Source of the DNA: Pseudideonella sakaiensis
GTDB lineage: Bacteria > Pseudomonadota > Gammaproteobacteria > Burkholderiales > Burkholderiaceae_C
Assembly: GCF_001293525.1 (NCBI RefSeq)
Contig: NZ_BBYR01000077.1
Coordinates: 1-64,000, forward strand
Length of the DNA: 64,000 nucleotides
Reading direction: 5' to 3'
Shown here: positions 1-64,000 of the stretch, one piece after another
Layout: each line of letters begins with the position of its first letter
Numbering within the stretch: position 1 is the stretch's first letter
Position numbers and translations under genes: made by a program
Notes under the pieces: model-generated
The model's input: only the letters and a program-made list of their open reading frames with translations
The model's database searches: none
Told to the model about the DNA's origin: nothing

Positions 1-9
1 TCGTTGATT

Positions 10-551
10 TCAATAGCACCGAGGACCGGAACTCGCAGGAATCGGCGGGTTGGTGTCGAACTTTGGGGAGCAGGAGCAGTAGGACATCAGAGCCCGCTCG
101 AACGGGGCGACCGACGTCGAGCCGGGAAACCGGCAGTTATGCCCCCAGGCGCTGTTGGTGCAGTGCAGACGCCTGTTGCCATCGAACATCTTTCCGTCGG
201 CATCACGCCGCCGGCCACCGTTGTTCTGGCCGACCATCGCCAAGCCGCAGTCTCCGCACTGGGTGATTCCCATGCCGGTGATCACGTGCGGGACGGGTCC
301 TTTCGCCTTTCTGCGCCCCCGGCCGCCCGCCAACTCCCGGAGCTCGGACCCTCCGTTGCGCTCAGGATGGCCGGGTAGTAGCCGGGGAGGGCGAAATCCT
401 CGCCCTCGATCGTCAGCTCTTTCTCCCCGACCAGGGCGCGCTGGCGGATCAGCCGGTAGATCTGCAGGGCCTGCGGGCCGCGGTCCGTTAGAGCTGCCGA
501 GGGGGTGGGTAGGTCTTGATCAGAAGGCTCCTTCGCTGAGGCTTCTATAGG
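10..551 (-). pseudogene. Remnant of a large serine recombinase (zinc-ribbon part), frameshifted and truncated
   Basis: On the minus strand, positions 551 to about 351 read into the recombinase domain: the stretch ALQIYRLIRQRALVGEKEL and the following GYYPAIL are typical of large serine recombinases. Near 345-353 the frame changes, and reading resumes as ELRELAGGRGRRKAKG followed by the zinc beta ribbon (CGDCG ... LHC ... HNC) and ERALMSYC. Family resemblance stops at about position 75, and a stop lies at 10-12. The N-terminal resolvase catalytic domain is absent, and an in-frame TAG lies at 552-554. The copy is therefore broken at both ends as well as internally. Base composition is less GC-rich than the neighbouring genes. 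It is the only trace of a mobile element seen here; positions 552-733 hold nothing I recognise. Confidence 0.82.
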
Positions 552-733
552 CTATCGATGGCGCAGCCGAGGCTGACGAAGCCGATCTTCGGCGCCACGG
601 CCGGCGCGGGGTGGGTCGGCGCGGCCAGGAGGGTGTCGTTCATCCGGCGATTTTCGCCGAACGGGCCGAGGCGAGCGGCAGGCCGTGTCCTGGCCCGGCG
701 AGCATGCGGCCGCGTGGAGGCCGCCGGCCCGGT

Positions 734-1333
734 TCAGCGCTTCGGTGGCTTGAAGCCAGCGACGCCCGGGAACAGGCTGCCGGCCTGCTGCGCGAGCTGC
801 TCCTGCAGCTGCACGAAGACGTTCTTCGACTGCTCGAGGTAACTGGTCATCATGCCCTGCACCACCGGGGCCTGGCCGGCGAGGAACTGCGTCCACATCT
901 CGGGCGACATCACGGCCGGGTCGTACAGGCCCTTCGACTGCTCGGCGAAGCGGGTCTGGATCTCGGCGAAGGCCTGCAGGTTCTTCTCGAGGTAGGAGCC
1001 CATCATGCCCTGCATCGCGTGGCCGTAGAAGCGGATGATCTGGGCCAGGGTCTGCGCGGAGAACATCGGCATGCCGCCGGTCTCCTCCTCGAGGATGATC
1101 TGCAGCAGGATGCTGCGCGTCAGGTCCTCGCCGGTCTTGGCGTCGCGCACGACGAAGTCCTGGGCCGAGAGCACCATGGCCTTCACGTCCGCCAGCGTGA
1201 TGTAGCTGCTGGTCTCGGTGTCGTAGAGGCGGCGGTTCGGGTACTTCTTCAGGACGCGCGGGCCGCCGGCGGCGGCGGCGTCGGCTCCGGCGTTCGCTTC
1301 CGCCGGGACGGCGGCGCGACGGGACTGGGCCAT
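734..1333 (-). CDS. phaR: Polyhydroxyalkanoate synthesis repressor PhaR
   Basis: A 199-residue protein. After an Ala-rich N-terminus it carries VLKKYPNRRLYDTETSSYIT, the hallmark of the PHB accumulation regulatory (PHB_acc) DNA-binding domain. Two later repeats have the form GxMGSYLEKN / GMMTSYLEQSKN, the C-terminal PHB_acc repeats. PhaR binds PHA granules and represses phasin and its own gene; granules titrate it off DNA. The ATG at 1333 gives the usual family N-terminus. The gene stands alone on the minus strand downstream of uvrB, and no phaC, phaA or phaB is in the window. It fits with the PHA depolymerase gene at 5132. A palindrome lies at its likely transcription start. Confidence 0.95.
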   Translation of the reverse strand: MAQSRRAAVPAEANAGADAAAAGGPRVLKKYPNRRLYDTETSSYITLADVKAMVLSAQDFVVRDAKTGEDLTRSILLQIILEEETGGMPMFSAQTLAQIIRFYGHAMQGMMGSYLEKNLQAFAEIQTRFAEQSKGLYDPAVMSPEMWTQFLAGQAPVVQGMMTSYLEQSKNVFVQLQEQLAQQAGSLFPGVAGFKPPKR

Positions 1334-1384
1334 GGACGGGACTCCTCGGGACCGGATGGACGGCCGCCGGCACGCGCCGGCGGG

Positions 1385-1412
1385 TTGTGCAACGCACAAA
1401 TTTTCGATTCTA
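1385..1412 (-). promoter_or_regulatory. Candidate phaR promoter with palindromic operator
   Basis: On the minus strand a -10-like TAGAAT occupies 1412-1407. Just downstream, at 1399-1385, lies the palindrome TTGTGC-N3-GCACAA, which would overlap the +1 region about 55-65 bases before the phaR ATG. A palindrome in this position suits a dimeric repressor, and PhaR is known to repress its own gene in related bacteria. That PhaR binds here is inference. Confidence 0.5.
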
Positions 1413-1476
1413 GGGACCGGCCCGCGCGGGCCGCGGAGGGTTTTCCCGGCGGCCCGCCGCGGGGCCGAGCGGCGGC

Positions 1477-3585
1477 TCAGGCGCCGATCGGCACCACGTT
1501 GTCGCCACCGCCGGCGCCGAAGGCCTGCTCGCGCAGCAGCGCGAGCTGGTCGCGCACGCGCGCCGCCTTCTCGAACTCCAGGTTCTTCGCGTGCTCGAGC
1601 ATCTGGCGCTCGAGCTGCTTGATGCGCTTGCCCAGGTCCTTCTCGCTCAGCGCCTCGACCTCGGCCGCGGCGCGGGCCGACTTCAGGTCCTCCTTCGCGC
1701 CCTTGTCGCCGCCGTAGACGCCGTCGATCAGTTCCTTGATGCGCTTGGTGACGGTGCGCGGCACCACGCCGTGCTCGGCATTGAAGGCGACCTGGCGGGC
1801 GCGCCGCCGGCCGGTCTCGTCGATCGCGCGGCGCATCGAGTCCGTCACCTTGTCGGCATAGAGGATCGCGCGGCCGTTGACGTTGCGCGCCGCGCGGCCG
1901 ATGGTCTGGATCAGGCTGCGCTCGGCGCGCAGGAAGCCCTCCTTGTCGGCGTCCAGGATCGCCACCAGCGAGACCTCGGGAATGTCCAGGCCCTCGCGCA
2001 GCAGGTTGATGCCCACCAGCACGTCGAAGGCCCCGAGCCGCAGGTCGCGGATGATCTCCACGCGCTCCACGGTGTCGACATCGCTGTGCAGGTAGCGCAC
2101 CTTCACGCCGTTGTCGGACAGGTACTCCGTGAGCTGCTCGGCCATGCGCTTGGTCAGCGTGGTGATCAGCACCCGCTCGTCGCGCTGCACCCGCTCGCGG
2201 ATCTCCTGCAGCACGTCGTCGACCTGGTGGGAGGCCGGCCGGACCTCGATCTCCGGGTCGACCAGGCCGGTCGGCCGCACCAGCTGCTCGACCACCTGCC
2301 CGGCGTGCTGCTTCTCGTAGTCGGCCGGGGTGGCGGTCACGAACACCGCCTGGCGCACCTTGGACTCGAACTCCTCGAACTTCAGCGGCCGGTTGTCCAG
2401 TGCGCTCGGCAGCCGGAAGCCATACTCGACCAGCGTGGTCTTGCGTGCGCGGTCGCCGTTGAACATGCCGCCGAGCTGGCCGATCAGCACGTGGCTCTCG
2501 TCGAGGAACATCAGCGCGTCGCCGGGCAGGTAGTCCACCAGCGTGGGGGGCGGGTCGCCCGGCCGGGCCCCCGACAGGTGGCGGGTGTAGTTCTCGATGC
2601 CCTTGCAGTGCCCGATCTCCTGCAGCATCTCCAGGTCGAAGCGGGTGCGCTGCTCGAGGCGCTGGGCCTCCACCAGCTTGCCGGCGCGCACCAGCTCGTC
2701 CAGGCGCTGGCGCAGCTCCTCCTTGATCGTCTCGATCGCGGCCACCACGCGGTCGCGCGGCGTCACGTAGTGGCTGGACGGGTAGACGGTGAAGCGCGGG
2801 ATCTTCTGGCGGATGCGGCCGGTCAGCGGATCGAACAGCTGCAGCGACTCGACCTCGTCGTCGAACAGCTCGATGCGGATCGCCAGCTCCGAGTGCTCGG
2901 CCGGGAAGACGTCGATGGTGTCGCCGCGCACGCGGAAGGTCCCGCGCGAGAAGTCCGCCTCGTTGCGCTGGTACTGCATCCGGATCAGCTGCGCGATCAC
3001 GTCGCGCTGGCCCAGCCGGTCGCCCACGCGCAGCGTCATCACCATGCGGTGGTAGTCGCTCGGGTTGCCGATGCCGTAGATCGCGCTGACCGTCGCGACG
3101 ATCACCACGTCGCGGCGCTCCAGCAGGCTCTTGGTGGCCGACAGCCGCATCTGCTCGATGTGCTCGTTGATCGAGCTGTCCTTCTCGATGAAGAGGTCGC
3201 GCTGCGGGACGTAGGCCTCGGGCTGGTAGTAGTCGTAGTAGCTGACGAAGTACTCGACCGCGTTCTTCGGGAAGAACTCGCGGAACTCGCTGTACAGCTG
3301 CGCGGCCAGGGTCTTGTTCGGCGCGAACACGATCGCCGGCCGCCCGAGGCGGGCGATCACGTTGGCCATCGTGAAGGTCTTGCCGGAGCCGGTCACGCCG
3401 AGCAGGGTCTGGAAGCTCAGCCCGTCGCGCACCCCCTCGACGAGCTGCGCGATCGCCGCCGGCTGGTCGCCCGCCGGCGGGTAGGGCTGGAAGAGCTGGA
3501 ACGGCGAGTCGGGGAAGGCGACGAACTCCCCCGGGGTCTCGCCGGCGGCAGGAGCCGGGGGATCGGTGACGACGGGCGCGGGCAT
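1477..3585 (-). CDS. uvrB: UvrABC system protein B
   Basis: A 702-residue excision-repair helicase that receives damage from UvrA, verifies it and loads UvrC. Visible motifs: Walker A GVTGSGKT at about residues 63-70, the aromatic beta-hairpin [12 protein letters not shown] near 116-127 that is wedged between strands, the DESH helicase motif II, motif [11 protein letters not shown], and a C-terminal UVR motif near residue 650-685 that contacts UvrC. The length is about 30 residues above the usual 670 because of a Pro/Ala-rich N-terminal extension before [17 protein letters not shown]. The ATG at 3585 is used, but a later start close to residue 20 cannot be excluded. It is followed by phaR on the same strand. 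Confidence 0.97.
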
Positions 3586-3740
3586 GCGGACTCCAGGCTC
3601 GGTGGGGCGCCGGCGCGCCAGCGGGACGAGGCCCCGCGCGCGCCGCGCGCAATCCGCCAGACTAACCCAGCCGCGCCGCGCGCGCCGCCCTGCGGCCCGG
3701 CGTCAACCGCGGCGGCGCCCGGCGCGTTGGCTCGGAACCG

Positions 3741-3746
3741 TAAAAT
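3741..3746 (+). promoter_or_regulatory. Candidate -10 element of the aromatic aminotransferase gene
   Basis: TAAAAT stands out in a very GC-rich gap, about 108 bases before the ATG at 3854. No good -35 hexamer sits at 16-18 bases upstream, so this is a weak call. Confidence 0.35.
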
Positions 3747-3853
3747 CCGAGCGTTTTCGTCAGCCAGGCCTGCCGGCCGGGCTGCCCGCGGCCCCCCCAG
3801 GCCGCCGCCCCGTGCGCCCGTGCGGCGCCGACCCTGCCTCCCCGAGAACCTCC

Positions 3854-5053
3854 ATGGCCACGCTTTTCGCCGCCGTCGACCTCGCCCCGCGCGACCCGAT
3901 CCTGGGACTGAACGAGCAGTTCAACGCCGACCCCAACCCGAACAAGGTCAACCTGGGCGTCGGCGTCTACACCGACGAAAACGGCAAGCTGCCGCTGCTG
4001 GCCTGCGTCGCGGAAGCGGAGCGGCAGATCCAGGCCGCGCCGAAGCCGCGCGGCTACCTGCCGATCGACGGCATCGCCGCCTACGACCGCGCGGTGCAGG
4101 AGCTGGTGTTCGGCGCCGACGCCGCGGTGCTGGCCGAGGGCCGCGTCGCCACCGTGCAGGGGCTGGGCGGCACCGGCGGCCTGAAGATCGGCGCCGACTT
4201 CCTGCGCCGGCTGAACCCCGCCGCCGCGGTGCTGATCAGCGACCCGAGCTGGGAGAACCACCGGGCGCTGTTCACCCAGGCCGGCTTCACGGTGGGGGCC
4301 TACCCGTACTACGACGCCGCCCGCCGCGGCATCGACGTGGCCGGCATGCTCGCCGCGCTGGAGGGCGCCGCGCCCGGCACCGTGGTGGTGCTGCACGCCT
4401 GCTGCCACAACCCGACCGGCTACGACCTGTCGCCGGCCGACTGGGAGCGCGTGATCGCCACCGTCAAGGCGCGCGGCCTGGTGCCCTTCCTCGACATGGC
4501 CTACCAGGGCTTCGGCGAGGGCATCGCCGAGGACGGCGCGGTGATCGGCCGCTTCCTCGCCGCCGACGTGGACTTCCTGGTCTCGACCTCGTTCTCCAAG
4601 AGCTTCTCGCTGTACGGCGAGCGCGTCGGCGCGCTGAGCATCGTCTGCCGCAGCAAGGACGAGGCGACGCGGGTGCTGAGCCAGCTGAAGATCGTGATCC
4701 GCACCAACTACTCCAACCCGCCGACGCACGGCGCGCAGGTCGTCGCCACGGTGCTGACGACCCCCGCGCTGCGGCGCATGTGGGAGGAGGAGCTGGCCGG
4801 CATGCGCAACCGCATCCGGCAGATGCGGCTGCTGCTGGTGGAGAAGCTGAAGGCCGCCGGCGTGAGCCGCGACATGGGCTTCATCACCGAGCAGAAGGGC
4901 ATGTTCAGCTACTCCGGCCTGGGCCAGGCCCAGATGCAGCGGCTGCGCGACGAGTTCGGCGTCTACGGCGTCGATTCCGGGCGCATCTGCATCGCGGCGC
5001 TGAACACGCGCAACATCGACGCGGTCGCGCGCGCGATCGCCGCGGTGAGCTGA
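3854..5053 (+). CDS. tyrB: Aromatic amino acid aminotransferase (class I, PLP-dependent)
   Basis: A 399-residue aspartate/aromatic aminotransferase, the usual length for the TyrB/AspC family. It begins FAAVDLAPRDPILGLNEQF and has GVGVYTDENGK, the substrate-binding motif of subgroup I-alpha. The PLP-binding lysine is in SFSKSFSLYGERVG at about residue 249. NPTGYDLS, a proline-containing cofactor loop, is also present. The reaction is transfer of an amino group between Tyr/Phe/Asp and 2-oxoglutarate. AspC and TyrB are hard to tell apart by motif; Burkholderiales usually have this copy annotated as the aromatic enzyme and place it after uvrB in divergent orientation, as here. Confidence 0.88.
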   Translation: MATLFAAVDLAPRDPILGLNEQFNADPNPNKVNLGVGVYTDENGKLPLLACVAEAERQIQAAPKPRGYLPIDGIAAYDRAVQELVFGADAAVLAEGRVATVQGLGGTGGLKIGADFLRRLNPAAAVLISDPSWENHRALFTQAGFTVGAYPYYDAARRGIDVAGMLAALEGAAPGTVVVLHACCHNPTGYDLSPADWERVIATVKARGLVPFLDMAYQGFGEGIAEDGAVIGRFLAADVDFLVSTSFSKSFSLYGERVGALSIVCRSKDEATRVLSQLKIVIRTNYSNPPTHGAQVVATVLTTPALRRMWEEELAGMRNRIRQMRLLLVEKLKAAGVSRDMGFITEQKGMFSYSGLGQAQMQRLRDEFGVYGVDSGRICIAALNTRNIDAVARAIAAVS

Positions 5054-5131
5054 GAACCGGCACCCGGCGGCCGCCGAGCGGCACCGGGGCCTCGCGGACG
5101 CAGGCCGCGCACACGGCACGAGGGAGTCGAC

Positions 5132-6517
5132 ATGCTTTACCAGTGGTACGAGACGCAGCGTGCGCTGCTGAGCCCGTTCGCGGAGTTCGCCAGCGCGTCC
5201 GCCAAGCTCTACGGCAACCAGGCCTCGCCGTTCGCCAGCATGCCCGGCGCGCAGCGCATGGCGGCCGGCTTCGACCTGCTGAACCGGCTCGCGAAGGACT
5301 ACGAGAAGCCCGCGTTCGACATCCGCAGCGTGCCGGTGCAGGGCACCGAGGTGGCGGTGCAGGAACAGGTGGTGCTGCAGAAGCCCTTCTGCCGCCTGCT
5401 GCGCTTCAAGCGCTTCACCGACCACCCGCCGGTGCTCGAGCGCATGAAAGGCCAGCCCACGGTGCTGGTGGTGGCGCCGCTGTCGGGCCACCACGCGACG
5501 CTGCTGCGCGAGACCGTCCGCGCGCTGCTGCAGGAGCACAAGGTCTACATCACCGACTGGACCGACGCCCGCATGGTGCCCACCGACGCCGGCCCCTTCC
5601 ACCTCGACGACTACGTGCACTACGTGCAGGAGTTCATCCGCCACATCGGGCCGGACGTGCACGTGATGTCGGTCTGCCAGCCGACGGTGCCCGTGCTGGC
5701 CGCGATCTCGCTGATGGCCAGCGCCGGCGAAACCACGCCGCGCACGATGACGATGATGGGCGGGCCGATCGATGCGCGGCGCAGCCCCACCGCGGTCAAC
5801 AACCTGGCGATGAACAAGAGCCACGAGTGGTTCGAGAACAACGTCATCTACCGCGTCCCGCCGAACTACCCGGGCGCCGGGCGGCGTGTCTACCCCGGCT
5901 TCCTGCAGCACACCGGCTTCATCGCGATGAACCCGGACCGGCACCTGAAGTCGCACTACGACTACTTCCTCGACCTGATGCGCGGCGACGACGACAACGC
6001 CGAGTTCCACCGCAGCTTCTACGACGAGTACAACGCCGTGCTCGACATGCCCGCCGAGTACTACCTGGACACCATCAAGACCGTGTTCCAGGACTTCGCG
6101 CTGGTCAACGGCACCTGGGAGGTGCGCGGCCGCCTGGTGCGGCCGCAGGACATCACCGGCACCGCGCTGCTGACCATCGAGGGCGAGCTCGACGACATCT
6201 CCGGCGCCGGCCAGACGCGTGCCGCGCACGACCTGTGCACCGGCGTGCCGAAGGCGCACCAGTTCCACTACGACGTGATCGGCGCAGGCCACTACGGCAT
6301 CTTCTCGGGCCGCCGCTGGCGCGAGAAGGTCTACCCGCAGGTGCGCGACTTCATCCTGCGCTACCAGGATGGGCGTGTCGCAGCGCAGGCCCCGGCGCCT
6401 GCGCTGGCCGCGCCCGCCGCGGCATCCCCCGCGCCGGCTCCGCGCAGCGCCCGGCCGGCTGCCAAGCGCGCAACGCCCGCGCGGCGCCCGCGCACGCCCG
6501 CCGGCCAGGCCGGCTGA
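5132..6517 (+). CDS. phaZ: Intracellular PHA depolymerase, PhaZ1 type, with basic C-terminal tail
   Basis: A 461-residue enzyme that mobilises stored polyhydroxybutyrate granules. It begins MLYQWYETQRALLSPF, typical of the Ralstonia PhaZ1 (i-PhaZ) family. The nucleophile is a cysteine, Cys182 in SVCQPTVPV, matching the catalytic Cys183 described for the R. eutropha enzyme. Further family landmarks are the GELDDISGAGQT stretch containing the acidic residue and GAGHYGIFSGRRWR containing the histidine. Known homologues end near residue 420; here about 45 residues of Ala/Pro-rich, arginine- and lysine-containing sequence follow. It lies 78 bases after tyrB. Together with phaR it shows that the organism makes PHA. 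Confidence 0.93.
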   Translation: MLYQWYETQRALLSPFAEFASASAKLYGNQASPFASMPGAQRMAAGFDLLNRLAKDYEKPAFDIRSVPVQGTEVAVQEQVVLQKPFCRLLRFKRFTDHPPVLERMKGQPTVLVVAPLSGHHATLLRETVRALLQEHKVYITDWTDARMVPTDAGPFHLDDYVHYVQEFIRHIGPDVHVMSVCQPTVPVLAAISLMASAGETTPRTMTMMGGPIDARRSPTAVNNLAMNKSHEWFENNVIYRVPPNYPGAGRRVYPGFLQHTGFIAMNPDRHLKSHYDYFLDLMRGDDDNAEFHRSFYDEYNAVLDMPAEYYLDTIKTVFQDFALVNGTWEVRGRLVRPQDITGTALLTIEGELDDISGAGQTRAAHDLCTGVPKAHQFHYDVIGAGHYGIFSGRRWREKVYPQVRDFILRYQDGRVAAQAPAPALAAPAAASPAPAPRSARPAAKRATPARRPRTPAGQAG

Positions 6518-6575
6518 GCACGCCCGCCGCCGGCGTGCGTGACGCGGCCTCGTCCCCCGCGCGCCCGGCCACCCG

Positions 6576-7412
6576 ATGAACGGCATGGCGCTCGACGGCG
6601 GCAGGGACGGGGACGGGCCCGCTGCCCGGAACGGGCCGGACGGGATGACGGGCAACGCCCCTTCCGCCGGCGCGGCCCCTGCGATCGATCCTGCCGCGAT
6701 CGATGCGCTGCTGCCGCAGACCCAGTGCACCCGCTGCGGCGAGCCCGATTGCGCCGCCTATGCGCAGGCGATCGCGGCCGGCGCGCCGATCGACCGCTGC
6801 CCGCCGGGGGGCGCCGAAGGCATCCGCCGGCTGGCCCGGCTGACCGGGCAGCCGGAGCGCCCGCTCGACCCGGCGCACGGGCTGGAAGGGCCGCGCCGTG
6901 TCGCGTGGGTGGACGAAGCGGCCTGCATCGGCTGCACGCTGTGCCTGCAGGCCTGCCCGGTCGACTGCATCGTCGGCGCGCCGCGGCGCATGCACACGGT
7001 GGTCGAGACGGACTGCACCGGCTGCGAGCTGTGCGTGCCGGCCTGCCCGGTCGACTGCATCCACCTCGACGTGGTGACGCCGGGCCGCAGCGGCTGGGAC
7101 GCCTGGTCGCCGGCGCAGGCGCAGGCGGCCCGCCAGCGCCATGCGGCGCGGCTGCGGCGCCTGGCGCCGGCCCGCGACCGCCGCGCGGCCGGCAAGCCGG
7201 CCCCGACGGTGCTGGCGCCGGCCGGCCGGGTTCCGGCCGGTGACCTCGGCCCCGCGGGCGCGGCGGCCGGCCCCGCCACGGCCCCCGCCGCCACGGCCGC
7301 GGCGGCGTTGACGGTACCGGGCGCGGACGGGCCCGGCGTGCCGAGCGCCGCAGCCAAGGCGGCCGCCGTCGCCGCCGCGCTCGCCCGCGCCCGCGCCCGG
7401 CGCGGGGCCTGA
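6576..7412 (+). CDS. rnfB: RnfB-like electron transport ferredoxin
   Basis: A 278-residue protein. Residues 51-75 hold a C-x2-C-x4-C-x15-C cluster in [10 protein letters not shown]...DRCPPGG, the Rnf/Rsx subunit B Fe-S domain. Two CxxCxxCxxxCP [4Fe-4S] ferredoxin motifs follow at about 117-131 and 147-161. Unlike enterobacterial RsxB there is no N-terminal membrane helix, and no other rnf subunit gene is nearby. The C-terminal third is a low-complexity Ala/Pro/Arg tail. In Burkholderiales this stand-alone form commonly precedes nth, as here (34 bases), so it may supply electrons or Fe-S support to another partner. The start is uncertain; an ATG at 6645 is also possible. Confidence 0.85.
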
Positions 7413-7432
7413 GCACCGGCCGGCCCGCGCGG

Positions 7433-7438
7433 CACAAT
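7433..7438 (+). promoter_or_regulatory. Candidate -10 of nth, leaderless layout
   Basis: CACAAT lies eight bases before the nth ATG at 7447, so transcription would begin at or next to the start codon. No Shine-Dalgarno sequence is visible between them. Confidence 0.45.
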
Positions 7439-7446
7439 CGCGGCCC

Positions 7447-8085
7447 ATGAAGCGTGCTGCGATCGACCCCTTCTTCGCCACGCTGGCGGCGGCCAACCCA
7501 CACCCGGTCTCGGAGCTGGAGTACACCTCGGTGTTCGAGCTGCTGGTCGCGGTGCTGCTGTCGGCCCAGGCGACCGACGTCGGCGTGAACAAGGCGACAC
7601 GGCGGCTCTTCCCGCGCGCCAACACCCCGCAGCGCATCCTCGCGCTGGGGCTGGACGCGCTGACCGAGTCCATCCGCACGATCGGCCTCTACCGCAACAA
7701 GGCCCGCCACCTGATGGCGACCTGCGCCCTGCTGGTGGAGCGCCACGGCGGGCAGGTCCCGCGCGAGCGCGCCGCGCTGGAGGCCCTGCCGGGCGTGGGC
7801 CGCAAGACGGCGAACGTGGTGCTGAACGTCGCCTTCGGCGAACCCACGATGGCGGTGGACACCCACGTCTTCCGCGTCGCCAACCGCACCGGCCTGGCGC
7901 CGGGCCGCGACCCGCTGCAGGTCGAGCAGGGCCTGCTGCGCCGCGTGCCGGCGGCCTACCTGCTGCACGCCCACCACTGGCTGATCCTGCACGGCCGCTA
8001 CGTCTGCCAGGCCCGCCGCCCGCGCTGCGAAGCCTGCACCGTGGCGCGCTGGTGCGACGCCGGTCCCCCGGCGATGAGGGACTGA
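7447..8085 (+). CDS. nth: Endonuclease III (DNA glycosylase/AP lyase)
   Basis: A 212-residue base-excision repair enzyme that removes oxidised pyrimidines and cleaves at AP sites. The helix-hairpin-helix is ALPGVGRKTANVVLN, whose lysine forms the Schiff base, and the catalytic aspartate is in MAVDTHVFRVANR. The C-terminus has the [4Fe-4S] cluster pattern C-x6-C-x2-C-x5-C (CQARRPRCEACTVARWC). Length and motifs match the family completely. It follows the RnfB-like ferredoxin gene and appears to have its own promoter very close to the start codon. Confidence 0.96.
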   Translation: MKRAAIDPFFATLAAANPHPVSELEYTSVFELLVAVLLSAQATDVGVNKATRRLFPRANTPQRILALGLDALTESIRTIGLYRNKARHLMATCALLVERHGGQVPRERAALEALPGVGRKTANVVLNVAFGEPTMAVDTHVFRVANRTGLAPGRDPLQVEQGLLRRVPAAYLLHAHHWLILHGRYVCQARRPRCEACTVARWCDAGPPAMRD

Positions 8086-8196
8086 GCCCGCGGCGGCGCG
8101 CCGGGGCACCGCGCCCGAGGAGCGCCGAATTGGCCGCGCCGGGCCGGCCAGTTCCGGCCACCGGCGCGCCCGACGCGGCGCGACACTCGGGAACCC

Positions 8197-9342
8197 ATGC
8201 CCACCTCGCCGGAACTGCAGCTCGCCGAGCGCATCGCCGCCTGGCACAACCGGCATCCGCTGGCCCGGCGGATCGTGCCGGCGCAGGTGCATGGGACGGG
8301 CGTGGTCGCGCTGCCCTTCGCGCCGGGCGCGCGCCGGCCGCGGCTGCTGACGCGCGAACGGGTGCTGCCGGGCCTCGCGCCGGCACGCCTGGCACGGCTG
8401 GCACTGCGCCATGGCCGTCCGGCCCACCCCGGTCCCGCGCACTGGCCGCTGCGCGAACTGCTGCCCGACCCGCCCGTGGCGCCGACCGTCGCGCGCGAGT
8501 GGCGCCACCTGCTGACCGCGGCGATCGAGGTCGGCGACCGGCGCCTGCGGGTCTTCGTCGGTCCCGACCCGGCGGGCCCGGTGCTCGGCCGGCGACTGTG
8601 GGACCGGCGCCGCCTGCAACTGGCCGGGCTCGCCGGCGTCGTGCTCGCCGCCGGCGCCCTGCTCGCCCCGGTGCTGGCCGGACGCCACGCGGACGCCCCG
8701 TCGCTGGCCTCGGCGGCGCCCGCCGCCTCGGCCAGCCCGGCCGCCGTGTCGAGTCCCGTGATACGGACGGCGCTGGCGACGCCGGCCCCGGCGGCGGCTT
8801 CCGGCATCGCGCCGGCGCCGGCCACGGGTGAAGCGCCCGTGGCGGCCGCATCGCCGGCAGCGACGGGCTCGCCAGGCCCTACGCCGTCGGACCGTGCGGC
8901 CTCGGAAGCCGCGGCCCCTGCCGCGGCGTCCAGCCCCGCTGGCGGCGGTGACCGCACCGCCCCCGCCGGCGACATTCGCCCCGCGCTCAGTGCCGAGGCG
9001 CGTGCGCAGGCGCTCGCCGAGGGCCGGCGCCTGCGCAGCCAGGGGCCGGCGGCAGCCGCCGCGTCGGCGGCGTCGGCCGTCCCGGCCGCGCGGCCCGAGG
9101 ACGCCGGCAAGGTGTTCGCGGTCGCGGCGATGCCCACGCGCAACCGCTCGACCTCGCAGCTGCGCATCGTGCTGATGAACGCGCCGACCGAGGCCGAGCC
9201 GGGCCAGCCACGCGCCGAGGTGATGCCGGTGGCCGGCGGCTTCCGCGCGGTGATCTGGCCCTACGACAGCCGGGCTGCCGCCGAGCGCGTTCGCGAGCTG
9301 CTGGCGGCACGCGGCATCCCGAGCGAGGTGATCGCCTTCTAG
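8197..9342 (+). CDS. Unknown membrane protein with a SPOR-like C-terminus
   Basis: A 381-residue protein I cannot assign to a named gene. The cytoplasmic N-terminal 135 residues are rich in Arg, Pro and Leu and mention no known motif. One membrane helix follows at about 140-162 (LAGLAGVVLAAGALLAPVLAG). A long Ala/Pro/Ser-rich linker then spans the periplasm. The last 70 residues (VAAMPTRNRSTSQLRI ... AVIWPYDSRAAAERVRELLAARGIPSEVIAF) look like a SPOR-type fold: a strand, a helix with residue-counting pattern, and a closing strand. SPOR domains bind glycan strands that lack stem peptides. The layout resembles a divisome-associated protein; function is inference. Confidence 0.7.
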   Translation: MPTSPELQLAERIAAWHNRHPLARRIVPAQVHGTGVVALPFAPGARRPRLLTRERVLPGLAPARLARLALRHGRPAHPGPAHWPLRELLPDPPVAPTVAREWRHLLTAAIEVGDRRLRVFVGPDPAGPVLGRRLWDRRRLQLAGLAGVVLAAGALLAPVLAGRHADAPSLASAAPAASASPAAVSSPVIRTALATPAPAAASGIAPAPATGEAPVAAASPAATGSPGPTPSDRAASEAAAPAAASSPAGGGDRTAPAGDIRPALSAEARAQALAEGRRLRSQGPAAAAASAASAVPAARPEDAGKVFAVAAMPTRNRSTSQLRIVLMNAPTEAEPGQPRAEVMPVAGGFRAVIWPYDSRAAAERVRELLAARGIPSEVIAF

Positions 9343-9465
9343 GCGTCTTCCAGGCGTCCGCGCGGCAGAAGCCGCGCAGCGTCCTGGCACGCTGTCGCGG
9401 CCAGCGCAGGCGCGCGAAGGCGGCCCACCGCCGCAGCGACCCTCGCCGCGCCACGCCGGCCCGGC

Positions 9466-9471
9466 GACAAT
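9466..9471 (+). promoter_or_regulatory. Candidate -10 of the radical SAM gene, leaderless layout
   Basis: GACAAT sits seven bases before the GTG at 9479. The stretch between is C-rich and has no ribosome binding site. Confidence 0.4.
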
Positions 9472-9478
9472 CCCCCGC

Positions 9479-11422
9479 GTGACTCCCGGCGCCACCCCGC
9501 TCGCCCCGCGCGTGCTGTCGGTCATCCCGCCGATGACCCAGCTCAACACGCCCTACCCGTCCACGGCCTACCTGACCGGCTTCCTGCGCTCGCGCGGCGT
9601 GGCCGCGGCACAGGAGGACCTGGCGCTGGCGCTGGTGCTGGAGCTGCTGTCGCGGCCCGGGCTCGAGGCGCTGGCGGACGAGGTGGCGGCCCTGCCGCCA
9701 CCACGGCAGACGCGGCAGACCGCGCACTTCGCCGCCGAGGCCGCCCGCTACCTCGAGACGATCGACCCGGTGATCGGCTTCCTGCAGGGGCGCGACCCGA
9801 CGCTCGCGCACCGCATCGCGACGCGCCGCTTCCTGCCCGAGGGCGCGCGCTTCGAGGCGCTCGCGGCCTACCCGGCCGCGGAGGACGAGGACCCGCTCGG
9901 CTGGGCCTTCGGCGCGCTCGGCCTGCAGGACCGGGCCCGCCACCTGGCGACGCTGTACCTGAACGACCTGGCCGACGTCATCCGCGACGCGGTCGACCCG
10001 CGCTTCGAGTTCGTGCGCTACGCGGAATCGCTGGCGGCCAGCCAGGCGAGCTACGACCCGCTGGCCGAGGCGCTGGCCGCGCCGCCGAACCGGCTCGACC
10101 GGACGCTGCAGCGGCTCGCGGCCGACGCCCTCGCGCGCCACCGGCCGACGCTGCTGCTGCTGTCGGTGCCCTTTCCCGGTGCGCTCTACGCGGCGCTGCG
10201 CATCGCGCAGGCCGCCAAGGCGCAGGACCCGTCGCTCGTGATCGCGCTCGGCGGCGGCTACGTCAACACCGAGCTGCGCGAGCTGGACGAGCCGCGGCTG
10301 TTCGACCTGGTCGACGTCGTCGTGCTGGACGCCGGCGAGCGCCCGCTGCTGGCCCTGCTGGAGCACCTGCAGGGACGCCGCTCCCGGCAGCGGCTGGTGC
10401 GCAGCTTCTGGCGCGACGACGCCGGGCAGGTGCGGTACGCGAACTGGGCCGAGCCGGACCTGGCGCTCGCCGAGGTCGGCACGCCGACCTGGGACGGCCT
10501 GCCGCTGGACCGCTACCTGTCGCTGCTGGACATGCTCAACCCGATGAACCGCCTGTGGAGCGACGGGCGCTGGAACAAGCTGACGGTGGCGCACGGCTGC
10601 TACTGGAAGAAGTGCAGCTTCTGCGACACCTCGCTGGACTACATCGCGCGCTACGACGCGGCCTCGGCGAGCCTGCTGGCCGACCGCATGGCCGCGATCG
10701 TGGCCGAGACCGGCCAGCGCGGCTTCCATTTCGTCGACGAGGCGGCACCGCCGAAGGTGCTGAAGGCGCTCGCGGCGGAACTGCAGCGGCGCGCACTGGC
10801 GGTCACCTGGTGGGGCAACGTGCGCTTCGAGAAGTCCTTCACCCCCGCGCTGTGCGAGGCCCTGGCCGACAGCGGCTGCGTGGCGATCTCCGGCGGCCTC
10901 GAGGTGGCCTCCGACCGGCTGCTGGCCTTGATGAAGAAGGGGGTCGACGTGGCCCAGGTGGCGCGCGTCACCAAGGGCTTCGCGGACGCCGGCATCCTCG
11001 TCCATGCCTACCTGATGTACGGCTTTCCCACGCAGACGCTGCACGACAGCGTCGATGCGCTCGAGTACGTGCGCCAGCTGTTCGCCGCCGGCTGCCTGCA
11101 CAGCGGCTTCTTCCACCGCTTCGCCTGCACCGTGCACTCGCCGGTCGGTCGCGACCCGGCCGCCTACGGCGTCCGCCTGCAGCCGCTGCCGCCCGGCAGC
11201 TTCGCCCGCAACGACGTGGCCTTCGTCGACCCGACGGGCACGGACCACGACGCCATCGGCCCGGTGCTGAAGAAGGCGCTCTACAACTACATGCACGGCA
11301 TCGGCCTCGACGAGGACGTGCGCGCCTGGTTCCCCTTCCGCGTGCCGCGCCCCCGCGTGCCGCGGCAGTTCGTCGCGCGTGCGCTGCAGTCGCGGGACAC
11401 CCGCGACGCGGCCGCCGCCTGA
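9479..11422 (+). CDS. B12-binding domain radical SAM protein
   Basis: A 647-residue protein with a GTG start. The N-terminal half has a cobalamin-binding-like Rossmann region (TLLLLSVPFPGALYAALRIAQ, then ALGGGYVNTELREL, then VVVLDAGERPLLALL). The radical SAM core starts at VAHGCYWKKCSFCDTSLDYI; the cysteines are at residues 374, 379 and 382, giving CX4CX2C rather than the usual CX3CX2C. Further SAM-core features are FVDEAAPPKVL and SGGLEVASDRLLALMKKGV. The family includes methyltransferases and ring-forming enzymes, but the substrate cannot be read from sequence. No precursor peptide, hopanoid or cobalamin gene is adjacent; the next gene encodes a small secreted DUF1161 protein. Confidence 0.85.
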   Translation: MTPGATPLAPRVLSVIPPMTQLNTPYPSTAYLTGFLRSRGVAAAQEDLALALVLELLSRPGLEALADEVAALPPPRQTRQTAHFAAEAARYLETIDPVIGFLQGRDPTLAHRIATRRFLPEGARFEALAAYPAAEDEDPLGWAFGALGLQDRARHLATLYLNDLADVIRDAVDPRFEFVRYAESLAASQASYDPLAEALAAPPNRLDRTLQRLAADALARHRPTLLLLSVPFPGALYAALRIAQAAKAQDPSLVIALGGGYVNTELRELDEPRLFDLVDVVVLDAGERPLLALLEHLQGRRSRQRLVRSFWRDDAGQVRYANWAEPDLALAEVGTPTWDGLPLDRYLSLLDMLNPMNRLWSDGRWNKLTVAHGCYWKKCSFCDTSLDYIARYDAASASLLADRMAAIVAETGQRGFHFVDEAAPPKVLKALAAELQRRALAVTWWGNVRFEKSFTPALCEALADSGCVAISGGLEVASDRLLALMKKGVDVAQVARVTKGFADAGILVHAYLMYGFPTQTLHDSVDALEYVRQLFAAGCLHSGFFHRFACTVHSPVGRDPAAYGVRLQPLPPGSFARNDVAFVDPTGTDHDAIGPVLKKALYNYMHGIGLDEDVRAWFPFRVPRPRVPRQFVARALQSRDTRDAAAA

Positions 11423-11452
11423 AGGCCCTGCGTCCGCCGTGGCACCCCGACC

Positions 11453-11944
11453 ATGACCCACACCCTCCCCCCGTGCGTCCGCGGCCGATCGGCGGCGGCG
11501 CCGACACTGCTCGCCGCCCTGCTGATGGCCGCCGCCCCTGCGGCCCGCGCCGCCCCCGAGGCCGCCGGCGCCGGCGCGGCAGCGGCGGACAACTGCCAGG
11601 AGATCACCGCCGGCATCGATGCACGCATCCGTGCCGCCGGCGTCAGCAACTACACGCTGACCACGATCGACCTCGCGACGCCGCCCGCAGGCCGGGTCGT
11701 CGGCCAGTGCGGCAACGGCCGGCGCCGGATCGTCTACAGCAGCGTCGGCCCGGGCGCCGGCCAGCGGCCGGGCGTCGTGATCAGCACGCTGCCGGATGCG
11801 GCCGCGGTGCCGCCGGCCGCATCGGCGCCCACCGCCGCGCCGCCGCGGCCGCGCGACGACGGCATGCTGACCGAGTGCCGCGAGGGCTACTACGGCCCGG
11901 ACTGCCGGCTGCGCAAGACCCCGGCGCCGCCGCGCTCGCCCTGA
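11453..11944 (+). CDS. Secreted DUF1161 family protein
   Basis: A 163-residue protein starting with a cleavable-looking signal peptide (LLAALLMAAAPAARAAP). The central part, NCQEITAGIDARIRAAGV ... GRVVGQCGNGRRRIVYSS, matches the DUF1161 pattern of two conserved cysteines with a conserved YTL between them; such proteins are small, periplasmic and of unknown function. After a Pro-rich spacer, a C-terminal motif ECREGYYGPDCRLRK adds two more cysteines. It lies 30 bases behind the radical SAM gene and may be transcribed with it. Confidence 0.75.
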   Translation: MTHTLPPCVRGRSAAAPTLLAALLMAAAPAARAAPEAAGAGAAAADNCQEITAGIDARIRAAGVSNYTLTTIDLATPPAGRVVGQCGNGRRRIVYSSVGPGAGQRPGVVISTLPDAAAVPPAASAPTAAPPRPRDDGMLTECREGYYGPDCRLRKTPAPPRSP

Positions 11945-12028
11945 CGCGGGCGGGCACGCGTCCGACGCCCGTCGGCGTGGCGCGGATGCCGCACCGACGG
12001 CCGCCTGCCCGGCGCTGGACGGCGCGCC

Positions 12029-12034
12029 TACAAT
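12029..12034 (+). promoter_or_regulatory. Candidate -10 for zapB-zapA
   Basis: TACAAT is the only AT-rich hexamer in the gap, 47 bases before the zapB-like ATG. No clear -35 is seen. Confidence 0.4.
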
Positions 12035-12081
12035 CCGGTCGACGTTTCCCCGGCGGCACGCCGGGACCGCCCCTGCCGACC

Positions 12082-12324
12082 ATGCCCACCCTCGAGGACC
12101 TCGCCGACCGCGTCGACCGGCTGCTGCTGCGCCACGAGGAGCTGCGGCGCGAGCATGCGCTGCTGGAGCAGCAGATGGCCGCGGTCAGCAACGAGCGCGA
12201 CAGCCTGCGCTCGCGCCTGAACGCCGCCCGCGCCCGCATCGACGCCCTGCTCGACCGGCTGCCGGTCGAGCCGCCTGCGCCGGCCGATGCCGCGGGGGCC
12301 GCCCCGACGGGCCCGGCACCATGA
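12082..12324 (+). CDS. Small coiled-coil protein, ZapB-like (TIGR02449 type)
   Basis: An 80-residue protein. Residues 3-60 form an uninterrupted coiled coil (LADRVDRLLLRHEELRREHA ... RSRLNAARARIDALLDRL), ending in a Pro/Ala tail. Proteins of this kind precede zapA in many proteobacteria and resemble ZapB, which bridges ZapA at the Z ring. The stop codon overlaps the zapA start in an ATGA arrangement, so the two are translationally coupled. Identity with true ZapB is likely by context, not proven. Confidence 0.8.
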   Translation: MPTLEDLADRVDRLLLRHEELRREHALLEQQMAAVSNERDSLRSRLNAARARIDALLDRLPVEPPAPADAAGAAPTGPAP

Positions 12325-12650
12325 AGCAGATCGAGGTCACGATCATGGGGCAGAGCTACGTGCTCGGCTGCCCCGAGGGCGGCGAGGCCGCGCTGCTCGA
12401 TGCGGTGCAGCAGGTCGACCGCGAGATGAGCGCGATCCGCGACGCGGGCAAGGTGAAGGCGCGCGAGCGCATCGCGGTGCTGGCGGCGCTGAACCTGGGC
12501 TTCCAGCTGGCGTCGCGCCCGGTGCGGGCAGCGGCGCCGCTGGCCGAGCCACCGTCGGACGCGGCGGGCCCGGCCGAGGCCTCGGCGACGCTGGACGCGC
12601 TGGTGCGCCGCATCGACCAGGCCCTGGGCGACGACGGCCGCCTGTTCTAG
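12321..12650 (+). CDS. zapA: Cell division protein ZapA
   Basis: A 109-residue protein. The N-terminal head KQIEVTIMGQSYVLGCPEGGEAALLDAV is the ZapA globular domain; the coiled coil that follows has MSAIRDAGKVKARERIAVLAALNL, the family core. ZapA bundles FtsZ filaments at mid-cell. It is coupled to the upstream coiled-coil gene by a 4-base overlap. The gene order zapA, then 6S RNA, is conserved in many Proteobacteria. Confidence 0.93.
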   Translation: MKQIEVTIMGQSYVLGCPEGGEAALLDAVQQVDREMSAIRDAGKVKARERIAVLAALNLGFQLASRPVRAAAPLAEPPSDAAGPAEASATLDALVRRIDQALGDDGRLF

Positions 12651-12726
12651 CGCCCCAGGGCCGCGCGGCGCCCGGCGCGCGCCCCGGCCGATCCCCGTGC
12701 CTCCGCAACGGCGCGCGCCGCGGGGC

Positions 12727-12732
12727 TAGAAT
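12727..12732 (+). promoter_or_regulatory. -10 element of the 6S RNA gene
   Basis: TAGAAT ends seven bases before position 12739, which is also the first base of the predicted closing stem of the 6S RNA. The -35 region is not recognisable. Confidence 0.55.
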
Positions 12733-12738
12733 GGCCCC

Positions 12739-12916
12739 GTCCGCCGCTTCCGCGTGGGTTTTATATTTCCTTGAACCGATGCTCTCGCGAGCCAGGGCTT
12801 GGAACATGCTCGGCTGGTGTGATCGTCTCGCGCCAGATGAACCCGAGGCCCTGCTGACCTCGCCCACCTGAATCCCCTGGGTTCAGGAATGCGGCCCACG
12901 GTTTGCGGCGGACACC
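12739..12916 (+). ncRNA. ssrS: 6S RNA
   Basis: The gap between zapA and the EVE-domain gene holds a structured element of about 178 bases. Closing stem: GTCCGCCGC at 12739-12747 pairs perfectly with GCGGCGGAC at 12905-12913, with an added CGTG/CACG pairing inside. The centre contains the 6S-like block CTCGGCTGG ... CCAG ... CCGAG, and the 3' side contains CCTGAATCCCCTGGGTTCAGG, matching the conserved hairpin that precedes GCGGC in proteobacterial 6S RNAs. 6S RNA mimics an open promoter and binds the housekeeping RNA polymerase in stationary phase. Position after zapA is the canonical location. The ends are estimated from pairing and may be off by a few bases. Confidence 0.85.
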
Positions 12917-12962
12917 CTCTTTCCCGTCCCTCCCGGCCCGTCGCGGCACGGCCCTGCCTCCG

Positions 12963-13423
<461 letters not shown>

Positions 13424-13439
<16 letters not shown>

Positions 13440-14242
13440 GCGGCCTGCTGGTCGCCGAGCTGCTGGTCATCGGCAGCTTCACCGGCTTCCTCGCCGGCCT
13501 GCTCGGCGTCGGCGGCGGCATGCTGCTGGTGCCCTTCATGACCTTCCTGCTGACGCAGAAGGGTTTTCCGCCGGAACACCTGATCAAGATGGCGGTGGCG
13601 ACCTCGCTGGCCACCATCTGCTTCACCTCGCTGTCGTCGGTCCGGGCGCACCACGCGCGCGCCGCGGTGCGCTGGGAGATCGTGCGCCTGCTGGCGCCGG
13701 GCATCGTGGTCGGCTCGCTGCTCGGCGCGCAGCTGGCGAGCCGGATGCCGGCGCGCGGGCTGGCGATCTTCTTCGCGGCCTTCGTCGGCGTCTCGGCCAC
13801 CCAGATGCTGCTCGACAAGAAGCCGAAGCCGAGCCGGCAGCTGCCCGGCACGGCTGGCATGCTCGGCGTCGGCGGCGCGATCGGCCTGCTGTCGGCCCTG
13901 GTGGGCGCCGGGGGCGCCTTCCTGTCGGTGCCCTTCATGGTGGCCTGCAACGTCTCGATCCGCCACGCCGTCGGCACCTCGGCTGCGCTCGGCTTCCCGA
14001 TCGCCCTGGCGGGCACCGCGGGCTACGTGGTGGCCGGCGCCGCCCTGCCGGACATGCCGGCCGGCACGCTCGGCTACCTCTACCTGCCGGCGCTGCTCAC
14101 CGTCTCGGCGGCCAGCGTCGCCACCGCGCCGCTGGGCGCGTGGGCCGCGCACCGGCTCAACGTGAAGCAGCTCAAGCGGGTGTTCGCCGGGCTGCTGTAC
14201 GTGCTGGCGGCCTACATGCTGAGCCGCGGGCTCGGGCACTGA
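13424..14242 (+). CDS. TauE/SafE family sulfite/anion exporter
   Basis: A 272-residue inner-membrane protein with about eight helices in two homologous halves. Each half has the family motif: GFLAGLLGVGGGMLLVPFM early and GLLSALVGAGGAFLSVPFM in the middle. Members export sulfite, sulfoacetate or other organic anions; the substrate here is unknown. The start codon lies inside the end of the EVE gene, so the two are probably coupled in translation. No sulfur metabolism genes are near. Confidence 0.9.
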
Positions 14243-14329
14243 CGGGCCCGCCGGGCCGGGCCGGGCGGGCGGGGTCGCCGGGACCGCGTCTCACCCTCCG
14301 GGACCGCCCCCCGCGGTGCGCCTGCGCGC

Positions 14330-15361
14330 TCAGGCCGGCGCGCGCTCGAAGCGGATGCCGGCCAGCGCGACCTGGTTGCCCCCGCGCTGGCGCGCCAGCG
14401 CCCGCGCGGCCGCAGACGCCGCCAGCAGACCCTCCAGGTCCCCGGCAGTGTGCGGCCAGCTGGCCACGCCCATCGCCACCGTGAAGCGCAGCACCTCGCC
14501 GTCGAGCGGCACCAGCTCGGTGGCGCAGCGCCGGCGCAGCTCCTCCGCGCGCGCATGCGCCGTCGCGAGGCCGACCCCGGACAGCAGCAGCGCATGGCAG
14601 CCGTCCCCGAGCGCGCAGGCGGCGTCCATCGCCCGGGTGTGCCGCTCCAGCAGGCTGCGCAGCGCCTCCTGCACGCGGGCGGTCGCGCGCGCGGCCTCGG
14701 GGGATGACGGCCGGTCCGGCGTCGTCGCGGGTGCGTCGATCTCGATCGACACCAGCGCGAACTCGCGCTGCTCTCGCTGCGACAGGTCCAGCTCGCGCCG
14801 CAGCAGCTCCTCGATGCGGGCCTGCGCCAGCGCCGGCGCGCCAGCGGGTGCCGCGCGCGGCGCCGCGGCCTGCTCCTCGAGCTGGCGCAGCGCCTGCTGC
14901 AGGCGCTGGTCGCGGCGGCGCTGCTCGGTGCGGTCGATCCACAGCATCAGCAGCGGCCCGTCGTGCGCCGCGCCGCCGGCGACCGGCAGGTGCAGCCGGG
15001 CCACGTCGATCTCGCGCAGCGCACCGCCGAGCTCGATGCGGTGGCGGTGCGCCTGCACGCCGCCCAGCGCGACGGCGCGCTGCTCGGCGGCCTGCAGCGG
15101 CACCCAGGCGGGGGCGTCGAGCAGCTCCGCGTCGCTGCGCCCCAGCAACTCGCCGGCCGGGCGGCCGTAGAGGGCCGCGAGCCCGGGCGAGACGTGCAGG
15201 AAGGGCCCGCCGACCGCGCCCTTGATGGCGATCGCGGCCTGCAGCGCGTCGGCCAGGCTCAGGAAGGCGGCCGCCAGCTGCGGCGCGTCGAGCCCGGGCA
15301 CGGCCGAGAGCCGGCGCACGGTCTCGTCGGCGGGCATCGGGTGGGGCAGCGCATCGGACAT
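14330..15361 (-). CDS. PAS protein with degenerate GGDEF domain
   Basis: A 343-residue protein. Residues 20-130 look like a PAS sensor (HVSPGLAALYGRPAGELLGRSDAELL). A short coiled coil rich in Gln/Arg/Glu follows. The C-terminal 160 residues have a GGDEF-domain fold pattern, but the catalytic loop reads LGDGCHALLLSG where active cyclases have GG(D/E)EF. Later FTVAMGVASWPHTAGDLEGLL matches the conserved end of the domain. It is therefore unlikely to make cyclic-di-GMP and may act as a sensor or binding protein. The ATG at 15361 is preferred; a start at 15442 is possible. It is downstream of alaS on the same strand. Confidence 0.8.
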   Translation of the reverse strand: MSDALPHPMPADETVRRLSAVPGLDAPQLAAAFLSLADALQAAIAIKGAVGGPFLHVSPGLAALYGRPAGELLGRSDAELLDAPAWVPLQAAEQRAVALGGVQAHRHRIELGGALREIDVARLHLPVAGGAAHDGPLLMLWIDRTEQRRRDQRLQQALRQLEEQAAAPRAAPAGAPALAQARIEELLRRELDLSQREQREFALVSIEIDAPATTPDRPSSPEAARATARVQEALRSLLERHTRAMDAACALGDGCHALLLSGVGLATAHARAEELRRRCATELVPLDGEVLRFTVAMGVASWPHTAGDLEGLLAASAAARALARQRGGNQVALAGIRFERAPA

Positions 15362-15498
15362 GGCGGCACAGGACCCGATGATGCGGCGGGGCAGGCGCCG
15401 CGACAAGGCAAGCGCTCCCCCCATCCGGAGGACGTCCGCCATGGACCCGGGGGCCGTCACCGCCGTCGGAAGGCGGGCCGGTCCGCCCGCGGGCAGCC

Positions 15499-18129
<2,631 letters not shown>

Positions 18130-18212
18130 GCCGGGCTTTCGTGGACGATCGGCAGCCCCGCGGGCTGCACGAAACCCTCGAGTTTAGCGGCCGCCCCTGC
18201 GGCGACCGGCCC

Positions 18213-19160
18213 TCAGGGGCGCCCGTCGTCGTCGTTCGCCGCCGCGGCGGGGCCGCCGCGCTCGAGCCGGTTCGCGTGGCCGTCGCGGCCCAGCGCCGGC
18301 GCCTCGGCCGCGCGCCGCGCCGCCTCGTCCAGCAGCTGGCCGGCCTCGCGGCCATCGTCGGGGTAGCAGCGCGCGCCGATCGCCAGCGCCAGCGCAACCG
18401 GCTGGCCCGCCACGACGAAGGGCTGGCGCAGGCTGCGCAGCAGCTTGTCGACCACCGGCGCGACATCGGTGGGGGCGTCGATCCACGACAGCAGCACCGC
18501 GAAGCGCTCGCCGTCGAGCGACGCGACCACGTCGCTGGCGCGCAGGCCGGCGCGCAGGCGCACCGCGAACTTGCGGCGCAGCACCGCCGCAGCCTCGGCC
18601 CCGACCGCCGCCGCCGCGGTGGCGAAGCCTTCGATGCGCAGCACCAGCACCGCCATCGGCGCCGGCTCGCGTTCGCGCAGCGCCACCAGGTGGCTCATGT
18701 GCTCGAGCAGCTGCTGCCCGTGCGGCAGGCCGGTGGCGAGGTCGGTCGCGTACGCCAGCCGGGCCCGGCGCGCCTGCGCGTGGCGCCAGGCGGCGGCGCG
18801 CAGGCGCAAGGCCAGGTCCGGCGACGGCGCAGGCTGCGGCACGAGCACGTCCTGCACGCCCAGCGCGACGGCCTGTTCCCAGAGTGCCGGCGACCCCTCG
18901 GCAGCCGGCGCCAGGTGCGTCTGCAGCACGACCGGGAGCACGGCGGTCACCGTGGGCCAGCCGGCCGACTCGCCCAGGGTCTCGGCATCGAGCAGCGCCA
19001 GGTCCGTGTCGCCGGGATGCAGGCGTGCGCGGGCGTCGTCGACGCCGGCCACCGCGACGCGCTCGATGCCCGCGGCCGCGAGCACCTCGTCCAGCGCGGC
19101 GGGCAGCGGCGGCCACGCCAGCAGGCGCAGCGGCACGGCCGGCGTGTCGTCGTCGTTCAC
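18213..19160 (-). CDS. Receiver-like protein with degenerate GGDEF domain
   Basis: A 315-residue protein starting at GTG 19160. The first 130 residues resemble a response-regulator receiver (DTDLALLDAETLG, PVVLQTHLAP, GVQDVLVPQPAP) but the usual phosphorylation pattern is not clear. The second half is a GGDEF fold: it keeps ATDLATGLPHGQQLLEHM in place of DxLTGLxNR, but the active-site loop reads LDGERFAVLLSW, so catalysis is doubtful. It ends with an acidic NDDDGRP tail. It is transcribed towards alaS, 83 bases away. Alternative starts further upstream would add a poorly structured extension. Confidence 0.75.
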   Translation of the reverse strand: MNDDDTPAVPLRLLAWPPLPAALDEVLAAAGIERVAVAGVDDARARLHPGDTDLALLDAETLGESAGWPTVTAVLPVVLQTHLAPAAEGSPALWEQAVALGVQDVLVPQPAPSPDLALRLRAAAWRHAQARRARLAYATDLATGLPHGQQLLEHMSHLVALREREPAPMAVLVLRIEGFATAAAAVGAEAAAVLRRKFAVRLRAGLRASDVVASLDGERFAVLLSWIDAPTDVAPVVDKLLRSLRQPFVVAGQPVALALAIGARCYPDDGREAGQLLDEAARRAAEAPALGRDGHANRLERGGPAAAANDDDGRP

Positions 19161-19270
19161 GACACGGCCCTGGGACCGGCGCCGTCCTGGCAGCGTCCGC
19201 GAAAGCGTTCCACGGCATCCCTCATGTTGCGAAGGCGACTTTCGCCATCCAAAATCCTGTCGAAGTGCGC

Positions 19271-19276
19271 GAGAAT
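19271..19276 (+). promoter_or_regulatory. Candidate -10 of the iclR-type gene, leaderless layout
   Basis: GAGAAT lies six bases before the ATG at 19283. A -35-like TTTCGC lies upstream at poor distance, so only the -10 is proposed. Confidence 0.35.
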
Positions 19277-19282
19277 GACCCC

Positions 19283-20065
19283 ATGAAGAGCCAGGACACG
19301 AAGACGCCGACGATCCAGGTGCTCGAGCGCAGCTTCGCCCTGCTGGACGTCCTGGCATCCTATCCCGACCCGGTGTCGCTGAAAACGATCAGCGAGCAGA
19401 CCGGCCTGCACCCCTCCACCGCCCACCGCATCCTCAACGACCTGACGATCGGCCGCTACGTCGACCGGCCGGAAGCCGGCAGCTACCGGCTCGGCATGCG
19501 CCTGCTGGAACTGGGCAACCTGGTCAAGGCGCGCCTCGACGTGCGCGAGGCGGCGCTGGGCCCGATGCGCGACCTGCACAAGCTGACCCACCAGCCGGTC
19601 AACCTGTCGATGCGCCAGGGCGACGAGATCGTCTACATCGAGCGCACCTACAGCGAGCGCTCCGGCATGCAGGTGGTCCGCGCGATCGGCGGGCGTGCAC
19701 CGCTGCACCTCACGTCCACCGGCAAGCTGTTCCTCGCGCACGACGACCCGCAGCGCGTGCGCGCGTATGCGACGCGCACCGGCCTGGCCGGCCACACGCG
19801 CAACAGCATCACCGAGCTGCCGGTGCTGGAGCGGGAACTGGCGCGGGTGCTGCAGCAGGGCAGCGCGCGCGACGACGAGGAACTGGAGCTCGGCGTGCGC
19901 TGCATGGCCGCCGGCATCTTCGACGACCAGGGCAAGCTGGTCGCGGGGCTGTCGATCTCCGCGCCGGCCGACCGGCTGGAGGACGGCTGGCTGGCCCGGG
20001 TGAAGGAGACGGCGGCGCAGATTTCCGCGTCGCTCGGCCACCGCGGCGACACGGCCCGGCGCTGA
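19283..20065 (+). CDS. IclR family transcriptional regulator
   Basis: A 260-residue regulator. The winged helix-turn-helix occupies residues 10-70 (VLERSFALLDVLASYPDPVS, then GLHPSTAHRILNDLTIGRYV). The effector-binding IclR domain follows, with LRDLHKLTHQ-like helix, EIVYIERTYS, GGRAPLHLTSTGKLFLA and the typical ELELGVRCMAAGIFDDQGKLVAGLSIS. The inducer and target are unknown; the divergent neighbour is the degenerate GGDEF gene, and no catabolic operon is adjacent. It may act on distant genes. Confidence 0.93.
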   Translation: MKSQDTKTPTIQVLERSFALLDVLASYPDPVSLKTISEQTGLHPSTAHRILNDLTIGRYVDRPEAGSYRLGMRLLELGNLVKARLDVREAALGPMRDLHKLTHQPVNLSMRQGDEIVYIERTYSERSGMQVVRAIGGRAPLHLTSTGKLFLAHDDPQRVRAYATRTGLAGHTRNSITELPVLERELARVLQQGSARDDEELELGVRCMAAGIFDDQGKLVAGLSISAPADRLEDGWLARVKETAAQISASLGHRGDTARR

Positions 20066-20237
20066 TCTCACGCACGCGCCGGCGGCACGAGGCCGATGCG
20101 CACCCCGTGAACGGGGGGCGGCTGCGCGCGATGCCGACACACCTCGGCGGGCCCGATGCCCGTCCGCCGGGCCGGTCGCGAGCGTCGGCCAACGCCGGCG
20201 CAGCATGGGCGACGGGCGGCCTCCCGCCCGCGGGCGG

Positions 20238-21287
20238 TCAGTACCGCGGCAGGTGCGTCGACACCGGGCTGATCGCCGACCCGCCCGACGCCTCGGTGAG
20301 CCAGCGGCGCACGCGCTCGGCGTCGCCGAGGCGCGAGTACTTCCCGGCCGAATCGAGGAAGACCATGATCAGCTTGCGACCGGCCAGCCTCGCCTGCATC
20401 ACCAGGCAGCGGCCCGCCTCGGCGATGTAGCCCGTCTTCTGCAGGCCGATCTCCCAGTGCGGGTTCAGCACCAGGTTGTTGGTGGTGCGGTACTGCAGCT
20501 GGCGGTCGCCGACGGCGACGGCGTGCTCGGGCGAGGTCGACAGCTCGCGGATCAGCGGCACCTGGTAGGCCGCCTTGACCAGGGTCGCGAGGTCACGCGC
20601 GCTGGACTGGTTCTGGCTCGACAGGCCGGTCGGGTCGTTGAAGTGCGTGTCGCGCATCTTCAGCTCGACGGCCTTGCGGTTCATCGCCGCGACGAAGGCC
20701 GGCAGGCCGCCCGGGTAGTGGCGCCCGAGCGCATGCGCGGCGCGGTTCTCGCTCGACATCAGCGCCAGGTGCAGCATCTCGCCGCGGGTCAGCTGCGTGC
20801 CGACCTTCAGGCGCGAGCGGCTGCCCTTCTCGGTGTCAATGTCCTCGTCGGTGACCGTGAGCCACTCGTCGTGCGGCAGCCCCGCCTCGCTGACCACCAG
20901 CGCCGTCATCAGCTTGGTGATCGACGCGATCGGCAGCACGGCCTGCGAGTTCTTGCTCAGCAGCACCTCGTCGGTGTCCTGGTCCAGCACCAGCGCCACG
21001 CTGGACTTCAGGTCCAGCGCATCGCTGGTCTCGTGCAGGCCGTAGAGCTGGCCGAAGGACGGCCGGGCCGCCTCGACCGCGGCGGGCGCGACGCGCGCCA
21101 CGGCCATCCGGGTGCTGGTACCGCCACGGCGCACGACCACCGTGCGCGGCTTCGCCGCCGAGCGCACGGTCTTCGAGGCGGTGGCCTTCTTCTTGGCCGG
21201 CGCCGCCGCCGCGGCACCCGGCGCCGTGGTCAGCGCGACCGCCACGGCCACCGCACACATCGATACGAACTGGCTCAAGGTGTTCAC
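20238..21287 (-). CDS. pbpG: D-alanyl-D-alanine endopeptidase (PBP7/PbpG-like, S11)
   Basis: A 349-residue exported serine peptidase. Active-site motifs: S-x-x-K in ASITKLM, S-x-N in SSENRAAHA, and K-T-G in LQKTGYI. A hydrophobic signal peptide (MCAVAVAVALTTAPGAAAA) and a lysine-rich linker precede the catalytic domain. A GTG at 21287 is chosen because AAAGGA lies a proper distance before it; two in-frame ATGs at 21305 and 21308 have no such site. PBP7-type enzymes cut D,D cross-links in murein. It follows leuA on the minus strand, but a strong terminator lies between them, so it is probably a separate transcript. Confidence 0.88.
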   Translation of the reverse strand: MNTLSQFVSMCAVAVAVALTTAPGAAAAAPAKKKATASKTVRSAAKPRTVVVRRGGTSTRMAVARVAPAAVEAARPSFGQLYGLHETSDALDLKSSVALVLDQDTDEVLLSKNSQAVLPIASITKLMTALVVSEAGLPHDEWLTVTDEDIDTEKGSRSRLKVGTQLTRGEMLHLALMSSENRAAHALGRHYPGGLPAFVAAMNRKAVELKMRDTHFNDPTGLSSQNQSSARDLATLVKAAYQVPLIRELSTSPEHAVAVGDRQLQYRTTNNLVLNPHWEIGLQKTGYIAEAGRCLVMQARLAGRKLIMVFLDSAGKYSRLGDAERVRRWLTEASGGSAISPVSTHLPRY

Positions 21288-21328
21288 GCCAATCCTTTCT
21301 GTCATCATCCGGCCAGTGTAGGGGAATG

Positions 21329-21365
21329 AAAAAAGGCACGCAAGATCATGAACTTGCGTGCCTTT
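21329..21365 (-). terminator. Rho-independent terminator after the smaller leuA
   Basis: A perfect 13-base inverted repeat (AAAGGCACGCAAG at 21332-21344 with CTTGCGTGCCTTT at 21353-21365) closes an 8-base loop. On the minus strand it is followed by a run of six T from 21334 to 21329. The plus-strand side lacks a T run beyond three bases, so it acts for the minus strand. Confidence 0.9.
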
Positions 21366-21400
21366 CCTCAAGTACGCCTCGAGGGGGCGGCAGTTACATG

Positions 21401-22942
21401 TCAGCCCTGGGCTGCCACCCGCTCGGTCTTGCTGTGCAGCTTGTTCAACGCAGCGAGGTAGGCTTTCGCCGACGCGACCACGATGTCCGGGTCCGCCCCG
21501 ACGCCATTGACGACCCGGCCGCCATGCTGCAGGCGGACCGTCACCTCGCCCTGGGATTCTGTGCTGCCCGAGGTGATCGCGTTGACCGAATAGAGCAGCA
21601 TCTCGGCCCCACTTCCGACACGCGACTCGATCGCCTTCAGGCTGGCGTCCACCGGCCCGTTGCCGTCCGCCTCGGCCCGGTGCTCCAGCTCGCCGGCCGC
21701 GAACACCACCGCGGCATGCGGGCGCTCGCCGGTCTCCGAGCGCTGCGACAGCGACAGCAGCCGGTAATGCTCCTGCTCGGCGGTGACGGTCTCGTCCATC
21801 ACCAGCGCGGTGATGTCCTCGTCGAAGATCTCGCTCTTGCGGTCGGCCAGGTCCTTGAAGCGCGCGAACGCGGCATTCACCTCCGCCTCGGACGCCATCT
21901 CGATGCCCAGTTCCTGCAGCCGCTGCTTGAAGGCATTGCGGCCGCTGAGCTTGCCCAGCACGATCCGGTTCGTGCTCCAGCCGACGTCCTCGGCGCGCAT
22001 GATCTCGTAGGTGTCGCGCGCCTTCAGCACGCCGTCCTGGTGGATGCCCGAGGCATGGGCGAAGGCGTTGGCGCCGACCACCGCCTTGTTCGGCTGCACG
22101 ACGAAGCCGGTGGTCTGCGAGACCAGCCGAGAGGCCGGCACGATGTGCGCGGTGTCGATGCCGACCTCGAGGCCGAAGTGGTCGCGGCGGGTCTTCACCG
22201 CCATCACCACCTCCTCGAGCGAGCAGTTGCCGGCGCGCTCGCCGAGGCCGTTGATCGTGCACTCGACCTGCCGCGCGCCACCGATCTTCACGCCGGCCAG
22301 CGAGTTCGCGACCGCCATGCCCAGGTCGTTGTGGCAATGCACGGACCAGACGGCCTTGTCCGAGTTCGGGATGCGTTCGCGCAGGTTGCGGATGAAGCTG
22401 CCGTAGAGCTCGGGAATCGCGTAGCCGACGGTGTCCGGCACGTTGATCGTGGTCGCGCCTTCGGCGATCACGGCTTCCAGCACGCGGCAGAGGAAGTCAG
22501 GCTCGGAGCGGTAGCCGTCCTCGGGCGAGAACTCGATGTCGCCCGACAGGTTGCGGGCGAAGCGCGTGGCCAGACGCGCCTGCTCGAAGACCTGGTCCGG
22601 CGTCATCCGCAGCTTCTTCTCCATGTGCAGCGGGCTGGTGGCGAGGAACAGGTGGATGCGCGTCGAGCGGCCGCCGTGCAGCGCCTCGGCCGCGCGGGCG
22701 ATGTCGCGGTCGTTGGCGCGCGCCAGCGAGCACACCGTGCTGTCCTTGATCGCCTGGGCGATCGCGCGCACGCACTCGAAGTCCCCGTTCGACGAGGCCG
22801 CGAAGCCGGCCTCGATGACGTCCACCTTCAGCCGCTCGAGCTGGCGCGCGATGCGCAGCTTCTCGTCGCGGGTCATCGAGGCGCCGGGCGATTGCTCGCC
22901 GTCGCGCAACGTGGTGTCGAAGATGATGAGCTTGTCGGCCAT
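21401..22942 (-). CDS. leuA: 2-isopropylmalate synthase (bacterial LeuA1 type)
   Basis: A 513-residue enzyme joining acetyl-CoA and 2-oxoisovalerate, first step of leucine synthesis. It begins [22 protein letters not shown] with the metal-binding and catalytic Arg-Asp. [16 protein letters not shown] gives the metal-binding histidines, and [12 protein letters not shown] the conserved glycine-rich segment. The C-terminal third ([22 protein letters not shown] ...) is the regulatory domain for leucine feedback. It starts only 14 bases after the end of the larger synthase gene on the same strand, so both are expected on one transcript. A terminator follows. Confidence 0.95.
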
Positions 22943-22956
22943 GGCGGTCTCCTGGG

Positions 22957-24687
22957 TCAGACGGTGGGGGCCGGATCGGCCTGCGGCGCGGGCGCGGCCG
23001 CGGCGGCGGCGGCCCAGCCGATGCCGGCGCGCTGCAGCCCGCTGAGGATGGCGCGCAGCGAGGCGCGCACGATGTCGGTGTCGATGCCCACGCCGAACAG
23101 CGTGCGCGAGCCCGCCGTGCCGGCCGCGCCGATGCGCAGCTCGAGGTAGGCCACGGCGCGCGCGTCGGCGCCGGCACCGATCGCGTGCTCGTGGTAGTCC
23201 AGCACGCGCAGCGGCTGGCCGCAGGCAGCCTCCAGGCCCTGCACGAAGGCGTCGATCGGCCCGGCCCCGCGCCCCTGCACCGGGCGGCGGACGCTGCCGA
23301 GCGTGGCCTCGGCCAGCAGTTGCACGCTGCCGTCCGGCTGGCCCGACAGCGTCGGCGTGCCCACGCGCGGCGCGCCGTCGAGCGCGTACTCGCGCTCGAA
23401 CAGCGCCCACAGGTCGGCGGCCGCGAGCTCGCGGCCCTCGACGTCCATCACCGCCTGCACCCGTTGGCTGAACTCGATCTGCAGGCGACGCGGCAGCTCC
23501 AGCCCATACTCGTTCTCGAGCAGGTAGGCGATGCCGCCCTTGCCCGACTGGCTGTTCACGCGGATCACCGCGTCGTAGCTGCGGCCGAGGTCCTTCGGGT
23601 CCACCGGCAGATAGGGCATGTCCCAGACATCACCGTCGCGGCGCGCGGCAAAGGCCTTGCGGATCGCGTCCTGGTGCGAGCCGGAGAAGGAGGTGTAGAC
23701 CAGGTCGCCGACATAGGGGTGGCGCGGGTGCACCGGCAGCTGGTTGCAGTGCTCGACGCAGCGCCGCACCTCGTCGATGTCGGAGAAGTCCAGCTGCGGC
23801 GAGACGCCCTGGGTGTAGAGGTTGAGCGCGATGTTGACCAGGTCGACGTTGCCGGTGCGCTCGCCGTTGCCGAACAGGCAGCCCTCGATGCGGTCCGCGC
23901 CGGCCATCAGCGCGAACTCGCCGGCCGCCGTGCCTGTGCCGCGGTCGTTGTGCGGATGCACCGAGAGCACGATCGCCTCGCGCCGCGCGAGGTGGCGATG
24001 CATCCACTCCACCATGTCGGCGAAGATGTTCGGCGTCGAGTGCTCGACGGTGGACGGCAGGTTGACGATGCAGGGCCGCTCGGGCGTCGGCTCCCAGACC
24101 GCGGTGACGGCATCCACCACGCGCTTGCTGAACGCGAGCTCGGTGCCGGAGAACATCTCCGGCGAGTACTGGAAGGTCCAGTGCGTGCCCGGCTGGCGTG
24201 CGGCGTGCTCGCGCAGCATCCGCGCATGCTCGGTGGCGAGCGCGACGATGCCGTCCTCGTCGAGGCCGAGCACCAGCCGGCGCATCACCGGCGCGACCGC
24301 GTTGTACAGGTGCACGATCACGCGGCGCGCGCCGACCAGTGATTCGAAGGTGCGCTCGATCAGGTGGGCGCGGGCCTGCGTCAGCACCTGGATCGTCACG
24401 TCCTCGGGGATGTGCCCCTGCTCGATCAGCAGGCGCACGAAGTCGAAGTCCGCCTGCGACGCCGACGGGAAGCCGACCTCGATCTCCTTGAAGCCGATCC
24501 GGACCAGCATCTGGAACATGCGCAGCTTGCGCTGCGGGTCCATCGGCTCGATCAGCGCCTGGTTGCCGTCGCGCAGGTCGGTGCTCAGCCAGACCGGGGC
24601 GCGGGTCAGCACGGCATCGGGCCAGCGGCGGTCGCGCAGGGCGACGGGAGGAAAGGCGCGGTACTTCGTCGAAGGATCGGTGAGCAT
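22957..24687 (-). CDS. leuA: 2-isopropylmalate synthase, long LeuA2 type
   Basis: A 576-residue enzyme of the longer synthase class (TIGR00970-like): [38 protein letters not shown] and [45 protein letters not shown] and the C-terminal regulatory domain are complete; the last 20 residues are a run of Ala/Pro. It catalyses the same step as the next gene, so the pair may have different feedback sensitivity. The start ATG at 24687 is preceded by an inverted repeat and by a leader peptide with an attenuator, which suggests control by charged leucyl-tRNA. Confidence 0.95.
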
Positions 24688-24723
24688 CGTGGGTTCTCGT
24701 GAAGATCGTCTTCGCAACCCACG
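24688..24723 (-). promoter_or_regulatory. Hairpin directly before the long leuA start codon
   Basis: CGTGGGTT and AACCCACG (24716-24723 and 24688-24695 on the plus strand) form an 8-base inverted repeat that ends at the ATG; a nested GAAGA/TCTTC hairpin lies in its loop. No strong ribosome binding site is visible outside the stem, so the structure could hide translation initiation. Confidence 0.5.
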
Positions 24724-24729
24724 GCCTCG

Positions 24730-24769
24730 AGAAAGACGAACGGCCCGCTGCAGGTTGCATACGGGCCGT
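24730..24769 (-). terminator. Attenuator terminator of the leucine leader
   Basis: On the minus strand ACGGCCCG (24769-24762) and CGGGCCGT (24747-24740) form an 8-base GC-rich stem with a 14-base loop, followed by TCGTCTTTC. It lies between the leader peptide and the long leuA gene, the place of an amino acid attenuator terminator. The T run is imperfect. Confidence 0.7.
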
Positions 24770-24796
24770 CGGATCAAGACGTGAGGACGTGCGTGA

Positions 24797-24856
24797 CTAG
24801 GGGACCCGGTGTGGTTCCTCTAGGGCTAGCAGCGCGAAGCAGGTCTCGAGCGTCAT
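24797..24856 (-). CDS. leuL: Leucine-rich leader peptide (leu attenuation)
   Basis: A 19-codon reading frame reading [19 protein letters not shown], ending in TAG. Four of 19 residues are Leu, three of them within four positions (CTG CTA GCC CTA). CTA is a rare leucine codon in such a GC-rich genome; two in a row of four codons would make the ribosome sensitive to the supply of charged leucyl-tRNA. The frame lies 20 bases after the pssA stop codon, is followed by a stem-loop terminator at 24730-24769, and precedes the long leuA gene. No clear ribosome binding site exists, but TACGAT nine bases upstream could start a leaderless RNA. Confidence 0.78.
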
Positions 24857-24865
24857 GAGGCGCGC

Positions 24866-24871
24866 ATCGTA
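24866..24871 (-). promoter_or_regulatory. Candidate extended -10 for the leucine leader
   Basis: On the minus strand TGC-TACGAT lies nine bases before the leader ATG, in the gap after pssA. The TG one base upstream makes an extended -10; no -35 is seen. Initiation would be at or just before the leader start codon. Confidence 0.4.
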
Positions 24872-24876
24872 GCACG

Positions 24877-25689
24877 TCAGCGGTGCAGGCCGGCCTCGTC
24901 GGGCTCGTCCGTCGACGTGGCGATCACGCTCACCGGCTTGCCCTTCATCCGCTTCCACACGTAGACCACGTAGCCGGACACCGCATAGGCCAGGAACATG
25001 CCGAACAACACGCTGGGCGGGTGCAGGTTGATCAGCGCGATGCCGAGCGCGATCGCGACGATCACGATGAAGGGCACCGAGCGTTTCAGGCTCAGGTCCT
25101 TGAAGCTGTAGAAGGGCACGTTGGTGACCATCGTCAGCCCGGCGTAGAGCATCAGCGCGAAGGCCGTCCAGGCCAGCGGCTCGAGCTCGCGCACGCCCTG
25201 GATGCCCTGGTCGTCGACGACCCAGACGAAGCCCATCACCACCGCCGCCGCCGCCGGGCTGGGCAGGCCCTGGAAGAAGCGCTTGTCGACCACCGACAGG
25301 TTGGTGTTGAAGCGCGCCAGGCGCAGCGCCGCGCAGGAGCAGTAGACGAAGGCCGCCACCCAGCCGAGCTTGCCCATGCCCTTGAGCGCCCACTCGTAGA
25401 CGATCAGCGCCGGCGCCGCGCCGAAGGACACCATGTCGGACAGGCTGTCCATCTGCTCGCCGAAGGTGCTCTGGGTGTTGGTCATCCGGGCCACCCGGCC
25501 GTCCAGGCTGTCGAGCACCATCGCCGCGAGCACGCCGTAGCAGGACAGGTCGAAGCGCCCGTTCATCGCCATCACGACGGCGTAGAAGCCCCCGAACAGG
25601 GCCGCCAGCGTGAACAGGTTGGGCAGGATGTAGATGCCCTTGCGGCGCGGACGGACCGGGAAGTCCTCGTCCGGGGTCGGGGTGTTCAT
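24877..25689 (-). CDS. pssA: CDP-diacylglycerol-serine O-phosphatidyltransferase
   Basis: A 270-residue inner-membrane enzyme making phosphatidylserine, precursor of phosphatidylethanolamine. The CDP-alcohol phosphotransferase motif is perfect: D-G-x2-A-R-x8-G-x3-D-x3-D in LDGRVARM ... FGEQMDSLSD. About seven hydrophobic segments are visible (for example LFTLAALFGGFYAVVMAM and PFIVIVAIALGIALINL). It sits between ilvC and the leucine leader in the branched-chain cluster, an order common in Betaproteobacteria. A terminator separates it from ilvC, so it probably has its own promoter. Confidence 0.95.
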   Translation of the reverse strand: MNTPTPDEDFPVRPRRKGIYILPNLFTLAALFGGFYAVVMAMNGRFDLSCYGVLAAMVLDSLDGRVARMTNTQSTFGEQMDSLSDMVSFGAAPALIVYEWALKGMGKLGWVAAFVYCSCAALRLARFNTNLSVVDKRFFQGLPSPAAAAVVMGFVWVVDDQGIQGVRELEPLAWTAFALMLYAGLTMVTNVPFYSFKDLSLKRSVPFIVIVAIALGIALINLHPPSVLFGMFLAYAVSGYVVYVWKRMKGKPVSVIATSTDEPDEAGLHR

Positions 25690-25740
25690 GGGGCGCGAGG
25701 ATAACGCAGGGGTGGCGCCGGGCGAACCGCGTGCCGGCGC

Positions 25741-25765
25741 AAAAAGGGCCGCCCGCAGGCGGCCC
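25741..25765 (-). terminator. Rho-independent terminator after ilvC
   Basis: On the minus strand GGGCCGCC-TGCG-GGCGGCCC is followed by TTTTT (25745-25741). The stem is 8 bases, all G-C, with a 4-base loop. It starts about 20 bases past the ilvC stop codon. Confidence 0.88.
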
Positions 25766-25786
25766 ACACGCCGGCCCGGGCGCGCG

Positions 25787-27349
<1,563 letters not shown>

Positions 27350-27497
27350 TCAGGCCGGCGGCGGTAACCGACGGCCCTTGGCGACGCCAGGTGTGGCTTC
27401 GAAAGTCGAACGATGTCCGGAGGCGGCGAGGCGAGCCCGCCGGGGGCCGGCCGGACGCGGTAACGTCCCGCCCACCCGCGGCGTTCAGCGCCTCACG

Positions 27498-29270
27498 TCA
27501 CAGGTCCTCGGATCCCAGCAGCATCTCGGTGATGCCCTTGCCCGCCTGGACCATGGGCCAGACGTTCTCGGTCGGGTCGGTGCGCACGTCGAGGAAGACG
27601 GTGCGGTCCTTCAGCGCGATCGCCTCGCGCAGCGCGCCCTCGACGTCGCCCGGCTTCTCGATCTTCAGGCCGACGTGGCCGTAGGCCTCGGCGAGCTTCA
27701 CGAAGTCGGGCAGCGCGTCCATGTAGCTGTGCGAGTAGCGGCCGCCGTAGTCCAGCTGCTGCCACTGCCGCACCATGCCGAGGTAGCGGTTGTTCAGCGA
27801 GATGATCTTGACCGGCGTCCTGTACTGCAAGCAGGTCGACAGCTCCTGGATGCACATCTGGATCGAGCCTTCGCCGGTGATGCAGAAGACGTCGGACTCC
27901 GGCTTCGCCAGCTTGATGCCCATCGCGTACGGCAGGCCCACGCCCATCGTGCCCAGCCCGCCGGAGTTGATCCAGCGGCGCGGCTCGTCGAAGCGGTAGT
28001 ACTGCGCGGCCCACATCTGGTGCTGGCCGACGTCGGAGGTGATGTAGGCATCGCTGTCGCGGGTCAGCTCCCAGAGCTTCTCGACCACGTACTGCGGCTT
28101 GATGACCTCGCTGCTGTTGCGGTAGGCCAGGCAGTCGCGCTTGCGCCACTCGTTGACCTTGCCCCACCAGGCCGACAGGGCCTGCGCGTCCGGCGCCTGG
28201 CGCGCCTCGCGGATCTGCGCGATCAGCTCCTGCAGCACGTCCTTCACGTCGCCGACGATCGGGATGTCGACCTTCACGCGCTTCGAGATCGACGACGGGT
28301 CGATGTCGACGTGGATGATCTTGCGCTCCACCGACGCGAAGTGCTTCGGATTGCCGATCACGCGGTCGTCGAAGCGGGCCCCGACGGCCAGCAGCACGTC
28401 GCAGTGCTGCATCGTCATGTTGGCCTCGTAGGTCCCGTGCATGCCGAGCATGCCGAGGAACTTCGGGTCGCCGCCGGGCATCGCGCCCAGGCCCATCAGC
28501 GTGTTCGTGCAGGGCACGCCCAGCAGGTCGACCAGCTCGCGCAGCTCGGCCGATGCATTGCCGAGGATGACGCCGCCGCCGGAGTAGATGTAGGGGCGCT
28601 TCGCCGCCAGCAGCAGCTGCACCGCCTTGCGGATCTGCCCGCCGTGGCCCTTGCGCACCGGGTTGTACGAGCGCATCTCCACCGTCGCCGGGTACTGGAA
28701 GGCGGTGCGGCTGAGCGAGACGTCCTTCGGGATGTCGACCACCACCGGGCCCGGCCGGCCGGAACGCGCGATGTGGAACGCCTTCTTCAGCGTCAGCGCC
28801 AGGTCGCGCACGTCCTTCACGAGGAAGTTGTGCTTGACGATCGGCCGCGTGATGCCGACGGTGTCGCACTCCTGGAAAGCGTCGAGACCGATCGCGGCCG
28901 TCGGGACCTGCCCGGTGATGATCACCATCGGGATCGAGTCCATGTAGGCGGTCGCGATGCCGGTCACGGCATTCGTGACGCCCGGCCCCGAGGTGACCAG
29001 CGCGACGCCGACTTCGCCGGTCGCCCGGGCATAGCCGTCGGCCGCATGGATCGCGGCCTGCTCGTGCCGCACCAGCACGTGCTCGATGGTGTCCTGCTTG
29101 TAGAGGGCGTCGTAGATGTACAACACCGCGCCGCCGGGATAGCCCCAGAGGAAGCGGACGCCTTCGGCCTGGAGGCTGCGGACGAGGATTTCGGAGCCGT
29201 TGGGCTCCTCGTGGGGGTGTTGCGGGGGCGCCGAGGCGGCGCGTTTGAGTTCCGCGGCAGACATGTCCAT
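27498..29270 (-). CDS. ilvB: Acetolactate synthase large (catalytic) subunit
   Basis: A 590-residue ThDP and FAD enzyme condensing pyruvate to acetolactate. The catalytic glutamate is in VRHEQAAIHAADGYARATG. The ThDP motif reads ITGEGSIQMCIQELSTC ... LNN, with Glu where many enzymes have Asp (GDG); I believe this is common in this group. ATG 29270 is used because AAAGGTT lies about 7 bases before it; an in-frame ATG at 29306 is possible. First gene of the ilvB-ilvN-ilvC series, divergent from the ECF sigma operon. Confidence 0.96.
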   Translation of the reverse strand: MDMSAAELKRAASAPPQHPHEEPNGSEILVRSLQAEGVRFLWGYPGGAVLYIYDALYKQDTIEHVLVRHEQAAIHAADGYARATGEVGVALVTSGPGVTNAVTGIATAYMDSIPMVIITGQVPTAAIGLDAFQECDTVGITRPIVKHNFLVKDVRDLALTLKKAFHIARSGRPGPVVVDIPKDVSLSRTAFQYPATVEMRSYNPVRKGHGGQIRKAVQLLLAAKRPYIYSGGGVILGNASAELRELVDLLGVPCTNTLMGLGAMPGGDPKFLGMLGMHGTYEANMTMQHCDVLLAVGARFDDRVIGNPKHFASVERKIIHVDIDPSSISKRVKVDIPIVGDVKDVLQELIAQIREARQAPDAQALSAWWGKVNEWRKRDCLAYRNSSEVIKPQYVVEKLWELTRDSDAYITSDVGQHQMWAAQYYRFDEPRRWINSGGLGTMGVGLPYAMGIKLAKPESDVFCITGEGSIQMCIQELSTCLQYRTPVKIISLNNRYLGMVRQWQQLDYGGRYSHSYMDALPDFVKLAEAYGHVGLKIEKPGDVEGALREAIALKDRTVFLDVRTDPTENVWPMVQAGKGITEMLLGSEDL

Positions 29271-29418
29271 GAAGAACCTTTGCGATTTTCTCTGACGAAA
29301 AACCATTGGTGCACCTCTCCACGCCCTCGTGAGGCGGGTGTGGTGCCTGCGCGGTCCGTATGCAGCCGACCGGGTCGGCCGGGCTGCCAAAGACCAGTAC
29401 CTCTGTGATGGAACCCGC

Positions 29419-29484
29419 GATTATCGCATCCCGCCGCGCCCCGCCCGGCGAATTCGGGGACCCTGCTCCCGCGATGCGATAATC
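29419..29484. promoter_or_regulatory. Mirrored divergent promoter region between ilvB and the sigma factor operon
   Basis: A perfect 12-base inverted repeat, GATTATCGCATC at 29419-29430 and GATGCGATAATC at 29473-29484, is separated by 42 bases. Each arm contains GATAAT pointing outward: plus strand 29478-29483 towards the sigma gene (start at 29519) and minus strand 29425-29420 towards ilvB. It can be read as two -10 elements or as paired sites of one regulator. No -35 box is clear. Confidence 0.5.
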
Positions 29485-29518
29485 CCGCCGCCTTCCGGCC
29501 CCGTCTCGCTCAAGCTCC

Positions 29519-30085
29519 TTGGCCACCGACAAAGAACTCGCCGACTTCCTGAAGAGCGTCGAAAAGCGGGCCTTCAAGCGCGCCAGCTATGCAGTGCGCG
29601 ACGAGGACGCTGCGCTCGACATCGTGCAGGACGCGATGATCCGGCTGGCCGAGAGCTACGCCGATCGCCCGGCCGCCGAACTGCCGCTGCTGTTCCAGCG
29701 CATCCTGTCGAACGCGACGATGGACTGGTTCCGGCGCCAGAAGGTGCGCGGCGCGCTGTTCCGCAATTTCTCGGAGTTCGAAGGCGCCGACGGCGCCGAG
29801 GATTTCGACATCCTCGAGACCCTGGCCGCGCAGGACGATGCCGGTCGGCAGGAAAGCGCCGCGGACAGCGTCTCGCGGGCGCAGATTCTGCTTTCGATCG
29901 ATGCCGAGATCGCCCAGTTGCCGGGGCGTCAACGCGAAGCCTTCCTGCTGCGTTACTGGGAGGAACTCGACGTCGCCGAGACGGCTGCCGTGATGGGGTG
30001 CTCCGAAGGCAGCGTGAAGACGCACTGCTCGCGCGCCGTGCACGCGCTGGCCAAGGCTTTGAAGCTTCGAGGGATATCGCTGTGA
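29519..30085 (+). CDS. ECF-type RNA polymerase sigma factor
   Basis: A 188-residue sigma factor of the RpoE/ECF class, started by TTG at 29519 (ATDKELADFLKSVEKRAFKRA). Region 2 has DEDAALDIVQDAMIRLAESY and FQRILSNATMDWFRRQKVR. An acidic linker follows. Region 4 holds LPGRQREAFLLRYWEELDVA and the recognition helix MGCSEGSVKTHCSRAVHALA. Its stop overlaps the next gene in a GTGA arrangement. In Burkholderiales this sigma is usually followed by the same DUF3619, DUF3106 and RDD genes; signal and regulon are unknown. Confidence 0.9.
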   Translation: MATDKELADFLKSVEKRAFKRASYAVRDEDAALDIVQDAMIRLAESYADRPAAELPLLFQRILSNATMDWFRRQKVRGALFRNFSEFEGADGAEDFDILETLAAQDDAGRQESAADSVSRAQILLSIDAEIAQLPGRQREAFLLRYWEELDVAETAAVMGCSEGSVKTHCSRAVHALAKALKLRGISL

Positions 30086-30534
30086 ACCGCCCAGAACCCT
30101 TGCCCCTGTCCTCCTCCGCCGCCGTCGCGTCCGCCCTCGAGGCGCGCTTCGCGCTGCGCGTCGCCTCCGCGCTCGGCGAGGCCAGTGCGGAACTGCCGCA
30201 TGGCGTGTCCGAGCGCCTGGCCTTCGCCCGCCAGCAGGCGCTGGCGCGCGCCCAGGCGGCGCGCACGGCGTCCGGCGCCGTGGTGCAACGCGGCGGCCGG
30301 GGTGCCGCGGCGCTCGCCTGGTTCGGCGGCGTCGGCGGACGCGTCTGGCAATTCGCGTCGGTGCTGCCGCTGCTGGCGCTGGTGATCGGCCTGGTTGCCA
30401 TCCAGGACAGCCACACCCACGCCCAGATCAGCGAGGCCGCCGCGATCGACGTCGACCTGCTCGGCGACGACCTGCCGCCGGAGGCCTACCGTGATGCCGG
30501 CTTCGTCGAGTTCCTGAAGACGCCGCGCAGCTGA
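30082..30534 (+). CDS. DUF3619 membrane protein, possible anti-sigma factor
   Basis: A 150-residue protein with a GTG start overlapping the sigma factor stop. The first 95 residues are cytoplasmic and Ala/Arg-rich (HGVSERLAFARQQALARAQAA). One membrane helix follows (FASVLPLLALVIGLVAIQD) and then a short acidic periplasmic tail ending YRDAGFVEFLKTPRS. A single-pass protein coupled to an ECF sigma gene is what one expects of an anti-sigma factor, but no known anti-sigma motif (for example ZAS) is present. The role is inference. Confidence 0.8.
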   Translation: MNRPEPLPLSSSAAVASALEARFALRVASALGEASAELPHGVSERLAFARQQALARAQAARTASGAVVQRGGRGAAALAWFGGVGGRVWQFASVLPLLALVIGLVAIQDSHTHAQISEAAAIDVDLLGDDLPPEAYRDAGFVEFLKTPRS

Positions 30535-30550
30535 TGCCGCGCGACTGACG

Positions 30551-31429
30551 GTGCGCCGCCCGCCTCGCCTCCCCCTCCCCGTTCGACCTGCCGCCGCGCT
30601 GTCGACGCTGGCCGGGCTCGCCGTCACGGCCAGCCTGGCGCTGGCGCAGGGCGTGGGCGCGCCGGTGCAGGGTGCGAGCGCGCCGGCGGCGCGCGGGGGG
30701 CCGGGTGCAGCACCGGCCCGCGCGGCCGCCGTGCCCGTGGTCCCGGGTGCCGACGCCGACTGGCGCGCACTGTCCGCCGCGCGCCGCCAGGCGCTGGCGC
30801 CGCTGCAGCGCGAGTGGACGTCGATGGAGGCCTCGCAGCGCCTCAAGTGGATCGAACTGGCCGATCGCCTGCCTCGCTTGCCCGAACGCGAGCGCGAGCG
30901 CATCCAGGCGCGGATGGTGGAATGGGCCGGCATGACGCCGGCCGAGCGCGGCCAGGCGCGGCTGCGCTACCTGCAGGCCAAGCGCGCGGCGGCCGGTGAC
31001 GACCGCAGCGAGCGCTGGGAGGCCTACCAGTCGCTGTCCAAGGACGAGAAGGACGAGTTGGCCGCGAAGGCGCGCGCCTCCTCGCAGGCCGCCGCCGCGG
31101 CACGCAAGTCCGGTCCGACCGCGAAGGCGCCGGACCCGGCGCGCACGATCCCGAAGTCGAACGTGGTGACGAACCCGAACTTCGTCGCGGCGCCGAAGGC
31201 CGTCGCGCCCACCGTGATCCAGGCCCGCCCGGGTGCCTCGACCACGCTGGTATCGGCGCCGCCGAAGCCGCCGGCCCACCAGCAGACCGGCCTGCCCAAG
31301 CTCGCCGCCTCGCCCGGCTTCGTGAACCCGCAGACGCTGCTGCCGCAGCGCGGGCCGCAAGGTGCCGCCGCGCTGACCGTGCGCAGCGACGAGGACGAGG
31401 ACGAGGACGAACCGGTGCCGCGCCCGTGA
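30551..31429 (+). CDS. DUF3106 exported protein
   Basis: A 292-residue protein with a GTG start. The signal peptide is AALSTLAGLAVTASLALAQG. The DUF3106 core is WRALSAARRQALAPLQREW ... QRLKWIELADRLPRLPERERERIQARMVEWAGMTPAERGQAR, a helical repeat region rich in Trp and Arg. A Lys/Pro-rich part and a strongly acidic tail (DEDEDEDEP) follow. The function of the family is unknown. It overlaps the RDD gene by four bases (GTGA), which places it in the sigma operon. Confidence 0.8.
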   Translation: MRRPPRLPLPVRPAAALSTLAGLAVTASLALAQGVGAPVQGASAPAARGGPGAAPARAAAVPVVPGADADWRALSAARRQALAPLQREWTSMEASQRLKWIELADRLPRLPERERERIQARMVEWAGMTPAERGQARLRYLQAKRAAAGDDRSERWEAYQSLSKDEKDELAAKARASSQAAAAARKSGPTAKAPDPARTIPKSNVVTNPNFVAAPKAVAPTVIQARPGASTTLVSAPPKPPAHQQTGLPKLAASPGFVNPQTLLPQRGPQGAAALTVRSDEDEDEDEPVPRP

Positions 31430-31983
31430 GCGGCGCCGGCCCGGACGGCGGGGCGCCCGGCGTGGCGGCCCCGGCCCTCGACACGCCCGGCCTGTGGCGG
31501 CGCATGGCCTGTTTCGTCTACGAAGGCGTGCTGCTGTTCGGCGTCGTGATGATCGCCGGCTACCTGTTCTCCTCGCTGACCCAGCAGCGCCACGCACTGA
31601 CGGGTCGCCACGGGCTGCAGGCCTTCCTGTTCGTCGTGCTCGGGATCTACTTCGTCTGGTTCTGGTCGCGCGGCGGCCAGACGGTGGCGATGAAGGCCTG
31701 GCACATCCGCGTGGTGGACGTCGCCGGCCGCCCCGTCACGCAGGCGCGCGCCCTCGCCCGCTACCTGCTGGCCTGGCTGTGGTTCCTGCCGGCGCTGGCC
31801 GTGCTGGCCGCGGCCGGTCTGCGCGGCGGCGCCGTCGCGGCGGTGCTGATCGCCGGGGTCGCCACCTACGCGCTGCTGGCCCGGCTGCATCCGCAGCGCC
31901 AGTTCCTGCACGACGTGGTCTGCGGCACCCGGCTCGTGACCCAGCGGCCGGCACTGCCCGCGCGCCGTCCGCGCGCCGGCTGA
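31426..31983 (+). CDS. RDD family membrane protein
   Basis: A 185-residue protein with a GTG start overlapping the previous stop. The RDD core is visible as GLWRRMACFVYEGVLLFGVVM, where the classic R-x-x-A-x-x-x-D is changed to R-x-x-A-x-x-x-Y-E. It has three to four helices, and SRGGQTVAMKAWHIRVVD and QFLHDVVCGTRLV are typical of the family. RDD proteins are poorly characterised; some are Na+/H+ antiporters. It is the last gene of the sigma operon. Confidence 0.87.
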   Translation: MSGAGPDGGAPGVAAPALDTPGLWRRMACFVYEGVLLFGVVMIAGYLFSSLTQQRHALTGRHGLQAFLFVVLGIYFVWFWSRGGQTVAMKAWHIRVVDVAGRPVTQARALARYLLAWLWFLPALAVLAAAGLRGGAVAAVLIAGVATYALLARLHPQRQFLHDVVCGTRLVTQRPALPARRPRAG

Positions 31984-32016
31984 TCCGCCGACATCTGCCG
32001 GCCACGGCGGCTGCGG

Positions 32017-32022
32017 CACACT
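32017..32022 (+). promoter_or_regulatory. Candidate -10 of the LOG-family gene, leaderless layout
   Basis: CACACT lies seven bases before the ATG at 32030, with no ribosome binding site between. Confidence 0.35.
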
Positions 32023-32029
32023 GCGCGCC

Positions 32030-32614
32030 ATGCACCCGCTCTCGATCTGTGTCTACTGCGGCTCGCGCGACGGCCGCGATCCGGCCTATGCCGCTGCGGC
32101 CGAGGCCGTCGGCACGGCCATCGGCCGGCGCGGCTGGCGCCTCGTCTACGGCGGCGGGCGCGCCGGCCTGATGGGCCGCACCGCCGACGCCGCGCTGGCC
32201 GCCGGTGCCCGCGTGCTCGGCGTCATCCCGCAGACGCTGATGGCGCTGGAGGTCGGCCACGCCGGGCTGGACGAACTGGTGGTGGTCGACACCATGCACG
32301 AGCGCAAGCGCCGCATGGCCGAGGCCGCCGACGCCTTCCTCGCGCTGCCCGGCGGCATCGGGACCTTCGAGGAGCTGTTCGAGGTCTGGACCTGGCGCCA
32401 GCTCGGCTACCACGACAAGCCGGTCGGCCTGCTCAACGTCGCCGGCTACTACGACCGGCTGCTCGGGTTCCTGGACAGCAGCCGCGACCAGGGCCTGATG
32501 AGCGCACCGCAGCGCGCACTGCTGGAGGTGGACGATGCGCCCGGCGCACTGCTCGACCGGCTGGGCGCGCTGGCGCGCCAGGCGGACGCGCCGGACGACT
32601 ACCGCCGCATCTAG
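32030..32614 (+). CDS. LOG family nucleoside 5'-monophosphate phosphoribohydrolase
   Basis: A 194-residue Rossmann-fold protein (TIGR00730 type). It begins SICVYCGSRDGRDPAYAAAA, then YGGGRAGLMGRTADAAL, and has the family catalytic motif PGGIGTFEELFEVWTWRQLG, plus MHERKRRMAEAADAF. Members release the base from cytokinin or AMP-type nucleotides; in bacteria the physiological role is often purine nucleotide turnover. Complete length, alone on the plus strand after the sigma operon. Confidence 0.93.
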   Translation: MHPLSICVYCGSRDGRDPAYAAAAEAVGTAIGRRGWRLVYGGGRAGLMGRTADAALAAGARVLGVIPQTLMALEVGHAGLDELVVVDTMHERKRRMAEAADAFLALPGGIGTFEELFEVWTWRQLGYHDKPVGLLNVAGYYDRLLGFLDSSRDQGLMSAPQRALLEVDDAPGALLDRLGALARQADAPDDYRRI

Positions 32615-32663
32615 CCCGCCGCGACGGGCAGGCAGCGCGGGCGCGGCCGATCCGGGGAGACGC

Positions 32664-33032
<369 letters not shown>

Positions 33033-34709
33033 TTATGCGCGGAAGCGCGAGGTGATCGGATAGCGCCAATCCCGCCCGAAGGCGCGGTGGGTGATGCGGA
33101 TCCCGACGGGCGCCTGGCGCCGCTTGTACTCGTTGAACTTGATCAGCCGGGTGACCCGGTCCACGTCGCGCGGATCGAAGCCGGCCGCGACGATCTCGTC
33201 GATGCCCTGGTCCTCCTCCATGTAGCGCTGCAGGATCGCATCCAGCACCTCGTAGGGCGGCAGGCTGTCCTGGTCGGTCTGGTCCGGGCGCAGCTCCGCC
33301 GACGGCGGCCGGGTGATGATGCGCCGCGGGATGACCTCGCCGCCGGGCTGGGCATTGCGCCACTCGGCCAGCCGGTAGACCAGGGTCTTGGCCACGTCCT
33401 TGATGACCGCGAAGCCGCCGGCCATGTCGCCGTAGAGCGTGCAGTAGCCGGTGGCCATCTCGCTCTTGTTGCCGGTGGTGAGCACGATCGCGCCGAACTT
33501 GTTCGACAGCGCCATCAGCAGCGTGCCGCGCACGCGCGCCTGGATGTTCTCCTCGGTGGCATCCTCGGGCAGGCCGGCGAACTCGCCGGCCAGGCTCGCG
33601 CGGAAGGCATCGAACATCGGCGCGATCGGGATCTCGTCGTAGCGCACGCCCAGCCGCTGCGCCATGTCGCGCGCATCGACCCAGGAGATCTCCGCGGTGT
33701 AGCGCGACGGCATCATCACCGCGCGCACGCGCTCGGCCCCCAGTGCCTCGACCGCGATCGCCAGCACCAGCGCCGAATCGATGCCCCCGCTCAGGCCGAG
33801 CAGCGCCCCGGGGAAGCCGTTCTTGGTGACGTAGTCGCGCACGCCCAGCACCAGCGCGCCCCAGGCCTGGGCCTCGGTGTCCGGCAGCGCGGCGACCGGT
33901 CCGCGCGCCTGCCCGCCGTCCAGCTCGACCAGGGTCAGCGCCTCCTCGAACATCGGGGCCCGCGCGCCGACGCTGCCGTCGGCATCCAGCGCGAAGGACG
34001 CGCCGTCGAACACCATCTCGTCCTGCCCGCCGACCGCATGCACGTAGAGCAGCGGCAGGCCCACCGCGCGGGCGCGCTCGGCCATGCGCGCCTCGCGCTC
34101 GGCGGCCTTGCCGAGGTGGAAGGGCGATGCGTTCAGCACCGCCAGCGCCTGCGCGCCGGCGGCGCGCGCCGCCTCGGCCGGCTCCTCGAACCAGGCATCC
34201 TCGCAGACCAGCACGCCGACGCGCAGGCCCCCGACCTCGACCACCAGCGCCGGCTCGCCGGCATCGCGTCCCGACGCGAAGTAGCGGCGCTCGTCGAACA
34301 CCTGGTAGTTGGGCAGCTCGCGCTTGCAGTAGGTGCCCAGCACCTGCCCGTCGCCGAGCACCGAGGCCGCGTTGAAGCGCAGCGGCACCTGCACCGAGCG
34401 CGAGCGCCGATCGCCCTGCGCACCCGACTGGTGCGGGTGCCCGACGATCACCCGCAGGCCCTGCAGGTCAGCCAGCGCCCGCGCACAATCGGCCAGGGCC
34501 TGGGCGCAGGCCTGCATGAAGCTGGGCCGCAGCAGCAGGTCCTCGGGCGGGTAGCCGCACAGGGCCAGCTCGGGGGCGAGCAGCAGGCGGGCGCCCAGCG
34601 CATGGGCCCGGCGCGCGGCATCGACGAGCTTGCGGACATTGCCCTGCAGGTCGCCGACGGTGACGTTGATCTGCGCGAGGGCGACCCGCACCGCGGTTGT
34701 GGAAGGCAT
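33033..34709 (-). CDS. nadE: Glutamine-dependent NAD+ synthetase
   Basis: A 558-residue two-domain enzyme making NAD+ from deamido-NAD+. The N-terminal nitrilase-like glutaminase has LLLAPELALCGYPPEDLLL (Glu), a conserved lysine in YCKRELPNY, and the nucleophile cysteine in VCEDAWFEE. The C-terminal synthetase has the P-loop LSGGIDSALVLAI and TTGNKSEMATGYCTLYGDMAGG. The start ATG at 34709 abuts the ATG of the divergent gene at 34710 in the sequence CATATG, leaving no intergenic base. glnB follows. Confidence 0.97.
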   Translation of the reverse strand: MPSTTAVRVALAQINVTVGDLQGNVRKLVDAARRAHALGARLLLAPELALCGYPPEDLLLRPSFMQACAQALADCARALADLQGLRVIVGHPHQSGAQGDRRSRSVQVPLRFNAASVLGDGQVLGTYCKRELPNYQVFDERRYFASGRDAGEPALVVEVGGLRVGVLVCEDAWFEEPAEAARAAGAQALAVLNASPFHLGKAAEREARMAERARAVGLPLLYVHAVGGQDEMVFDGASFALDADGSVGARAPMFEEALTLVELDGGQARGPVAALPDTEAQAWGALVLGVRDYVTKNGFPGALLGLSGGIDSALVLAIAVEALGAERVRAVMMPSRYTAEISWVDARDMAQRLGVRYDEIPIAPMFDAFRASLAGEFAGLPEDATEENIQARVRGTLLMALSNKFGAIVLTTGNKSEMATGYCTLYGDMAGGFAVIKDVAKTLVYRLAEWRNAQPGGEVIPRRIITRPPSAELRPDQTDQDSLPPYEVLDAILQRYMEEDQGIDEIVAAGFDPRDVDRVTRLIKFNEYKRRQAPVGIRITHRAFGRDWRYPITSRFRA

Positions 34710-35918
34710 ATGGCGCAAGAAGAAGGGGCAGGAAATTATGTCATCCGGGTTCACGAGGAACCCGCGTCGCTCGACCGCGGTGCCTGGAATGCGCTGCTGG
34801 CGGCCCAGCCCCGGCCGACCCCTTTCCTGCGCCACGAGTTCCTCGCGGCGCTGCACGACAGCGGCAGCGCGGTGCCGGCCACGGGCTGGGCGCCCCGCTT
34901 CCTGACGCTGCACGACGGCGCCGGCCTGGCCGCCGCCTGCGCGCTGTACCTGAAATCGCATTCCTACGGCGAGTACGTGTTCGACTGGGCCTGGGCCGAC
35001 GCCTACCAGCGCCACGGGCTGGCCTACTACCCGAAGCTGCTCGGCGCGGTGCCCTTCACGCCGGTGCCGGGGACGCGGCTGCTCGCGCGCGACGCGCCCG
35101 CGCGCCGCGCGCTGCTGCAGGCGCTGCGCGGGCTGGCCGGCGAGGCCGGGCTGTCCTCGGTGCACCTGCTGTTCATCGACGAGGCCGACCGCGAGGCGGT
35201 CCACGCGGCGGCGGGCGCGGGCTGGATGCTGCGCAGCACGGTGCAGTTCCACTGGCAGAACCGCCGGCCGGCGCCCTATGCCGACTTCGCCGACTTCCTG
35301 TCCGCGCTGCAGCGCGACAAGCGCAAGAAGATCCAGCAGGAGCGGCGGCGCGTCGCCGACGCGGGTCTGCACTTCCGCTGTGCGCGCGGCGCCGACATCG
35401 GCGAGGCCGACTGGGATTTCTTCTATCGCTGCTACGTGCACACCTACCGGGCCCACCACTCGACGCCCTACCTCACGCGCGACTTCTTCCGCCGCGCCGG
35501 CGCCGAGCTGGCCGGGCACTGGCTGCTGTTCACCGCGTGGCGCGGCGAGCGGCGCATCGCCGCGTCACTGATCGCGCTCGACCCGGCTTCGCGCACCGCC
35601 TACGGCCGCTACTGGGGCGCGATCGAGCACGTGCCCTGCCTGCATTTCGAGGCCTGCTACTACCAGCCGCTGGCCTGGTGCATCGCCGAGGGCTGGGACC
35701 GCTTCGAGGGCGGCGCCCAGGGCGAGCACAAGATGGCGCGCGGCCTGCTGCCGGTGGCGACGCACTCGGCGCACTGGCTGGCGCACCCGCGCTTCGCCGA
35801 GGCGGTGGCGGACTTCCTCGCCCGCGAGGGCGCCGGCATCGAGGGCTACCTCGACGAGTTGAACGAGCGGGCGCCCTTCAAGGCCGGCGCGCCCGCCCCC
35901 GCCGAGCTCAAGGCTTGA
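34710..35918 (+). CDS. FemAB-like acyltransferase (PF04339, GNAT fold)
   Basis: A 402-residue protein of the peptidogalycan biosynthesis/recognition family. Landmarks: TPFLRHEFLAALHDSGSA, YLKSHSYGEYVFDWAWADAY, YYPKLLGAVPFTPVPGTRLL, RDKRKKIQQERRRVADAG and a final FEGGAQGEHKMARGLLPV. It resembles tRNA-dependent or acyl-CoA aminoacyl transferases but the substrate is unknown. A GGAAGG site three bases before the ATG is rather close; no other in-frame start gives the usual N-terminus. Its end overlaps the end of the M16 protease gene on the other strand by 11 bases. Confidence 0.87.
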   Translation: MAQEEGAGNYVIRVHEEPASLDRGAWNALLAAQPRPTPFLRHEFLAALHDSGSAVPATGWAPRFLTLHDGAGLAAACALYLKSHSYGEYVFDWAWADAYQRHGLAYYPKLLGAVPFTPVPGTRLLARDAPARRALLQALRGLAGEAGLSSVHLLFIDEADREAVHAAAGAGWMLRSTVQFHWQNRRPAPYADFADFLSALQRDKRKKIQQERRRVADAGLHFRCARGADIGEADWDFFYRCYVHTYRAHHSTPYLTRDFFRRAGAELAGHWLLFTAWRGERRIAASLIALDPASRTAYGRYWGAIEHVPCLHFEACYYQPLAWCIAEGWDRFEGGAQGEHKMARGLLPVATHSAHWLAHPRFAEAVADFLAREGAGIEGYLDELNERAPFKAGAPAPAELKA

Positions 35919-38700
35919 AGTCGCCGGCGAAGCCGCTGACCAGGCGCTCGGGCAGCACGTACTTGCGCAGCGCCTCCAGCACCTGGGCCGGCGTCAGCGC
36001 GGCCAGCGCCCGATCGACCTCGGCGGCGCGCGCGAAGTCGCGCCCGAGGTAGAGGTTGCTGGACAGCGCCGCGGCGAGCCCGGCGTCCTGGGCCCGGCCG
36101 AGCTGGCGGAACGCGAGCAGGCCGCGCTGCCCCTCGGCCAGCTCCGCGGCGCTGAAGCCGTCCTTCAGCGCGCGCGCCAGCTCCTCGCGGAAGGCAGCCT
36201 CCACCTTGGCCTGGTTCTGCGGCGCGAAGATCGCGCCGGCGCTCCAGCCCGAATTCGGCTCGAAGGGGTTCCAGGCGACGCCGCTGTAGACGTTGTACGA
36301 CAGGCCGTCCTGCTCGCGGATGCGCTTCCACAGCCGGGAATTGCCGCCCCCGCCCAGCAGGTGGTTGGCCATCATCAGCGCCGGGTAGTCGGGATCGGTG
36401 TCGGCCAGCGGCAGCGCGAGCTGCACCGACATCGTCGCGTTCTGCTTGTCGGGCGTCTGGAACACCAGCCGCGCGGGCGCCACCTCGATGCGCGGCTGCG
36501 GGATCCGCGCGAAGGGCTCGCCGGCCTGCCAGCCCGCGAAGCCCTCGCGCAGTGCCCGCCGCAGCGCGGGCACGTCCAGGTCGCCGACGGCCGCGAACTG
36601 GGCCTGGCCGGTGCCGTAGAAGCGCTGGTGGAAGGCGCGCAGCTGCTCCAGCCGCACCGCCTCCACGTCGCGCACGATCTCGTCGAAGCTGCGCGCGTAG
36701 CGCACGTCGCCCGGCGGGTAGGGGTTGCCGTGGCGCGCCAGCGCGTTCGCCAGCACCGCCTCGGGCTCCTTGCGCTGCTGCTCGATGGCGGCCAGCGTCT
36801 GTCGCCGCACCTCCTCGAGCGCGTCGGCTGGCAGCGCCGGCGTGCGCAGCAGCTCGGCCACCAGCGCGAGCGCGTCGGCGACGTGCTCGCGCCGCGACTG
36901 CAGCGACACCGTCAACCGGCCGGCGCCGGCGGAGAAGGCCAGCTCGGTCTTCAGCGCGCTGAGCCGGTCCTGCACCTGCTGGCGGCTCAGGCGGGCGCTG
37001 CCCTTGTCCAGCAGCTCGGCCAGCATCGACGGCACCTGGCCCTGGCCGGCCAGGCTCTTCTCGTCACCGAAGCGCAGCGTCAGCACGGCCTGCACCGCAC
37101 CGCCGCGGGTCGGTTTGGCCAGCACCGCGGCGGCGATGCCGGCCTCGGAGAACCGCTCGGTGCGGCGGTCGATGTTCGCCGGCGACGCATCGAAGGGCGG
37201 CACCCGGTCGGCCGCGGCCTGCGGCACGAAGCCCGCCATCGCCTGCGCGAGGTCGACCCGCTGCGGCTGCGGCGCCCGCTGCGGCCGCTCGGTCGGCACG
37301 TAGCTGCCCAGCGTGCGGTTGGCCGGCAGCAGCACCTGCACCGCGACCCGCTGCAGCGTGTCCAGCGTCAGCGCCCGCACCCGGTCGCGCGCCAGGAAGA
37401 ACAGGCGCCAGTCGCCCTGGGCCACCGTCTCGCTCAGCGAAATCCCCACCACCTCGGGATCGCTGAAGGCGCGCTCCCAGTCGTTCAACCACTTGTCGCG
37501 CGCGCGCTGCAGTTCCTCGGCGGTGACCGGCTCGGAGGCCACCGATTCGAGCGTGCGCAGCATCGCGGCCCGCGCCTCGGCCGGGTCCTGACCCGGTGCC
37601 AGCTGGGCGCCGAAGAGCGCGAAGCCCGGGTCCGCGAGGCCGGGCGCGAATGCGAAGGTGGCCGCCGCGAGGCGGCGCTCGGTCAGCGCGCGGTGCAGCC
37701 GCCCGGCCGGCGCGTCGCCCATCAGCAGCGCCAGCACCTCGACCGCCGCATGGTCCGGGTGCGCGCCCGGCGGCACGTGGTAGCCGGCATAGAGCAGCGG
37801 CACGCCGCCGACCCGGCGCAGCGTCACCTCGCGCTCACCGTCCTGCACCGGGTCCAGCGTGTAGAGGCGGGGCAGCACGCGCGTCGGGCGGGGCACGCCG
37901 GCGTAGGCCCGGGCGATCCAGCCGAGCACCTTCGCGGGCTCGAAGCGGCCCGAGACGATCAGGGTCGCGTTGTCCGGCTGGTAGTAGGTCCGGTAGAAGG
38001 CCTGCAGGCGCGGGATGTCGACGTTCTCGACGTCGGCGCGCGCGCCGATCGTGCTGTGGCCGTAGTTGTGCCACTGGTACATCGCCGCGACGGTGCGCTC
38101 GAACAGGATGGAGCCCGGGTCGTTCTCGCCCATCTCCATCTCGTTGCGCACCACGGTCATCTCGCTGTCGAGGTCCTTGCGCGCGATGAAGCTGTTGACC
38201 ATCGCGTCGGCCTGCCAGCCCAGGTACCAGCGCAGGTTGTCCTCGCTGGCGGCGAAGGTCGCGGTGTAGTTGGTGCGGTCCAGCCAGGTGCTGCCGTTGG
38301 CATTCAGCCCGCGGCGCGTGAACTCCGCCCAGACCTTCGGGTGCTTCGGCGAGCCCTTGAACATCAGGTGCTCGAGCAGGTGCGCCATGCCCGTCTCGCC
38401 GTAGTTCTCGTGCCGCGAGCCGACCCGGAAGGTCAGGTTGACCGTGGTCGAGGGCTTGGAGTCGTCCGGCACCAGCAGCACCTGCAGGCCGTTGGCCAGC
38501 CGGTACTCCTCGATGCCTTCGACGGCCGTCACGCGGCGCACGCCGGCGGGCAGCGCCATGGCCACCGCGGTGGCGGCCGCTCCCTGGGCCTGCGCCTGCG
38601 CCTGGGCCTGCGCCGCCGGGATCGTCAGGCCGAGCCCCGCGGTGCACACGAGCAGCGCGGGCAGGAGGGCACGCCAAGGGGCACGAACGAGCTGGGACAT
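35908..38700 (-). CDS. Periplasmic M16 zinc protease (pitrilysin family, fused two-half form)
   Basis: A 930-residue exported protease. A signal peptide (LLPALLVCTAGLGLTIPAAQA) is followed by the tandem Gln-Ala repeat QAQAQAQAQG. The inverted zinc motif HxxEH is in MAHLLEHLMFKG, with further Glu at DSEMTVVRNEMEMGEND. The second half (QAVLTLRFGDEKSLAG ...) repeats the fold without HxxEH and is the non-catalytic partner. Many bacteria encode these halves as two genes; here both are in one chain. It uses the ATG at 38700; a GTG at 38706 is also possible. Substrates are unknown. Confidence 0.92.
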   Translation of the reverse strand: MSQLVRAPWRALLPALLVCTAGLGLTIPAAQAQAQAQAQGAAATAVAMALPAGVRRVTAVEGIEEYRLANGLQVLLVPDDSKPSTTVNLTFRVGSRHENYGETGMAHLLEHLMFKGSPKHPKVWAEFTRRGLNANGSTWLDRTNYTATFAASEDNLRWYLGWQADAMVNSFIARKDLDSEMTVVRNEMEMGENDPGSILFERTVAAMYQWHNYGHSTIGARADVENVDIPRLQAFYRTYYQPDNATLIVSGRFEPAKVLGWIARAYAGVPRPTRVLPRLYTLDPVQDGEREVTLRRVGGVPLLYAGYHVPPGAHPDHAAVEVLALLMGDAPAGRLHRALTERRLAAATFAFAPGLADPGFALFGAQLAPGQDPAEARAAMLRTLESVASEPVTAEELQRARDKWLNDWERAFSDPEVVGISLSETVAQGDWRLFFLARDRVRALTLDTLQRVAVQVLLPANRTLGSYVPTERPQRAPQPQRVDLAQAMAGFVPQAAADRVPPFDASPANIDRRTERFSEAGIAAAVLAKPTRGGAVQAVLTLRFGDEKSLAGQGQVPSMLAELLDKGSARLSRQQVQDRLSALKTELAFSAGAGRLTVSLQSRREHVADALALVAELLRTPALPADALEEVRRQTLAAIEQQRKEPEAVLANALARHGNPYPPGDVRYARSFDEIVRDVEAVRLEQLRAFHQRFYGTGQAQFAAVGDLDVPALRRALREGFAGWQAGEPFARIPQPRIEVAPARLVFQTPDKQNATMSVQLALPLADTDPDYPALMMANHLLGGGGNSRLWKRIREQDGLSYNVYSGVAWNPFEPNSGWSAGAIFAPQNQAKVEAAFREELARALKDGFSAAELAEGQRGLLAFRQLGRAQDAGLAAALSSNLYLGRDFARAAEVDRALAALTPAQVLEALRKYVLPERLVSGFAGDFKP

Positions 38701-38848
38701 GCGCACGGGCCCGCGGGGCGGCGGGCGGTCGGGAGAGGTGGGGCCGGAGCTTAGTCGCGCCGGCAGCCCGACCCGCGGACGGGGTCAAGGCCGGTCTGCG
38801 CGGCCAGCGCGGGCCGCGCGGGCCCCAGCCTGGCCCGGGCAGGCGGCC

Positions 38849-39388
38849 TCAGGCGGCCGTCGCGGCCTGGTAGCGCGCGATGCCCTGCGACACCTCGGCA
38901 CGGGCCGCTTCGGGGCCTTCCCAGCCCTTCACCTTCACCCACTTGCCCGCTTCCAGGTCCTTGTAGTGCTCGAAGAAGTGCTGGATCGCCTTCAGGCGCA
39001 TCTGGTTGATGTCCTCGGGCTTCTGCCAGTGGGTGTAGATCGGCAGCACCTTGTCGATCGGAACCGCGAGCAGCTTGGCGTCGCCGCCGGCCTCGTCGTC
39101 CATCTGCAGCACGCCGATCGGCCGGCAGGTGACGACCACCCCCGGCGTCAGCGGGTACGGCGTGATCACCAGCACGTCCACCGGGTCGCCATCGTCGGCC
39201 AGCGTCTGCGGCACGTAGCCGTAGTTGCACGGGTAGTGCATCGCCGTCGTCATGAAGCGGTCCACGAACAGCGCGCCGCTTTCCTTGTCGACCTCGTACT
39301 TGATCGGGTCGGCGTTCATCGGGATCTCGATGATGACGTTGAACTCGTCCGGCGCCTTCTTGCCGGGCGTGACGTTGTGCAGGCTCAT
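38849..39388 (-). CDS. ppa: Soluble inorganic pyrophosphatase
   Basis: A 179-residue family I enzyme that hydrolyses pyrophosphate. The metal-binding signature is [10 protein letters not shown], preceded by [15 protein letters not shown] and [12 protein letters not shown]. Size is standard. It is divergent from the membrane pyrophosphatase gene at 39624, with a 235-base gap holding promoters for both. Confidence 0.97.
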
Positions 39389-39418
39389 GGGGGACGTCGC
39401 GGGCTGGGGAAAACCAGG

Positions 39419-39424
39419 ATTCTA
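39419..39424 (-). promoter_or_regulatory. Candidate -10 of ppa
   Basis: TAGAAT on the minus strand (39424-39419), 30 bases before the ppa ATG. Confidence 0.45.
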
Positions 39425-39508
39425 TCGGCCGGGCTTGCGGCCGGCTGACGGCCCGCGCACCGCGCCGGTGCCCTTGTTGACCCGCTGGAAAACACCATGG
39501 CCGCCGCG

Positions 39509-39537
39509 TTGCCAGCCCGCGACGGCTCCCTTAGGAT
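39509..39537 (+). promoter_or_regulatory. Sigma70-type promoter of hppA
   Basis: TTGCCA at 39509-39514 and TAGGAT at 39532-39537 are separated by exactly 17 bases. The hppA ATG is at 39624, giving a leader of about 80 bases with a strong GAAGGAGA ribosome binding site. Confidence 0.6.
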
Positions 39538-39623
39538 GCAGCGGCAGTTCCGGGCCCCCCGGCAACCCGCCGCGGAGACGACAACCGGGACGCATCCCCA
39601 TCCCGAGGAAGGAGACATCCCTC

Positions 39624-41765
<2,142 letters not shown>

Positions 41766-41784
41766 GGCCCGGGCGGGGAGCCGG

Positions 41785-41790
41785 TACGAT
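41785..41790 (+). promoter_or_regulatory. Candidate -10 of the amidase gene, leaderless layout
   Basis: TACGAT lies seven bases before the ATG at 41798, in the 32-base gap after hppA. Confidence 0.45.
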
Positions 41791-41797
41791 CGCGGCC

Positions 41798-42700
41798 ATG
41801 CCCGGTGGTCCGCGACATGCCCCTGCCCTGCCCCTTCCCCGCCTGCCGTCCGTCCCGTCGCTCGCGAACCGCGCACGGCGCCTCGGCGCCGCGCTGCTGG
41901 CGCTCGCGATGACCGCCTGCGCCGGCCCCGGCGGCCTGGCCATCGATCGCCGCTACAGCGCCGCGAGCCAGGACAGCCGGGTGCAGTTCATCGTGCTGCA
42001 CTACACCGACGGCGAACTCGGGCCCTCGCTGGACATCCTGACGCGCGGCCCGGTCAGCAGCCACTACCTGGTCGACCGCGACCCGCCGACCATCTACCAG
42101 CTGGTCGACGAGACCCGCCGCGCCTACCACGCCGGCGCCAGCAGCTGGGAAGGCGTGACCGCGCTGAACGCGAGCTCGATCGGCATCGAGATCGTCAACG
42201 ACGGCTACCAGGGCGACCGCTTCGGGCCCTACCAGCCCTACCCGCCGGCGCAGATCGACGCGGTGATCGCGCTGGTGCGCGACATCGCGCAGCGCCACGG
42301 GGTGCGGCCGAACCGCATCGTCGGCCACAGCGACATCGCCCCCACCCGCAAGCAGGACCCGGGGCCGATGTTCCCCTGGCGGCGGCTGGCGGACGCCGGC
42401 CTGGTGCCCTGGCCCGACGAGGCCCAGGTGGCCGCCGAGCGGCCGCGCTTCGAGGCCGCGCTGCCGCCGACCGGCTGGTTCCAGGAGCGGCTGGCCCGCC
42501 ACGGCTTCGCGCTGCCGCAGGATGGGCTCTTCGACGAGGCCACGCGCGACGCGCTCAGTGCCTTCCAGATGAAGTACCGCCCGGCGCGCTACGACGGCCA
42601 GCCCGATGCCGAGACGGCCGCGCTGCTCGAGGTGGTCAACCGCCCCGGCGGCCTGTGGATCCTGGGCGGTGACGGCCGCCGGGAGCCGTTCCTCCGCTGA
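41798..42700 (+). CDS. Lipoprotein N-acetylmuramoyl-L-alanine amidase (AmpD/AmiD-like) with peptidoglycan-binding domain
   Basis: A 300-residue exported amidase that separates stem peptide from MurNAc or anhydroMurNAc. A lipobox, LALAMTAC, puts the acylated cysteine at residue 41. The amidase_2 zinc ligands are in VLHYTDGE (His68) and VGHSDIAPTRKQDPGPMFPW (His and Asp). The C-terminal part (QERLARHGFALPQDGLFDEATRDALSAFQMKYRP) is a PG_binding_1 domain. Architecture equals E. coli AmiD, an outer-membrane lipoprotein. It opens the cluster of murein enzymes and transporters that runs to 60.5 kb. Confidence 0.92.
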   Translation: MPGGPRHAPALPLPRLPSVPSLANRARRLGAALLALAMTACAGPGGLAIDRRYSAASQDSRVQFIVLHYTDGELGPSLDILTRGPVSSHYLVDRDPPTIYQLVDETRRAYHAGASSWEGVTALNASSIGIEIVNDGYQGDRFGPYQPYPPAQIDAVIALVRDIAQRHGVRPNRIVGHSDIAPTRKQDPGPMFPWRRLADAGLVPWPDEAQVAAERPRFEAALPPTGWFQERLARHGFALPQDGLFDEATRDALSAFQMKYRPARYDGQPDAETAALLEVVNRPGGLWILGGDGRREPFLR

Positions 42701-42779
42701 ACGCGGCCGGCCGCCCGGCGCCGACGCCGGGACCGCGCCTCCCGACCCGGGCCGTCCCGCCGGCCGCCTCGCGGCCCCG

Positions 42780-43778
42780 TCAGGCGAAGCGCGTCGTCGC
42801 CCGGGCGAAGTAGAACCACTCGCTGCGCGCCGCGGCGCGCGCGTTCGGGAACACGATCCAGCCGTCGTCCGGCGCATGGACGGTCTCGCCGTCTTCACGC
42901 ACGCCGATCGGCTCGCCGGCACGCAGGCGGTCGAAGGAGGTCCATTCGCGCACGAAGCGGTCGTCCGCGTGGCGCTTGTCGACCACCTCGCTGAGCGACA
43001 GTGCCTCGGCCGGTGCCGCCGGTGCGGGATCCGGTTCGTCCACCAGGCCGAGGTGGGCCAGCGTGCGCCGGACCGCGCGGTAGGCCACCTCGGGCGCCGC
43101 CGGATCGTCATGCTGCCCGCACTCCAGGGTCAGCGCCCAGCCCCCGCGGCTGCGCATGTACTCGGTGGTGCCCACGCCGTAGCGCGGGTGCAGGTCGAGC
43201 GCGGCCGGATCCTGCCGGCCCTCGGCCACGGCCGCCGCGCGGCGCCGCTCGACGCCGCGCGCATAGGTGGCCAGCCAGCCGTCGACCAGCCGGTCGACGC
43301 CGAGCCGGCGCGCCAGCGCCTCCTCGCGCGCGGCCTGCGCGAACGGCTCCAGCGGGCCGTCGTTGTCGCGCGGACCGACCATCGCGAAGGGCCGGCCCTG
43401 GGCCTGGAAGGAATGCAGGTCGAGCAGGCCGTCGTGCGCGGCCAGCAGCGGGCACAGCCAGTTGGCGACGTGGTCCTCGTACTGGCGCGGGGTGTCGGTG
43501 GGCGCCAGCGCCCGGTTCAGGTTGCGCTCGCCCTCGCGCCGGCCGCGCTGCCAGGCCAGCGGGTTGCAGACGGGCACGAGGGTGAGCGCGCCGCGCACCA
43601 GGCGCAGCGTGCCGGCGTCCAGCTCCGCGGCCAGGCGCTCCAGCGCGCGGGTGCCGCACACCTCGTTGCCATGCACCGCGCCGGTGACAATCAGGCGGGG
43701 GCCGGCGGCCGGGGCGGCGTAGGCCAGGGACTTGAAGGGCCGCAGGGCCCCGGGTGCGGGAAACGACGGGGAAGACAT
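42780..43778 (-). CDS. AstE/AspA-like zinc hydrolase (M14-related)
   Basis: A 332-residue enzyme of the succinylglutamate desuccinylase/aspartoacylase family. Zinc ligands are His36 and Glu39 in GAVHGNEVCG and the His in LLDLHSFQAQG; the general base is in LTLECGQH. No signal peptide is present, so it acts in the cytoplasm. The family removes acyl groups from amino acids or acts as a carboxypeptidase; the substrate cannot be read. None of the other ast genes is present, so arginine catabolism is unlikely. Its start codon overlaps the divergent start codon of the next gene by two bases. Confidence 0.85.
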   Translation of the reverse strand: MSSPSFPAPGALRPFKSLAYAAPAAGPRLIVTGAVHGNEVCGTRALERLAAELDAGTLRLVRGALTLVPVCNPLAWQRGRREGERNLNRALAPTDTPRQYEDHVANWLCPLLAAHDGLLDLHSFQAQGRPFAMVGPRDNDGPLEPFAQAAREEALARRLGVDRLVDGWLATYARGVERRRAAAVAEGRQDPAALDLHPRYGVGTTEYMRSRGGWALTLECGQHDDPAAPEVAYRAVRRTLAHLGLVDEPDPAPAAPAEALSLSEVVDKRHADDRFVREWTSFDRLRAGEPIGVREDGETVHAPDDGWIVFPNARAAARSEWFYFARATTRFA

Positions 43779-45000
43779 GCCGGGATTGGACCACGCCGCG
43801 CTGGCCGATGCGCTGTGCGACATCGTCGCGCAGGCCCTCGCGGAGGCGCCGCGCTTCGACCCGCCGCCGAACATCGACCTCGCGGTGGCCGCCTTTCCGC
43901 CCGGCCGGCCCCCGGTGTTCGCCAACGTGCTGTTCAGCCGCGACTGGCCGCGCGGCCTGGTCGCGAGCCTGCCGGACGATGCCGGCGCGGTGCGCAACCT
44001 GGCCTACTTCGCCGACCCGACGGATGCGCAGCGCACCTCGATCGCCTGGGCGCCAGGCGCCGACTGGACCATCCTGAACGGCCTGCGCCAGCTGGCCGGG
44101 CCGGGGCCGCACCAGTTCATCGCGCCCTACCCGGCCTCGCTGATCAAGCTGATGGTGGCGGTCGGCACCGGCCTGCTGGTCGACCGCGGCCGGGCCGCCT
44201 GGGACGAGCCGTGGGCGCACGGCAGCGAGACCCGGCCCGTCGCGGCCTGGGCCGACCCGATGCTGACGCTGAGCGACAACACGGCCACGCGCGCCCTCGT
44301 CGCGCTGCTGCACGCCCGCGGGCTGATCGAGCGCTCCGGGCCGCCGGACCGCGACGGCGCGGTGCCCGAACGCAATCGGCTGCACGCCGCCTTCGCGCGC
44401 GTCGGGCTGGACACGCTGCGCCTGGCCAACACCCGGCCCGATGGCGGCTGGCTGAACAGCGACGGCGCCGGCGTCGGCTGGCTGCAGATGACGGCCTGGG
44501 ACAGCCTGCGGCTGCTCTGGCTGCTGCGGCCGGAGCTGCCGGCGCCCTGGCTGGCACCGGACAGCGGCCCGCTGCTGCAGCCCGCGACCGCGGCACGGCT
44601 GTGGGGCTGGCTCGACGAGCAGGCGCTGCACGAGGTGCTGTCGTCCGTCCTGCGCGCGGGCCAGCCCGGCTGGATGCCCGGCATCCCGGCCCGGCTGCCG
44701 GCCCGCTGGCTGGGGCCCGACGGCCGCGCCCGCATCGACGGGCTCGAGCCGGGCGCGGACCTGCGGCCGGCGCAGGCCGCCGCCCAGGTCCACTTCGCGC
44801 ACAAGACCGGCACCACGGCGTCCTACGCCTCGGACGCCGGCTGGGTGGAATCGCTCGCGCCGGGGGGGCGCCGCTACCTCGTCGCGCTGCTGTCCACCCT
44901 CGGCTCGCGCCATGCGCCCGGGCCGGCGCTGGCGGTGCCGCCCTGCCTGGCGCGCATCGGCGCCGGCGTGGACGGCTGGCTCGCGCAGCGGCTCGGCTGA
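43777..45000 (+). CDS. Beta-lactamase-fold serine hydrolase, cytoplasmic
   Basis: A 407-residue penicillin-binding-protein-like enzyme (class A beta-lactamase superfamily, Beta-lactamase2). Active-site motifs are all present: S121-x-x-K124 in YPASLIKLM, S166-D-N168 in LTLSDNTATRAL, and K343-T-G in HKTGTTASY. No signal peptide is seen: the N-terminus MPGLDHAALADALCDIVAQA is amphipathic, so it would be cytoplasmic, unlike true beta-lactamases. This points to a peptidase or esterase acting on imported compounds. It is divergent from the AstE-like gene with overlapping start codons and convergent with the permease gene. Confidence 0.85.
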   Translation: MPGLDHAALADALCDIVAQALAEAPRFDPPPNIDLAVAAFPPGRPPVFANVLFSRDWPRGLVASLPDDAGAVRNLAYFADPTDAQRTSIAWAPGADWTILNGLRQLAGPGPHQFIAPYPASLIKLMVAVGTGLLVDRGRAAWDEPWAHGSETRPVAAWADPMLTLSDNTATRALVALLHARGLIERSGPPDRDGAVPERNRLHAAFARVGLDTLRLANTRPDGGWLNSDGAGVGWLQMTAWDSLRLLWLLRPELPAPWLAPDSGPLLQPATAARLWGWLDEQALHEVLSSVLRAGQPGWMPGIPARLPARWLGPDGRARIDGLEPGADLRPAQAAAQVHFAHKTGTTASYASDAGWVESLAPGGRRYLVALLSTLGSRHAPGPALAVPPCLARIGAGVDGWLAQRLG

Positions 45001-45103
45001 GGGCCGCTCGGGGCCGCCGCCTCCGACACGGCCCGACGGGGACCGCGGATCGGCACCGGCTGGCGCTGCCGGCCGCCCTCCGCACGCGCGCCCTCCGGCG
45101 CCT

Positions 45104-46384
45104 TCAGGCCGGAACCCCCGCCGGCCCCGCGGCCTCCTCCCGCGGCAGGCGCAGCGCCGCCGCGGCCACGAAGGACGGCAGCGTCGCGACGCAGGCCCAC
45201 ACGAAGAAGGCCGGGTAGCCGAGCACGGACTGCAGCGCGCCGGCCACCAGGCCCGGCAGCATCATCCCCAGCGCCATCAGCCCGGTGCCGATCGCATAGT
45301 GCGCGACCGGGTGCGGGCCCTGGGCGAGCCGCAGCAGCACCACCAGGAAGGCCGTGAAGCCCAGGCCGTAGCCGAACTGCTCCAGCACCACGCACAGGCC
45401 CACCGCGGCGAGCGACGCCGGCTGCAGCACGGCCAGCGCGACGTAGAGCAGGTTGGGCAGGTGGGTCGCGAGCAGCATCGGCCACAGGCAGCGTTCGAGG
45501 CCGCGGCGCGCGATCCAGAGGCCCCCGAGCAGCCCGCCCGCCGTCAGCGCGCCGATGCCCAGCGTGCCATAGACCCAGCCGACCTGCGCGGTGTCCAGCC
45601 CCAGCCCGCCGGCCTCGCGCGGATCAAGCAGGAAGGGCACGACCAGCTTCAGCAGCTGCGCCTCGCCGAGGCGGTAGAGCAGCACGAAGGCGAGCGCGCG
45701 GCCGATCTCGGGGCGGCGGAAGTAGGCGGCGAAGACGCCGCGCATCGCACGCAGCGTCGGCCGTTCGACCGGGAGCGCCGCGGGCGCAGGGCGTGGCAGC
45801 ACGCGCCGGTGCAGCAGCGCCGCGGCGACGAAGACGGCGGCCAGCAGCGAGAACACGACGGACCAGGCCGACGCCACCCCGAAGCCGGCGGCGATCAGCG
45901 TGCCGGCCAGCACCACCAGCCCGCCCTGGCCGCCGATCATCGCCGCCCGGTAGGCCGCGCTGCGCACGCCGACGAAGGCGGCCTGCGCGCGCGGCGGCAG
46001 CGCCTGCAGGTAGAAGCCGTCGGCGGCGATGTCGTGGGTGGCCGACGCGAACGCGAGCAGCCAGAACACGGCCACCGACGCGAGCAGCCAGTGCGGCGTG
46101 CGCAGCGCCGCGGCGAGGGCCAGCAGCGCCAGCGCGATGGCCAGCTGCAGCCCCACCACCCAGCGCCTGGGGCTGCCGCAGAGATCCACCCACGGGCTCC
46201 ACAGCGGCTTCAGCACCCAGGGCAGGTAGAAGCCGCTGGTGAGCAGCGCGATCTCGGTGTTCGAGACGCCGAGGTTCTTGTACGCGACCACCGACAGCGT
46301 CATCACCGCCACGTAGGGCAGCCCCTGCACGAGGTAGAGCGACGGGATCCAGCGCCAGGGCGACGCGGCGGACGGCAAGGACAC
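45104..46384 (-). CDS. MFS permease related to AmpG
   Basis: A 426-residue inner-membrane protein with about 12 hydrophobic segments, starting at GTG 46384. The opening WIPSLYLVQGLPYVAVMTLSV, LPWVLKPLWSPWVDLCGS and ASATHDIAADGFYLQALPP are characteristic of AmpG-like PAT-family transporters, which import anhydromuropeptides from the periplasm. It is shorter than E. coli AmpG (14 helices, near 490 residues). The place between a serine hydrolase and a TonB receptor among murein enzymes supports murein fragments as substrate, but sugar or siderophore transport by other members is possible. Confidence 0.83.
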   Translation of the reverse strand: MSLPSAASPWRWIPSLYLVQGLPYVAVMTLSVVAYKNLGVSNTEIALLTSGFYLPWVLKPLWSPWVDLCGSPRRWVVGLQLAIALALLALAAALRTPHWLLASVAVFWLLAFASATHDIAADGFYLQALPPRAQAAFVGVRSAAYRAAMIGGQGGLVVLAGTLIAAGFGVASAWSVVFSLLAAVFVAAALLHRRVLPRPAPAALPVERPTLRAMRGVFAAYFRRPEIGRALAFVLLYRLGEAQLLKLVVPFLLDPREAGGLGLDTAQVGWVYGTLGIGALTAGGLLGGLWIARRGLERCLWPMLLATHLPNLLYVALAVLQPASLAAVGLCVVLEQFGYGLGFTAFLVVLLRLAQGPHPVAHYAIGTGLMALGMMLPGLVAGALQSVLGYPAFFVWACVATLPSFVAAAALRLPREEAAGPAGVPA

Positions 46385-46681
46385 GGTGGCGGACGGGTGG
46401 CGAGCGGCGGACGGGCGCGGGAGCGCGCGGCGATTGTGGCCTCGACGCGACAGTGACCGGCCTCCCGGCCGCCCCGCGGGCGGCGATCGGGGCCCGACAC
46501 CGCGATCGCGGGGCTCCCCGCGGTGTCGGCCGTGCATCGCTACGGTAAAGTGATCCGACCAATTGTGACGCCCCGGCGACGCGGGCGAAACGACACCGGC
46601 CGTCCCGCCGCAGCGGGGCGCCACCGCGAGGGACCGGCCGCCGCAGCGACGGCGCCAGCAAACGCCGAAGGGGGAAAGTCG

Positions 46682-49435
46682 ATGAAGAAGAGGTCCGTGG
46701 TCCGGGCGATCGCCGTGCTGTGCGCGACGACGCCGGCCTTCGCCCAGCAGGGCACCACGCTCGAGCGCGTGGAGATCACCGGCTCGAGCATCAAGCGGGT
46801 GCAGACCGAGGGCGCGACCCCGGTGCAGACCATCACCCGCACCGAGATCGAGCGCGCCGGCATCGTGAATGCCGAGCAGCTGCTGATGCGCATCAGCGCC
46901 AACGGCACCGGCGCCGACAACCTCTCCTCGAACGTCGGCATCCAGCTCGGCACCACGGACCGCAACAACAACGGCAACTCCAGCGCCAACCTGCGCGGCC
47001 TCGGGTCCTCGAGCACGCTGGTGCTGCTGAACGGCCGCCGCATCGCGGCGCACGGCGCGAAGGGCAACTCGGTCGACCTGAACTGGATCCCGATGGCCGC
47101 GGTCGAGCGCGTCGAGGTGCTGAAGGACGGCGCGTCGGCGACCTATGGCACCGACGCGATCGGTGGCGTCATCAACTTCATCCTGCGCAAGGACTACGCC
47201 GGCTTCGAGGCCGGCGGCTTCGTCGACGTGACCGAGGAAGGCGGCGGCAACATCTACCGCGGCTCGCTGCTCGGCGGCTGGGGCAACCTCGAGCGTGACC
47301 GCTTCAACGTGATGGCCAGCCTGGCCTTCGACAAGCAGGAGAAGCTCGGCGGCACCGAGCGCAGCTTCTCGAACGGCTTCCAGCCGGCGCGCGGCCTGTC
47401 GCCGGACACCGCCGGCACCCCGTTCGCGACGCAGACCGGCGTCGCCGGCACCGCGATCGGCGCCACCTACACGCTGCCGACGACCGGCAGCCAGACCTAC
47501 AACCGAGCCAACCTGCTGAGCTTCCAGGGCAACTGCGACAGCATCCCCGGCATGTCGCAGTACCAGTCGGCACTGTGGGGCGCGCCCGGCGCGCGCTTCG
47601 CCTGCGCCTACGACTACGGCGGCTCGGCCGTGCTGATCCAGCCGCTGGAGCGCACCAACTTCGTCGGCCGCGGCGCCTTCGCGATCAACCCCGACACCAC
47701 CGCCTTCGTCGAGACCGTGGTCGGCCGCTCGGTGGCCACCAAGCAGTTCGAGCCCTACCAGATCACCACCAACCTGGCGACCGCCTACCCGGTGAACGGG
47801 CCGTACTACCAGAACCTCTCGGCCTACATCCCGAGCTTCGACGCCACCAAGCCGATCGCCTACCGCTGGCGCTGCACCGACTGCGGCGGCCGCACCATCG
47901 AGACGACCACCGACGCCTACCGCGTGCTGGCCGGCCTCGAGGGCACGCTGATGAAGAAGTGGGACTACAAGATCGGCCTGTCGACCGCCGAGAGCAAGGC
48001 CCAGTCGGTGCTCGGCGAGGGCTACCTGTTCACCGCCGCGATGAACGCGGCGCTGGCCAGCGGCGTGGTCAACCCCTGGGTGCCGCTGGGCCAGAGCCAG
48101 CCGGCCGCCGGCATGGCCGCGCTGCGCGGCGCCAGCGCCGCGGGCACGCGGCTGTTCGACGGCAAGTCGAAGACGACCGAACTCGATGGCGTGATCTCCG
48201 GCGAGCTGGCCCAGCTGCCGGCCGGCGCGCTGTCGGCCGCCGTCGGCTTCGACTGGCGCAAGGAGAGCTACGCCTTCAGCGACGGCTCGACGACCACCAA
48301 CCCCGTCTTCCTGGCCCCCTTCGACCCCGAGTTCCCGAAGGTCTCGCGCGACATCAAGGCGGTGTTCGCCGAGGTGGCGGTGCCGGTGGTGAAGGGCCTG
48401 GAGGCAACGCTGGCGGTGCGCCACGACGACTACAGCGACTTCGGCACCACCACCAACCCGAAGGTGTCGCTGAAGTACATGCCGGTCAAGCAGGTGCTGG
48501 TGCGCGGCTCCTACAACACCGGCTTCCGCGCGCCGAGCTTCTTCCAGCTCTACACCGCGCAGGCCCTGTCGCAGATTCCCGGCAACATCGCCGACCCGGA
48601 GCTCTGCCCGCGCGGCAACGTCGCCGGCGCCGACCTGAGCGTCTGCGCGATCCGCCCGAACGGCCTGATCGGCGGCAACCCCGCGCTCAAGCCGGAGGAG
48701 TCCAAGCAGTGGACCGTCGGCCTGGTGCTGTCGCCGACCGACTGGTTCACCGCCGCGATCGACCTGTGGGAGATCAAGCGCACCAACCTGATCTACCAGA
48801 TCACGCCGCAGCAGATCATCGCCAACTACGCGCAGTTCGGGCCCAGCTACATCCAGCGCGGCACCGACGGCCGCATCGACGGCCCCGGCGGCTTCATCCG
48901 CGCCGGCTTCGTGAACGCCGACGGCGACATCACGCGCGGCACCGACCTGAGCCTGCAGGCCACCGGCAAGCTCGCCGGCGCCACGATCACCGGCACCTTC
49001 GACGGCACCTACATCGACAGCCACCGCACGCGCATCTTCTCCAGCCAGCCCTACGTCGAGACGGCCGGGCAGTGGAACTCGCGCGACCTGTTCGTGCGCT
49101 GGAAGCACCAGCTCGGCGTGACCTACACCCGCGGCCCGTGGAGCAGCACGGTCTCGCAGAGCTACACCTCGGGCTACAAGGACGAGAAGCCGGTCGGCAC
49201 GGTGCCGGCGGGCTGGAACCCGAAGGTGGACAGCTACACGGTCTACAACGTGTCGGCGACCTACACCGGCATCAAGAACCTGACGATCACCGCCGGCATC
49301 AAGAACCTGTTCGACACCGACCCGCCGTTCACCGCGCACAACCTGGACTTCGCCGCCGGCGCGGGCTGGGATCCGCGCGTCGCCGATCCGCGCGGCCGCG
49401 CCTACACGCTGCGCCTGAACTACGTCTTCTTCTGA
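46682..49435 (+). CDS. TonB-dependent outer membrane receptor
   Basis: A 917-residue receptor. The ATG at 46682 is preceded by GGGGGAAAG. After the signal peptide (RAIAVLCATTPAFAQ) the N-terminus LERVEITGSSIKRVQTEG holds the TonB-box region. The plug domain has TRTEIERAGIVNAEQLL, NLRGLGSSSTLVLLNGRR and VERVEVLKDGASATYGTDAIGGVINFI. The barrel ends LRLNYVFF with terminal Phe. It has the same overall form as the oligomeric-substrate receptors of Xanthomonas and Caulobacter rather than siderophore receptors, and no iron or siderophore gene is close. It heads a likely operon with the D-Ala-D-Ala dipeptidase and LD-carboxypeptidase. Confidence 0.95.
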   Translation: MKKRSVVRAIAVLCATTPAFAQQGTTLERVEITGSSIKRVQTEGATPVQTITRTEIERAGIVNAEQLLMRISANGTGADNLSSNVGIQLGTTDRNNNGNSSANLRGLGSSSTLVLLNGRRIAAHGAKGNSVDLNWIPMAAVERVEVLKDGASATYGTDAIGGVINFILRKDYAGFEAGGFVDVTEEGGGNIYRGSLLGGWGNLERDRFNVMASLAFDKQEKLGGTERSFSNGFQPARGLSPDTAGTPFATQTGVAGTAIGATYTLPTTGSQTYNRANLLSFQGNCDSIPGMSQYQSALWGAPGARFACAYDYGGSAVLIQPLERTNFVGRGAFAINPDTTAFVETVVGRSVATKQFEPYQITTNLATAYPVNGPYYQNLSAYIPSFDATKPIAYRWRCTDCGGRTIETTTDAYRVLAGLEGTLMKKWDYKIGLSTAESKAQSVLGEGYLFTAAMNAALASGVVNPWVPLGQSQPAAGMAALRGASAAGTRLFDGKSKTTELDGVISGELAQLPAGALSAAVGFDWRKESYAFSDGSTTTNPVFLAPFDPEFPKVSRDIKAVFAEVAVPVVKGLEATLAVRHDDYSDFGTTTNPKVSLKYMPVKQVLVRGSYNTGFRAPSFFQLYTAQALSQIPGNIADPELCPRGNVAGADLSVCAIRPNGLIGGNPALKPEESKQWTVGLVLSPTDWFTAAIDLWEIKRTNLIYQITPQQIIANYAQFGPSYIQRGTDGRIDGPGGFIRAGFVNADGDITRGTDLSLQATGKLAGATITGTFDGTYIDSHRTRIFSSQPYVETAGQWNSRDLFVRWKHQLGVTYTRGPWSSTVSQSYTSGYKDEKPVGTVPAGWNPKVDSYTVYNVSATYTGIKNLTITAGIKNLFDTDPPFTAHNLDFAAGAGWDPRVADPRGRAYTLRLNYVFF

Positions 49436-49441
49436 CGCGCC

Positions 49442-49490
49442 GCGGGCCGGGTTCGCCCGGCCCGCCCCGGCGGCCTGCCCGCAGGCCGCC
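49442..49490 (+). repeat. Two tandem perfect hairpins between receptor and dipeptidase genes
   Basis: First: GCGGGCCGGG-TTCG-CCCGGCCCGC at 49442-49465, a 10-base stem with a UUCG loop. Second: GGCGGCCTGC-CC-GCAGGCCGCC at 49469-49490, again a 10-base stem. Neither has a T run. They could slow or partly stop transcription, or protect the 3' end of the receptor mRNA. Confidence 0.7.
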
Positions 49491-49501
49491 CGGCGGCCCC
49501 G

Positions 49502-50104
49502 ATGATCGACTGCGAATCTCTCCCCGGCCACCCCGATTTCCGCCCGCTGGCGTCGCTGCGCGGGGTGCTGCACGAGCTGCGCTACGCCGGCACCGACAAC
49601 TTCGCCGGCCGCGTGCTGTACCGCGGCCTGGACACCGCCTGGCTGCGCCGCGAGGCCGCCGAGGGCCTCGAGGCGGCGGCCGACTGGCTGGCGCGGCACC
49701 GGCCCGGCCACCGGCTGCTGGTGCTGGACGCGCTGCGCCCGCACCGGGTGCAGGAAGCGATCTGGCGCGAGGTCGAGGGCACGCCGGCCGCCGCCTACTT
49801 CGCCGACCCGGCGATCGGCTCGGTGCACAGCCATGGCATGGCCGTCGACCTGACCGTGCTGGGCCCGGACGGCCGCGAACGCGACATGGGTGCCGGCTTC
49901 GACGAGATGAGCGAACGCTCCCACCCCGCGCTGGAGACCCGCCACCTCGCGCTCGGCGTGCTCGGCGCCGAGCAGCTGCGCGAGCGCGGCTGGCTCTATG
50001 CCGCGATGGCGCACGGCGGCTTCCAGGGCATCGCCACCGAGTGGTGGCACTTCGACCACGGCGACCGCGACCAGGTGCGCCGGATGCTGCCGCGTGTCTA
50101 CTGA
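49502..50104 (+). CDS. ddpX: D-Ala-D-Ala dipeptidase (VanX/DdpX, M15D)
   Basis: A 200-residue zinc dipeptidase. Metal-binding and catalytic residues of the family are complete: Ser-x-His109-x3-x-Asp116 in SVHSHGMAVD, Glu180 and His183 in EWWHFDHG, and Arg79 in LDALRPHR. No signal peptide, so it is cytoplasmic. It cuts D-Ala-D-Ala into two D-Ala, for use as carbon source or for recycling. The absence of vanA, vanH or van regulators argues against glycopeptide resistance. In E. coli ddpX is part of a D-Ala-D-Ala transport operon, comparable to the peptide ABC system found here. The stop overlaps the next start by 11 bases. Confidence 0.92.
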   Translation: MIDCESLPGHPDFRPLASLRGVLHELRYAGTDNFAGRVLYRGLDTAWLRREAAEGLEAAADWLARHRPGHRLLVLDALRPHRVQEAIWREVEGTPAAAYFADPAIGSVHSHGMAVDLTVLGPDGRERDMGAGFDEMSERSHPALETRHLALGVLGAEQLRERGWLYAAMAHGGFQGIATEWWHFDHGDRDQVRRMLPRVY

Positions 50105-51275
50105 CGCGGGCCGCGCCGGCCCCGATCCGGACCCCGATGCCGCCGGCCCCGACGGCGGGCGGCGCCGCCTGCTGGGCGGTGGGCTGGCCGGCAGCGGGCT
50201 CGCGCTCGCCGGCCGGCTGGCTGGCGGCCTCGCTGCCGGCGGCCTGGGCGTGGCCACGGCGGCCGCGCAGGCGGCCGGTCCGGGTGGAACGGGCGAGCCG
50301 GAGCGCCGGCCTGCCGCGCCCGAGCGCCCGCTGCTGAAGCCGCCGCGGCTGGAACCCGGCCAGACCATCGGCCTGGTCGCGCCCTCGTCGGCCGTCTACG
50401 AGGCCGGCCCGCGCGAGCTGGCGATCGAGTCGCTGCAGGGCCTCGGCTACCGCGTGGTCGAAGGGCGCCACCTGCGCGAGCGCCGCGGCCCCTTCGCCGG
50501 CACCGACGCGCAGCGCGCGGCCGATCTGATGGCGATGGTCGACGACCCGCAGGTGCACGGCATCCTCGCGCTGACCGGCGGTTCCGGCGCCAACCGCATC
50601 CTGCCGCTGCTGGACTACGCGCGCATCGCGCGCCGCCCGAAATTCCTCGGCGGCTTCAGCGACACCACCGCGCTGATCAATGCGGTGCACGCGCGCACCG
50701 GGCTCGTGACCTTCCATGCGCCGGTCGCGATCTCCGAGTGGAACGCCTTCAGCGTGCGCCACTTCCAGGGTGTGGTGGCCGAGGGCCAGGCGATGACGCT
50801 GCGCAACCCGCAGGAGCGCGGCGAGTTCCCCGCAGCGCGCGAGGACCGCATCCGCACGCTGCGCGGCGGTCGCGCGCGCGGCCGCCTGGTCGGCGGCAAC
50901 CTGGCGGTGCTCAGCTCGCTGGCGGGCTCGCCCTACCTGCCCGCCTTCGACGGCGCGATCCTCTTCCTCGAGGACATCAACGAGTACATCTACCGCATCG
51001 ACCGGATGCTGTCGACGCTGAAGCTCGCGGGCGCGCTGGACCGGCTGGCCGGCGTGGTGCTGGGCCAGTTCACCAACTGCACGCCCGGCGAGGGCTACGG
51101 CAGCCTGACGCTGGACGAGGTCTTCGAGGACTACTTCGGGCCGCTCGGCGTGCCGGTCTACCGTGGCGCGCTGATCGGCCACATCCGGCGCAAGTTCACC
51201 GTGCCGATCGGCCTGCCGGCGGAGATCGACGCGGACGCCGGCAGCCTGCAGCTGCTCGAAGCGGCGGTGCGCTGA
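50094..51275 (+). CDS. ldcA: Exported LD-carboxypeptidase (S66, LdcA family) with Tat signal
   Basis: A 393-residue enzyme that removes the terminal D-Ala from murein tetrapeptides. The catalytic triad is Ser189 in GGFSDTTALINA, Glu293 in ILFLEDINEYIYRID and His363 in LIGHIRRKFTVPIG. The start is GTG 50094 inside the previous gene. Residues 23-60 form a Tat-type signal: GRRRLLGGGLAGSGLALAGRL up to TAAAQAA. E. coli LdcA has no signal and is cytoplasmic, so periplasmic action is a distinct feature here. The region between 61 and 88 is a Pro-rich linker. Confidence 0.9.
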   Translation: MSTDAGRAGPDPDPDAAGPDGGRRRLLGGGLAGSGLALAGRLAGGLAAGGLGVATAAAQAAGPGGTGEPERRPAAPERPLLKPPRLEPGQTIGLVAPSSAVYEAGPRELAIESLQGLGYRVVEGRHLRERRGPFAGTDAQRAADLMAMVDDPQVHGILALTGGSGANRILPLLDYARIARRPKFLGGFSDTTALINAVHARTGLVTFHAPVAISEWNAFSVRHFQGVVAEGQAMTLRNPQERGEFPAAREDRIRTLRGGRARGRLVGGNLAVLSSLAGSPYLPAFDGAILFLEDINEYIYRIDRMLSTLKLAGALDRLAGVVLGQFTNCTPGEGYGSLTLDEVFEDYFGPLGVPVYRGALIGHIRRKFTVPIGLPAEIDADAGSLQLLEAAVR

Positions 51276-51350
51276 AGCGCGCGGGGCGCCGCGGGCGCCG
51301 CGGGCGCTGCGGCGGCGGCGCAGCGACGGGGCCGGCCAGACCGGCGGGCC

Positions 51351-53003
51351 TCAGCGGCAGGCCGGCGCCGGCTCGTCCCAGGCGCCGGGTGCGAGCCCGG
51401 TGCGCACGATCCACTCGACCAGCGGGTCCAGCACGCGGCGCCCGGCGCTGCCGCCCCCGTGCTCGTCGTTGACCATCGCGGCCACCAGCCAGTCGCGGCC
51501 CGACCGGTCGCTGACGACGCCGGCGATGGCGGCCGCGTTGCGCAGCGCCCCCGTCTTCAGCCGCGCACGCGCCTGCGCCGGGCCGCCCTTCAGCCGGTTG
51601 CGCATCGTCCCGTCGACACCGGCCAGCGGCAGGCTGGCCAGCAGCTCGGGCCCGGTGCTCGCCGCCAGGCCCGCGCGCAGGGCCTCGACCAGCTGGCGCG
51701 CGCTGATGCGCTCGCGCCGCGACAGGCCCGAGCCGTTGTCCATCACCAGCCCCGTGCGGTCGATGCCCTGGCGGTCCAGCCAGGCATCGACCACGGCCGC
51801 GGAGCGGGCGAGCGTGTCGCCGGCGGGCGCCCCGTCGACCGGCGCCAGCGCGCCCAGCGAGAGGTAGAGCAGGCGTGCATAGACGTTGTTGGACTGCTTG
51901 TTCACCGGGTGCAGCAGCTCGCTCCACGGCCGCGACAGGTGGCGCGCGAGCAGCCGTGCGCCGGGCGGCGTGGCGCCGCTGCGCAGCCGGCCGGTCCACT
52001 GCCCGCCGAGGCCCTGCCAGAGCCAGCGGATCTGGTGCTCGGCCTGCAGGTCACGCTCGTAGAGCTGCATCGCCTGCTGCTGCCGGCACTGGCGCGGGAA
52101 GCGCCCCGACAGCTGCAGGCGCACCCGACCATCGGCGCCGGCCGTGGCCTGCGGCGGCGTCCAGCCGTCCTCCCAGCGCGGGCACGGCAGCTCGTCCGCC
52201 AGCACCAGCCGGTTGTCGATCTCGACGCCGTCGACCGGCGGCTCCAGCCGCACCGTGACCCGGCGGTCGTCGGCGCTCAGCACCAGGCCCATCAGGTTGC
52301 CGGTGAACTGCAGCGCATCCGGGATCACGTTGTACGGGAACTCGGGCTGGTCGTCGAAGGGCGGCACGCCGAGGTCGAGGCGCTCGGGCTGGAACAGGCT
52401 GCGGTCCAGCACGAGGTCGCCGGCGATCTCGCGCACGCCCTGCGCGCGCAGCGCCTGCAGCAGCGCCCAGGCCTCGGGCAGGTCGAGCTCCGGGTCCGCG
52501 CCACCGCGCAGCACCAGGTCGCCCGCCAGGCGCCCGTCCTGCAGCGGCGCGGCGCTGAGCAGCTCGGTCGAGCCGCGGTGCGCCGGCCCCAGGCGCTCGA
52601 GCGCGACGACGCTGGTGAGGACCTTCATCGCCGAGGCCGGCTGCATCGCCCGGTCCGGCTGGTGCGACCAGCCCGCAGCCGCGCGGCCGCCCGTCGCGGC
52701 GCGCGGGCCGACGTCGCCCGCGCGGGTCGCCGGCGCGTCGCGCGGCGACACCAGCACCGCGAGGGCCTCCTCCGGCAGGCCCGCACACTGCAGTGCCTGG
52801 CGCACGGCCGGGGGCAGCCCCGCGGGCGGCGCGGCCGGCGACAGAACCGCCGAACGACCCGGCGCAGGGGGCGGCGGCGTGGCCGCGCAGCCGGCCAGCC
52901 CGGTCGCGGTGGCCAGCAGCAGCGCCGCGCCCCAGGCGCGACCGGGGACCGCCGTGCGGCGGGCGGGGAGAGGCAAGGGCCGGGACAGCCAGGCGCGGGT
53001 CAT
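51351..53003 (-). CDS. dacB: D,D-carboxypeptidase/endopeptidase PBP4 (S13), lipoprotein form
   Basis: A 550-residue penicillin-binding protein. Active-site motifs: S124-x-x-K127 in QPASAMKVL, S-x-N in VNKQSNNVYARLL, and K-T-G in RLKTGALRNAAA. The lipobox TGLAGC gives an acylated cysteine at residue 39, whereas E. coli PBP4 has a plain signal peptide. The enzyme cuts D-Ala-D-Ala and D,D cross-links. It is the last gene of the peptide ABC transporter series, 46 bases behind the second ATPase gene on the same strand, which suggests that cleavage and uptake are expressed together. Confidence 0.93.
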   Translation of the reverse strand: MTRAWLSRPLPLPARRTAVPGRAWGAALLLATATGLAGCAATPPPPAPGRSAVLSPAAPPAGLPPAVRQALQCAGLPEEALAVLVSPRDAPATRAGDVGPRAATGGRAAAGWSHQPDRAMQPASAMKVLTSVVALERLGPAHRGSTELLSAAPLQDGRLAGDLVLRGGADPELDLPEAWALLQALRAQGVREIAGDLVLDRSLFQPERLDLGVPPFDDQPEFPYNVIPDALQFTGNLMGLVLSADDRRVTVRLEPPVDGVEIDNRLVLADELPCPRWEDGWTPPQATAGADGRVRLQLSGRFPRQCRQQQAMQLYERDLQAEHQIRWLWQGLGGQWTGRLRSGATPPGARLLARHLSRPWSELLHPVNKQSNNVYARLLYLSLGALAPVDGAPAGDTLARSAAVVDAWLDRQGIDRTGLVMDNGSGLSRRERISARQLVEALRAGLAASTGPELLASLPLAGVDGTMRNRLKGGPAQARARLKTGALRNAAAIAGVVSDRSGRDWLVAAMVNDEHGGGSAGRRVLDPLVEWIVRTGLAPGAWDEPAPACR

Positions 53004-53049
53004 GGGCGGGACGGAAGGAAGGGGCAGCGGAAGCGGGACACGGGCCGCG

Positions 53050-53889
53050 TCAGGCAGGCATCGCCGGCGGCGGGGCCGGCACGGGCGGCGCCGGGCGACG
53101 AAAGCCGGCCGCGGCCTCCTGCAGCGCGCGGGTCTCGGCGCAGGCCGCGCCGCCGGCGGCCAGCGCCGCGGCCCCGAGGCGGTCGACCACCCGGCCGCGC
53201 GCCATCACGACCAGGTCCTCGCACAGGTGGGCCACCACCGCGAGGTCGTGGCTGACCATCACGAAGGCCAGCCCGCGCCGCTGGCGCAGCGCGTCGAGCA
53301 GGTTCAGCACCTCGGCCTGCACCGAGGCGTCGAGCGCGGAGGTCGGCTCGTCGAGCAGCAGCAGGTTGGGCTCCAGGATCAGCGCCCGCGCGATCGCGAC
53401 GCGCTGGCGCTGGCCGCCGGACAGCTGGTGCGGGTAGCGGAAGCGCAGCCCCGGGTCGAGCCCGACCTCGGCCAGCGCGCGCTCGATGCGCGCCTCGCGC
53501 GCGGCGCCCCGGTCCAGCCGGTGGATCGCCAGCGGCTCGGCCAGCTGGCGGTCGACCGTCTGGCGCGGGTGCAGCGAGCCATAGGGGTCCTGGAACACCA
53601 TCTGCACGCGGCGCCGGAACGCCGCGCTGCCCGGCGCGGCCCCCGCCCCGCCGCCGGTCAGCGCGACCTGCCCCGCCTGCGCGCGCACCAGCCCGCAGAC
53701 GGCGCGCAGCACGCTGCTCTTGCCGGAGCCGGAGCCGCCGACCAGGCCCAGGCTGCCGCCCGGCGGCAGCGTGAAGCTCAGGTCGTCGACCGCGACATGG
53801 TCGCCGAAGGCGACGCGCAGGCCCGTCACCGCCAGCCCGGTGGCACCGGGCACGGGCGGGGGGCCGCCGACGGCGCTCAGCGCGCCCAT
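53050..53889 (-). CDS. Peptide ABC transporter ATP-binding protein (DppF-like)
   Basis: A 279-residue ATPase. Walker A GGSGSGKS, signature LSGGQRQRVAIARAL, Walker B LLLLDEPTSALD and H-loop MVSHDLAVV are all visible. FQDPYGSLHPRQTV is typical of the DppF/OppF family. The C-terminal oligopeptide domain is short and Pro-rich. It overlaps the DppD-like gene by 13 bases. It energises the transporter formed with the two permeases of this operon. Confidence 0.92.
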   Translation of the reverse strand: MGALSAVGGPPPVPGATGLAVTGLRVAFGDHVAVDDLSFTLPPGGSLGLVGGSGSGKSSVLRAVCGLVRAQAGQVALTGGGAGAAPGSAAFRRRVQMVFQDPYGSLHPRQTVDRQLAEPLAIHRLDRGAAREARIERALAEVGLDPGLRFRYPHQLSGGQRQRVAIARALILEPNLLLLDEPTSALDASVQAEVLNLLDALRQRRGLAFVMVSHDLAVVAHLCEDLVVMARGRVVDRLGAAALAAGGAACAETRALQEAAAGFRRPAPPVPAPPPAMPA

Positions 53890-54773
53890 GCATCCTCCCG
53901 CTGCAGCACCGGCAGCGGCCGCTGCGGCCGGTCCAGCCGCGGCAGGCAGGCCAGCAGCCCCCGCGTGTAGGGATGCACGGCCTCGTGCAGGCGGCCCGCG
54001 TCGATCGACTCGACCACGCGGCCGGCATACATCACCAGCACCCGGTCGCAGAAGCTCGCCACCAGGCGCAGGTCGTGGGAGACGAAGACCAGGCCCATGC
54101 CGCGCTCGGCGACGCAGCGGTCGAGCACCGCCAGCACCTGCTGCTGCACCGCCACGTCCAGCGCCGAGGTCGGCTCGTCGGCGATCAGCAGGTCGGGTTC
54201 GGCAGCCAGCATCATCGCGATCATCACCCGCTGCCCCATGCCGCCGGACACCTCGTGCGGATAGAGGCGGGCCACCCGCGCCGGGTCCTCGAGGCCGACC
54301 GACGCGAGCGCGTCCAGCACGCGCGCGCGCAGCGCGGCCCCGGCCAGGCGGCGGTGGGCGCGCAGGCCCTCGGCGACCTGGTCGCCGACGCGCATCACCG
54401 GGTTCAGCGCCACCTTCGGGTCCTGCAGCACCATCGCGATGCGGGCGCCGCGCAGCGCGCGCCGCTGGCGCGGCGGGCAGGACAGCAGGTCGATGCCGTC
54501 GAAGCGCAGCCGGGCCGCCGAGACGCGCGCGCCCGGCCCGTTCAGCCCCATCAGCGCGCGACCGGTCTGGCTCTTGCCGGAGCCCGACTCGCCGACCAGC
54601 CCCAGCCGCTCGCGGCCGAGCGTGAAGCCGACGCCGCGCACCACCTCGTGCCAGCCGCCACCGCGCGCCGGGTAGGCCACGCGCAGGTCCTCGACCTCGA
54701 GCAGCGGCGCCGCGCCGGGCCCTGCGCCCGGCCCGGGCCCGCTCGGCGCGGCGGGCGTGCCGTCCGGGCTCAC
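53877..54773 (-). CDS. Peptide ABC transporter ATP-binding protein (DppD-like)
   Basis: A 298-residue ATPase with GTG start at 54773 overlapping the stop of the DppC-like gene (GTGA). Walker A GESGSGKS, signature VSGGMGQRVMIAMML, Walker B LLIADEPTSALD and H-loop FVSHDLRLV are present, as is the C-terminal HPYTRGLLACLPRLD of the DppD/OppD type. It partners with the DppF-like ATPase. Confidence 0.92.
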   Translation of the reverse strand: MSPDGTPAAPSGPGPGAGPGAAPLLEVEDLRVAYPARGGGWHEVVRGVGFTLGRERLGLVGESGSGKSQTGRALMGLNGPGARVSAARLRFDGIDLLSCPPRQRRALRGARIAMVLQDPKVALNPVMRVGDQVAEGLRAHRRLAGAALRARVLDALASVGLEDPARVARLYPHEVSGGMGQRVMIAMMLAAEPDLLIADEPTSALDVAVQQQVLAVLDRCVAERGMGLVFVSHDLRLVASFCDRVLVMYAGRVVESIDAGRLHEAVHPYTRGLLACLPRLDRPQRPLPVLQREDAWAR

Positions 54774-55720
54774 CGGCCGCCTCCCGGCCCTGCCTGCTTC
54801 GGGTCCAGCGCATCGCGCAGCCCGTCGCCGAGCAGGTTGAAGCCGAGGCTGACGAGGCAGATCGCCGCACCCGGCGCCGCCGCGACCCACCACTGGTCGA
54901 GCACGTACTGGCGGCCGTTGGCCACCATCGCGCCCCACTCCGGCATCGGCGGCTGCGCGCCCAGGCCGAGGAAGCCGAGGCCGGCGGCCGTCAGGATGAT
55001 GCCGGCCATGTCCAGCGTGACGCGCACGATCACGCTGGGCAGGCACAGCGGCATCACGTGGCGCAGCACCAGCCGCGCCGGCGAGGCGCCGGCCAGCCGC
55101 ACCGCGGCGAGGAAGTCGGCACCGCGCAGCGTCAGCGTCTCGGCCCGCGCGATGCGGGCGTACGGCGGCCAGGACGTGATCGCGATCGCCAGCACCGCAT
55201 TGGTGATGCCCGGGCCGAGCGCCGCGACGAAGGCCAGCGCGAGCACCAGGCGCGGGAAGGCGAGGAAGAGGTCGGTCACCCGCATCAGCAGGGTGTCGAC
55301 CCAGCCGCCGGCCCAGCCCGCCACCGTGCCCACCAGCAGGCCGATCGGCGCCGCCAGCAGCGCGACCAGCAGCACCACCTGCAGCGTGATGCGGCTGCCG
55401 TGCAGCAGCCGCGACAGGATGTCGCGGCCCTGGTCGTCGGTGCCCAGCCAGTGCGCGGCCGACGGCGGCAGCAGCCGGGTCGTGCCGAGGTCGCCGTCGA
55501 TCGGCGAGTACGGCGCGATCCACGGCGCGAGCAGCGCCACGCCGAGCAGCGCGGCGACGATCGCCAGCCCGGCCAGCGCCGCCGGCTGGCGCGCGAAGGC
55601 CTGCCAGGCCGCCCAGGCCCGCCCGGCGGCGGCCTGGCGGCGCGAGGCCGGGCGCGCGCTCTCGAGCCAGGCGCGCCAGCGCGGCAGCGGCCCGCGGCCA
55701 TGGATCGCGTCGCCGCTCAC
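54770..55720 (-). CDS. Peptide ABC transporter permease (DppC-like)
   Basis: A 316-residue inner-membrane protein with six helices. The N-terminal helix is AALAGLAIVAALLGVALLAPWIAPYSP, typical for DppC, and the EAA loop reads AETLTLRGADFLAAVRLAGAS. LGTDDQGRDILSRLLHG is a family signature. The start could be GTG 55720 (used) or GTG 55792, which would overlap the end of the DppB-like gene. It forms the channel with the next permease. Confidence 0.9.
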   Translation of the reverse strand: MSGDAIHGRGPLPRWRAWLESARPASRRQAAAGRAWAAWQAFARQPAALAGLAIVAALLGVALLAPWIAPYSPIDGDLGTTRLLPPSAAHWLGTDDQGRDILSRLLHGSRITLQVVLLVALLAAPIGLLVGTVAGWAGGWVDTLLMRVTDLFLAFPRLVLALAFVAALGPGITNAVLAIAITSWPPYARIARAETLTLRGADFLAAVRLAGASPARLVLRHVMPLCLPSVIVRVTLDMAGIILTAAGLGFLGLGAQPPMPEWGAMVANGRQYVLDQWWVAAAPGAAICLVSLGFNLLGDGLRDALDPKQAGPGGGR

Positions 55721-55784
55721 GGGACGCGCCTCCGTCCTGCGCACGCCGGCAAGCCGGCCGGGCAAGCGCGCTGCACACGCCGCG

Positions 55785-56831
55785 TCATGCACCCGCCCGC
55801 GTGCGCGGGTCCAGCCAGCGGTAGGCCGCGTCGCTGAGCAGGTTCAGGCCGACGAACACCGTGCCGACGACCAGCGTGGCCCCGAGCACCGCGTTCATGT
55901 CGGCGTTCTGCAGCGAGTTCGTCAGGTACAGGCCCAGCCCCGGCCACGCGAACACCGTCTCGGTGAGCACCGAGCCTTCGAGCAGGCCGCCGTACGACAG
56001 CGCGATCACCGTCAGCAGCGGCACCGCCGCGTTGCGCAGCGCATGCCGCCAGACGATGCGCGCGGTCGACAGGCCCTTGGCGCGGGCCGCCAGCACGTAC
56101 TCCTGCGACAGCTCGGCGATCAGCAGACTGCGCGTCATCCGGCTGATCGACGCGAGCGAGAACAGGCCGAGCAGCGCGGCCGGCAGCACCAGGTGCGACA
56201 GCGCGTTGCCGAAGGCCTCCCATTCGCCGGCCCAGGCCGCGTCGAGCAGCAGCAGGCCGCTCAGCGTGGGCACGGTGTACTCGTAGGCGACGTCGATGCG
56301 CCCGGGCCCGCCGACCCAGCCGAGCCGCGCGTAGAAGACCAGCAGCGCCATCAGCCCGAGCCAGAAGATCGGCACCGAGTAGCCGATCAGCCCCACCAGG
56401 CGCGCCGCCTGGTCGATCCAGCGGCCCTGCCAGACGGCGGCGGCGACGCCGAGCGGCACGCCCAGGCCGATGCCGATCAGGATGCCGCAGGTCGCCAGCT
56501 CGACCGTCGCGGGCACGACGCGGCGCAGGTCCTCGAGCACCGGGTTGGCGGTCAGCACCGAGGTGCCGAAATCGCCGCGCAGCGCCTGCCGCACGTAGCG
56601 CACGAACTGCACCGGCAGCGGCTGGTTCAGCCCGAGCTCCTCGCGTACCCGCTCCACCACGTGCTCCGGCGCGCGGTCGCCGACGATGGCCAGCACCGGG
56701 TCGACCGGCATCACGCGGCCGATGAAGAAGGTGACGGCGAGCAGCCCGAGGAAGGTGGCGGCCACCGACAGCGCGCCGCCGGCCAGCGCGCGCAGCGCCC
56801 GCCCGCTCCGGCGCAGGCGGCCACCGCTCAT
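55785..56831 (-). CDS. Peptide ABC transporter permease (DppB-like)
   Basis: A 348-residue inner-membrane protein with six helices. It has the DppB N-terminus (LLAVTFFIGRVMPVDPVLAI), the extracytoplasmic ELGLNQPLPVQFVRYV region and the EAA loop YVLAARAKGLSTARIVWRHALRNA. It starts 55 bases after the end of the substrate-binding protein gene and belongs to the same operon. Confidence 0.93.
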   Translation of the reverse strand: MSGGRLRRSGRALRALAGGALSVAATFLGLLAVTFFIGRVMPVDPVLAIVGDRAPEHVVERVREELGLNQPLPVQFVRYVRQALRGDFGTSVLTANPVLEDLRRVVPATVELATCGILIGIGLGVPLGVAAAVWQGRWIDQAARLVGLIGYSVPIFWLGLMALLVFYARLGWVGGPGRIDVAYEYTVPTLSGLLLLDAAWAGEWEAFGNALSHLVLPAALLGLFSLASISRMTRSLLIAELSQEYVLAARAKGLSTARIVWRHALRNAAVPLLTVIALSYGGLLEGSVLTETVFAWPGLGLYLTNSLQNADMNAVLGATLVVGTVFVGLNLLSDAAYRWLDPRTRAGA

Positions 56832-56886
56832 CGGGCCACCGCCTCGCGGCGCACGGCCACGCTGCCCTCGGGGCGGCCCGGCCGGC

Positions 56887-58530
56887 TCACCGCTTGCCGA
56901 CGCCGGCGAAGTAGGTGGAGTCCATCGTCGCGCCCAGCTGCAGGCCGTCGACGTTCGCGCGCAGCGCGGCCACCTCGGTCTGCTGGAACAGCATCACGAA
57001 GGGGCTGCTGCGGCGGAACTCGGCCTGCAGCTCGCGGTACATCGCGGCGCGCTTCGACGGGTCGCGTTCCAGCACCGCGGCGTCGGCCTGCCGGGTCAGC
57101 GCGGGGATGTCCCAGGCGTTGCGCCAGGCCAGCGGCTTGGCCCGGGCGTCGTCGGCGTTGTCGGGGTTGCGCACGAAGGTGTCGGCGTTGGTGTGCGGGT
57201 CCCAGTAGTCCGCGCCCCACTGGCCGATGTAGATGTCGTGCTGGCGGGCGCGGTACTTGGTCAGCGTCTGCTTGCCGTCGCCCGGCAGGATCTCGATCTC
57301 GATGCCGGCGCGCCGCGCCGTCTGCTGCAGCGACTCGGCGATCGCCTGCACCGGCTGCACGCTGCGCACGTCCATCGTCACCTTGAAGCCGTCGGCGACG
57401 CCGGCCTTCGCGAGCAGCGCGCGCGCCTTCGCGACGTCGAGCCGGTAGGGGTTGTCGGTGCTCGCGCCGAGCAGGCCGCGCGGCAGGAAGTTCTGGTGCA
57501 CCACGCCGATGTTGCGGATCAGCGTGCGCCCGATCGCCTCGTAGTCGACCAGCCACTTGAAGGCCTCGCGCACCTCGGGCCGGGCCAGGGTCGGGTGCTT
57601 CTGATTCAGGCTGAAGTAGTAGAGCGTGCCCTTGGGCGTGGCCGTGGTGCGGATGTCCTTGTGGCCGGTCAGCGCGTCCAGGTCCTGCGGGCTCAGGTTG
57701 CGCGCCACGTCCACGTCGCCCTTGTCCAGCAGCAGCCGCTGCGTCGCGGACTCCTTCACGTGCCGGTAGATCACGCGCTTCAGCCGCGCCGGCGTGCCGT
57801 GGTAGGCCTCGTTGCGCTCCAGCACGACCAGTTCGTTGGCGCGCCACTCGCGGATGCGCCAGGGGCCGGAGCCGGCGTAGGCCGTCTTCAGCCACCCGGC
57901 GCCGAGGTCGCCATCGCGCTCCTTCGACAACAGCAGCTGGCGGTCCACCACCGCGGCCACGTTGGCCGACAGGCCGTTCAGCACGTAGCTGGGCGCGTAG
58001 GCGCGGTCGGTCTCCAGCTCGACGCGGCCGGGTCCGGTGGCGCGGATGCGCTCGCGCACCTGGGCCTTGGTGAAGCCGAACTGCGTCAGGATGAAGGCCG
58101 GGGCCTTGTCCAGCAGCACCGCGCGCTGCAGCGAGAAGGCCACGTCCTCGGCGCCGAGCGGGTTGCCGGACGCGAAGCGCAGGCCCGGCTTCAGCTCGAA
58201 GACGTAGCGGCGGCCGTCGGGCGAGACCGTCCAGGCGCGCGCCAGGTCCGGCAGCAGCTTGGTCGGGTCGCGCGCATCCAGGCGCACCAGCCGCTCGTAG
58301 CCGTTGCCCATCAGCTCGCCGGCGGAGATCTCGAAGGACTCGGCCGGGTCCAGGCTCAGGATGTCGTCGAAGGCGGCCGCGATCACCAGGGTGTCCTTCG
58401 GCGTCGCCGCGACCGCGCCGGGCGCCCAGGCCGCCGGCAGCAGCCCGGCCAGGCCCCCGGCCAGCAGGCCGCGGCGACGCGGCGAGTGCGGCGGGCGCGG
58501 GGCGGGGCGGGAGCAGCGGGTCGGGGTCAT
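56887..58530 (-). CDS. Peptide ABC transporter substrate-binding protein (SBP family 5)
   Basis: A 547-residue periplasmic binding protein, first gene of the transporter operon. ATG 58530 is chosen because GAAAGGA lies five bases before it. The signal is Tat-like: SPRRRGLLAGGLAGLLPAAW up to AVAA. DTLVIAAAFDDILSLDPAES, RYVFELKPGLRFASGNPLGAEDVAFSL and YFSLNQKHPTLARPEVREA are typical of family 5 (DppA, OppA, MppA). Substrate range spans di- to oligopeptides, murein tripeptide, heme and nickel chelates; context favours a murein-derived peptide. Confidence 0.93.
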   Translation of the reverse strand: MTPTRCSRPAPRPPHSPRRRGLLAGGLAGLLPAAWAPGAVAATPKDTLVIAAAFDDILSLDPAESFEISAGELMGNGYERLVRLDARDPTKLLPDLARAWTVSPDGRRYVFELKPGLRFASGNPLGAEDVAFSLQRAVLLDKAPAFILTQFGFTKAQVRERIRATGPGRVELETDRAYAPSYVLNGLSANVAAVVDRQLLLSKERDGDLGAGWLKTAYAGSGPWRIREWRANELVVLERNEAYHGTPARLKRVIYRHVKESATQRLLLDKGDVDVARNLSPQDLDALTGHKDIRTTATPKGTLYYFSLNQKHPTLARPEVREAFKWLVDYEAIGRTLIRNIGVVHQNFLPRGLLGASTDNPYRLDVAKARALLAKAGVADGFKVTMDVRSVQPVQAIAESLQQTARRAGIEIEILPGDGKQTLTKYRARQHDIYIGQWGADYWDPHTNADTFVRNPDNADDARAKPLAWRNAWDIPALTRQADAAVLERDPSKRAAMYRELQAEFRRSSPFVMLFQQTEVAALRANVDGLQLGATMDSTYFAGVGKR

Positions 58531-58642
58531 GCCATCCTTTCGCAACGGCCGCGGCCGGCGGCGCGGTCCTGCCCGATCCGGGCGGAATCATTCTAAGCAG
58601 CGCCGCCGCGGGGTCTTGGCCCGCGGCGCACCGGCGCGCCGC

Positions 58643-58648
58643 GATACT
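58643..58648 (+). promoter_or_regulatory. Candidate -10 of the GHL10 gene, leaderless layout
   Basis: GATACT lies seven bases before the GTG at 58656. It lies in the 125-base gap opposite the transporter operon promoter. Confidence 0.4.
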
Positions 58649-58655
58649 GCCGCCC

Positions 58656-60500
58656 GTGCCCGAGCTCCCCGTCCCCGCCGTGCCGCAGCCTGCGGCACCC
58701 CCGTCACCCGCCCCTGCGCCGACGTCGGCGCCCTCCTCTCCGTCCACGCCGGCCCGGGCCCCGTTGCCGACCGCCTCGGCGCGGCCTGCCGCATCCCCTG
58801 CCGCCGCGGGCACCCCGGCTGCCTGGCCCCCCGCGGCACCGCGCCGGCAGTGGCTGCGGCAGGTCGGCGCGGGCCTGGCCGCCCGGGCGCTGCCGGCCGC
58901 GCTGGGGGCCGGCGGCCTGCTGGCCGGGTGCGCACCGGCACCGCGGCGGCCGCCCGCGGGCACCGCGGGCGAGCCGCCCGCCACGGCGTCGCCCGACCCG
59001 GCCACGGAGCCCCCGGCCGGGCCCGCGGCCGCCTCGCCCGAACCACCGCGACCACCCGAGGCGCGCGACGCCGCGACCGCGGCCGACGCCGCCGGCGACC
59101 CGCGCGAGCCGCCGCCGGCGCCGCGCGAATGGCGCGGCGCCTGGATCGCCAGCGTCGCCAACATCGACTGGCCGCGCCGCGCCGGCCCCGACGCGGCGGA
59201 CCCGGCCACGGTGCGGCGCCTGCTGGACCAGGCCGCCACGCTCGGCCTGAACGCGCTGGTGCTGCAGGTGCGCCCGGCGGCCGACGCGCTGTACGCCGGC
59301 GCGCTCGAGCCCTGGAGCGAGTTCCTCAGCGGCCGCCAGGGCCGCGCGCCGCGCGGCGGCGACCCGCTCGCGCTGTGGGTCGGCGAGGCGCACCGCCGCG
59401 GGCTCGAACTGCACGCCTGGTTCAATCCCTTCCGCGCGCGCGCCGCTGGCGCCGCGTCGCCACCGGACCCGGCCCACGTCAGCCGGCGCCGGCCGGCCTG
59501 GGTGCGGCCCTATGGCCGCCAGCTCTGGATGGACCCGGGCGAGCCCGAGGCGGCCGAGCACACGCTGGCGGTGATCGAGGACGTGGCGCGCCGCTACGAC
59601 ATCGACGGCGTGCACGTCGACGACTACTTCTACCCCTACCCCGTGCCCGGGCCGGACGGCGCCGACCTGCCCTTCCCCGACGAGCCGGCGTGGCAGCGCT
59701 ACCGGGCGGCAGGCGGCCGCCTCGCGCGCGCGGACTGGCGGCGCGACAACGTCGACCGCTTCGTGCAGGCCCTCGACGCCCGGGTGCATGCGCTGCGGCC
59801 CACGCTGCGCCTGAGCATCAGCCCCTTCGGCATCGGCCGGCCGTCGCTGCGCCCGCCGGGCATCGAGGGCTTCAGCCAGTACGACGGCCTCTACGCGGAC
59901 GTCGAGCGCTGGTGCGCCGAGGGCTGGTTCGACGCGCTGCTGCCGCAGCTGTACTGGCCGATCGACGCCCCGGCGCAGGCCTTCGAGGTGCTGGCCGACC
60001 ACTGGCTGGCGCACAACCCGCACGGGCGCCACGTCTGGCCGGGGCTCTACGCGGACCGCGTCGGCAAGGGCGCGCGGCCCTGGCCCGCCGAGGAGATCCT
60101 GGCCCAGGTGGCGGCGCTGCGGCGCCGGCCCGGCTGCAGCGGCCACTGCCACTTCAGCCTGAGCGTGCTGGCCGAGGACCGCAGCGGGCTGGCCACGCGG
60201 CTCGCACGCGAGCGCTACCGCGGGCCGGCGCTGGTGCCGGCCACGCCATGGCGCACCGGCGGCGCTCCCCCGCCCGCCGCACCGCGGCTGGCCGACGACG
60301 ACGACGGCTGGCGCATCGCGCCCGGCGACGGGCGAACGCCCCGCCGCTGGGCCGTCTGGCGGCACCGCGCCGGCCGCTGGCACTTCGACGCGCCGCCAGG
60401 CGACCAGGCCCGGCTGCCGCGCCTGGGCGCCGAGCGCATCGTCGCCAGCGCCGTCGACGCGCTCGGGATCGAGGGGCCGCGCAGCGGCTCGCCGGGGTGA
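58656..60500 (+). CDS. Glycosyl hydrolase-like lipoprotein (GHL10/DUF187, DigH-like)
   Basis: A 614-residue protein with a GTG start. About 60 Pro/Ala-rich residues precede a Tat-like motif (PRRQWLRQVGAG) and lipobox LLAGC with Cys92, an unusually long N-region; a later start is possible but none is obvious. The GHL10 domain begins REWRGAWIASVANIDWPRRA and contains GLNALVLQVRPAADALYA, LHAWFNPFRA, the acidic IDGVHVDDYFYPYP and LRLSISPFGIG. E. coli DigH (YddW) of this family cleaves denuded murein glycan strands. A C-terminal 100-residue part (WRIAPGDGRTPRRWAVW ...) may be a carbohydrate-contact domain. It is divergent from the peptide transporter operon. Confidence 0.87.
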   Translation: MPELPVPAVPQPAAPPSPAPAPTSAPSSPSTPARAPLPTASARPAASPAAAGTPAAWPPAAPRRQWLRQVGAGLAARALPAALGAGGLLAGCAPAPRRPPAGTAGEPPATASPDPATEPPAGPAAASPEPPRPPEARDAATAADAAGDPREPPPAPREWRGAWIASVANIDWPRRAGPDAADPATVRRLLDQAATLGLNALVLQVRPAADALYAGALEPWSEFLSGRQGRAPRGGDPLALWVGEAHRRGLELHAWFNPFRARAAGAASPPDPAHVSRRRPAWVRPYGRQLWMDPGEPEAAEHTLAVIEDVARRYDIDGVHVDDYFYPYPVPGPDGADLPFPDEPAWQRYRAAGGRLARADWRRDNVDRFVQALDARVHALRPTLRLSISPFGIGRPSLRPPGIEGFSQYDGLYADVERWCAEGWFDALLPQLYWPIDAPAQAFEVLADHWLAHNPHGRHVWPGLYADRVGKGARPWPAEEILAQVAALRRRPGCSGHCHFSLSVLAEDRSGLATRLARERYRGPALVPATPWRTGGAPPPAAPRLADDDDGWRIAPGDGRTPRRWAVWRHRAGRWHFDAPPGDQARLPRLGAERIVASAVDALGIEGPRSGSPG

Positions 60501-60561
60501 GGATCGTGTCGGGAGGTGTCTGGGACGCCTTCGGGACGAGGTGCCCGCGCCACCGGCCGGT

Positions 60562-61680
60562 CTATGGCCCGGCGAGCTCGTAGCCGGTGCTTCGCCCGCC
60601 GCCGGGGGACTTCTTCAGCACGCCCCGTTCCAGCAAGCCCGTGATGTCGCGCAGCGCGGTGTCCGCTGAACATTTGGCGATGGCCGCCCATTTGCTGCTG
60701 GTGAGCTTGCCTTCGAAGCCATCGAGCAGGCGGTTGAGCAGTTTGACCTGTCGTTCGTTCAGCGGCGTGCCAGCCCAGCGTTGCCAGAAGCTGGCCTTGA
60801 CCAGCACGGCATCCAGCGTGACCTGCGCACTCGCGACCGCTCGTCCGAGCGTCCCGAGGAACCACGACAACCAGCGGGTGGCGTCGAGCGTGTCCTGCTG
60901 CGTTCGCTCCAGGACGTCGTAGTAGTCGCGGCGCTCACGCTGGATCTGGGCAGACAGGCTGTAGAAGCGTTGTGGACTGCCGTCGGCGCGGGCCAGGAAC
61001 AGATCGCCCACGGCACGGGCGATACGCCCGTTGCCGTCGTCGAAGGGGTGCAGCGTGACGAACCACAGGTGCGCCAGCCCGGCCTTGATGAGTGCCGGCT
61101 CGCCCGCATCCGCGTTGGCCCATGCCAGGAACCGCGCCATCTCGGCGGGCAGCCGTTCGGCGGGCGGTGCCTGGAAGTGAAGCTTGCGGCGTCCCACCGG
61201 GCCGGAAACCACCTGCATCGGTCCAGCCGCATCGTCGCGCCACTGACCGACGGTGAGCCGGCTCGTGCCCGAATAGCCGGTCGGAAAGAGGGCCGCGTGC
61301 CAGCCGAACAGGCGCTCGACGGTCAAGGGTTCGGCGCTGCGCGAAGCAGCGTCGAGCACCAGTGCGACGACGCCGTCGACGTGCCGATCGACCGGCGCGA
61401 CGGCGCCGATGTCCACGCCCAGGCGCCGGGCGATGGACGAGCGCACGGAGGCCACGTTCAGCACTTCGCCTTCGATTTCGCTGGTCTTGAGCACGTCGTC
61501 CGTCAGCGCGGCAAGGCTGGCCTGATCGCGCAGCGCCAGGCCCACGTCGGCCAGACGCCCCAGCAGCACGCCTTGGGCGCGGCTGACCTCGGTCAGCGGC
61601 CCCGCCAGCACCGACAGGTCGTAGCGCCAGGTCGGCCAGTCGTCGGCTTGCCAGATGTAGCGCTTTTCTCCGCCATCCAT
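60562..61680 (-). CDS. Fic/DOC family AMP-transferase (Fic_DUF4172 type)
   Basis: A 372-residue protein. The active-site motif HPFDDGNGRIAR starts at His211. An N-terminal inhibitory motif (S/T)xxxE(G/N) is present as T66-SEI-E70-G71, so this is a self-inhibited class II Fic. DUF4172 fills the N-terminus (YIWQADDWPTWRYDLSVLAG), and a C-terminal winged helix (KWAAIAKCSADTALRDITGLLERGVL) follows. Fic enzymes transfer AMP to a protein hydroxyl. Composition is visibly less GC-rich and richer in T-ending codons than the flanking genes, a sign of transfer. The ATG at 61680 is used; 61704 is possible. No antitoxin gene is adjacent. Confidence 0.93.
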   Translation of the reverse strand: MDGGEKRYIWQADDWPTWRYDLSVLAGPLTEVSRAQGVLLGRLADVGLALRDQASLAALTDDVLKTSEIEGEVLNVASVRSSIARRLGVDIGAVAPVDRHVDGVVALVLDAASRSAEPLTVERLFGWHAALFPTGYSGTSRLTVGQWRDDAAGPMQVVSGPVGRRKLHFQAPPAERLPAEMARFLAWANADAGEPALIKAGLAHLWFVTLHPFDDGNGRIARAVGDLFLARADGSPQRFYSLSAQIQRERRDYYDVLERTQQDTLDATRWLSWFLGTLGRAVASAQVTLDAVLVKASFWQRWAGTPLNERQVKLLNRLLDGFEGKLTSSKWAAIAKCSADTALRDITGLLERGVLKKSPGGGRSTGYELAGP

Positions 61681-61828
61681 GCGGAGATTAGACGCCCGAT
61701 TCACCGCGCGCGCAAGAATTTCTCCGCAGCAAGTGCGGTGAATTTGCCAGGCCCTCGGCGAACGGGCCCACGGTCGCGGTCCGAGCCGGGCCTTCGCCGT
61801 CGCCCGCAGCCGCGCGGGGACAGCGCCC

Positions 61829-62713
61829 TCAGGCCTGCGGGATCACGCTGACCGCGACGTCCATGTCCTGCGCGCCGCCGCCCAGGATCACGCCGCGCAG
61901 CGGCACCACGTCGGCGAAGTCGCCGCCCCAGGCCAGCGTGATGTAGCGCGCGTCGGCCGGCTGGTCGTTGGTCGGGTCGAACTCCAGCCAGCCGTAGCCG
62001 GGCGCGAAGGCCGCGACCCACGCATGCGAGGCGTCCACGCCCATCAGCCGCGGCTGCCCCGGCGGCGGGTCGGTCAGCAGGTAGCCGGACACGTAGCGCG
62101 CCGGCAGGCCGTGGCCACGCAGGCCCGCCAGCATCAGGTGGGCGAAGTCCTGGCAGACGCCGCGGCGGCGCTCCAGCACCTCGTCGACCTGGGTGCTGAC
62201 GGTGGTGGCACCCGGCTCGAACTCGAAGTCGGCGTGGATGCGCTGCATGAGCTCGGTGACGGCCTCGAACCAGTCGCGTCCGCGCGGGAAGGAGGCCGCG
62301 GCGTACTGGCGCGCCGCCTCCGACAGCGGCAGCTGTGCGGTCGGCTCGGCCATCCGGGCCGGCTCCAACCCGTGGCCGGAGGTGGCCACCCGCACCGAAT
62401 CGCGTACCGCCTCCCAGGACAGCGGCACGGCCTCGGCGGGCCGCGGCCGGCGGCCGACCTCGACGCGGCAGCGCATCGTCACCGTCAGCAGCCGGTGCGC
62501 GCCGTGCAGCCCGAAGTGGGTGACGGTGTTGCCGAAGCTGTCGACCGACTCCTGGCGCTCGTCCGGCGCCGGCTCGACGCGCAGCTCGTGCGACTGCAGG
62601 CGCTGCCAGGGCAGCTCGCGCGGCGTCAGCCGCGCCAGCTGCCAGGACTGCGAGACCGGCGCGGTGTAGGCATAGCGGGTCTCGTGCTCGACGGTGTAGC
62701 GCTCGAAGGACAT
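61829..62713 (-). CDS. Transglutaminase-like cysteine protease family protein
   Basis: A 294-residue protein starting MSFERYTVEHETRYAY, the bacterial transglutaminase N-terminal domain. The catalytic triad is Cys187 in RRGVCQDFAH, His230 in DASHAWV and Asp246 in LEFDPTND. It has no signal peptide. In many bacteria it follows an ATP-grasp/alpha-E gene, as here with a 30-base gap; such pairs are thought to build or modify peptides, but no product is known. Confidence 0.92.
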   Translation of the reverse strand: MSFERYTVEHETRYAYTAPVSQSWQLARLTPRELPWQRLQSHELRVEPAPDERQESVDSFGNTVTHFGLHGAHRLLTVTMRCRVEVGRRPRPAEAVPLSWEAVRDSVRVATSGHGLEPARMAEPTAQLPLSEAARQYAAASFPRGRDWFEAVTELMQRIHADFEFEPGATTVSTQVDEVLERRRGVCQDFAHLMLAGLRGHGLPARYVSGYLLTDPPPGQPRLMGVDASHAWVAAFAPGYGWLEFDPTNDQPADARYITLAWGGDFADVVPLRGVILGGGAQDMDVAVSVIPQA

Positions 62714-62743
62714 CGCGGCGGCGGGCGGGCGGCGGGCGGCGCG

Positions 62744-64000
62744 TCAGGCGACCAGCGACAGCACGCTGCGCGACGCGGCGTGCGAGAAGAACTTCAGCGT
62801 CAGCTCGTCGGAGACCGCGCGCGCGCTGCGCTGCAGCTGCTCGAGCAGGTCGGCCAGCGCCTGGCTCTCCGGGTGCAGTTCGCGCACGTCGATGCCGCGC
62901 AGCGCGATCAGCCCGGGGTTCAGCACGTCGCTGGCGACGCGCCCGTGGCGCATCTCCAGCTTCGCGATGTACTCGGACAGGCCCTTGACCTGGAAGCCGA
63001 TCGAGCGCGGGTTGGCCTCGTCGCGCAGGAGCAGGTCCAGCACCGGCAGCCATTCCGGCCGCACCAGGTAGCGCGAGCGGTAGGTGACGGTGGAATCGGT
63101 CAACTCGAGCAGCCAGTCCAGGCCGTGGGTGCGCCCCTCCTCGCCGATCGCCACCTGCAGCACCGTGCACAGGCTGCTGAGCCGCTCGATGCGGCGGCCG
63201 AGCGAGAGGAAGCGCCAGCCGAGTCCGCGCGTCATGCCGTCCAGCACGAAGCCCGACAGCGTCATCATCGCGGTGACGGCCCGGTCCAGCCAGACGAGTG
63301 CCAGCGGCAGGCCCATCGAGGACTGCAGGCCGCGCTGGAACACCGGGTCGCCGACCAGCTGGTTCAGGCTGCGCCAGTTGTCGGCCGACATCCGGTCGCG
63401 CAGGTTGAAGGCCACGCGCGACAGCTGGCGCAGGCGCTGGCTCAGGCCCTCGTCGGGGTGGGTGGCGGCGCGCAGCAGCTGCAGCCCGATGTCCTCGTGG
63501 CCCTCCACCAGGCCGAGCTGCCGGGCCAGCACCACCGCCGGAGACTGCGTGTCGGCGGTCTCGGCCTGCTCGTCCAGCACGCCGGCGATCGCCACCCGCA
63601 GCAGCCGCGCCGCCACCTCGGCACGCTCGCCATAGCGGCCGAACCAGAACAGGTTCTCGGCCGCGCGCGACGGCAGGTTGGCGGTCGGGCTGACCAGGTG
63701 CTGCGGCTGCACGGTACGGGTCAGCAGCGTGAAGGCGGCGTTGACCGGGCGGTCGGACAGCACCCAGGTGTCCTTCGAGCGGCCGCCGCGCTGCATCGCG
63801 ATCACCCGCTCGTCGGCATCGCCGGCGACGCGCGCCAGGCCGCCCGGCATCACCCGGTAGCCGTCGGGGGTGGCGACCGCGAACACGCGCAGCCCGACGG
63901 TGCGCGCGCGCAGCTTCTCCGAGCCGGGCCGGCCGGCGTCGTCGCGCTCCAGCACCGGCGCCTGCGAGACGTGCACCCACTCCTGGGCCACGTAGCGCTG
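62744..64000 (-). CDS. Circularly permuted ATP-grasp / alpha-E fusion protein, partial
   Basis: The reading frame is open to the window edge at 64000, so the N-terminal part lies outside. The first visible segment, EWVHVSQAPVLE ... TVGLRVFAVATPDGYRVMPGGLARVA, is the end of a circularly permuted type 2 ATP-grasp domain. From about residue 100 the alpha-E domain follows, starting LPSRAAENLFWFGRYGERAE and running to the end, all-helical, with LDRAVTAMMTLSGFVLDGMTR and RRIERLSSLCTVLQ. Fusion of the two is common in Betaproteobacteria. Catalysis would be a peptide ligase type reaction; the substrate is unknown. The transglutaminase gene is next downstream. Confidence 0.88.
   Translation of the reverse strand, partial: QRYVAQEWVHVSQAPVLERDDAGRPGSEKLRARTVGLRVFAVATPDGYRVMPGGLARVAGDADERVIAMQRGGRSKDTWVLSDRPVNAAFTLLTRTVQPQHLVSPTANLPSRAAENLFWFGRYGERAEVAARLLRVAIAGVLDEQAETADTQSPAVVLARQLGLVEGHEDIGLQLLRAATHPDEGLSQRLRQLSRVAFNLRDRMSADNWRSLNQLVGDPVFQRGLQSSMGLPLALVWLDRAVTAMMTLSGFVLDGMTRGLGWRFLSLGRRIERLSSLCTVLQVAIGEEGRTHGLDWLLELTDSTVTYRSRYLVRPEWLPVLDLLLRDEANPRSIGFQVKGLSEYIAKLEMRHGRVASDVLNPGLIALRGIDVRELHPESQALADLLEQLQRSARAVSDELTLKFFSHAASRSVLSLVA

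Follow-up and report, generated by a model that had tools for sequence, protein, structure and literature searches.

The window, by which we mean the whole stretch of 64,000 nucleotides from Pseudideonella sakaiensis analysed here, carries on its minus strand, in order, ilvB, ilvN, ilvC, pssA, a short leader, a long-form leuA (TIGR00970) and a short-form leuA (TIGR00973). The leader region is the minus-strand gap between the pssA stop codon (24877) and the leuA ATG (24687). An earlier note on this DNA had placed a leucine attenuator at 24730-24856, just behind pssA, and the features that it named are all present there, on the minus strand. The 2-isopropylmalate synthases of long (TIGR00970) and short (TIGR00973) form lie next to each other at 21401-24687, and in relatives the attenuator is found 5' of either leuA type, long or short. 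Between ilvB and a divergent gene at 29519, which resembles a sigma-70-family factor, there is a perfect 12-bp inverted repeat (GATTATCGCATC and GATGCGATAATC, at 29419-29430 and 29473-29484), in a region that by eye has near-identical GATAAT -10 boxes and possibly two divergent promoters. The features discussed below are the following, in the direction of transcription.

24866..24874, minus strand: extended -10, TGC-TACGAT (TGCTACGAT), directly behind the pssA stop and 9 nt before the leader ATG; conserved in relatives
24797..24856, minus strand: leader ORF of 19 codons, ATG 24856 to TAG 24797; apparently leaderless, no Shine-Dalgarno sequence
24821..24832, minus strand: putative regulatory codons CTG CTA GCC CTA (Leu-Leu-Ala-Leu), from the CTA enrichment in leaders
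24797..24823, minus strand: segments 1 and 2, hairpin CUAGAGGAACC/GGGUCCCCUAG (protector), joining the last CTA to the stop codon in the MFE, ribosome-free fold
24803..24808, minus strand: antiterminator strand CGGGUC (segment 2), predicted partner of GGCCCG of the terminator, from fold probabilities and a conserved GGG
24740..24769, minus strand: predicted intrinsic terminator hairpin ACGGCCCG-UAUGCAACCUGCAG-CGGGCCGU, also pseudoknot stem S1, from sequence, alignments and fold (about -22 kcal/mol)
24750..24759, minus strand: terminator-loop strand (3b) UGCAACCUGC, partner of segment 5, from covariation and duplex energy
24730..24739, minus strand: U-rich tail UCGUCUUUCU, start of pseudoknot loop 3, from sequence
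24713..24722, minus strand: segment 5 GUGGGUUGCG, 3' of the termination point, partner of the terminator-loop strand (S2; duplex energy -15.3 kcal/mol)
22957..24687, minus strand: leuA long form, 2-isopropylmalate synthase (TIGR00970)

The predicted leader peptide and its promoter

BLASTN matches the region in 41 of 120 genomes of the same family, and a pattern scan of named and further family genomes gives 124 loci at which the conserved hairpin lies 5' of a leuA-like motif. Three of the 124 fall outside the loop pattern. The analysis covered 110 distinct leaders, drawn from Hydrogenophaga, Polaromonas, Ramlibacter, Roseateles/Pelomonas, Caenimonas, Rhizobacter, Piscinibacter, Acidovorax, Comamonas, Lautropia and other relatives. 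Leaders average 18.5 codons with 4.4 Leu codons, and their CTA codons are concentrated 7-11 codons ahead of the stop. At least one CTA is present in 109 of the 110, and at least two in 94.

The 19-codon frame of the window, with Leu-Leu-Ala-Leu encoded by two CTA codons as the earlier note had described, contains one additional Leu codon, CTC. That CTA is rare in this genome was also correct: measured against a background of six window genes and the leuA genes of relatives, it accounts for 0 of 219 Leu codons across the six neighbouring genes and for 17 of 4350 (0.4%) in the downstream leuA genes, as opposed to 228 of 485 Leu codons (47%) in the leaders. Both Leu and CTA codons are kept in relatives, which is the check that had been proposed for them.

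A TAnnnT hexamer ending 6-9 nt 5' of the leader ATG occurs in 109 of 110 leaders and is accompanied by an upstream TGn in 104. This count of apparently leaderless starts is helped by the use of a -10 box as one criterion in selecting the leader start. However, the TGnTAnnnT form is found at 0 of 2200 random upstream positions, and the enrichment is far too large to come from the criterion by which starts were chosen. A Shine-Dalgarno 4-mer is found in none of the 110 leaders, as against 69 of 109 leuA starts. The leader mRNA therefore looks leaderless, and we infer a transcription start on the leader ATG or no more than a few bases from it; a precedent is the Sinorhizobium meliloti trpL RNA, which begins with ATG (PMC7298713). 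The leader layout that the earlier note described is thus borne out, while the leaderless start had been overlooked there.

Predicted terminator and antiterminator

The GC-rich stem and T-rich tail followed by the synthase gene, as originally pointed out, correspond to ACGGCCCG/CGGGCCGU, to UCGUCUUUCU and to leuA with its ATG at 24687. In two alignments of relatives the terminator and the GGG of segment 2 are nearly invariant, which answers the question of whether the stem is conserved. In the 1:2 hairpin the last CTA codon is paired with the stop codon (CUAG...CUAG). To follow the alternatives we folded the RNA that a ribosome at a given position leaves free, up to just before the terminator 3' arm. 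Among relatives, the probability that GGCCCG is paired upstream is 0.88 for a ribosome stalled at the first CTA and 0.80 at the last CTA, as compared with 0.31 at the stop codon and 0.52 with no ribosome; the corresponding values in the window are 0.99, 0.99, 0.19 and 0.17. In these computed foldings, upstream capture of the terminator 5' arm is greater for the stall than for the stop codon in 109 of 109 leaders. When the RNA from the stall point to the terminator is shuffled, the capture probability is already 0.63, so that part of the stall signal is compositional, GC-rich arms pairing easily. The folding check suggested at the outset thus yields an antiterminator that depends on ribosome position.

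The region accordingly combines a leader ORF with Leu codons, a predicted intrinsic terminator before the first structural gene, and an antiterminator that, by computation, is exclusive with it and dependent on the ribosome, and the likeness to the known layout of amino acid attenuators claimed for it is supported, the Leu and CTA codons, the stem and the position-dependent antiterminator all having been found. We propose that the pssA-leuA gap very probably holds a leucine-sensing, ribosome-mediated transcription attenuator with its own promoter, the readthrough RNA of which forms a pseudoknot. In this model, when charged leucyl-tRNA is scarce the ribosome would stall at the rare CTA codons and cover segment 1; segment 2 (CGGGUC) would then capture the terminator 5' arm, GGCCCG, letting RNA polymerase continue into leuA. 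With plentiful leucine, the ribosome would reach the stop codon and cover segment 2, allowing the terminator to form, and in the absence of any ribosome the 1:2 hairpin would likewise leave the terminator free. RNA that is read through would carry segment 5, and its pairing with the terminator loop would give a pseudoknot some 25 nt 5' of the leuA start. If the switch works in this way, the leuA enzyme would be made only when leucine runs short.

As the hairpin is situated directly behind pssA, and a hairpin with a U-tail is a common end to an operon, it could instead be a mere terminator of the ilvBNC-pssA operon with the short ORF accidental. This seems very improbable, as the leader ORF, the CTA codons, segment 2 and the promoter are conserved together in more than 100 relatives and the element is also present 5' of the other leuA type. 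A hairpin and U-tail alone would prove little; it is the joint conservation of peptide, codons and hairpin, as read from the sequences, that does. The element proposed to sense leucine may all the same attenuate transcription that arrives from the operon upstream.

Pairing of the terminator loop with downstream RNA

The terminator stem had been described correctly in the earlier note, which overlooked the pairing of its loop with RNA further downstream. In the window, UGCAACCUGC forms a helix with GUGGGUUGCG whose duplex energy of -15.3 kcal/mol is matched by 0.3% of shuffles. Median distances are 15 nt from the terminator stem to the start of segment 5 and 26 nt from its end to leuA. In relatives the two strands differ together, as in the loop/segment 5 pairs ACCCGCAG/CTGCGGGT, ACCAGCAG/CTGCTGGT, ACCTGCAG/CTGCAGGT, AAACGCAG/CTGCGTTT, AAGCGCAG/CTGCGCTT, AACTGCAG/CTGCAGTT and ATCCGCAA/TTGCGGAT, and in ACCAGCGA/TCGCTGGA, where 7 of 8 positions pair; there are 27 distinct loop ends among such pairs, of which a few are chance-level matches.

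Swap tests, for which all sequences were used, give a pairing score of 19.96 for loops with their own partners, as against 14.92±0.38 (maximum 16.1) for swapped and 12.17±0.27 for shuffled partners. At least 7 contiguous pairs are formed by 39 of 69 distinct loops, compared with a mean of 11.5 and a maximum of 21 after swapping. When 54 sequences are aligned by MAFFT blind to structure, 93.5% of cells are paired, falling to 21-47% when the partner is slid; the first value is somewhat flattering because the 54 are a subset of 70 sequences with a 13-nt loop, from which some were removed by hand where segment 5 was not evident or the spacing was longer. Cells changed on both sides number 34 in that alignment and 9.4±2.4 in shuffles, counts which relatedness of the sequences inflates, although the swap tests by loop type are still clear. 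This strong compensatory change shows, at the level of sequence, that the pairing between loop and segment 5 is real. A protein-binding inverted repeat or a chance repeat is excluded as an account of segment 5, since both arms change together.

The pairing fits an H-type pseudoknot, the geometry of which is feasible (S1 of 9 bp, S2 with a median of 8 bp, L1 of 5, L2 of 0 and L3 of 15 nt). At least 7 contiguous pairs between loop and segment 5 are present in 109 of 150 sequences, and the pairing is absent or weak in 41 of 150 and lacking in several divergent lineages, so that we regard the pseudoknot as an accessory layer that is not essential to attenuation. Nine loci (L221, L222, L223, L228, L229, L236, L246, L248 and L255) have the leader and terminator without segment 5, and in some of them the loop is a different one, for example GUGAAAACAC.

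Since RNA polymerase reaches segment 5 only past the termination point, the pseudoknot is possible only in readthrough RNA, and a role for segment 5 in the termination decision is excluded. It might instead pair with the loop to form a second, backup intrinsic terminator. U-runs follow segment 5 in Hydrogenophaga- and Polaromonas-type sequences, and the T content is 0.33 after segment 5 as compared with 0.18 further on; however, at least 4 of 6 positions are T in only 20% of the sequences with pairing, and there is no U-run in the window or in Roseateles-type sequences. With a U-run in only 20%, a general second terminator is excluded, and we consider the backup role quite unlikely for the pairing as a whole. 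In five sequences of Hydrogenophaga or Polaromonas type (L050, L064, L101, L103 and L043) segment 5 runs into TTTTTT and has the look of a second terminator there.

It is also conceivable that leader RNA ended at the terminator works in trans, with its loop pairing with segment 5 of the leuA mRNA to give antisense-like repression when leucine is plentiful. The exposed loop of 13-14 nt, complementary to the leuA 5'UTR, would be a plausible start for antisense pairing, and attenuator RNAs can act in trans, as S. meliloti rnTrpL does (PMC7298713). However, the loop is present in cis on the same molecule, where proximity should win. Genome G044 carries two attenuator copies (L256 and L173), one for each leuA type and each with a matching loop and segment 5; by eye each loop pairs best with its own segment 5. 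Pairing in cis is therefore favoured, with cis and trans not fully separable from sequence, and we think action in trans unlikely.

Formation of the pseudoknot in cis on the readthrough RNA would place it just 5' of the predicted 30S binding place, so that translational control and mRNA protection are the likely options. Occlusion of the leuA Shine-Dalgarno sequence by the pseudoknot is unsupported, as the pseudoknot ends about 26 nt before the leuA ATG. Our guess is that there is a second, post-transcriptional layer on leuA, acting on the translation or stability of the readthrough mRNA. A two-layer switch, in which the hairpin first stops transcription as a terminator and then, in readthrough RNA alone, contributes one half of a pseudoknot by which leuA translation or mRNA lifetime is set to suit the position of the leader ribosome, is a tentative proposal to which we give somewhat less than even credence. 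If the pseudoknot does act, a terminator hairpin would be reused after failing, with regulation of transcripts already made. The natural covariants, together with the lineages without the pairing, are ready-made test constructs.

Distribution and relation to known systems

At E<=0.01 a covariance model has matches in 130 of 150 genomes of the family; for most of these E is below 1e-5, and the weakest are probably due to chance. The score of the window itself is not independent because the training sequences included it. In a sample of the order, confident matches outside the family are confined to genus g131 of family f10. By a plain pattern scan of the order the element had seemed less widespread than it is; with the covariance model it is seen in most of the family. 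Two weaker matches in the order sample that were inspected (L200 and L202) have no downstream leuA motif, and a class-wide scan gave no convincing further match, the one in G777 being without a downstream leuA motif.

A comparative study of proteobacterial attenuators from 2004, by Vitreschak and colleagues, reportedly dealt with gamma- and alphaproteobacteria. That leu leaders are best known from Gammaproteobacteria, as the earlier note stated, holds in part, since there are examples elsewhere: LeuL-like leaders containing rare Leu codons have been predicted for Campylobacter (PMC3847290), an attenuator peptide rich in leucine has been reported from Staphylococcus aureus (PMC5794164), and Actinobacteria have leuA leader peptides of another type, the LEU element (PMC1262725). 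A literature search covering few subscription papers found no betaproteobacterial leuA attenuator and no terminator-loop pseudoknot, and the attenuator is likely, though not proven, to be new in the Burkholderiales group. No Rfam family matches at its gathering score, and up to E 10 only three unrelated chance families appear. The family, including Hydrogenophaga, Polaromonas, Ramlibacter, Roseateles, Comamonas and others, offers a testable candidate for leucine control that is absent from Rfam.

Of the known systems, Escherichia coli leuL (Rfam Leu_leader, RF00512) shares with the window consecutive CTA Leu codons, a terminator before leuA and the same logic. However, the RF00512 covariance model gives no match to the window, the leuL terminator has a 4-nt loop and, by eye, no helix between loop and downstream RNA like that of the window, and the window leader differs in lacking a Shine-Dalgarno sequence and apparently starting at its own ATG. 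Campylobacter jejuni LeuL, likened here by its description, is also a Leu leader with rare Leu codons outside Gammaproteobacteria, in a distant lineage; unlike for the window element, the accessible part of its report describes no pseudoknot (PMC3847290). The S. meliloti rnTrpL/trpL leader mRNA is leaderless, as that of the window appears to be, and its terminated RNA is known to act in trans, but it responds to tryptophan rather than leucine, and pairing of a loop with downstream RNA is not mentioned in the accessible part of the source (PMC7298713).

The actinobacterial LEU element, also situated 5' of leuA, has both a Leu-rich leader and a pseudoknot (PMC1262725), and on these grounds the window element might work in the same manner, by control of translation or through a bound protein and not by termination. 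We regard this as highly improbable. The LEU element has no terminator, and in its base stem it is the Shine-Dalgarno box to which the Leu codons are paired (PMC1262725); this defining arrangement is not that of the window, which has a strong predicted intrinsic terminator and a conserved antiterminator strand, and in the MFE fold of which no Leu codon pairs with the leuA Shine-Dalgarno region. The two pseudoknots are built from different parts, that of the window joining the terminator loop to RNA beyond the terminator. Judged from its sequence, the window element is a case of predicted ribosome-mediated leucine attenuation that is distinct from both RF00512 and the LEU element.
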